Shown here: positions 1 to 36,290 of the stretch, one piece after another
Layout of the letters: every line of letters begins with the position of its first letter
Position numbering within the stretch: the stretch's first letter is position 1
Origin: Candidatus Gemmiger excrementavium
GTDB lineage: Bacteria > Bacillota > Clostridia > Oscillospirales > Ruminococcaceae
Direction of reading: 5' to 3'
Assembly: GCA_019116485.1 (NCBI GenBank)
Contig: DXBO01000141.1
Location: 1 to 36,290 of the forward strand
DNA length: 36,290 bases
Program-made: the position numbers and the translations under genes
Notes under the pieces: generated by a model
What the model was told of the DNA's origin: nothing
The model's input: the letters and a program-made list of their open reading frames with translations, nothing else
The model's database searches: none

Positions 1-344
1 GCTTTCGCCTCCTAATAAATTTTGTGCCTTAGGCGAGCCGATAAACCACACACGTTTCCGGGCGTTCAACTTTCTCGCATGACAAAATCCGGTGAACCGT
101 ATTCACACAGTTCTCCCGGAAAGAATCATCACAAAGTCAGTCGAACATTGGTCCGTGCCGCAGAATGCAGCGCCGTACATATCCCTTTGTTTCCGTAATT
201 CTTTCGCCCGGTTCTAAGATCGGACATACTCCGCGGAAAAACCCCTCTGCCTATTGGCGGAGGGCAACCTCCCGCATCAACGCATATCGCGGCTTGCGCA
301 GAACGCTTGTGACATTCCGCCCAAGCCTTTCGCAGCCGAGAATG

Positions 345-373
345 ATTATAGCACACGTTTCCCGGCGTTGCAA
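345..373 (-). promoter_or_regulatory. Sigma-70/A-type promoter for a gene lying left of the window
   Basis: Minus strand TTGCAA-N17-TATAAT (-35 at 368-373, -10 at 345-350), followed by about 335 nt of noncoding leader ending in TAGGAGGCGAAAGC at the window edge. Confidence 0.75.
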
Positions 374-606
374 GTGTTTTTTGGGCATTTTTCTAATTTT
401 TTTTGAAAAAATTCTGCGTTTTGCCGAAAGAAGAGGCAGTCTGTTTTCAACACACATCCCCTGCCGGTCTTTCGGCATTTTTGCAGTCTGCGGCGGCGCA
501 GACTGCGCCCGGACGCCTTTGCCCGGGCGCAGCACCAGCCTCATTTTTTATACGAATCGTATTTTGTACTTTATCTTATACGTTTTGTCTTTTTTACATG
601 CCGTTT

Positions 607-1680
607 TCAGGCAGGCAGTTCGGTCCGGTGCCAGCCGGTATCGTCCTTGACCCAGAGGACGGTCCCTTCCCAGGCCACACCTTCTTTCTGACAAGGGATG
701 ACTTCGGTGCCGGTGGCATCCAGCAGCCCCCAACCGTCACCCCGGCGCACCACGGCGTACCCGTTACGCAGATGGGCGCCGTAGACCGGCTCCTCGTCCG
801 GCTGGAAAGCATCCCGGCAAACCGGGTCGTATACGGCCTCGGTGGCCAGTTCGCCGCTGCGGTCCAGGTAGGCCCATTTGCCGCCGGTCTGCACCGGAGC
901 CAGCGCCTCGTCAAAGAACCAACCCGCCAGTTCCAGATCAGCCGGATAGAGCGCTGCGCCATCCCGGCAGATATACCACCATTGGACGGCCTGCCCGTCG
1001 CCCCGCTGGAATTCCACCAGCGAGTCGGGCCAGCCCATTTCAGGGCCGCCCTCCGGGTCCTCATGCGCCGAATATACCGGCAGGATATCCCCGAAATAGT
1101 CCCAGCAGCCTTCCTCCACAGGCACTGCCCAGGCAGGCGTCCCGCCCGTCAGATAGCGCAGCGCCGACAGGTCCACCGCCGTCGTATCCCGCCCGGGGGA
1201 ATCCAGATCATAATAGAAGCTGTGAACCGACCCGCCGTGGGCACCGCAGAGGGCGCCATCCCCCGCCGCCGTCAGTTCCTGAGACAGGGCCTCTATCTCC
1301 TCCCAATTCCTGTACACATTCCAATGCCACTGGTACAGGGCACCGCAGACCGACACCGGGCTCAGCGCTTCGCAAGGTAGCACCTCGGTGCCGTCGGCCC
1401 GCATCAGGCCCCACAGCCCGTCCCGGCTCATGGTATAGTATCCTTCGTACAGTTCCGGCGGCTGGTCATTGTTCTCGCAGACGATCATGCGGATCTCGTC
1501 GTAGTCCAGACCCGGTTCCGGCGTGGCCGTGGGCTCCGGGGTCGCTGTGGGCGCGGGTGTTGCAGCGGTTGCCGGGGTCGCCTCCGGGCCGGGCGTGGGC
1601 TGTGCCTCGCTTTGTGGCTGGGTACAGCCCGCAAGCAGCACAGCAGACAGCAGGACAGGCAACATACGTTTCATGACCAT
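607..1680 (-). CDS. WG-repeat-containing lipoprotein
   Basis: Lipobox-like N-terminus (LLSAVLLAGC), Thr/Pro linker, and repeats such as GLWGLMRADGTEVLPCE, GKWAYLDRSGELATEAVYDPV, GWGLLDATGTEVIPC typical of WG/KWG repeats. Confidence 0.8.
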   Translation of the reverse strand: MVMKRMLPVLLSAVLLAGCTQPQSEAQPTPGPEATPATAATPAPTATPEPTATPEPGLDYDEIRMIVCENNDQPPELYEGYYTMSRDGLWGLMRADGTEVLPCEALSPVSVCGALYQWHWNVYRNWEEIEALSQELTAAGDGALCGAHGGSVHSFYYDLDSPGRDTTAVDLSALRYLTGGTPAWAVPVEEGCWDYFGDILPVYSAHEDPEGGPEMGWPDSLVEFQRGDGQAVQWWYICRDGAALYPADLELAGWFFDEALAPVQTGGKWAYLDRSGELATEAVYDPVCRDAFQPDEEPVYGAHLRNGYAVVRRGDGWGLLDATGTEVIPCQKEGVAWEGTVLWVKDDTGWHRTELPA

Positions 1681-1780
1681 TCACCTCCTTGCAGGGTACA
1701 AATTGTTGTATTTTTTTCAGTATACCATAAAAGCCACACGCCGCACAGGCGGCATGTGGCTTTGTAATAAAATTTACATC

Positions 1781-3535
1781 TCAGCGTTTCTTCAGCTGTT
1801 CTTCCAGGCCCGGGCGCGGTGTGACGTAGACCGTGGTGTAGACGGTATACAGCACCATGCCGGGTTTGGCGCCGTTGGCTTTCCAGATATTTTTGACCTC
1901 GGTGGTGTCCACCGCGACTTTTGCCCCGCCGTTCTGGCTGGAATGGAGTACCGCCAGTTCGGCAGCCTCCTGCCGGGTGGTATCGGGGATGTCTTCGCCC
2001 CGGCTCATGACCACGCAGTGGCTGCCCGGCGCTTTCTGCACATGGAACCACAGGTCCTTGCCCCGGGCGGTGTGCAGGGTCAGCTTGTCGTTCTGCAGGT
2101 TGTTGCGGCCCACCAGAATCTCGAACCCATCGCTGGAGGTATAGCGCAGGAAATCAGCCGGTTTCTGCTTGCGATCCCGCTGCTTGTAGTATTTCAGGTA
2201 ACCCTGGCTTTTCAGCTCGGCCCGAATCTCGTTGAGCGCTGCCTCGCCGGGGGCGGACTCCACCTCGTACAGCACGGTGCCCAGGTACTCGATCTCGGCT
2301 TCCCCTTCCACCAGCAATTTTTCCAGCATGGCATGAGCGGTCTGCTTCTTTTTATAATCCTTGAAGTATTTCTGGGCATTCTCGTTGGGGCCCAGCCGCG
2401 GGTCCAGCCGGATGGTCACATCCTCGCCGGTGTAGTAGTTCTGCACCGTTACCTGACGGTCCCCCTTGTGCATGGCCCAGAGGTTTGCCTGTAGCAGTTC
2501 CCCGTACAGGCGCAAAGTGTCAGCCTTGGCAGACTGGGCCAGTTCCTCCCGACGGGCGGCCTGTTTGCGCAGAGCGCGGTCATGCATGTTATGAACCGCC
2601 TTATACAGTTCCCGGCTCTTTTGCCGCAGCCGCTCGGCCCGGTCCTTGGTGGCGTAGTAATCCTCCAGCATTTCGCTGTAGGTGGGGTACCGGGTCAGGA
2701 TAGCCGCCGGGCCGTACTGCCGGGGCACAAAAAAGCTGAACTCCACCGGCTTGGGGGTGCCGTCCGGCTGGGGCAGGCGCACCGCCGTGGGCGTGCCGCC
2801 CGCCGCGTGTTCCTCTTTCAGTTCGTCCAGCGCCGCGGCCAGGCGGGCACGCTGCGTTTCATCCAGGTCGCAGGCCAGGGCCGGGGTCTCCCCCAGGGCG
2901 CGGCAGACAGCCTCCCGCACCACAATGGGCCCCACGCCCGCCACCACCTTGCCCAGCGCCGAAGCCACCGGCAGGTCTTTTTCACAGGCAGCCGCCACCA
3001 GAGAGGCCGAACTGACCGCCAGAAAATCCGGGCGGTTGGGTTTGGGCGGCAGCGTGTAGGGCAGACCCGGCAGCAACTGACGGACCTCACTGTCCTCAAA
3101 ATCCACCCGTTTCAGTGCATCGATGATGCGGCCATCCTGTACCAGCACCAGGTTAGAGTAACGGCCCATCAGCTCCGCGGCCAGCGTGTTGGTGACCAGG
3201 TCCCCCATCTCGTTGGTGCAGCGGAAATCAAAGTAGACGATGCGGTCCCCTTCCTCCCGGCGCAGGTCAATGAGCCGCCCGCCGGTGAGGTGTTTGCGCA
3301 GCAGCATACAGAAACCCGGAGGCGTCAGGGGATTTTCAAAGGATTCTTTGGTCAGGCAGACCCGGGCCGACCCGCTGCGGGCCGACAGCAGCAGACGGTG
3401 GGTGTCGGTGCGGGTGCGCAGCGTCACCAGTACCTCGTCGCGGGTGGGTTCAAAAATCTTGTCGATCTTGGCGTCCAGCAGCGTGGCTCTCAATTCATCA
3501 GCAACCAGCGCCAGCGTGGCGGCATCCAGAGACAT
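1781..3535 (-). CDS. rqcH: NFACT family protein (RqcH, Rqc2 homolog / fibronectin-binding-like)
   Basis: N-terminal MSLDAATLALVADELRATLLDAKIDKIFEP and C-terminal GFEILVGRNNLQNDKLT...ARGKDLWFHVQKAPGSHCVV (NFACT-R) motifs. Confidence 0.92.
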   Translation of the reverse strand: MSLDAATLALVADELRATLLDAKIDKIFEPTRDEVLVTLRTRTDTHRLLLSARSGSARVCLTKESFENPLTPPGFCMLLRKHLTGGRLIDLRREEGDRIVYFDFRCTNEMGDLVTNTLAAELMGRYSNLVLVQDGRIIDALKRVDFEDSEVRQLLPGLPYTLPPKPNRPDFLAVSSASLVAAACEKDLPVASALGKVVAGVGPIVVREAVCRALGETPALACDLDETQRARLAAALDELKEEHAAGGTPTAVRLPQPDGTPKPVEFSFFVPRQYGPAAILTRYPTYSEMLEDYYATKDRAERLRQKSRELYKAVHNMHDRALRKQAARREELAQSAKADTLRLYGELLQANLWAMHKGDRQVTVQNYYTGEDVTIRLDPRLGPNENAQKYFKDYKKKQTAHAMLEKLLVEGEAEIEYLGTVLYEVESAPGEAALNEIRAELKSQGYLKYYKQRDRKQKPADFLRYTSSDGFEILVGRNNLQNDKLTLHTARGKDLWFHVQKAPGSHCVVMSRGEDIPDTTRQEAAELAVLHSSQNGGAKVAVDTTEVKNIWKANGAKPGMVLYTVYTTVYVTPRPGLEEQLKKR

Positions 3536-3551
3536 AGCAAATACTCCTTGC

Positions 3552-4310
3552 TCAACAATTCAGATAGGTATAGGGGTCAGTGTCGGCAGCGGCGTGGCGC
3601 ACTTCCAGTTGGGGGAAAGCCTGGTGCAGCCGCCCGGCCAGCACATCGGCAATGCCCTGCTCAGTACCCCAGTGACCGGCCACCACCAGCCCCACGCCCT
3701 TCTGCTTTGCCAGCAGGGCAATGTGATGAGCCGCTTCGCCGGTAACCAGGCAGTCGGCGCCTTCGTCAATAGCTTCCTGCAGATAACTGCCGCCCCCGCC
3801 GCTGACTTCCGCCAGACAGGTGACGGGCTTGCCGCTGTCCACAAACTTGACGCCGCTGTGCAGCGTGTCGGCGCAGAATCTGGCGATGGCCGCCGTGGTG
3901 GTGGGCTGTACCGTGCCGATGCGGCCGCAGTTCTCGGCAAAATTGCGGCGGCCTTCCCGGGCGATGCCCAGGGTATCGGCCAGCAGGTCGTTGACACCGC
4001 CCTCGGCTGCATCCAGGTTGGTGTGCATGCAGATGCCCGAGATACCCTTTTGCAGCAGCAGGGCGGGCACATCCTGGGCCGTGATGCGCTTGATGGGATC
4101 AAAGATCACCGGGTGATGACTGACGATCAGCTGACAGCCAGCCGCGGCGGCTTCTTGCACCACATCTGCTGTGATATCCAGCGCGGTAAGTATCTTGTCC
4201 ACCGGGCGGCCCGCATCCACCAGCAGACCCACATTATCCCAGCTGCAGGCCAGTTCCGGCGGCGCAAAGGCTTTCAGTTCCTGCAAAATTTCCTGTACAG
4301 TCACAGACAT
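3552..4310 (-). CDS. Nif3-like dinuclear metal center hexameric protein
   Basis: MSVTVQEILQELKAFAPPELACSWDNVGLLVDAG...ISHHPVIFDPIK-type motif; start moved inward from the tracked ORF. Confidence 0.9.
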   Translation of the reverse strand: MSVTVQEILQELKAFAPPELACSWDNVGLLVDAGRPVDKILTALDITADVVQEAAAAGCQLIVSHHPVIFDPIKRITAQDVPALLLQKGISGICMHTNLDAAEGGVNDLLADTLGIAREGRRNFAENCGRIGTVQPTTTAAIARFCADTLHSGVKFVDSGKPVTCLAEVSGGGGSYLQEAIDEGADCLVTGEAAHHIALLAKQKGVGLVVAGHWGTEQGIADVLAGRLHQAFPQLEVRHAAADTDPYTYLNC

Positions 4311-4960
4311 GCGCGTTTCTCCAATTCTTGTATCAGGGCGTCCACCCCGTCGGCTTCGGGGCCGGGAGGCAGGCCCCGGCGATATTTTTTCAATTTCACG
4401 TTCTGCTGGGCGCAGTAAGCGGCGAACCCGGGCTGTCCCTCGGTTTTGCCGCACAGGCATTCCAGCCCGTCGGGTTCATGTTCCGCAGCGGCATAACGGG
4501 CGTTCATCACCGCGTACCACCGCCCCGCCGCCTGGCAGAGGGTCTCCCCCGTTAGGGCAAAGCCTCGCCGGGCCAGCCAGCGGCGCAGGACGCTGTGTTT
4601 GGTGGCGGGCACCAGCACCAGATTGTACCGGGCATCGAACACCCAGGGGGCAGCCTCCAGGATTTCGATGATGGTTTCAGCCCCCATACCGGCGATGACG
4701 ATATCCTCCACCTCGCCGGGGGCCACCACCGAGAGACCGCTGCCCAGGCGGCACTGCACCTTGTCCCCAAAAGGGGCACAGCGACGGCGGGCTTTGTCCA
4801 GCGGGTCAGGGCGAAGATCACACGCCAAAACAAGCGGGCAGCGACCGCTGCCCGCCAGTGCGGCGCTTAATTTGCCGTGGTCGCAGCCGATGTCCGCCGC
4901 CGCACGCCCCGGCCTTACATAGGCAAAGGCTGCGGCCAGGCGGGCATCCAGCTGCGGCAC
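4301..4960 (-). CDS. trmK: tRNA (adenine(22)-N(1))-methyltransferase TrmK family
   Basis: LDARLAAAFAYVRPGRAAADIGCDHGKLSAAL SAM-binding motif and VIAGMGAETIIEIL; likely GTG start just after the DUF1858 stop; adjacency to Nif3-like gene is conserved in Firmicutes. Confidence 0.88.
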   Translation of the reverse strand: MPQLDARLAAAFAYVRPGRAAADIGCDHGKLSAALAGSGRCPLVLACDLRPDPLDKARRRCAPFGDKVQCRLGSGLSVVAPGEVEDIVIAGMGAETIIEILEAAPWVFDARYNLVLVPATKHSVLRRWLARRGFALTGETLCQAAGRWYAVMNARYAAAEHEPDGLECLCGKTEGQPGFAAYCAQQNVKLKKYRRGLPPGPEADGVDALIQELEKRACL

Positions 4961-4961
4961 A

Positions 4962-5168
4962 TTACTGTTTCGCAAAGTAGTCGTTGAGCTGGGCCACCAG
5001 GGCGTCGGCGTCCACGCCATGGACGGCACAGGCCTGTTCCACCGTCTCGCCATGGGCAGCCATGCAGCCCAGGCAGTGCATACCGGTGGCCAGGAAGATG
5101 GGCACGCAGCCCTGGGCGGGGTCGTTGTTGAGGATTTCGGCAATGATGGTATCTTTCGTAACAGTCAT
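4962..5168 (-). CDS. DUF1858 domain-containing protein
   Basis: 68 aa, MTVTKDTIIAEILNNDPAQGCVPIFLATGMHCLGCMAAHGETVEQACAVHG; CxxC-type motif. Confidence 0.88.
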   Translation of the reverse strand: MTVTKDTIIAEILNNDPAQGCVPIFLATGMHCLGCMAAHGETVEQACAVHGVDADALVAQLNDYFAKQ

Positions 5169-5197
5169 GGGAAATGTTCCTTTCTGGTTTTACTATT

Positions 5198-7465
5198 TTA
5201 TGAAACCGGCTGCCAGGATGCGTAAAGCGCGAATCCCTGCAGCTGGGTCAACAAGGTGAACAGCGCCACGGCAAGTGCGGCCCCATGGGCAGCCCTGCGG
5301 CGCATAGTGACGCAGCGGTTGTTATGGACCAGCAACAGCGCCAGCGGCAGCACAGGCAGCAGATAGCGCCCCTGCAAACCAAACAGGGTCTGGTAATTGA
5401 TAGGCGTCCAGTTGAGCGCCGCCGCCAGTACGGCCAGTACCACACAAGCCAGGATGACGCCGATGCCCCGGGCCGTGGAACGGCCCAGCAACGGCGGTTC
5501 TTCCGCCGTGGGCAGTGCCGCCGCCAACAGCGCCAGCAGCAGCCCGATGCCCAACAGCCAGCTGACATCGATGCGGTAGACGATGGGTTCGCCCAGGGTG
5601 GTGCCCAGCAGCCCCTGCAGCCACAGGCCGCCCTGCTCGGGCAGGGTGCGCAGCAGCAGTTTGAGGGTAGCGGGCAGGTTGCGGCAGATATACCCGAAGG
5701 AGAAAGTCCACACCGAGTCACCGTTGGGATAGACTTCCAGCAGCTGGTCGGGGGTCAGGCCGCCGCCCATACGGGACAGCAGGAACATGCCCCCCACAAT
5801 GCCCAGCACCACCGCCGCCCCGGCACCGCGCCAGAACCAGCGGCGCCCTGCCGGCGTGCGGGAAACTTTGCCGTACAGCCACAGCGCCAGCACCAACACC
5901 GCTGCCAGGACCACACCGCCCACGGCCACCAGGGCCATGTTCATATCCCGGGCGGCGTAGGCCAGGGCGTCGGCATTGGCCGCCGTCCACAGCAGGGCGG
6001 CCAGCACCAGCACCGCCGCCTGCACCAGACGGCCTGGCCGGACTTTCCAGCGGGCCAACGCTATGGCAGGCATTGCCGGGGCGTTGCGCGGGTCCAGATG
6101 TTCCGGCGGGATCGCCAGGCAAAGCAGCACCACCGGCAGATAGATGGCCTTGGCGGGTGCCACGGCAGCCCCCGTCAACACCAGCAGCACCAGCTGCCAG
6201 CGGACGGCGGCGCGCTCCCGCAATGCCATGCACAGGGCCGTGTACAAGAATGCCGTTCCCAGCACCCCGGCATCAGGGGAAAGGCTGCCCGCCAGCTGCA
6301 GCGGCATGGGCAGCAGTGCCACGCAGGTGAACAACCCCCGCAGCGACGCCGGAGCCAGGGCTACCGCCGCCGTGACCAGCACCAGATACAGCAGCAGATT
6401 GGCCGTGCGGCCATAGCCCAGCATGGTGTAGAAGTTGCCCCCCCGGCTGCGGGCCAGCAGGATACCTGCCGCCTGGGCCCAGTAGTTGCCGCTGCCCTGC
6501 CCGGCGTCAGCCTCGCTGACCACTGTCAGCTCGTTGGGGCCGCCGGTTTCATTGCGGCGGGCCTGCTCCTGGGCTTTCAGGGCAAACAGACCGATTTTCC
6601 CGGTCTTGGTGGCAAAATGCGGGGCGTCACATTCCCGCACCAGCAGCTTGCCGTTCTCATCGGCGGTTTGCTGCCCGCTCCAGGTCCCGGCCAGTTCATA
6701 GGCTGCTGCCAGATGGGTATATTCGTCAGGAGCCACCAGGGCCGGGGTGACGCGCACAAAGCACAGTCCCAGCAGCAGCCCTGCCACTGCCGTCAGCAAC
6801 GCCAACGGTGCCTGCAGGCCCGCCAGCAGCACAGCGGCAAATGCCGCTGCCGCCAGGGGCAGCGCCAGTTCCCGTGCCAACAGGGCAGGCCACTGGCCGG
6901 AGTAATCCGCCACACACTGGACCGCCAGGGTGGCGTTCAGTGGTGTGCCGCCGGCCTCGCCGCTGCACAGCGGCATTCCCTCCACCTCGGCCTCGCTGGC
7001 CCACAGCCCCAGCGGCCCCTCCCAGGGGACCGCGTTGTACAGATGGACGGTCAGCGTTTCGTCCCCGGTGGCGGTGTAGGGGTTCTCGGTGGTGAATTCG
7101 GTAAAGGTATCGTCGAAGATGTTGAGGAAGTTGCCCGCCGCCTGGGCGATACATGTGCCCTCGGCGTTATAGACATCCACCATGACCATGCCGGCCTTGT
7201 ACAGCTGGCCGTGGGTGCTGAACTTGAGGCGGACCCCGTAAAAGGATTCCCCTGCTTTCAGCGGGATGGACTGGGTCAGCCCTTCCTCCGGCAAGTCGAT
7301 GATCTGGCTGTACTCATCATTGATGATCTCATAGACTGGCTGGCCGCCCAGGCGTTCCTGCAGGTCGTAGCCGACCCAGCGGCAAAGCAGCCACACAGCC
7401 GCCGCGGCCAGCAACGCCGCCAGCAGGCTGAAAAGCGCCCGGCGGGCGCGGGGTAGGTTGGGCAT
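5198..7465 (-). CDS. Polytopic membrane protein, DUF2142-like
   Basis: Many TM segments; APDEYTHLAAAYELAG motif and overall layout typical of DUF2142 family; start at MPNLPRARRAL. Confidence 0.75.
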   Translation of the reverse strand: MPNLPRARRALFSLLAALLAAAAVWLLCRWVGYDLQERLGGQPVYEIINDEYSQIIDLPEEGLTQSIPLKAGESFYGVRLKFSTHGQLYKAGMVMVDVYNAEGTCIAQAAGNFLNIFDDTFTEFTTENPYTATGDETLTVHLYNAVPWEGPLGLWASEAEVEGMPLCSGEAGGTPLNATLAVQCVADYSGQWPALLARELALPLAAAAFAAVLLAGLQAPLALLTAVAGLLLGLCFVRVTPALVAPDEYTHLAAAYELAGTWSGQQTADENGKLLVRECDAPHFATKTGKIGLFALKAQEQARRNETGGPNELTVVSEADAGQGSGNYWAQAAGILLARSRGGNFYTMLGYGRTANLLLYLVLVTAAVALAPASLRGLFTCVALLPMPLQLAGSLSPDAGVLGTAFLYTALCMALRERAAVRWQLVLLVLTGAAVAPAKAIYLPVVLLCLAIPPEHLDPRNAPAMPAIALARWKVRPGRLVQAAVLVLAALLWTAANADALAYAARDMNMALVAVGGVVLAAVLVLALWLYGKVSRTPAGRRWFWRGAGAAVVLGIVGGMFLLSRMGGGLTPDQLLEVYPNGDSVWTFSFGYICRNLPATLKLLLRTLPEQGGLWLQGLLGTTLGEPIVYRIDVSWLLGIGLLLALLAAALPTAEEPPLLGRSTARGIGVILACVVLAVLAAALNWTPINYQTLFGLQGRYLLPVLPLALLLVHNNRCVTMRRRAAHGAALAVALFTLLTQLQGFALYASWQPVS

Positions 7466-7540
7466 AACATCGCCGCCTTTCTGACAAGATGGACCGGGGC
7501 CGCTGTTATTATACCGCAACAGAGCAAAAAGCGCAAATGA

Positions 7541-8977
7541 TTACTGCCGCCGGTAGAGATACCAGGTCACGGGCCCTTCGCCCCCGTCGTAGCTGCACTG
7601 GTCGATGCAGGTGTAGCCAGGGAACCGCACCCCCAGGTCGTCCACCAGCGCCACGATGTAACTCACCCGGGCATTTTCCAGCAGAGTGTTTTGTTCCTCC
7701 CACTGACCTTCCAGCGGCATGTTGGTCACGCAGAAATACCGGCAGGGCGGCAACAGGCCGCTGGCCGTATAAAAGCCGCCGTCCAGCGTTCCGTAGTTCA
7801 GCAGGCCGTCGCCGTGGTCCACGGCGATGGTGCGGGCAAAGCGCAGCTGAGGCAGCGTCTGGGCATCCCGTCCGCGCAGGGCCCGGTTGGGGCTGAGCAG
7901 TGCACACCACACCGCCGCAGCGGCCAACGCTTCCCAGGGCATAGCCCGCCGGGCAAGCGCGGGCATTCGGCCGGGCAGGGCCAAAGCGGCCAGCGGGGCC
8001 AACCCCAGAGGGGCAAACACCGCCAACACCAGCCCATAGTAGACAAGATACCCGCCCATCAAGCTGGTAAGGGCCAGCCCGGCTGCCAGGGCCGCCACCG
8101 ACGCCGCCGCGGCACGGCGGTGGGACGCAAAGGCCCAGGCCAAAAACAGCGCCAGCAGCCCAGCGGCGGGCAGACTGTCCCGCACAGCCCACCACAGGTG
8201 CCGGGCAAGCGCCGCCAGACCGCCCCGCTCCCCTGCGTACAGAAAAAGATTGTCGTAGAAATAAGCAGTGAACCAGTCCCCCAGCGCCCCATGGAGGCCA
8301 AAGTAAACCACCCACGGCAGCGTGGCCAGTGCCATGCCGCCCAGGTAGACCCCGCAGCTTTGCGCCAGTTGCCGGTGCAGGCCCCGGTGCCAGTAGGCCG
8401 CTGCCAACACCAGCACCCATGCAAGATAAAAGCCCAGCACCGTATATTTGAGCCACAAAGCACACCCTGCCAGCAAGCCGTGGCAAAACACCTGCCGCAG
8501 CGGCATGGGGCGGGGGTTTTGCACTTGAACCAGCAGGCCGTACAGTGCCGCCGCCAGCAGAGGCAGCAGCAGTTCCTCAGCGCTGCCGCCGTGGGAAAAA
8601 GCCCGGCTGGCGGCGATGGCCGCCGCCGGGACCGCCGCCCAGGCCGGGTGCAGGGGCTTGCACAAAAGCCGTTCCGCCGTACTCAGGCCAAGCGAGAGAA
8701 ACGCCGCAAATGCCCCGATCTCCACCGCAAAAACGCCGGCAAAACCGGTGGCATCCAGCAGCGTACCGATACCGTAGACAAGATAGAGCAGCGGGCCCTT
8801 GTGGTCGAAGACATCCCGGTAGAGCACCTTGCCCTGCATCATGGACTTGCCCATGGTAAAAAAGATGTTGGCGTCCATCCAGTCGTTGAAGCCGTAGAGC
8901 GGCGAGCACTTGCTGCACAGCGCCAGCACGGCAGCGGCGATGACCACACACCACAGCGCCCGTTTGCCTTTTTCCAT
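7541..8977 (-). CDS. Polytopic membrane protein, glycosyltransferase family 39/PMT-like
   Basis: Multiple TM segments; NDWMDANIFFTMGKSMMQGKVLYRDVFDHKGPLLYLVYGIG is typical of GT39-like integral membrane proteins. Confidence 0.7.
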   Translation of the reverse strand: MEKGKRALWCVVIAAAVLALCSKCSPLYGFNDWMDANIFFTMGKSMMQGKVLYRDVFDHKGPLLYLVYGIGTLLDATGFAGVFAVEIGAFAAFLSLGLSTAERLLCKPLHPAWAAVPAAAIAASRAFSHGGSAEELLLPLLAAALYGLLVQVQNPRPMPLRQVFCHGLLAGCALWLKYTVLGFYLAWVLVLAAAYWHRGLHRQLAQSCGVYLGGMALATLPWVVYFGLHGALGDWFTAYFYDNLFLYAGERGGLAALARHLWWAVRDSLPAAGLLALFLAWAFASHRRAAAASVAALAAGLALTSLMGGYLVYYGLVLAVFAPLGLAPLAALALPGRMPALARRAMPWEALAAAAVWCALLSPNRALRGRDAQTLPQLRFARTIAVDHGDGLLNYGTLDGGFYTASGLLPPCRYFCVTNMPLEGQWEEQNTLLENARVSYIVALVDDLGVRFPGYTCIDQCSYDGGEGPVTWYLYRRQ

Positions 8978-9071
8978 GCGGTCACCCCCGTACAACAAAC
9001 CGCGCCCCAGTCAAACCGACCGGGGCGCGGAGTGGAAATTCAAACTCGTGTTACACGTTTATACGCGCAAA

Positions 9072-9350
9072 TCAGCCGTTCTCTTTCATCTTGGCGAAGC
9101 ACTCGCTGCAGTAGACCGGGCGGTCCTCACGGGGCTGGAAGGGAACCTTGCAGGCTTTGCCGCAGCTGGCACAGACGGCGTCGAACATCTGGCGCTCACC
9201 GCGGGTGGCGTTCTTGCGGGCGTCGCGGCAGGGCTTGCAGCGCTGGGGCTGGTTCTCGAAACCACGGCTGGCGTAGAACTCCTGCTCGCCGGCGGTCCAG
9301 ACGAACTCCTTGCCGCAATCCTTGCATACCAAAGTCTTGTCTTCGAACAT
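9072..9350 (-). CDS. Zinc-ribbon domain protein
   Basis: MFEDKTLVCKDCGKEFVWTAGEQEFYASRG...CKPCRDARK...CASCGKACKVPF...VYCSECF, paired CxxC motifs. Confidence 0.88.
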   Translation of the reverse strand: MFEDKTLVCKDCGKEFVWTAGEQEFYASRGFENQPQRCKPCRDARKNATRGERQMFDAVCASCGKACKVPFQPREDRPVYCSECFAKMKENG

Positions 9351-9488
9351 AATGGGTATCTCCTCTGTTTGTATTTGCCCGCGGAAGAATCTAAACCAAC
9401 GCATATGGAATGGACCAACGAACTGATTTTAGGCGCTACTGGGGGCAGGTTGATATATGACCAGGCAACTGCCTGAATCCAAAAAAGG

Positions 9489-10034
9489 TCACTCGCCGCG
9501 CAGTTTGCGGCGGGCGCGGGCCAGCGCATTGGCCACGGCTTTGGGCGTAGTGCCCAGGGCCTGGGCTGTCTGGGAGGCCGGCTGACCGTGCAGACTGGCA
9601 ATGAGTACGCGGCGCTCCATCACCGAAAGATCGGTGCGCATGCGCTGCAGGGTATCGGCATAACGTTCCCCCGCAATGGCCAGTTCCTCCGGCCCGGGCT
9701 GGGGAATTTGTTCGGCGTCAGGCAGCGGTACGCTGAAGTTCAGCGGCGCGTGCTTCTTGCGCAGGGCTGCCCGCTGGGCGTCCTGCTGGGCGTGGTGGAT
9801 ACAGGCGGCGGCATAGGCCGCAAAAGGCGTGCCGGCAGCGGCGTTGTAACCGCGTACCGCCTGGAACAGACCGATCAGCCCTTCCTGCACGGCATCCTCA
9901 AAATCCAGGCCGGGCGCCCTGCAGGCGGCGGCCCCTTTGCGGATGGCCGGCATCATACGGGCAATCAGGGCGGCCAGGGCCGCTTCGTCCCCCTGCTGGG
10001 CGCATGCCAGCAGTTCCTCGTTGATTTTCTGCAT
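9489..10034 (-). CDS. RNA polymerase sigma-70 family factor
   Basis: Region 2 (GLDFEDAVQEGLIGLFQAVRGYNAAAGTPFAAYAAACI) and region 4-like HTH (QPASQTAQALGTTPKAVANALARARRKL). Confidence 0.85.
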   Translation of the reverse strand: MQKINEELLACAQQGDEAALAALIARMMPAIRKGAAACRAPGLDFEDAVQEGLIGLFQAVRGYNAAAGTPFAAYAAACIHHAQQDAQRAALRKKHAPLNFSVPLPDAEQIPQPGPEELAIAGERYADTLQRMRTDLSVMERRVLIASLHGQPASQTAQALGTTPKAVANALARARRKLRGE

Positions 10035-10071
10035 GCAAAAATCTCCACCGGCGCCGATGCGAACACCTTTA

Positions 10072-10100
10072 TAATAGCTGTAATGGCAGCATTTGTCAAC
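10072..10100 (-). promoter_or_regulatory. Promoter for the sigma factor gene
   Basis: Minus strand TTGACA-N17-TATTAT. Confidence 0.6.
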
Positions 10101-10155
10101 ATTTTTTTATGCAGCTTGCCAAAGCCTTTGCCGCCCATTTTGTGCAAACCGGGCC

Positions 10156-10184
10156 TTGCAATTCCCTGCGCAGACTGCTATACT
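10156..10184 (+). promoter_or_regulatory. Promoter for the OadB-like operon
   Basis: TTGCAA (10156-10161)-N17-TATACT (10179-10184); predicted TSS near 10191, leaving a leader of about 200 nt. Confidence 0.75.
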
Positions 10185-10191
10185 ATGCTGT

Positions 10192-10304
10192 AAGGGAAAA
10201 GGGAGTAAGCGGCGTGCGCCCGTGCCATCACCGGTGCCGCGTATGATTCCGTCATCACGGGTGTGTGTACCCCGGTTTCATGCTCAAACACTGAGACTTT
10301 TGCC
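10192..10304 (+). ncRNA. yybP-ykoY-type (Mn2+) riboswitch aptamer
   Basis: Signature order AAAAGGGAGTAAGC ... CCGTCATCACGGGT...ACCCCGGTTT ... CTGAGACTTTT matches the remembered yybP-ykoY consensus (AGGGGAGUAGC ... GUCGUCA ... CACCGGC ... AGACCUUU); P1 5' GG-AAAAG pairs with 3' CUUUU-CC. Confidence 0.78.
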
Positions 10305-10344
10305 GACGTACTGGTGTGCGCCGCGGCAGGGGTCTTTTTCTTTT
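10295..10344 (+). terminator. Riboswitch expression-platform intrinsic terminator
   Basis: GACTTTTGCCG (10295-10305) pairs over 11 positions (with G.U pairs) with CGGCAGGGGTC (10324-10334), followed by TTTTTCTTTT; its 5' arm contains the whole P1 3' strand. Confidence 0.75.
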
Positions 10345-10391
10345 GCCCTTTGCCGACACACCCCGATTTATCCGATGGGAGGGTCAATGTT

Positions 10392-11525
10392 ATGAACGTA
10401 TTGCAAACCTTTGCCGGGCTGTTCGCCAACTTCGGCAATCTGACCTGGCAGATGGTGGTCATGTGGATCATCGGCGGATTGCTGATCTACCTGGGCATCG
10501 TCAAAAAAATGGAACCCAGCCTGCTGCTGCCTATGGGCTTCGGCGCGATTCTGGTCAACCTGCCGCTGTCCGGCGCTATCACCCAGGGGGACACAGAAGG
10601 TCCCATCACCGCCTTATTTCAGGCAGGTATGTCCAACGAACTGTTTCCGCTGCTGCTGTTCATCGGCATCGGTGCCATGATCGACTTCGGCCCCCTGCTG
10701 GAAAAACCCTGGCTGATGCTGTTCGGCGCGGCGGCCCAGTTCGGCATCTTTTTCACACTGGTGGTGGCCGGGTTGTTCTTTGACCTGCCTGATGCGGCTT
10801 CCATCGCGGTGATCGGCGCAGCGGACGGTCCCACGGCCATCTTTGTGGCCAACACCCTGGGCAGCAAATACCTGGGCGCGATCATGGTGGCAGCCTACAG
10901 CTATATGGCCCTGGTGCCCATTGTGCAGCCGCCGGTGATACGGCTGTGCACCACCAAAAAGGAACGCCTGATCCGCATGCCGTACCAGAAAGGCAGCGTC
11001 AGCAAAACCACCAAGATTCTGTTCCCCATTGTGGTGACCATCGTGGCCGGGCTGGTGGCCCCCGCCAGCGTGGCGCTGGTCGGCTTTTTGATGTTCGGCA
11101 ACCTGATCCGGGAATGCGGGGTCCTCAACTCTCTGTCCGAGACCGCACAGAACGTGCTGGCCAACCTGATCACCCTGGTGCTGGGCCTGACGGTGGCCGG
11201 GCAGATGACCGCCGATAAATTCGTCAAGCCCGATACCCTGCTGATCCTGGCTCTGGGCCTGGTGGCGTTTATCTTTGATACCGCGGGCGGTGTTCTGTTC
11301 GCCAAGCTGCTGAACGTCTTCCTGCCTGCGGACAAAAAAATCAATCCCATGATCGGCGCGGCGGGCATTTCCGCCTTCCCCATGAGCGGCCGCGTGGTCA
11401 ACCAGATGGGCCTGGCAGAGGACAACCAGAATTTCCTGCTGATGTACTCCATCAGCGTCAACGTTTCGGGCCAGATCGCCTCGGTCATTGCCGGCGGCCT
11501 GATCCTGACCCTGATGAATCTGTGA
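10392..11525 (+). CDS. Sodium ion-translocating decarboxylase subunit beta (OadB/GcdB-like)
   Basis: MNVLQTFAGLFANFGNLTWQMVVMWIIGGLLIYLGIVKKMEPSLLLPMGFGAILVNLP...IGAADGPTAIFVANTL...GAAGISAFPMSGRVVNQMG; strong family hallmarks. Confidence 0.93.
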   Translation: MNVLQTFAGLFANFGNLTWQMVVMWIIGGLLIYLGIVKKMEPSLLLPMGFGAILVNLPLSGAITQGDTEGPITALFQAGMSNELFPLLLFIGIGAMIDFGPLLEKPWLMLFGAAAQFGIFFTLVVAGLFFDLPDAASIAVIGAADGPTAIFVANTLGSKYLGAIMVAAYSYMALVPIVQPPVIRLCTTKKERLIRMPYQKGSVSKTTKILFPIVVTIVAGLVAPASVALVGFLMFGNLIRECGVLNSLSETAQNVLANLITLVLGLTVAGQMTADKFVKPDTLLILALGLVAFIFDTAGGVLFAKLLNVFLPADKKINPMIGAAGISAFPMSGRVVNQMGLAEDNQNFLLMYSISVNVSGQIASVIAGGLILTLMNL

Positions 11526-11538
11526 GGAGGTACACACC

Positions 11539-11667
11539 ATGAACGTTACATCTCTGGCCACGACACTGCCCATACTGCTGGCGGGCATGCTGGGCATCTT
11601 TCTCGTCATCGGGCTCATCATCCTGGTGGTCTACCTGCTGCACAAGTTTACCGCTGGTGCCCGGTAA
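11539..11667 (+). CDS. Small single-TM protein, OadG (decarboxylase gamma subunit)-like
   Basis: Not in ORF track (42 aa): MNVTSLATTLPILLAGMLGIFLVIGLIILVVYLLHKFTAGAR; GAGGAGG SD directly upstream; starts 13 nt after oadB-like stop. Confidence 0.75.
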   Translation: MNVTSLATTLPILLAGMLGIFLVIGLIILVVYLLHKFTAGAR

Positions 11668-11690
11668 GCCGCCGTATTCCATCACAGCAC

Positions 11691-11729
11691 AAAAGCGCCG
11701 CCCCGGCCGGGGCGGCGCTTTTATCCTTT
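11691..11729. terminator. Bidirectional intrinsic terminator between convergent genes
   Basis: Perfect 32-nt palindrome AAAAGCGCCGCCCCGGCCGGGGCGGCGCTTTT with T-rich 3' flank. Confidence 0.88.
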
Positions 11730-11736
11730 TTTCGTC

Positions 11737-12585
11737 TTATTCTGCATTCTGCGAAACAAACACCACACCCACCGCACGGGGACCCACATGGGTGCCGATG
11801 GTGGCGCCGATCTGGCTTACATGCACATCGTTCAGCTTCAGGTTCTGGTGCAGGTAGTGGTTGACCGGGCCTGCCATGCCCTTGTCGTCGCTGTACAGCA
11901 CGGTGCAGCCATAGTCGGCATCCACACCGCCCATCTCGTCGATCTGCTTGAACATGGCCACCAGGGCACCGGGGCGGCCCCGCCCCTTACCGGCCAGCTT
12001 GACCGCGCCGTCATAGAGGGAGATCACCGGCTTGATGCCCAGGGCACCGCCCACCAGTGCTACGGCGGCAGAAACACGCCCGCCTTTCTGCAGATGTTTG
12101 AGGCTGTCCACCACGGCCACAATGCGCACCCGCTTTTTCAGCGATTCCAGTGCGTCCACGATCTCTGCCGCGGTGAACCCCTGGTCCCGCAGGCGCAGTG
12201 CCTCCCGCACAATGACGGCCTCGCCCTGGGTGGCAGTCTCGGAGTCAATGATATGGACGGGGACATCCACATCCCCGGCGGCCATGGTGGCACACTGGTA
12301 GGTACCGGACAGCTTCTGGGCCACCGTGATGACGATCATCTCGTCCCCGGCGTCGGCAGCATCGGTAAATGCCTCGATAAAGGCGGCGGGGCTGGGCTGG
12401 CTGGTGCGGGGCAGCTTGCTGTCGCTGGCCAGGCGGACGAAGAATTCGTCCTTGGTCATGGAGCCGTCATCCTCCTGGGAGGTGCCGTCCTCAAAGGTGA
12501 TAGCCATAGGCACAACGACCACACCGGGCTGTTCCAGTTCCCGGGCGGTCAGGTCGGCTGCGGAATCGGTGATGATGCGGATCAT
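11737..12585 (-). CDS. DegV family (fatty-acid-binding) protein
   Basis: MIRIITDSAADLTARELEQPGVVVVPMAITFEDG...TSQPSPAAF...ITVAQKLSGTYQCA. Confidence 0.95.
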   Translation of the reverse strand: MIRIITDSAADLTARELEQPGVVVVPMAITFEDGTSQEDDGSMTKDEFFVRLASDSKLPRTSQPSPAAFIEAFTDAADAGDEMIVITVAQKLSGTYQCATMAAGDVDVPVHIIDSETATQGEAVIVREALRLRDQGFTAAEIVDALESLKKRVRIVAVVDSLKHLQKGGRVSAAVALVGGALGIKPVISLYDGAVKLAGKGRGRPGALVAMFKQIDEMGGVDADYGCTVLYSDDKGMAGPVNHYLHQNLKLNDVHVSQIGATIGTHVGPRAVGVVFVSQNAE

Positions 12586-12635
12586 GGTACTTCCCTTTCC
12601 TTTGCATGTTGTTGGGTGGAAGCGGTAAAACGCCG

Positions 12636-14000
12636 CTATACGGTCTTTTCCTGTTCAAGTCCCAGCAGCCCCGCCGCCGATTCGGGGTCGAGCTGCTGTA
12701 CGGATTCCAGTTTGCGGGTGATGGCCCGGCTGCGCGGGCCGATGAGTTCCTCCAGGTCAGAGCCGGTCTGGTTCAGGTGGCGCTGCATCTGCTGCAGCCC
12801 GGCGCCGAACTTTTCGAACTCAGTCTTGACGGCCCCCAGAATATTCCACACCTCGCCGGAGCGTTTCTGGATGGCCAGTGTGCGGAAGCCCATCTGCAGC
12901 GCGTTGAGCAGCGCCGCCATGGTGGAGGGGCCCGCCACCGTGATCTGGTAGTCCCGCTGCAGTGTCTCGGTGATGCCGCTGGATACCACCTCGGCATACA
13001 GCCCTTCAAAGGGCAGGAACAGGATGCCGAAGCCGGTGGTATAGGGCACCTCGATGTATTTGTCGCGGATATCCTTGGCCTCCTGCCGCAGCACACTGTA
13101 CAGGGCCTTGCGCATGGCGGCGGTGGCCGCCGCGTCCCCTCGTTCCTGAGCGGCCTGCAGGTGGGCATAGGTATCGCCGGGGAATTTGGCATCAATAGGC
13201 AGCCACACGGTGCCGGATTGCCCCGGCAGCCTGACGGCAAACTCCACCCGGTTGTTGCTGCCGGGCACCGTGACCACGTTGCGCTCATACTGGCCGGGCG
13301 CCAGAATCTGTTCCAGAATGGCCCCTAACTGAACCTCGCCCAGAATGCCCCGGGTCTTGACGCCGGACAGCACCTGTTTGAGGCTGCCCACGTCGGCGGC
13401 CAGGTTCTGCATCTCGCCCAGGCCCTTGTAGACCTGTTCCAGCTGGGCGCTTACCGTGCGGAAGGAATCGTGGATGCGCTTTTGCAGGGTATCCTGCAAT
13501 TTTTCCTCTACCGTGCCGCGTATCTCATCCAGTTTTTTGTTGTTGTCGGCCCGGATCACATTGAGTCCCTGGACCAGGGCTCCCCGCACCCCGTCCAGGC
13601 GCACGGCGTTGGAGTCCTCCAGGTTTTTCAGGCGGTTTTCCAGCATGGTCAGCTGGGCCAGCAGGGCATCGTTGGCAGCTTTCTGCCGGGCAGCCCCCGC
13701 CCGGTCAATGGCCTCCAGCCGGGCGGTGGACGCCGCCGCGCTCTGGCGCTGGTTTTCCCCCAGCAGGGCAGAGAAATCCCGCAGACTGGCCGAAGTAGTG
13801 CGGGTGGTTTCCCCCTGCATGGCCCGCAGCTGTTCCGCCAGCAGGTCGGTTTCCTCCTGCAGCACCGGGGTCATGGCGCGCACAAAATCCTCGGCGGTGT
13901 CGGTACGCCGGGCGCTTTGCCGGGTGCGCACCAGCAGCACCACCAGCAGCACATCCCCTAGCAGGGCCAGCGCCAGCAAGACATAATAGATCCAGTTCAT
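12636..14000 (-). CDS. rmuC: DNA recombination protein RmuC
   Basis: N-terminal TM, coiled coil, and RGILGEVQLGAILEQILAPGQYERN...VEFAVRLPG...LPIDAKFPGDTY motifs. Confidence 0.93.
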   Translation of the reverse strand: MNWIYYVLLALALLGDVLLVVLLVRTRQSARRTDTAEDFVRAMTPVLQEETDLLAEQLRAMQGETTRTTSASLRDFSALLGENQRQSAAASTARLEAIDRAGAARQKAANDALLAQLTMLENRLKNLEDSNAVRLDGVRGALVQGLNVIRADNNKKLDEIRGTVEEKLQDTLQKRIHDSFRTVSAQLEQVYKGLGEMQNLAADVGSLKQVLSGVKTRGILGEVQLGAILEQILAPGQYERNVVTVPGSNNRVEFAVRLPGQSGTVWLPIDAKFPGDTYAHLQAAQERGDAAATAAMRKALYSVLRQEAKDIRDKYIEVPYTTGFGILFLPFEGLYAEVVSSGITETLQRDYQITVAGPSTMAALLNALQMGFRTLAIQKRSGEVWNILGAVKTEFEKFGAGLQQMQRHLNQTGSDLEELIGPRSRAITRKLESVQQLDPESAAGLLGLEQEKTV

Positions 14001-14082
14001 AAAAAATCCTTCTGCCTGCCTGGTGCCAGTATAGCACATCAGGCAGCCGATACCAAGTACAGTTGTCTAAAGTTGGCCTTGT

Positions 14083-14469
14083 TCAGTGCAGGAGCAGCAG
14101 TGCCACCCCTACCAGAGCCATGCTGGCGGCCAGCACCTCGGTGCCGGGGCTTTTGCGCTCTACAAGAGGACGCGCCGGGTTGTACCACACCAGCACGCTT
14201 TTACCGGTGCGGTCCGAGCGGTCAAACCAGAAAGAATCGTTGGTCTCCCGCTCCAGGCGCTCGCCGTCCGCATACAGTTCCACCAGGTAGCGGTATCCGC
14301 CCGCCCCGTTCCGGGGGCTGGTACTGCCGGCTTTGCGGCACTGCAGAATCCGCCCCGGCAACAGCTGCGCCCCACGCACCGTGCGGTATTTTTCCCACAG
14401 GGTGGCAGCAGCCAGCACCAGCAGCGCCGTGCCCAACAGACGGTAAAAAATCAAAAGTCCAATCGGCAT
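14083..14469 (-). CDS. DUF3592-like membrane protein
   Basis: 128 aa with TMs at both ends and a soluble beta-rich middle (GRILQCRKAG...YRYLVELYADGE...VLVWYNPARP). Confidence 0.6.
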   Translation of the reverse strand: MPIGLLIFYRLLGTALLVLAAATLWEKYRTVRGAQLLPGRILQCRKAGSTSPRNGAGGYRYLVELYADGERLERETNDSFWFDRSDRTGKSVLVWYNPARPLVERKSPGTEVLAASMALVGVALLLLH

Positions 14470-14606
14470 AACTTCCCTTTCCCGGCGCCTGGCAAGCAGG
14501 GCGCGCGGCCTCTCTACTTATATAATATTATAATACCCTGCTTTGGCCAAACGTGCAAGTGCCTGCCGGCAAATTGCGGGCGGCCTTGCTTTCCCGGTTT
14601 AAAGTA

Positions 14607-14635
14607 TTGACTAAATTGGGCACATTTGCTAGAAT
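14607..14635 (+). promoter_or_regulatory. Promoter upstream of the TrpR-like gene
   Basis: TTGACT-N17-TAGAAT. Confidence 0.65.
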
Positions 14636-14693
14636 AGTTTTATGAATGACCCCGACTTAAAAACACTTTCAACAAAATCAAAAGGAGGCGCCT

Positions 14694-15008
14694 ATGCGCC
14701 CTGAAAACCCGCAACCTAAAGAGCGGGACACCGCCCTGTATGAGGCGATCCTGCGGCTCAACGACCTGAAGGAATGCATCCGCTTTTTTGACGACCTGTG
14801 TGCCGTAACTGAACTGCGTACCATGGAGCAGCGCTATGCCGTAGCCGGCTGTCTGCTGCAAGGCAAGGTGTACAGCGAGATAAGGCGCCAGACCGGAGCG
14901 TCCAGCGCCACGGTCAGCCGTGTCAACCGCATGCTCAACTACGGCACCGGCAGCGTGGCTGCCAGCGTCCGGTACGACCTGGAACACCTGAACCAAGACA
15001 ACGAATAA
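14694..15008 (+). CDS. TrpR-like protein, YerC/YecD family
   Basis: LYEAILRLNDLKECIRFFDDLCAVTELRTMEQRYAVAGCLLQGKVYSEIRRQTGASSATVSRVNRMLNYG. Confidence 0.92.
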   Translation: MRPENPQPKERDTALYEAILRLNDLKECIRFFDDLCAVTELRTMEQRYAVAGCLLQGKVYSEIRRQTGASSATVSRVNRMLNYGTGSVAASVRYDLEHLNQDNE

Positions 15009-15020
15009 GGAGGAGCTGCC

Positions 15021-16070
15021 ATGTCCGTTTCCATTACCCCTTTCGGCAAGACCACCGACGGGATTCCCGTACAGCAGGTCGTGCTGAAAAATGAAAAACT
15101 GGAGGTCCAGCTGCTGACTTATGCGGCGGTGATCCACAAAATCCTGGTGCCGGACCGCAAAGGGCACCCGGTGGACGTGGCGCTGGGTTACCAGACCGTG
15201 GCCGATTACGAGATCAACACCGACAGTATGGGCGCCGCCGTGGGCCGGTTCGCCAACCGCATCGGCGGGGCCCAGTTTCCCCTGTATGAAGAGATCATCC
15301 ATGTAACGGTCAACCAGCAGGGCAACTGTTTGCACAGCGGCCTGCACGGCTTTAACCGCACCGTGTTTGACGTGGAGCCCACCCCCGGCGAGACAGACAG
15401 CGTGACCATGACCGCCCACAGCCCCGACGGCACCGACGGTTTCCCCGGCAACCTGGACCTGGAGATTCAGTACAAACTGGTCAAGAGCGGGCTGATGATC
15501 CAGTATACCGCCACCACCGACGCCCCCACCGTCTGCAACATGACCAACCACAGCTACTTCAACCTCAACGGCCACAACAGCGGCACCGCTCTGGGCCACC
15601 GGGTCTGCGTGGATGCCGATGCTTACCTGGAGGCCGACAGCACCAGTGTGCCCACCGGCCGCAAACTGCCCGTGGCCAACACCCCCATGGATTTCACCGA
15701 GGAAAAGACCCTGGGGCTTGACATTGAGGCAGACTACCCCGCCTTGAAGCAGGCCAAGGGGTACGACCAGTGCTACATTATCCGGGACAGCGGCCTGCGC
15801 CACGCCGCCTGGGTGACCGGCCCCCAGACCGGCATCCGCATGGAAGTGCTGACCACCCTGCCCGGCATGCATCTGTATTCCGCCAACTACCTGGACCCCG
15901 AGACCCCCGGCAAAGACGGCGCCCAGTATCACCCCAGAGATGCGGTCTGCCTGGAAACCGAAGAATTCCCCGACGCTCCCAACCATCCTGATTTTCCCGA
16001 TACCACGGTGCTGCCCAAGACGCCCTACAGTTCCACTACCATTTATCGCTTTGACATCGCGCCGGAATGA
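15021..16070 (+). CDS. galM: Aldose 1-epimerase (galactose mutarotase)
   Basis: ALGYQTVADYEINTDSMGAAVGRFANRIGGAQF...NCLHSGLHGFNR...MTNHSYFNLNGH...AVCLETEEFPDAPNHPDFP. Confidence 0.95.
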   Translation: MSVSITPFGKTTDGIPVQQVVLKNEKLEVQLLTYAAVIHKILVPDRKGHPVDVALGYQTVADYEINTDSMGAAVGRFANRIGGAQFPLYEEIIHVTVNQQGNCLHSGLHGFNRTVFDVEPTPGETDSVTMTAHSPDGTDGFPGNLDLEIQYKLVKSGLMIQYTATTDAPTVCNMTNHSYFNLNGHNSGTALGHRVCVDADAYLEADSTSVPTGRKLPVANTPMDFTEEKTLGLDIEADYPALKQAKGYDQCYIIRDSGLRHAAWVTGPQTGIRMEVLTTLPGMHLYSANYLDPETPGKDGAQYHPRDAVCLETEEFPDAPNHPDFPDTTVLPKTPYSSTTIYRFDIAPE

Positions 16071-16093
16071 CCGGTTTGCCCCCATACAATCCA

Positions 16094-16131
16094 CCAGCCC
16101 GCCGGGTAATTCCCGGCGGGCTGGCTTTTTT
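16094..16131 (+). terminator. Intrinsic terminator after galM
   Basis: CCAGCCCGCCGGG-loop-CCCGGCGGGCTGG followed by CTTTTTT. Confidence 0.88.
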
Positions 16132-16140
16132 GCAGCGGTC

Positions 16141-17502
16141 TCAGATTTTGAGTATCGTCTTTGCGATATTGAAATAGACCAGCAGCGTGGTGGTATCCAC
16201 GATGGTGGTGATGAGGGGCGAGGCCATAACCGCCGGGTCGATCTTGATCTTCTCGGCCAGGACGGGCAGCAGGCCACCGATAAGCTGGGAAATCAGCACT
16301 GTGCAGGTCAGCGTCAGGCAGACCACCAACGCCACCGGCGGGGCGATGCGGTCAAAAAGCAGCATCTTGCCAAAATTGCACACCGCCAGCGTCAGACCGC
16401 ACAACAGCGCCACCCGGCATTCCCGCCACAGGATGCGGGGCAGGTCCCGGGGGGCGATATCCCCCACCGCCATACCGCGGATGATGGTGGAAGTACTCTG
16501 ACTGCCGGCGTTGCCGCCTGTGTCGGTGAGCATGGGGATGTAGGCGGTAAGCACCGTAACGGCGGCCAGGGCGCTCTCGTATCCGCGGATGACCATGCTG
16601 GAGAAGGTGGCGCTGATCATCAGGAAAATCAGCCAGGGAGCCCGGCTCTTGTACAAGTCCCACATGGACTGCTTGAAGTAGGGCTTGTCACTGGGGCCGA
16701 TGGCGTTCATCTTGGCAAAGTCTTCGCTGGCTTCTTCCTGCAGGATGGAGATCGCATCGTCGATGGTGACAATGCCCACCAGGCGCTTCTCGGCATCCAC
16801 CACAGGGATGGCCAGAAACCCGTACTTTTCAAACAGGTGGGAGACATCTTCCTGGTCGGTGGTGGTGGTCACGCTGACCACGTTGCTGTCCATCAGGTCG
16901 CGGATCAGACGGCCTGCGTCCTTTTCCAGCACCAGCGCCCGCAGCGAAACCACACCGATGAGGGTACGGTCCCGGTCTGTGACATAACAGTTGTTGATGG
17001 TTTCCTTGTCGAAACCGTTCTGACGGATGGTATCCATAGCCTTGCTCACCGTCATATCGGGGCGCAGTTCCATCAGCTCGGTGGTCATCACGCCGCCAGC
17101 AGAGTCCTCTGGGTACTGGAGCAGTTCGTTGATCATGCGGCGGGTCGCGGGGTCGGCCTGGGCCAGAATGCGCTTGACCACACTGGCCGGCATTTCTTCC
17201 ACCAGATCCGTCGCATCATCGACGAACAGTTCGTCCACCACAGCCTTCAGTTCCTTGTCGGTCAGACCGTCGATGAGATTCTGCTGGGTCTCGGGGGTCA
17301 GTTCGGCAAAAATTTCCGCCGCCAGGTCCTTGGGGCACAGGCGGAACAGCACCGGCAGTTTCTCCGGCGGCAGGTCCTCAAACACAGCGGCCAGATCAGG
17401 GGCGGGCAGGGTTTCCATCACGTCCCGCAGGCTCTGGTATTTCTTGGCGTCATCCAGGTGGGCCAGCATGGTCTTGAGGGTGAGGATCGCGGTATCAGAC
17501 AT
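16141..17502 (-). CDS. mgtE: Magnesium transporter MgtE
   Basis: MgtE_N (LPPEKLPVLFRLCPKDLAAEIFAEL), CBS pair, and DTGGNAGSQSTSTIIRGMAVG membrane signature. Confidence 0.95.
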   Translation of the reverse strand: MSDTAILTLKTMLAHLDDAKKYQSLRDVMETLPAPDLAAVFEDLPPEKLPVLFRLCPKDLAAEIFAELTPETQQNLIDGLTDKELKAVVDELFVDDATDLVEEMPASVVKRILAQADPATRRMINELLQYPEDSAGGVMTTELMELRPDMTVSKAMDTIRQNGFDKETINNCYVTDRDRTLIGVVSLRALVLEKDAGRLIRDLMDSNVVSVTTTTDQEDVSHLFEKYGFLAIPVVDAEKRLVGIVTIDDAISILQEEASEDFAKMNAIGPSDKPYFKQSMWDLYKSRAPWLIFLMISATFSSMVIRGYESALAAVTVLTAYIPMLTDTGGNAGSQSTSTIIRGMAVGDIAPRDLPRILWRECRVALLCGLTLAVCNFGKMLLFDRIAPPVALVVCLTLTCTVLISQLIGGLLPVLAEKIKIDPAVMASPLITTIVDTTTLLVYFNIAKTILKI

Positions 17503-17508
17503 AAAAAA

Positions 17509-17530
17509 GCTGCCTCCTTTCGGCGGCAGC
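17509..17530 (-). promoter_or_regulatory. SD-sequestering / terminator-like hairpin directly before mgtE
   Basis: Minus strand GCUGCCGCC-GAAA-GGAGGCAGC (GNRA loop, one G.A mismatch) followed by U6 then AUG; the hairpin contains the AGGAGG SD. Confidence 0.65.
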
Positions 17531-17730
17531 ACATCATGTATGGATTTGGGCAAAGCAAAGCACGCCCGGCCGTGCGCGATTTTTCACGCACAGCAAGGCT
17601 GACCCAAACAGAACAAGATGGCTGCCGTATGGGGAATACATCGGTTCACAGGACTGGGACTACTGGAAGCATCCACGACAACCACCTCGCTTTTCTCAGA
17701 ATTGGGCAGGGCACACCCCTACCCAACAAC

Positions 17731-17759
17731 ACTTTACCATTCACGGCAAGGTTCGTCAA
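17731..17759 (-). promoter_or_regulatory. Promoter for mgtE
   Basis: Minus strand TTGACG (17754-17759)-N17-TAAAGT (17731-17736); leader of about 220 nt. Confidence 0.6.
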
Positions 17760-17791
17760 CCCTTGCCGAAAAGATTTTACAAACGGCTCTT

Positions 17792-18373
17792 TTACATGAC
17801 CAGCTGGCGGAAATACTGCGTATTGACGCTGTGGTCACTTTCGGCCAGTTTGGCAATGCAGCCGTCCAGTGTACGGGCGATATCATCCAGGCTGCGCCAG
17901 GCCGCGGCCTGGGGTTTGACCTCCCGCTCCAACCAGGGGGCGATCTCTGTATGGGAGCAGGCGCCTTCGATCAGATAGGCACCCGGGCGGGCCGGCTGGG
18001 TCTGGGGCTGGTAGTCTTCGGCGCTGCCCAGAGTGGTCAGCACAAAAGCGCCCTTACGGTTGCGCCCGCCCACCAGCAGCCGCACCCCCACAGGCTGTAC
18101 CGCCACCTGGGGTGCCTTTTCGCACAGAATCTTGACCACTTTCTCCAGGGTCAGATACTGGGTATCGTATTCGTCCACCGCGTTGATGATCTGCACGGCG
18201 GCCAGGGCGTCCCCTGCAAAGCCCACCACCACGTTGCGGTTGATCTTGCGGACTTTGGGCAGTTCCTCGCTGATGACTTTGGGGCTGTCACCGGTGATGG
18301 GCTCCTCCACCAGACGGCCGTCGCTGACCATGGCGCAGAAACTCTCGCCGCAGACTGCTAAAATCGCGCTCAT
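17792..18373 (-). CDS. Ntn-hydrolase (proteasome/HslV-like) fold protein, function unknown
   Basis: MSAILAVCGESFCAMVSDGRLV...KVRKINRNVVVGFAGDALAAVQIINAV resembles the N-terminal strand/KI-x-xGFAGD layout of HslV/20S subunits. Confidence 0.5.
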   Translation of the reverse strand: MSAILAVCGESFCAMVSDGRLVEEPITGDSPKVISEELPKVRKINRNVVVGFAGDALAAVQIINAVDEYDTQYLTLEKVVKILCEKAPQVAVQPVGVRLLVGGRNRKGAFVLTTLGSAEDYQPQTQPARPGAYLIEGACSHTEIAPWLEREVKPQAAAWRSLDDIARTLDGCIAKLAESDHSVNTQYFRQLVM

Positions 18374-18448
18374 TGCATCACGTTCCTTTCTTTTCAGAGG
18401 CACAAAAACGGGGCGCGCCCCAAAGGCGCGCCCCTTCGTGCGTTACCT

Positions 18449-18952
18449 TTATTTGCTGACTTTGAGCAGGTCGGCACCCGGTTCCACTGTGCCGGAAGCC
18501 ACCAGCTCCACATCCTTGAAGTCGTCGGTGTTGGTCACCACCGTGATGACCACAGCGGGGTGGTTGGCCGCGGCGATCTTGGCCAGGTCCATCTCCAGCA
18601 GCAGCTGGCCTTTCTTGACCTTGTCGCCCTCCTTGACTTTGGGGCTGAAGCCGTCGCCCTTCATCTCTACCGTATCAACGCCAACATGGATCAGCACTTC
18701 CACATTGCCGGTGCCCTGAATGCCCAGCGCATGGCCGCTGTCCGGCGCCTGGGTGATGGTGCCGTCCACGGGGGAATAGACCTTGCCCTCACTGGGATCA
18801 ATGCCGCAGCACTTGCCCAGGATGCCCTGCGCAAACACTTCGTCGGGAATCTGCTCCATCGGTACAACCGTTCCCTTGGCGTCAGCCGCCACCATCATCG
18901 GAAACGCAGGAGCCGCTTCGGGCGCCTTTTTCAGAAAATCAAAAAATCCCAT
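18449..18952 (-). CDS. PTS glucose-type EIIA domain protein
   Basis: GTVVPMEQIPDEVFAQGILGKCCGIDPSEGKVYSPVDGTI...GNVEVLIHVGVDTVEMKGDGF; catalytic-His motif LIHVGVDTV. Confidence 0.93.
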   Translation of the reverse strand: MGFFDFLKKAPEAAPAFPMMVAADAKGTVVPMEQIPDEVFAQGILGKCCGIDPSEGKVYSPVDGTITQAPDSGHALGIQGTGNVEVLIHVGVDTVEMKGDGFSPKVKEGDKVKKGQLLLEMDLAKIAAANHPAVVITVVTNTDDFKDVELVASGTVEPGADLLKVSK

Positions 18953-19050
18953 GATGTACAACTCTCCTTTTCTGGCCCGGTTCCCGGGCGCTAGCTATGA
19001 TACCATTATACAGCGGCCAAACTGAGAAAGCAACGGAAAATTTGCCGCCG

Positions 19051-19617
19051 TTACAGAAGTTCTTTGACCGCGCGGATCGCCTGCCAGGTGATCTCGGCCA
19101 TCTCGGCAGGCGGGGGGTCATATCCCTGCATCTGCCAGGCGGCCACGCTGCCGAAACACCCATCCACCGCAAAAGCCAACAGGTACTGCTGCCGCAGGGT
19201 CCCCCCTTCCGGCGCAAGCTGGCCCATGCAGCGCCGGGCGATCATTTCCTTGGCGCTGCGGGTAAACTCCGACTCCCAGCTTTTTCCGTACAGGGCACGG
19301 CAGACATCCGGGTTTTCGTTCAGATAGGTAAACAGGGCTACCAGGGCCGGGGGCACATCGCTCTGGGAGATGCTGGGCACCAGGGCATCCATCAACTCGC
19401 ACAGATGGTCCAGCTGGGCAGCCTCCATCTGCTCCATCAGGGCATAGATGTCCGCATAGTGGAAGTAGAAAGTGCCGCGGCTGATCCCCGCCAGTTCAGT
19501 CAACTCGCGGACGGTAATCTCCCGCAGGTCCTTTTGCTGCAGCAACGTGATCAACGCCTGATACAGCCGCTGCTTGGTCATGCGCACACTGCGATTGGCA
19601 TCGCCTTTGGCGTTCAT
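19051..19617 (-). CDS. TetR family transcriptional regulator
   Basis: RMTKQRLYQALITLLQQKDLREITVRELTELAGISRGTFYFHYADIYALMEQ HTH. Confidence 0.93.
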   Translation of the reverse strand: MNAKGDANRSVRMTKQRLYQALITLLQQKDLREITVRELTELAGISRGTFYFHYADIYALMEQMEAAQLDHLCELMDALVPSISQSDVPPALVALFTYLNENPDVCRALYGKSWESEFTRSAKEMIARRCMGQLAPEGGTLRQQYLLAFAVDGCFGSVAAWQMQGYDPPPAEMAEITWQAIRAVKELL

Positions 19618-19812
19618 CGCATGCACCACCTTTCAAGCAAACTTCCGGGCAGGATGTTTATACATAAAGCATAGCGGGTTTGGCTGTAAATGTCAAGTTT
19701 TTTCAAGCTGTTGCGCGAAATGTAGGAGTTTTGTTAATATTTTATTGTACTTTTTGCCCTATCCCCTTTGCATGGAAATGTGTTACAATGCATACAAAAG
19801 GAGGGCTTTGCC

Positions 19813-20586
19813 ATGACCATTCCCCGCCGCCGGGCGCTGCAGGCGTTTGCGGGCTACGCCGCCCATTACAACGCCGACGACCCCAAGGTAAAACTTAAAA
19901 TCGACCACACCTACCGGGTGGCGGCGCTGTGCGCCCGTATCGCCCAAAGCCTGGCCCTGCCGGGTGACGATGTGGACCTGGCCTGGTTGTGCGGGCTGCT
20001 CCATGACGTAGGGCGCTTTGAACAGCTGCGGCAGTACGGCACCTTCAACGACGCCCGCTCCATCGACCACGCAGCCATGAGCGCCCGGGTACTGTTTGAA
20101 GAGGGGCGCATCCGGGACTACCTGGACGACGACAGTGCCGATCCCCTGCTGCGCACCGCAGTGTTGTACCACAGCGCCTACCGTTTGCCCACGGACCTGG
20201 ATGCCCGGACGCTGACCTTCTGCAACATTCTGCGGGACGCCGACAAGATAGATATCCTGCGGGTGAACGTGGAGACCCCCATGGAGCAGATTTACAATGT
20301 GAGTACCCGGGAACTGCGGCAAAGCCCGGTGAGCCCGGCGGTGCTGCAGGCTTTTTATGAGCACCACTGTGTACTGCGGGACCTGAAGTGTTACCCGGCG
20401 GACAATGCCGTGGGGCACGCCTCGCTGGTGTTTGAACTGTGTTACCCCGAAAGCCTGCGGGCCGTGGCCGAGCAGGGCTGGCTGTGGAAACTGCTGGATT
20501 TTGCCACAGACAACCCGGACACCGCCGCCGCTTTCGCGGACATCCGCGCCGAAATGCACCGCTGGCTGGACCAGCAGATGGGCTGA
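19813..20586 (+). CDS. HD domain-containing phosphohydrolase
   Basis: KIDHTYRVAALCARIAQSL...LAWLCGLLHDVGRFEQLRQYGTFND...SIDHAAMSARVLFE. Confidence 0.9.
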   Translation: MTIPRRRALQAFAGYAAHYNADDPKVKLKIDHTYRVAALCARIAQSLALPGDDVDLAWLCGLLHDVGRFEQLRQYGTFNDARSIDHAAMSARVLFEEGRIRDYLDDDSADPLLRTAVLYHSAYRLPTDLDARTLTFCNILRDADKIDILRVNVETPMEQIYNVSTRELRQSPVSPAVLQAFYEHHCVLRDLKCYPADNAVGHASLVFELCYPESLRAVAEQGWLWKLLDFATDNPDTAAAFADIRAEMHRWLDQQMG

Positions 20587-20733
20587 TTTTTCCAGATCAG
20601 ACGCATCCCGGAATGATCCGGCACATCCCAAAACACAGCAGGGGGACGGCATATGCCGTCCCCCTGTTGTGTTTTTTTGCTTACCGGTTTTTGGTGTATC
20701 ACACCGGCTTAATTTTACCAGGCTAACAGTTCC

Positions 20734-21153
20734 TTAGTCCCGGGCCGTGCTCACACTGCGCCGTACCTGCAACAACACAAGTACCAGGCTGATTCCCAGC
20801 AGAATGTGCCCGATGCCGGCCACGCCGGACAGCGCCGCACTCATCCCGGAGGTAAGCGGCAGCCCCAGCACCTGGGCAACGCCACGCACCGCAAGCATCA
20901 CGGCAGTCAGGTTCAGCCCCACCTGATACACCACCAGCACCCGGCCCGTTTTGGCGCCGGTAAAGGCAAAGTTCTTTTCCAGCAGGAGCAAAAGCAGAAA
21001 AAACACCATACCCAGCAGGAAGTAATGGGTATGTACCACTCCCAAGGACGTTTTGCCGGTAAACCCATTGAATTTGGTAAACTCCCGGTAAAACACACCG
21101 CCGACCATGGCCAGAACGGCATACAACAAAGACAGGTTTATATAACGTTTCAT
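20734..21153 (-). CDS. DUF2871 family membrane protein
   Basis: MKRYINLSLLYAVLAMVGGVFYREFTKFNGFTGKTSLGVVHTHYFLLGMVFFLLLLLLEK. Confidence 0.8.
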   Translation of the reverse strand: MKRYINLSLLYAVLAMVGGVFYREFTKFNGFTGKTSLGVVHTHYFLLGMVFFLLLLLLEKNFAFTGAKTGRVLVVYQVGLNLTAVMLAVRGVAQVLGLPLTSGMSAALSGVAGIGHILLGISLVLVLLQVRRSVSTARD

Positions 21154-21185
21154 TATGTATCCTCCTTTTTTGCGGGTGTACCGCG

Positions 21186-21623
21186 TTATGCTTCCCGATT
21201 CTCTGTATCCGCGGCCAGTAGCGCTTTGCCGTAGTTGCAGCCAAACAACAGCCCGGCCAACAGAAGCGAAGCCCCCAGCCCGGTATAGAACACCGCGATA
21301 AACCGTTCCGGAGCCAGGCCGCTTATCCGCAAACCGATACCACCGGTCATCATCACCGCCATGATCATAAAGGCCTTTTTGTCAAAGAATTTGAGGAAGA
21401 AATGCCGTTCTTCCTGATAACCATTGATTCTGGCCGTGTGCTTTTTTACCAGCTTACCGAAAACGAATTGCTGAAACAGCACAAAAACCACTGCGGACAA
21501 TACCAGGTTCAACACCGTAACATAAGGGCCATAAGCCACCAGACCGATACGCAGTACATTGAATCCTGCCGCGCCCCATACCAGGCATGCCAGCAGCAGC
21601 AAAGTCTTGCGTTTTACTTTCAT
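21186..21623 (-). CDS. Hypothetical membrane protein
   Basis: About 145 aa, four predicted TMs; cotranscribed layout with the DUF2871 gene. Confidence 0.65.
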   Translation of the reverse strand: MKVKRKTLLLLACLVWGAAGFNVLRIGLVAYGPYVTVLNLVLSAVVFVLFQQFVFGKLVKKHTARINGYQEERHFFLKFFDKKAFMIMAVMMTGGIGLRISGLAPERFIAVFYTGLGASLLLAGLLFGCNYGKALLAADTENREA

Positions 21624-21837
21624 ACACGTTCTCCTTTTGGTGAACACTGTTTATTTTATCTGCAAAAAAGTTCCGCTTCCCTGTACCAATCCTGGTGCAG
21701 GGCTTGGCGGACGTTCCCTGTTGCTCCGGTTATGCGGACTTTTTCACGCCAATATGAACATCGTTCATTATAATCATCCTCTCCCCTTCGTCAAGGGTGG
21801 TCCTGGATTTTATACTGTGCGCAGTCTGCTGCGGGAC

Positions 21838-21885
21838 GCAAAAAACACAGCCGCCTACCGGAACATTTCCGGCAAACGGCTGTGT
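21838..21885 (-). terminator. Intrinsic terminator after NSS transporter
   Basis: Minus strand ACACAGCCG...CCGGAAATGTTCCGG...CGGCTGTGT followed by TTTTTG. Confidence 0.8.
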
Positions 21886-21954
21886 AATTCCTATCATGTT
21901 TTTCACGCGGCGGGCGCGGCGCTATTCATTCGGTTGTGCCGCGCACCATCCCGA

Positions 21955-23331
21955 TCACAGAAGACCCTGGACCAGAATCACTGCAATGAGGATGGGCAGC
22001 ACAAACTGGAAGTAAGGCTTGAACACCCGGGGCATCTTCAGGCCGGAGCCGGTGTTGCACTCTTCCATATATTTGTCGTACCCCCAGCCCCAGCGGCTGA
22101 CGCAGAACAGCAGGTAGATCAGGCTGCCAATAGGCAGCAGCAGGTTGGAGACGAGGAAGTCCTCGATGTCCAGAATCTGGCCGCCGGCGGGCGCGTTGGG
22201 CAGCGGCACCGAGAAGTACCACAGGTTGTAGCCCAGCACACAGGGGATGCTGGCCACCAGAATGAACAGGCCGCAGACCAGGGTAGCCTTTTTGCGGGTC
22301 CAACCGAAGCAGTCGATGCAGCTGGCCATAATGTTTTCAAAAACGGCCAGCACAGTGGTGAAGCTGGCAAAGGTCATGAACAGGAAGAACAGTGCGCCCC
22401 AGACCCGGCCGCCTACCATGTTCACAAAGACGCGGGGCAGCGTCACAAAGATCAGCGAGGGGCCGGCGTCGGGCTGCACGCCGAAAGCGAAACAGGCCGG
22501 GAAGATGATGAGGCCCGCCATCAGCGCCACAAAGGTATCCAGCGCGCAGATACGGACCGCCTCGCCGGGCAGGGTGTGGTCCTTGGTCATGTAACTGCCG
22601 AAAATCTCCATGGCCGCAATACCGAGACTCAGCGTGAAGAACGCCTGGTTCATGGCCGCTGTGATCACGTTGCCCAGGCCCACTGCGGACGCCCGCTGAA
22701 TGTCGGGCAGCAGATAGAAAGCCAGGCCCTCTTTACCGCCCTCCAGCATAACGCTGTTGACGGCCAGCACCACGATCAGTACCAGCAGGGCCAGCATCAT
22801 CCATTTGGAGACGCGCTCCAGGCCTTTCTGCAGCCCGAAAGAGCAGACCAGGAAACCGCCCACCGTGATGATGGCCATGAAGGTGGTCAGCTCCACCGGG
22901 TTGGCCAGCATGGCACTGAACACCCCGTCCACGGCGCTGTTTTCCATGCCGTCAAAGGCACCGGTGGCAAACTTGTAGAAGTAATCCAGCATCCAGCCGG
23001 CCACCGTGGTGTAGTACATCATCAGCAGGCAGCAGCCGATGATACAGAACCAGCCGTGGATATGCCATTTGCTGCCCTTGGGTTCCAGGGCCTCATAGGC
23101 CTTCACGGCGCTCTGGCGGCTGGCGCGGCCCACCGCCAGTTCCATCGTCAGCACAGGCACCCCCATGATGACCAGGAACAACAGATAGAACAACACAAAG
23201 ATGCCGCCGCCGTTGGCACCAGCCATCCAGGGGAATTTCCAGACATTGCCGATGCCGATGGCACAGCCGGCGCTGACCAGAATAAATCCGAGGCGGGAGG
23301 CAAAACGCTCCCGCTGTTTTTGGGAATCCAT
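21955..23331 (-). CDS. Sodium-dependent transporter, NSS/SNF family
   Basis: RERFASRLGFILVSAGCAIGIGNVWKFPWMAGANGGGIFVLFYLLFLVIMGVPVLTMELAVGR. Confidence 0.95.
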   Translation of the reverse strand: MDSQKQRERFASRLGFILVSAGCAIGIGNVWKFPWMAGANGGGIFVLFYLLFLVIMGVPVLTMELAVGRASRQSAVKAYEALEPKGSKWHIHGWFCIIGCCLLMMYYTTVAGWMLDYFYKFATGAFDGMENSAVDGVFSAMLANPVELTTFMAIITVGGFLVCSFGLQKGLERVSKWMMLALLVLIVVLAVNSVMLEGGKEGLAFYLLPDIQRASAVGLGNVITAAMNQAFFTLSLGIAAMEIFGSYMTKDHTLPGEAVRICALDTFVALMAGLIIFPACFAFGVQPDAGPSLIFVTLPRVFVNMVGGRVWGALFFLFMTFASFTTVLAVFENIMASCIDCFGWTRKKATLVCGLFILVASIPCVLGYNLWYFSVPLPNAPAGGQILDIEDFLVSNLLLPIGSLIYLLFCVSRWGWGYDKYMEECNTGSGLKMPRVFKPYFQFVLPILIAVILVQGLL

Positions 23332-23364
23332 ATACTTCCTTCCTTTCTCACACAAGTACGAAAC

Positions 23365-23393
23365 ATTATAGCGCATTTTGACTGCCATTGCAA
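23365..23393 (-). promoter_or_regulatory. Promoter for NSS transporter
   Basis: Minus strand TTGCAA (23388-23393)-N17-TATAAT (23365-23370). Confidence 0.75.
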
Positions 23394-23416
23394 GCGCCGC
23401 AGGCCCGTGCTATAAT
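23388..23416 (+). promoter_or_regulatory. Promoter for threonine-aldolase-like gene
   Basis: TTGCAA (23388-23393)-N17-TATAAT (23411-23416); same -35 hexamer as the divergent promoter. Confidence 0.75.
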
Positions 23417-23449
23417 AAAAGGCATGCAAGAAAAAAGGAGATGCATTCC

Positions 23450-24502
23450 ATGCTTCGTTTTGAATGTGATTACGGGGAAGGCGCGGCCCAGCCCGTGCTG
23501 GACCTGCTGGCCAAGACCAACCTGGAGCAGACCCCCGGCTATGGCGAGGACGGCTACTGTGCCGCTGCGGCGGACAAGATCCGTACCCTGTGTGACGCCC
23601 CCGATGCCGCCGTACATTTTATGGTAGGCGCCACCCAGGCCAACCTGACCATCATTGATGCGGCGCTGAAGCCCTGGCAGGGCGTGCTGTGCGCCGAGAC
23701 CGGGCACATTCACGTCCACGAAACAGGCTCCGTGGAAGCCACCGGCCATAAGTGCCTGGCTCTGCCCGCCACCGCCGGCAAGATCACCGCCGGGCAAATT
23801 CGCGCCGCCGTGGAGGACCACCGGGCCAACCCCAGCCACGAACACGAGGTCCAGCCAGGCATGGTCTACCTGTCCAACCCCACCGAGGTAGGCACCCTGT
23901 ACAGCAAAGAGGAACTGACCGATATCTCGGCTGTCTGCTATGAGCTGGGGCTGTACCTGTTTGTGGACGGCGCCCGCATGGCCTACGGCCTGACCAGCCC
24001 TGCCAACGACCTGAACCTGCAGGACTACGCCGCCCTGTGCGACGTGTTTTATCTGGGCGGCACCAAGTGCGGGGCCCTGTTCGGCGAGGCGGTGGTCATC
24101 ACCAATGATGAACTGAAAACCGATTTCCGTTATGCCATCAAGCAGCACGGCGGCATGCTGGCCAAAGGCCGCCTGTTGGGGCTGCAGTTCCTGGCCCTGC
24201 TGGACGGCGAGGACGGCACCGGCTGCAGCCCGTACTTCACGATGGCTGCCCGGGCCAACCGCCAGGCGCTGGACATCCGCGCCGCTTTTGAGGCAAAGGG
24301 CGCGGCGCTGCTGCACGACTCCCCCACCAACCAGCAGTTCTTTGTGCTGCCCGATGCCTGGCACAGCGCCCTGGCTGAAAACTATGCCATGAGCGGCATG
24401 GGCAAGCCCGATGCGGACCACACCGCTGTGCGCATCTGCACCAGCTGGGCCACCCGCCCCGAAGCCGTGGCCCGGCTGATTGCCGACGTGCAAAACCTGT
24501 AA
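23450..24502 (+). CDS. Low-specificity L-threonine aldolase / beta-eliminating lyase family (PLP)
   Basis: FMVGATQANLTIIDAALKPWQGVLCAETGHIHVHETG...LYLFVDGARMAYGL...CDVFYLGGTKCGALFGEAVVI (PLP lysine region). Confidence 0.92.
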   Translation: MLRFECDYGEGAAQPVLDLLAKTNLEQTPGYGEDGYCAAAADKIRTLCDAPDAAVHFMVGATQANLTIIDAALKPWQGVLCAETGHIHVHETGSVEATGHKCLALPATAGKITAGQIRAAVEDHRANPSHEHEVQPGMVYLSNPTEVGTLYSKEELTDISAVCYELGLYLFVDGARMAYGLTSPANDLNLQDYAALCDVFYLGGTKCGALFGEAVVITNDELKTDFRYAIKQHGGMLAKGRLLGLQFLALLDGEDGTGCSPYFTMAARANRQALDIRAAFEAKGAALLHDSPTNQQFFVLPDAWHSALAENYAMSGMGKPDADHTAVRICTSWATRPEAVARLIADVQNL

Positions 24503-24521
24503 CAGCCGTTTCCATAGCAAT

Positions 24522-24553
24522 ACCCCCGGCAGGATACCTGCCGGGGGTGTTTT
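24522..24553 (+). terminator. Intrinsic terminator
   Basis: ACCCCCGGCAGG-ATA-CCTGCCGGGGGT followed by GTTTT. Confidence 0.8.
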
Positions 24554-24743
24554 GCATCTATTCAAATGGCGCGGGGCCTTATGGGTTGTCTGCGCCGGAC
24601 CGGAAACGGCTGCTTCCTCGCATGGCCCGACAGCAGTAGTTTTGGGTCTTGGGATTGGTTACCTTGACTGTGTCTCCAGTATACGACCCCTTTGTGTACG
24701 GAACATCACACCATTTTGAATCTTTTGTGAACGCGGGGCGCCG

Positions 24744-25442
24744 TCACTTCTGGACGCGCTTGTCGCAGCCCACCGCCAGCCGGGTGCCGAAGGTCTGCAG
24801 AATCTGCACCAGCACCACCAGCAAGGCCGTGGCGAAAATTTCCAACACCACGTTGAAGCGGTAGTAGCCGTAGTTGATGGCGATCTTGCCCAGGCCGCCG
24901 CCGCCGATGATACCCGCCATGGCGCCGTAGCCCATGATGGTGGTAGCCGCGATGGTCACGTTGGAAATCAGGCCGGGCAGGCTTTCGGGGATCATGACTT
25001 TGGTGATAATCTGCAGCGGGGTGGCGCCCATGCTTTGGGCAGCTTCGATCACACCGGCATCCACTTCCCGGATGCTGGTCTCCACCAGGCGGGAGACAAA
25101 GGGGAAAGAGGCAATGACCAACGGCACGATGGACGCCGGGGTGCCGATGGAGGTGCCCACAATGAGCCGGGACAGCGGAATGACGATAATCATAAGGATC
25201 AGGAAGGGCACGCTGCGCAGCAGGTTGATGAGGGCGTTGAGCAGCCGCATGACCCAGCGGGGCAGCGGGCGGACCCCGCCCGGCTCACCGGTGACCAGGC
25301 AGACGCCCAACGGCAGACCCAGCACCAGGGCCAACAGCGTGGCTACTACCGTGGACCAGATCGTCTCCCAGGTTTCAAAGGGGATGGTGGGCAGCACCTG
25401 CAAAAAGGTCTGCCACTCCTTGCTTGCCAGAAATTCCGCCAT
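24744..25442 (-). CDS. metI: Methionine ABC transporter permease
   Basis: FETWETIWSTVVATLLALVLGLPLGVCLVTGEPGG...LLRSVPFLILMIIVIPLSRLIVGTSIGTPASIVPL. Confidence 0.93.
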   Translation of the reverse strand: MAEFLASKEWQTFLQVLPTIPFETWETIWSTVVATLLALVLGLPLGVCLVTGEPGGVRPLPRWVMRLLNALINLLRSVPFLILMIIVIPLSRLIVGTSIGTPASIVPLVIASFPFVSRLVETSIREVDAGVIEAAQSMGATPLQIITKVMIPESLPGLISNVTIAATTIMGYGAMAGIIGGGGLGKIAINYGYYRFNVVLEIFATALLVVLVQILQTFGTRLAVGCDKRVQK

Positions 25443-26440
25443 CAGCCGTTCACCTCCTCATAGGTAATGCCGGGATAATTCTTGATATAGTCGATAGCCT
25501 TGGCCGCGTTCTCATCCTCAGGCAGAGCCAGCAGCATACTGCCCAGGGTCTGGCCGTTGACGATACGGGTATCCGCCGCCAGGATGGACACCAGCGCCCC
25601 GCACTGAATGGCCAGACTGGCCACCAGGGGTTTGTCGGTGGTCTGGGTACCGTTGAAGGCCACCCGCACCAGTTTGTGGCCGGGCATGGCTTCGGCTTTG
25701 GGGGCCCCTGCCGGGTAGACCAGACGCCGGGCCGCCGCCGAGGTGGGATGGCTGAAAATAGCCTGGACCTCCCCTTCCTCCACCACGGTGCCCTCGTCCA
25801 GAATGGCCACCCGGTTGCAGATTTCCTCCACCACGCTCATCTGGTGGGTAATGACCACCACCGTGATGCCCAGTTCCCGGTTGATCTTCTGGATCAGCTG
25901 CAGGATGGCATGGGTGGTATTGGGGTCCAGGGCACTGGTGGCTTCGTCACACAGCAGGACCTTGGGGTCGGTAGCCAGGGCGCGGGCGATGGCAATGCGC
26001 TGTTTCTGCCCGCCGGAAAGCTGGGCCGGGTAGGCGTCGGCCTTGTCGGGCAGCCCCACCAGTTCCAACAGTTCCCGGGCCCGGGCTTCGGCCTTTTCTT
26101 TAGGGACTTTGGCCAGTTCCATCGGGAACATGATGTTGCGCAGGCAAGTGCGCTGCATCAGCAGGTTAAATTGCTGGAAAATCATGGTGATCTCCCGCCG
26201 GGCAGCCCGCAGGTCGGCGGCGCCCAGCTGTTCCATAGCGCGGCCATTGACCAGGACCGAGCCCTCGTCGGGGCGTTCCAGCATATTGATACAGCGCACC
26301 AGCGTGGATTTGCCTGCGCCGGACATGCCGATGATGCCGTAGATATCCCCGTCCCGGATGGTCAGGCTGATATCGTTCAGCGCCACCACTGTGCCGCCCT
26401 GGGTGGCGAAGCGCTTGGTCAGATGTTGCAGTTCGATCAT
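25442..26440 (-). CDS. metN: Methionine ABC transporter ATP-binding protein
   Basis: GIIGMSGAGKSTLVRCINMLERPDEG Walker A, LSGGQKQRIAIARAL signature, C-terminal NIL domain. Confidence 0.95.
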   Translation of the reverse strand: MIELQHLTKRFATQGGTVVALNDISLTIRDGDIYGIIGMSGAGKSTLVRCINMLERPDEGSVLVNGRAMEQLGAADLRAARREITMIFQQFNLLMQRTCLRNIMFPMELAKVPKEKAEARARELLELVGLPDKADAYPAQLSGGQKQRIAIARALATDPKVLLCDEATSALDPNTTHAILQLIQKINRELGITVVVITHQMSVVEEICNRVAILDEGTVVEEGEVQAIFSHPTSAAARRLVYPAGAPKAEAMPGHKLVRVAFNGTQTTDKPLVASLAIQCGALVSILAADTRIVNGQTLGSMLLALPEDENAAKAIDYIKNYPGITYEEVNG

Positions 26441-26459
26441 GGGTGTTCCCCCTCATTGT

Positions 26460-26489
26460 AATAGGGAACGGGCTTGCCCGTTCCCTATT
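26460..26489 (-). terminator. Intra-operon hairpin between metQ and metN (no U tract)
   Basis: AATAGGGAACGGGC-TT-GCCCGTTCCCTATT, 14-nt perfect arms. Confidence 0.6.
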
Positions 26490-26537
26490 GATTGTACCCT
26501 ACAAAGCGCGCCCTTGCAAGGTGTTATGACGTTTTTC

Positions 26538-27419
26538 TCAGAACAGGGGCAGCACGGCACCGTTGTAGGTGGTCTCGATGAAGCTCTTGACCTCGTCGCT
26601 CTTCAGCGCGGCGAGCAGGGCCTGCATAGCAGCGCTGTCCTCGTTGCCTTCCGCGACTACCAGAACGTTGCCGTAGGTCTGGGCGGCTTCGGAGGCGGCA
26701 TCCTCGGTGGCCAGGGCGTCATCCTTTACCGAGAAACCGGCCTCCAGGGCGTAGTTGCCGTTCATGACCGCGTAGTCCACATCAGCCAGGGTACGGGGCA
26801 GCTGGGCAGCTTCCAGTTCCTCTACCTGGACATTGTGGGGGTTCTCCACAATGTCATTGATGGTGGCGGTCAGGCCGGCATCCTCCCGGATGGTGATGAT
26901 TCCCTCGGCAGCCAGCAGCTGCAGGGCCCGGGCCTCGTTGGTGGTGTCGTTGGGCACCGCGATGACCGCGCCGTCGGTGATTTCCTCCAGGTCCTGGCTC
27001 TTGCCGGGGTAGATGCCCAGGGGTTCGTAGTGGATGGCGCCCACGCTGACCAGGCGGGTGCCGTTCTCCTCATTGAAGGAGTCCAGGTAGGGCTGGTGCT
27101 GGAAGTAGTTGGCGTCCACCTCGCCGCTCTCGGTGACCATATTGGGCTGCACGTAGTCGCTGAATTCGATGATCTCCAGGGTAATGCCCTGTTCGGCCAG
27201 GATGTCCTTGGCCACTTTCAAAATCTCGGCGTGAGGCGTGGGGGAAGCGGCCACCTTGATGGTAGTGCCGGACAGGTCACTGCCGGTCTCGGCGGTAGAG
27301 GCCGCGGCCTCGCCGGAATCGGCGGGGGCAGTACTTTCGGATACGGAGGCGGAAGCGCCGCAGGCGGCCAGGCTGACGGCCAGCGCACCGGCCAGAAGGG
27401 CAGAAAGCAGTTTTTTCAT
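26538..27419 (-). CDS. metQ: Methionine ABC transporter substrate-binding lipoprotein
   Basis: Lipobox LAVSLAACG; TIKVAASPTPHAEILKVAKDILAEQGITLEIIEFSDYVQPN...DANYFQHQPYLDSFN. Confidence 0.95.
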   Translation of the reverse strand: MKKLLSALLAGALAVSLAACGASASVSESTAPADSGEAAASTAETGSDLSGTTIKVAASPTPHAEILKVAKDILAEQGITLEIIEFSDYVQPNMVTESGEVDANYFQHQPYLDSFNEENGTRLVSVGAIHYEPLGIYPGKSQDLEEITDGAVIAVPNDTTNEARALQLLAAEGIITIREDAGLTATINDIVENPHNVQVEELEAAQLPRTLADVDYAVMNGNYALEAGFSVKDDALATEDAASEAAQTYGNVLVVAEGNEDSAAMQALLAALKSDEVKSFIETTYNGAVLPLF

Positions 27420-27570
27420 GAGATTTTCTCCTTTGTGTATTGTTTAACAGGTTCCGGTTGGTTTTGTGCGGTACGTCCCTCAACGTCACATTCGCACACC
27501 GGGCTGTTTGTAGATGGGACCACGTTCCATGTACACATTCCTCCTCATCGGTTGGAAGCCAAAAACAAAA

Positions 27571-27602
27571 GCGGGGCGCCGAAATTGCTTCGGCGCCCCG
27601 CT
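27571..27602 (-). terminator. Attenuator terminator in the metQ leader
   Basis: Minus strand AGCGGGGCGCCGAA-GCAAT-TTCGGCGCCCCGCT followed by TTTGTTTTT, between promoter and metQ. Confidence 0.85.
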
Positions 27603-27612
27603 GTGTCTGCCT

Positions 27613-27714
27613 TTATGCGCCCAATTCCGCGCATGGGAAAGCAGGTACAGGCTGCCGAAGCAAACTGCACATGCACATCATCATGCCGAAACGGCTGCTG
27701 CGGATCATAGCCAT
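27613..27714 (-). CDS. Putative Met/Cys-rich leader peptide
   Basis: 33 aa MAMIRSSRFGMMMCMCSLLRQPVPAFPCAELGA with AGGAAAGGGG SD-like sequence upstream; stop lies 10 nt before the terminator. Confidence 0.65.
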   Translation of the reverse strand: MAMIRSSRFGMMMCMCSLLRQPVPAFPCAELGA

Positions 27715-27762
27715 ACCCCTTTCCTGCAAAATTGGGAAGCCCTGGCGGCTTCTGTTGGTTAG

Positions 27763-27791
27763 AGTATAGCCCCCCGGGGCGCGGCTGTCAA
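27763..27791 (-). promoter_or_regulatory. Promoter for metQ leader
   Basis: Minus strand TTGACA (27786-27791)-N17-TATACT (27763-27768). Confidence 0.82.
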
Positions 27792-27924
27792 CAGGTTTGG
27801 GCAAAAATGCCGGATTTTTCGGTATTTTTACCAAAGCGTGGCAAAATGTGCCCAGGGGCTTGCCAATTTCCTACAAACATGGTATGGTAATAGTATCATA
27901 CCCGAACCGGAAGGTGGATGCGCC

Positions 27925-28341
27925 ATGAAATTTTCGACCCGTGACCGCTATGCCCTGCGCCTGATGTCGGAACTGGCCAACCGGCCCGACAGCCTGGTGC
28001 CGCTGAAAGACATCAGTGACGCCCAGGATATCAGCCTGAAATACCTGGAGCAGATCGTCACTCCCCTGACCAAGGCCGGGCTGGTGGTCAGCGTACGCGG
28101 CGCCCAGGGCGGCTACCGGCTGGCCCGCCCCGACACCGAGATCACCGCCGGTGAGATTCTGCGGGCGGTGGAGGGGGAACTGACAGCGATCCCCTGCCTG
28201 GGGTCCGACATTGACTGTCCCCGCCGGGGGCAGTGCCAGACGCTGCATTTCTGGACCGGGCTCAACGATGTGATCAACGAATATGTGGACAGCGTTTCTC
28301 TGGCACGGCTGCGCACCATGAACGGCGCGGCCAAAGGCTGA
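27925..28341 (+). CDS. Rrf2 family transcriptional regulator
   Basis: MKFSTRDRYALRLMSELANRP...DAQDISLKYLEQIVTPLTKAGLVVSVRGAQGGYRLARP; Cys triad IPCLGSDIDCPRRGQC. Confidence 0.94.
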   Translation: MKFSTRDRYALRLMSELANRPDSLVPLKDISDAQDISLKYLEQIVTPLTKAGLVVSVRGAQGGYRLARPDTEITAGEILRAVEGELTAIPCLGSDIDCPRRGQCQTLHFWTGLNDVINEYVDSVSLARLRTMNGAAKG

Positions 28342-28439
28342 TTTTCCCCGTTTTCGCATTTTTCAAACAAAACCCCCGCGCCTGCAGGCTCTGCAAAGAG
28401 TCCGGGCGCGGGGGTCTTTTGTTATGATGTAAAGCTGTG

Positions 28440-29750
28440 TCAGGATGTAGCGGTGCCATCCCCGTTTGCCTGACCGTTTCCGGCATCCGGCTGCGTTGTT
28501 GTCGTGGGAGGCTCGGTAGATGTACTGGAACTACTGCTAGACGTAGATTCCGACGAAGAAGAAGTGGAATCCGAACTGGAAGAAGACTCAGAGGCAGAAG
28601 AGGAGGACGATTCTGTCGAAGAAGAGGAGCTTTCCTGGGAAGAAGAAGCCGGCGGCTGCGTGGGCACCTGGGTAGGCACCGGGGTCGGGGCCTGCGTAGG
28701 TACCGGAGTCGGTGCCTGGGTAGGTGCTGCCGTGGGTACCGGCGTTTCCACCACCTGGGAAGTGGATTCCGAAGACACTGCGCTGGAAGAGCTGGTGTTG
28801 GTCACGTTGGACGCCGTAGAGGTGGAAACATCCTTGTCCCCCACATGTTTGGCCACATTCTTCACCGTGGGACGGTCCTCCTCGGTGATATAACTGTGGG
28901 TGCGCACATACTCAAACAGTTCTTCCATAGCCGCCTTGGTCAGGTGGATGCCATCGCTGGACTCCACATAGCTGCTCTTGGCATAGCCAGTGGAAGAATC
29001 TTTCAGCACCTCAGCGCTGTTCAGGAACTTCCAGTCATTCTCCTGGCACATCTCTACCAGTGCCTTGTTGTATTCATCCACCTGGGTCTGGGTCAGGTTC
29101 TGGTTAGAGTGCACCTGTCCCAGGGGCGGGATGGCGTTGATGATGATGTCCACGCTGGGATAAGCCTCCGCGATGGCCTCGATCCCGGCCTGGTAGCTTT
29201 CGATAAAATTGTCCGCCGTGTTGGTGGGGCTCAGGTCGTTGGTGCCAAAGGTCAGGATGACCCGCCGGGGCTGCATCAGCGCCACAGCCTCCGGCATGGT
29301 CTTGTAGCCGGAATATCCCTTGAGCTGCACGCAGGCAAAACTTTCCAGCGAGCGGGCGCTCATGCCTACCGAGCCGATGGCATTGTCATAACTGCAGTAG
29401 TCAAACATGCGGTACATGCGGGCGGTGTTGCTGTCCCCCAAAAAAAGGGTCTCGTCCACATAGCTCTGGCCGGCATCGTCGCTTTTTTCCAGAATCGTGG
29501 AAGAATAGGCATCTTTATCGATGATGTTCTGATCTTTGTCGTAACCGCTCTCGGTAACGAGGGACTCGCTGTCCGAGGCGGCGTTGCTCTCCGCTTCAGC
29601 ACTGGCAAACAGGTCCAGCCCGCCCACCAGCACAAAAGAGATTGCCACCGTGACCAGCAGCATCAGGCTGCAGATGCCCAGCACAATGTACATTTTACTG
29701 CGTGTATCCAGCGGCTGCTTGGCCGATTTTTTCTTCGTCTTGCCTGCCAT
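28440..29750 (-). CDS. SGNH/GDSL hydrolase family protein with low-complexity Ser/Thr/Pro C-terminus
   Basis: N-terminal TM; DETLFLGDSNTARM block I, FGTNDLSPTNT block, SSDGIHLTKAAM block V; C-terminal PTQAPTPVPTQ and poly-Ser tracts. Confidence 0.85.
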   Translation of the reverse strand: MAGKTKKKSAKQPLDTRSKMYIVLGICSLMLLVTVAISFVLVGGLDLFASAEAESNAASDSESLVTESGYDKDQNIIDKDAYSSTILEKSDDAGQSYVDETLFLGDSNTARMYRMFDYCSYDNAIGSVGMSARSLESFACVQLKGYSGYKTMPEAVALMQPRRVILTFGTNDLSPTNTADNFIESYQAGIEAIAEAYPSVDIIINAIPPLGQVHSNQNLTQTQVDEYNKALVEMCQENDWKFLNSAEVLKDSSTGYAKSSYVESSDGIHLTKAAMEELFEYVRTHSYITEEDRPTVKNVAKHVGDKDVSTSTASNVTNTSSSSAVSSESTSQVVETPVPTAAPTQAPTPVPTQAPTPVPTQVPTQPPASSSQESSSSSTESSSSSASESSSSSDSTSSSSESTSSSSSSTSTEPPTTTTQPDAGNGQANGDGTATS

Positions 29751-29907
29751 CGCGGTTCCTTTCGCGCAAATTCCCGGTATCTCTATACATACGTTAGCTA
29801 TTTTACACCATTTTGGCGGGAAACGCCAGTGTTTTTTCAATTTTTACATATTTTAGTCTCTGCGCGGCAAAACCGGCCCCCGCCGAAGCGGGAGCCGGTG
29901 AAAAATA

Positions 29908-30561
29908 TTATTCTTTGGGCAGCAGCCGGGCTTTTTCCAGCGCGGGGCGCAGGGCCAGATACAGCGCCACGGCGCAGACCGTGGACAGCAGCGAGTTCAC
30001 CAGCGTGACACCGCTGGCGATCTTGGAGAATACCGCCGCGATCTCAGCCGGTTGACCGAAGATGTACCGGTTGCGGAAGTACCCCAGCAGCGGGTCGTTA
30101 AAGACATTGACCAGCAACCCGCTGAAAGCGCTGGCCGTGACCGCCAGCAGATATCGCGTTTTGTGCCCGGGCGAAAGGCGGCGCAGATGAAAGACCCTGT
30201 GGGCCGTGGCACCGCAGACCAGACCGATGATGAATTTCAGGATAAAGGTGGTGAAGGCATAGCCCGGGTCCCCGGCAATGATATCGGCCAGGGCCAGCCC
30301 GATGGCCCCTGCCAGACCGCCCGAAACACCGTCCAGCAGCATAGCGGTCAGCGCCGTAAAGGTGTTGCCCAGGTGAAAGGACGACCCGCTGCCGAATACG
30401 TTGGGAATGCGGAAGAACTCATAGGCCACCAGGCTCAGCGCTGCCATCACGCCGACGATGCTGGTTTTCTGTACTGTAAACTTTGTTTTGGTCAGCGCCG
30501 CCACCAGCAGCGCCGCCGCTACCGCCACAAACAGCAGCAGCCACATGGTAGAAGTTTCCAT
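29908..30561 (-). CDS. ECF transporter S component
   Basis: About six TMs; FHLGNTFTALTAMLLDGVSGGLAGAIGLALADI typical of ECF S subunits. Confidence 0.8.
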   Translation of the reverse strand: METSTMWLLLFVAVAAALLVAALTKTKFTVQKTSIVGVMAALSLVAYEFFRIPNVFGSGSSFHLGNTFTALTAMLLDGVSGGLAGAIGLALADIIAGDPGYAFTTFILKFIIGLVCGATAHRVFHLRRLSPGHKTRYLLAVTASAFSGLLVNVFNDPLLGYFRNRYIFGQPAEIAAVFSKIASGVTLVNSLLSTVCAVALYLALRPALEKARLLPKE

Positions 30562-30611
30562 AAAGCCGTAACTCCTCTATACAGAATTTCCGGGTTTGAC
30601 TGAAAATCCGG

Positions 30612-30640
30612 TTGACAAATCCTTCCCTGCAGGGTATGCT
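30612..30640 (+). promoter_or_regulatory. Promoter for MocR/PdxR-like gene
   Basis: TTGACA-N17-TATGCT. Confidence 0.6.
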
Positions 30641-30716
30641 CCTATTATATCGTTTTCTGGCTCCAGATAAATGCCCAGTTTTTGATTTTTTTATGGGGCC
30701 AGTGAAGGAGCGTGCC

Positions 30717-32111
30717 ATGATAGACCTGCACCCGGAAAGCAAATCTCCCTTGTACGAGCAGCTCTACGCGGCCCTGGCCGACGAGATTCGGCAGGGCCTG
30801 CGGGCTCCCGGCACCGCGCTGCCCGGGCGCCGCACCATGGCCGCCCAGCAGGGGGTGAGTGTAAACACAGTGGACGCCGCCTACCAGATGCTGGCCGCCG
30901 AGGGTCTGGCCGAAGCCCGCCCCCGCAGCGGCTTTTATGTACAAAAAACCTACGGTATGCTGCACAGCCGCCCGGTCTCCCCTGCCGCCCCGCCGCCCGA
31001 CAGCCCCCTCCCCGGAGAAGCCGCCCCCCGGTACGATCTGTCCACCGGCAGCGTGGACACGGCGCTGTTTCCGGCCCGCAGCTGGGGGCGCATCCAGAAG
31101 GAACTGCTCTACCAACGGCCCGAACTGCTGCAGCGGGGCGAAACGCAGGGCGATGCACCGCTGCGGACCCAGATCGCCCACTACCTTTCGGCCTACCGGG
31201 GGGTGGTATGTACGCCGGAGCAGATCGTAGTGGGGGCAGGCATCGAATACCTGCTGGGCTGTCTGGCCCATCTGTTTGCCGGCGGCTGCGCGGCGGTGGA
31301 AAACCCCGGTTACTCCCGTACCCGGGCGGTGCTGCAGAACAACGGCATCCCCTGTACGCTGGTGGACATTGACCGGGACGGCCTTTCTGCCGACGAACTG
31401 GAGGCCAGCGGCGCCAACCTGTGCTATCTGACTCCCAGCCACCACTTTCCCACCGGCGTGACCATGCCCGCCCCCCGCCGGGCCCAACTGCTGACCTGGG
31501 CTGCCGCCCGCCCGGGGCGCTATATCCTGGAGGACGACTATGACTCGGAGTTCCGCTTCGACACCCGTCCCCTGCCCAGCCTGCAGGGCATGGCAGGCCC
31601 CGAGGGGCCGGTAGTGTACCTGACCACCTTCTCCAAAAGTCTGGCGCCGGGCATCCGCATTGCCTGCATGGTGCTGCCCCAGGGCCTGCTGGCGCGTTAC
31701 CGGCAGGATTTCGCCGTCTATGCCAACACGGTGAGCCGCTTTGAACAACAGACTTTGTGCGAGTTTATGGCGGGCGGGTATTTCACCCGCCATCTGGCCC
31801 GCATGCGCCTGGTCTACAAACGCCGTATGGAAGCCTTTGCCGCGGCTCTGCGCGCCGCTTTGCCGGGTGTCATCCTGGGCAGCGTGCACAGCGGGCTGCA
31901 CTTTCTGCTGACGCTGCCCGGCGCAGGAGGGGAAGCCGCCATGGTGGAAGCCGCCGCCCGGGAAGGGGTACGGCTGCGGGGCCTGAGCGAATACTACCTG
32001 GCCCGGCCGGAGTTGTGCCGACCCGACACAGTAGTGGCGGGGTATTCGGCCCTGAAAGAGGAAGACATTCCCGCCGTAGCCGCTGCCCTGGCCCGCGCCT
32101 GGCGGCCCTGA
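30717..32111 (+). CDS. MocR/PdxR-type regulator (GntR HTH fused to aminotransferase fold)
   Basis: SPLYEQLYAALADEIRQGLRAPGTALPGRRTMAAQQGVSVNTVDAAYQMLAAEGL HTH; YILEDDYDSEFRFDTRPLPSLQGM...YLTTFSKSLAPGIRIACMVLP PLP-binding region. Confidence 0.93.
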   Translation: MIDLHPESKSPLYEQLYAALADEIRQGLRAPGTALPGRRTMAAQQGVSVNTVDAAYQMLAAEGLAEARPRSGFYVQKTYGMLHSRPVSPAAPPPDSPLPGEAAPRYDLSTGSVDTALFPARSWGRIQKELLYQRPELLQRGETQGDAPLRTQIAHYLSAYRGVVCTPEQIVVGAGIEYLLGCLAHLFAGGCAAVENPGYSRTRAVLQNNGIPCTLVDIDRDGLSADELEASGANLCYLTPSHHFPTGVTMPAPRRAQLLTWAAARPGRYILEDDYDSEFRFDTRPLPSLQGMAGPEGPVVYLTTFSKSLAPGIRIACMVLPQGLLARYRQDFAVYANTVSRFEQQTLCEFMAGGYFTRHLARMRLVYKRRMEAFAAALRAALPGVILGSVHSGLHFLLTLPGAGGEAAMVEAAAREGVRLRGLSEYYLARPELCRPDTVVAGYSALKEEDIPAVAAALARAWRP

Positions 32112-32173
32112 CATACAGTAAAAGAGGGAACAGCCCCGCACGGCAATTGCCTGACGGGCCTATTCCCCCTCTT

Positions 32174-32299
32174 GGACACCCCCTCGACAAAATTTGGCGG
32201 CAAATCGCGCACTCGACGCCCTGCGTTTCGCACACAATTTGCCGTCAAATTTCCCTGGCGGTGTCTGCGCCGGTCGGCGCATGTCCGCCGACGCAGACG
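32174..32299. other. Multi-stem noncoding element (candidate ncRNA or small repeat)
   Basis: Arms AAATTTGGCGGCAAAT (32190-32205) / ATTTGCCGTCAAATTT (32237-32252) and GACACC/GGTGTC, then hairpin GTCTGCG...CGCAGAC (32263-32298). Confidence 0.45.
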
Positions 32300-32323
32300 A
32301 TTTTATACTTTTTCGACAGTCTC

Positions 32324-32355
32324 AAAGAGGGACGACTTGCGTCGTCCCTCTTTTG
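32324..32355. terminator. Intrinsic terminator-like hairpin
   Basis: AAAGAGGGACGAC-TTGC-GTCGTCCCTCTTTT. Confidence 0.75.
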
Positions 32356-32383
32356 CTTATATAAGTGCTTACGTAAGCGTCGC

Positions 32384-33283
32384 TTATTTGGCCGCGGCGC
32401 CACCGGAGATTTCCTGGATGGCAGCCACAGTGGCGGCCAGGTTCTGCATATCACTGGGCACGATCAGCTTGGTTGCCTTGCCGTCGGCCACCTTCTCCAT
32501 CGCTTCCATGCTGCGCAGGGCCAGGAAGTTGTGGTTGGGGTTGGCTTCGTTGATAAGACGGATGGCATCGGCCTGGGCTTTCTGCACAGTGAGCAGCGCC
32601 TGGGCTTCACCTTCCGCCTCACGGATGCGCTGCTGCTTGACAGCCTCGGCCCGCAGGATAGCGGATTCCTTCTCACCTTCGGCACGGGTAATGGCAGCCT
32701 GCTTTTCGCCTTCGGCCAGCAGGATGGAAGCGCGCTTCTCACGGTCAGCCTTCATCTGCTTTTCCATGGCTTGGCGGATTTCCAGCGGCGGTTCGATGTT
32801 TTTCAGCTCCACCCGGTTGACCTTGATACCCCAGCGGTCTGTGGATTCGTCCAGGCTGGCGGTGATGCGGGTGTTGATGGCATCGCGGCTGGTCAGCGTT
32901 TCGTCCAGCGTCATGGAACCGATGATATCACGCAGGGTGGTGGCAGACAGGTTCTCGATGGCCTGGATAGGACGGTTGACACCGTAGGCATACAGCTTGG
33001 CGTCGAACACCTGGAAGAACACCACGGTGTCGATCATCATGGTTACGTTGTCACGGGTGATAACGGGCTGCGGCGGGAAGTCGGCGGCTTCCTCTTTCAA
33101 GGAGACTTTGCGGGCCACACGCTCCACAAAGGGCGTGCGGATGTGCAGGCCGGCACCCCAGGTGCCTTTGTAGACGCCCAGCCATTCGGTGACGTAGGCG
33201 TTGGACTGGGGCACGATGACGATGCACCGCACCAGTACGATGATGATGACGAGCAAGACGATAGCGGCAAAAATCAGTGGCAT
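32384..33283 (-). CDS. SPFH domain/Band 7 family protein
   Basis: IVPQSNAYVTEWLGVYKGTWGAGLHIRTPFVERVARKVSLKEEAADFPPQPVITRDNVTMMIDTVVFFQV. Confidence 0.95.
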   Translation of the reverse strand: MPLIFAAIVLLVIIIVLVRCIVIVPQSNAYVTEWLGVYKGTWGAGLHIRTPFVERVARKVSLKEEAADFPPQPVITRDNVTMMIDTVVFFQVFDAKLYAYGVNRPIQAIENLSATTLRDIIGSMTLDETLTSRDAINTRITASLDESTDRWGIKVNRVELKNIEPPLEIRQAMEKQMKADREKRASILLAEGEKQAAITRAEGEKESAILRAEAVKQQRIREAEGEAQALLTVQKAQADAIRLINEANPNHNFLALRSMEAMEKVADGKATKLIVPSDMQNLAATVAAIQEISGGAAAK

Positions 33284-33318
33284 AGGGACCCTCCTTTTTT
33301 CTTTTGCAATCCTTGGTA

Positions 33319-33768
33319 TTACACGGCGGCGGTATCAGCCGTCACCGGGGATACGATGAGTACGGCGCCGTCCACATCATCGACACGGCACTTGACGCCT
33401 TTGGCCATGGGCTGTTCGGCCCGGGCCTGCCAGTCCAGACCATCCACCCGTACCCGGCCCAGGTCGCCGGGAGTGATCTGCACCAGCACAGTGCCCTGCT
33501 TGCCGATGGTCAGCGGGGAACCGTTGGTCACAGGGGGCCGGTTCTGTTTGCGGCGTTTGGCCAGCGTGGGCAGCATGACGGCCAGCGTGACCCCCGACAC
33601 CACAGCGAACACCGCCATCTGCCAGGAGACAGATTCGGTAAAAAAGCTGAGGATCATGGCGGCCAGTGCGCCCACCGCGAACCAGATGGAAACAAGGGCG
33701 GTGGTGGCGGCTTCGATGCCCACAAACACGATGAGGGCAACAAGCCAGAGAGTGGTATCAAACGGCAT
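33319..33768 (-). CDS. NfeD family protein
   Basis: MPFDTTLWLVALIVFVGIEAATTALVSIWFAVGALAAMILSFF with C-terminal OB-fold (GKQGTVLVQITPGDLGRVRVDGLDWQARAE); adjacent to SPFH gene. Confidence 0.92.
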   Translation of the reverse strand: MPFDTTLWLVALIVFVGIEAATTALVSIWFAVGALAAMILSFFTESVSWQMAVFAVVSGVTLAVMLPTLAKRRKQNRPPVTNGSPLTIGKQGTVLVQITPGDLGRVRVDGLDWQARAEQPMAKGVKCRVDDVDGAVLIVSPVTADTAAV

Positions 33769-33969
33769 AGGATCGGGACCTCCTTCCCTGTAATGCAATG
33801 AACTTGCCAACACTCTAACACCTTATGGGGGTTCTGTCAAGATATTTCGTTAAATAAATATCATAGTTTTTTCTGTTTAGTTCTCTCTGTGCGGCGGTAC
33901 AAACAAAAAAGCACCCGGCCGCGGTAAGTCCGCAGTCAGGTGCCTGCCAGGCATCGCCTTGCAAAAAAC

Positions 33970-35820
33970 TCAGTAGATCGAGAAATAGCCCACATGCTCC
34001 GGGGCATTATCTTCCACCAGTACGGTGAATCCCAGGGGGTTGACCTCGGTACTTTTGCCAAAGGCTTCCTCCACCAGCAGATGGGGGCCCCGGTTGAGTA
34101 CGATCTCGGCAGTCTGGGTTTTGCCCACCCGACGATAGTGCAGTACGTCGCCTTCGGCCCGGACCAGTTCCATGGTTCCGCCGTCAAAAGCATCGCAGCT
34201 GCGGCGCAGTTCGGCCAGCGTCTTAAGGGGACCGCGCAGACGCTGCTCGGTGGAATTCCAGTCAAAGAAAGCCCGGTTGAAGGGGTCACGATAGCCTTGC
34301 ATGCCGATCTCATCACCATAGTAGACGCAGGGCACGCCGGGCAGCGTGTAGATCATGGCATAGCCCAGCAGCAGCTTGCGCAAACCTTCCTCCACTTTGT
34401 TGGAGGCGATGCGGCGGCCACTCTGCCAATAGCGGTCCCGGCCATTGGCCGGTTCCCCCGCGATGGCGGTCAGAGCCCGCTCGGTATCGTGGGTGGACAG
34501 GAAGTTCATGGCACAGTTAAGCGCCGGGGCCGGGTAGTTTTCACAGATGGTCATCACCTGCTCCGCCACGGCGGCCACGTCAGCCCCCCGCACAAAATCC
34601 AGCGCGGCGTTGCGGAAGGGGTAATTCATCACGCTGTCCAGCCCGCGGCCCCGCAGGTAGGTACGGCGGCGCCCGAAGGCCTCCTTGGTGGTGGCGTCCT
34701 CCCACACTTCGCCCAGGAGCAGTTTGTCCTCGCCATGAGATTTGACAGCCTGACGGATTTTTTCAATGAATTCGTCGGGCAGCTCATCGGCCACGTCCAG
34801 CCGGAAGCCGGAAGCTCCCAGCCCCAGCCAGGTGTCGATGACGCCGCCGGGACCGCATACAAAGTCGGTGTAGGAGGGGGAATCCTCCTGCACTTCGGGC
34901 AGGGTCTCAAAGCCCCACCAGCAGCGGTAGCCACTGGGGTAGCCCGAGTCGAAATCATACCAGCTGCGGTAAGGCGAATGGCGGTCACGGTAAGCGCCGC
35001 CGGGACCATAGCGCCCCTCCCGGTTGAAATAGAGGGAATCCGAACCGGTATGGCTGAACACGCCGTCCAGAATGATGCGGATGCCCTCTGCCCCGGCAGC
35101 GGCGCACAGGGCGGCAAAGTCCTCGTTGGTGCCCAGCAGCGGGTCGGCTTTCAGGTAGTCGGCGGTGTTGTAGCGATGGTTGGCGTGAGCCTCGAAGATG
35201 GGGTTAAGATAGATACAGGTCACGCCCAGGTCCCGCAGGTAGGGCAGCTTTTGCCGGATGCCTGCGAAATCCCCGCCGTAGTAGTCCATATTCAGGTAGC
35301 CTTCGTCCTGCTCGTTGGGCCAGAAATAGGGTTCCCCGGTCTTGTCGGCCCGGTAAATGCGGTCCGCAAAAGGCATGGGTTTGTTGGGTACGCCCTCACA
35401 GAAACGGTCCGGGAAAATCTGGTACATGGTGCCGTGTTTGAACCAGTCCGGCGTAGTAAACTCCGGTTCATGAACGGTGAGCTGCCAGCTGTTCCCGCCG
35501 GTCCAGCTGAGTACCCCTTCCCCGCCGTCGCCGCGGTAAATCTTGCGGAAATCAGTGTACAGGTCGAAGTAATAGAAATACAGCCCCGCCGTGGTGGGCG
35601 CAATGGTGAAGGTAAAGTGGTTGATCCCCGGCGTCTGGCCCGCAAAGTCCATGCGGTAGTGCACAGGGTCCTCCCGGTCTTTGGTAAGCACCAGATGGGG
35701 GTCCACATACCCCAGGTGTTCCGGCACCGTCAGGCGGAAGGTAACGGCCTGCCCGGCCGGAATGGCGCCAAACGGCGTTTTGCAGGCTGTGTCCAGGCTG
35801 TTGTAGAATGTGTGCTGCAT
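33970..35820 (-). CDS. Glycoside hydrolase family 13 alpha-glycosidase (neopullulanase/maltogenic amylase-like)
   Basis: MYQIFPDRF, GIRIILDGVFSHTG, GFRLDVADELP, LLGEVWED, NFLSTHDTERAL conserved regions. Confidence 0.93.
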   Translation of the reverse strand: MQHTFYNSLDTACKTPFGAIPAGQAVTFRLTVPEHLGYVDPHLVLTKDREDPVHYRMDFAGQTPGINHFTFTIAPTTAGLYFYYFDLYTDFRKIYRGDGGEGVLSWTGGNSWQLTVHEPEFTTPDWFKHGTMYQIFPDRFCEGVPNKPMPFADRIYRADKTGEPYFWPNEQDEGYLNMDYYGGDFAGIRQKLPYLRDLGVTCIYLNPIFEAHANHRYNTADYLKADPLLGTNEDFAALCAAAGAEGIRIILDGVFSHTGSDSLYFNREGRYGPGGAYRDRHSPYRSWYDFDSGYPSGYRCWWGFETLPEVQEDSPSYTDFVCGPGGVIDTWLGLGASGFRLDVADELPDEFIEKIRQAVKSHGEDKLLLGEVWEDATTKEAFGRRRTYLRGRGLDSVMNYPFRNAALDFVRGADVAAVAEQVMTICENYPAPALNCAMNFLSTHDTERALTAIAGEPANGRDRYWQSGRRIASNKVEEGLRKLLLGYAMIYTLPGVPCVYYGDEIGMQGYRDPFNRAFFDWNSTEQRLRGPLKTLAELRRSCDAFDGGTMELVRAEGDVLHYRRVGKTQTAEIVLNRGPHLLVEEAFGKSTEVNPLGFTVLVEDNAPEHVGYFSIY

Positions 35821-35895
35821 ACAGTGCCCCCAGCGTACAGAGTAAAAAGCTGCCGCGGTCCTGCGGGCCGCGGCAGCCAAAGCATGCAGGGAAAA

Positions 35896-36290
35896 TTATT
35901 TGACAGGCGCGGCGCCCCAGATATCCCGCGCGTAGTCCATGATGGAGCGGTCGGCGCTGAAGATACCGGCGTTGGCGATGTTCATCAGGCTCATACGGTT
36001 CCAGGTCTTCTTGTCCTGGTAAAGCTGCTGCACCATCTTCTGGGCACGGCGGTAGTCCTTGAAGTCCGCCATGACCATATACGGGTCGGAGTTGCGCAGG
36101 TTGTTGGTAACTTCGCTGAAGTTCTCGCCATTCCAGCCCTTCTCCAGCATATCCAGCACCGCCATGGCAGTGTTGTCGCCCGAGATGAAAGCGTTGGGAT
36201 GGTAGCCCATACCCTTGAGGGCGTTGACCTCCGGCGTGAGCATGCCAAAGATGATCTCGTTGTCATGGCCGGCGGCGTCGGCGATCTCCA
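35896..36290 (-). CDS. glgP: Glycogen/maltodextrin phosphorylase, C-terminal part (5' end outside window)
   Basis: YMVMADFKDYRRAQKMVQQLYQDKKTWNRMSLMNIANAGIFSADRSIMDYARDIWG; reading frame continues off the right edge. Confidence 0.9.
   Translation of the reverse strand, partial: EIADAAGHDNEIIFGMLTPEVNALKGMGYHPNAFISGDNTAMAVLDMLEKGWNGENFSEVTNNLRNSDPYMVMADFKDYRRAQKMVQQLYQDKKTWNRMSLMNIANAGIFSADRSIMDYARDIWGAAPVK

Follow-up and report, generated by a model that had tools for sequence, protein, structure and literature searches.

A methionine-codon leader peptide ahead of metQ in Gemmiger, probably a transcription attenuator that stands in the place of a T-box

The window, i.e., the whole analysed stretch of 36,290 nucleotides of Candidatus Gemmiger excrementavium DNA, carries on its minus strand a methionine importer operon (metQ, metN and metI) preceded by a promoter, a short ORF rich in methionine codons and an intrinsic terminator. 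The features used below are the following, in window coordinates and with proposed functions where a function is named:

27838-28341, plus strand: Rrf2-family regulator gene, divergent, adjoining the metQ promoter (TIGR00738 E=1.2e-36)
27763..27791, minus strand: sigma-A type promoter of the leader, TTGACA-N17-TATACT; transcription start expected near 27756
27710..27727, minus strand: region 1, Shine-Dalgarno zone of the leader, GCAGGAAAGGGGTATGGC; predicted partner is region 2' (duplex energies, MFE fold)
27613..27708, minus strand: leader ORF (A), likely start ATG 27708, 31 aa, MIRSSRFGMMMCMCSLLRQPVPAFPCAELGA; 33 aa if the start is ATG 27714
27667..27684, minus strand: putative control codons ATG ATG ATG TGC ATG TGC (Met-Met-Met-Cys-Met-Cys), conserved in Gemmiger leaders
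27648..27663, minus strand: region 2, antiterminator 5' strand, TTGCTTCGGCAGCCTG; covarying pairing with region 3
27635..27644, minus strand: region 2', CTGCTTTCCC, just 3' of the core; predicted to pair with region 1 (MFE fold, duplex energies)
27585..27600, minus strand: region 3, CGGGGCGCCGAAGCAA, made up of the 5' arm and loop of the terminator; pairs with region 2 at 14 of 16 positions
27560..27602, minus strand: intrinsic terminator with a 14-pair stem (3:4), a loop of 5 nt and a T-rich tail
27486..27530, minus strand: second uORF (B), MERGPIYKQPGVRM, with an AGGAGG ribosome site, ending CGA-ATG-TGA; Gemmiger-only peptide family
26538..27419, minus strand: metQ, methionine-binding lipoprotein, putative regulated gene (PF03180 E=4.8e-90; TIGR00363)
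25442..26440, minus strand: metN, ABC ATPase with NIL domain, putative regulated gene (TIGR02314 E=4.2e-105; NIL domain)
24744..25442, minus strand: metI, ABC permease, putative regulated gene (PRK10782 MetI E=1.4e-58)

The promoter agrees with the consensus in 11 of 12 positions (TTGACA at 27791-27786, a spacer of 17 nt and TATACT at 27768-27763, minus strand). Leader ORF A ends with the stop codon 27615-27613, 10 nt before the terminator, whose stem (27602-27570) is followed by TTTTGTTTTT, and within the leader TTGCTTCGGC (27663-27654) is exactly complementary over 10 nt to GCCGAAGCAA (27594-27585), all on the minus strand. The original prediction, which read this region as a Met/Cys leader-peptide attenuator of metQ(NI), had placed the promoter, a 33-aa ORF with MMMCMC, its stop, the 10-nt gap, the terminator, the 10-nt complement and metQ, and all of these positions were exact. 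The 33-aa frame is present, but its start has to be moved: the peptide probably has 31 aa (MIRSSRFGMMMCMC...) and begins at the second ATG (27708), 6 nt past ATG 27714, because homologous leaders align there and the Shine-Dalgarno spacing is better.

When both strands of the 36-kb window were scanned for a short ORF with a ribosome site and dense Met/Cys codons plus a terminator, leader A was the only match. The same scan gave 0 matches on the antisense strand of met loci from relatives (151 kb), and one match in 174 kb of other DNA, itself ahead of a metF-like gene. The antiterminator duplex of the window leader alone is better than 97% of dinucleotide shuffles (p = 0.028), and in our judgement it is conservation and covariation, rather than this single-sequence statistic, that carry the case.

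Conservation was followed in a sample of 35 Gemmiger genomes, 32 of them with metQ, from which 30 metQ loci were fetched and the upstream DNA was readable in 29. A leader with ribosome site, short ORF and MMM is present in all 29, and the promoter TTGACA/TATACT with the same spacing in 28 of them (by pattern). The same leader also stands before metG (Met-tRNA synthetase, an unlinked transcription unit) in 6 of 26 Gemmiger metG loci, each time with this promoter. In the set used for terminator and folding counts (35 leaders, 29 of metQ and 6 of metG), a terminator lies 2-24 nt past the leader stop in every case. The sequence changes in a clade-specific manner, yet promoter, ribosome site, start, stop, Met codons, core and terminator are kept. 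The codon run and the complement, on whose conservation the original prediction had staked itself, are both genus-wide, with compensatory change. A DNA similarity search with the leader across the family found little outside the genus, and a search anchored on the genes (metQ, metG) worked instead.

The codon runs read MMMCMC, MMMCMY or MMMRMC in the metQ leaders and are shortened to MYM, MVRM, MRM or MCM in the metG leaders (at least two Met in 6 of 6), while MRMR is also found among the Gemmiger runs without Cys. Methionine and cysteine had both been proposed as control codons; judged from these alignments, the invariant control codon is Met, and Cys, which some Gemmiger leaders lack or replace, is often present in the genus without being required there and is common family-wide. 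A sensor of Cys only was rejected, as several Gemmiger leaders replace Cys and none replaces Met. The Met run is not the only conserved part of the peptide within Gemmiger: ERRDG before it and LLRQP after it are kept as well, which would be expected if the ribosome were stalled by the peptide sequence on binding of a metabolite (methionine, SAM or cysteine), and not by a wait for charged tRNA. Such nascent-chain arrest seems improbable to us, since RNA pairing accounts both for LLRQP, which is encoded by the antiterminator strand, and for the C-terminal part, which is encoded by region 2'; the N-terminal part differs between clades, and only the Met/Cys codons are common across genera.

The pairing of regions 2 and 3 overlaps the terminator 5' arm and is mutually exclusive with the terminator. 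Its pairs change together in relatives, as TTCGGC:GCCGAA, GCGGC:GCCGC, CCGGC:GCCGG, GGCATTCTG:CAGGATGCC and GCGTCCTG:CGGGATGC. In the alignment of 16 distinct but related rows, whose kinship inflates counts and whose strands were excised and joined by hand, 82% of cells pair, versus 26-50% in slid registers. The covariation score was reached by 0 of 500 shuffles and every slid register was lower, while two-sided changes, taken as a count, were not above shuffles (2 vs. 2.6; 16 rows). We regard the 2:3 covariation evidence as good but not overwhelming. Regions 1 and 2' covary as well: over the 35 leaders, the mean duplex energy was -19.0 kcal/mol with own partners, -15.1 kcal/mol with partners swapped between sequences and -14.0 kcal/mol with shuffled ones.

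Folding of nascent RNAs (up to the terminator loop) predicts 2:3 pairing in 34 of 35 when a ribosome occupies the first Met codon of the run, and in 25 of 35 without a ribosome; in L106, a metG leader, no antiterminator is clearly recognisable. For the complete RNA at equilibrium, the terminator is preferred in 33 of 35 leaders even with a stalled ribosome, and antitermination would therefore have to be kinetic, i.e., to take place during transcription. Since the antiterminator forms without a ribosome in 25 of 35, an untranslated leader is predicted to read through, unlike that of trp.

On this basis, which is comparative and thermodynamic throughout, we consider it highly probable that the leader is a ribosome-mediated transcription attenuator sensing the supply of charged methionyl-tRNA, probably with cysteinyl-tRNA as a secondary input. 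With ample methionine, the ribosome would cross the Met run and region 2 and so block 2:3 pairing, RNA polymerase would make the 3:4 terminator, and transcription would end before metQ. Under a shortage of Met-tRNA, the ribosome would wait at the Met run and leave region 2 free to pair with region 3 once this is made, the terminator would fail, and metQNI would be transcribed; the stalling, the readthrough and the starvation response are what we infer. The leader has the control-codon ORF, the intrinsic terminator, the exclusive antiterminator and the control codons kept while the peptide diverges, by which attenuation is recognised. Attenuators of the class usually, though not necessarily, have the leader stop codon placed between regions 1 and 2, whereas the ORF here spans region 2 in a variant layout; the arrangement of regions 1 to 4 that was first proposed therefore differs from that of trp, and its region 1 is the Shine-Dalgarno zone of the leader itself.

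Translation initiation itself requires Met-tRNA, which raises the problem of how methionine can be sensed by translation at all. The answer may be that the untranslated RNA is still able to form the antiterminator, and readthrough of an untranslated leader would in this respect suit a methionine sensor.

Outside Gemmiger, 40 loci of the same family were sampled with up to 4 kb upstream of metQ. A T-box (RF00230) is present in 23 of them, 12 at the Rfam gathering score and 11 more at E <=5.5e-8, and its specifier is AUG in all 10 alignments that were read. Nine non-Gemmiger metNIQ or metQ loci have instead a Met/Cys-rich short ORF just upstream of metN or metQ (e.g., MLMMCMCAMCMMRAEENYCNMQS, MKRAVSTVMMSTTMRMCSCMMRMFCCEK..., MRMCEMCGMCCIQ... 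and MPVACRNSGLKMAMQMMDMPMSMGMPMMC...), with no likeness to the Gemmiger leader except the Met/Cys codons. A terminator follows in 8 of the 9, found by scan or visible in the sequence, and at locus L206 a strong terminator lies 78 nt past the leader stop. In several unrelated leaders the nucleotides that follow the codon run are complementary to the terminator 5' arm (e.g., CTGCGTCC:GGGCGCAG in L234); outside Gemmiger such complements are mostly above shuffles and individually weak (p 0.035-0.85). None of the examined non-Gemmiger loci has a T-box and a Met/Cys leader together, and four metNIQ loci (L204, L220, L222 and L233) have neither. In Gemmiger, Rfam gave no match to a T-box or SAM riboswitch in the window, where the original prediction had seen neither, or in 18 metQ/metG loci, while relatives match RF00230. 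The window also holds, at its edge, an S10-Clostridia ribosomal protein leader (RF03136, 47.7 bits, 204-288, minus strand).

In a MetN tree the leader loci are confined to one half, where at least four state changes are forced, and leader and T-box were therefore exchanged more than once. A separate observation in loci L201-L240 is that leader peptides co-occur with a long MetN (about 340 aa) and T-boxes mostly with a short form (about 255 aa). Met-rich or Met/Cys leaders with a terminator were also found before a metF-like gene of another genus (L177, 1514 onward, MGRFGQNSNMMMCMCGMMMRSALFGVLRSRRV) and, beyond this family but within the class, before a metY-like (O-acetylhomoserine sulfhydrylase-like) gene (L305) and ahead of a LysR-type regulator (L303), these three gene names being read from protein starts with no database match. 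Before metG outside Gemmiger, no Met/Cys leader was seen in 40 loci, one of which is too short to judge. At L236, a leader-like ORF (MHNVVINRHSMMCCRMFYSRAYDMAG...) with a terminator lies about 3.2 kb upstream of a metQ-like gene, and the gene that follows it is a polar amino acid ABC permease, perhaps of a cystine or methionine transporter.

The codon signature thus recurs, in unrelated sequence, in other genera exactly where T-boxes otherwise sit, which supports the original prediction; as a Met/Cys leader-peptide attenuator of metQ(NI), with a predicted response to starvation, it largely holds. Most likely, the metQ leader replaces the T-box used by related bacteria, and the importer would be switched on when ribosomes lack methionine.

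The divergent Rrf2-family gene suggests another level of control, in which a CymR/IscR-like regulator would bind the intergenic region and act mainly at initiation, and the leader and terminator would only lower basal expression. Besides its TIGR00738 match, this gene hits the CymR model with E=3.1e-29, short of that model's cut-off, and the DNA adjoining its start, TTGCCAATTTCCTACAAATATGGTATGGTAATAGT, which may be an operator, is alike in two relatives (L024 and L025). As the main control this is quite unlikely, for it accounts neither for the Met run and the covariation of the antiterminator nor for the leader copy at metG and the exchange with T-boxes; the two could, however, coexist as layers. 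Promoter, ORF and terminator are complete in themselves, as would also be expected of a small-protein or sRNA gene unrelated to metQ, with a metQ promoter further downstream. This reading is very hard to believe given that no further promoter-like site lies on the minus strand from the terminator to metQ, that the peptide is not kept as a protein across genera, and that the same kind of unit stands ahead of metG, metNIQ, metF-like and metY-like genes.

Between the terminator and metQ lies uORF B, which the original prediction missed. Its peptide family is also found before metG in the same genome and in relatives (MKTSPRCRQPGFRM...; L092 and other Gemmiger metG loci), where it stands in place of leader A, with no metG locus having both. 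The consensus is M-K-T-G/S-P-x-C/Y-K/R-Q-P-G-V/F/I-R-M, and a scan of 84,980 named genomes for the uORF B pattern gave 26 matches, all in Gemmiger (Oscillospiraceae in NCBI taxonomy); in 25 of them metQ or metG follows immediately, and in the remaining one the locus breaks off. Other codons vary synonymously, but the Arg that precedes the final Met is always encoded by CGA (35 of 35), which makes up 1 of 209 Arg codons in nine genes of the window; it is followed by ATG and then TGA or TGC/TGT, i.e., an invariant CGA-AUG-UG. The possibility that uORF B hides the metQ or metG ribosome site was not supported by folding (SD accessibility 0.48 free vs. 0.49 with a ribosome on B). The simplest idea for its action would be a pause at CGA-AUG. 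We suggest only tentatively, and would sooner doubt than assert, that methionine uptake and Met-tRNA synthetase in Gemmiger are under two independent translation-sensing devices, attenuator A and uORF B, the latter with a Met-dependent pause at CGA-AUG-UG that sets expression past the terminator. If true, this would make uORF B a novel type of short regulatory uORF, and one that can be exchanged for A at metG.

Leader-peptide attenuation is a classical regulatory class. The metQ leader is like the trp, his, leu, thr and phe attenuators in its control-codon ORF, its antiterminator opposed to a terminator and the genes of the same amino acid downstream. It differs from them in reading Met (with Cys), for which initiation also needs Met-tRNA, in being found in Clostridia, and in an ORF that continues across region 2 as far as the terminator, whereas theirs stop ahead of region 2. 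In the literature searched, SAM riboswitches and T-boxes appear as the controls of methionine genes in Firmicutes, and leader peptides are rare beyond Proteobacteria and Actinobacteria; no Met-codon attenuator is described there, although subscription journals were mostly outside this search and absence is not proof. SAM riboswitches (S-box) control methionine genes in many Firmicutes, and so share the target class with the metQ leader, with none at the Gemmiger loci by Rfam.

Cysteine leader peptides are known from Actinobacteria, in whose methionine operons no RNA element was found, namely from the cys operons of Mycobacterium (PMC1262725); in Rhodobacterales, cysS is preceded by a Cys-codon uORF, the uORFC-8-2 motif (PMC8632094). 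These are alike in placing a Cys-codon uORF before sulfur amino acid or synthetase genes, but they use Cys alone with no Met run, and the mycobacterial ones, unlike the metQ leader, have no conserved terminator. In bacilli, histidine leader peptides replace a T-box at hisS/hisZ (Naville and Gautheret 2010, PMC2965389), which is again a Firmicutes leader peptide in the place of a T-box of the same gene family, although amino acid, genes, class and sequences differ. The Met T-box of metNIQ (RF00230), present at 23 loci of this family, shares with the metQ leader the operon, the position and the presumed signal (tRNA-Met charging). It binds the tRNA directly, whereas the metQ leader, without a T-box, would sense it through translation of its ORF. 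At least a dozen met leaders that lack annotation come to light here, and a Met-codon leader attenuator that has repeatedly changed places with T-boxes at the same operon of gut Clostridia would provide two unrelated readers of one tRNA, by which the evolutionary exchange of RNA sensors becomes directly testable on a single gene.
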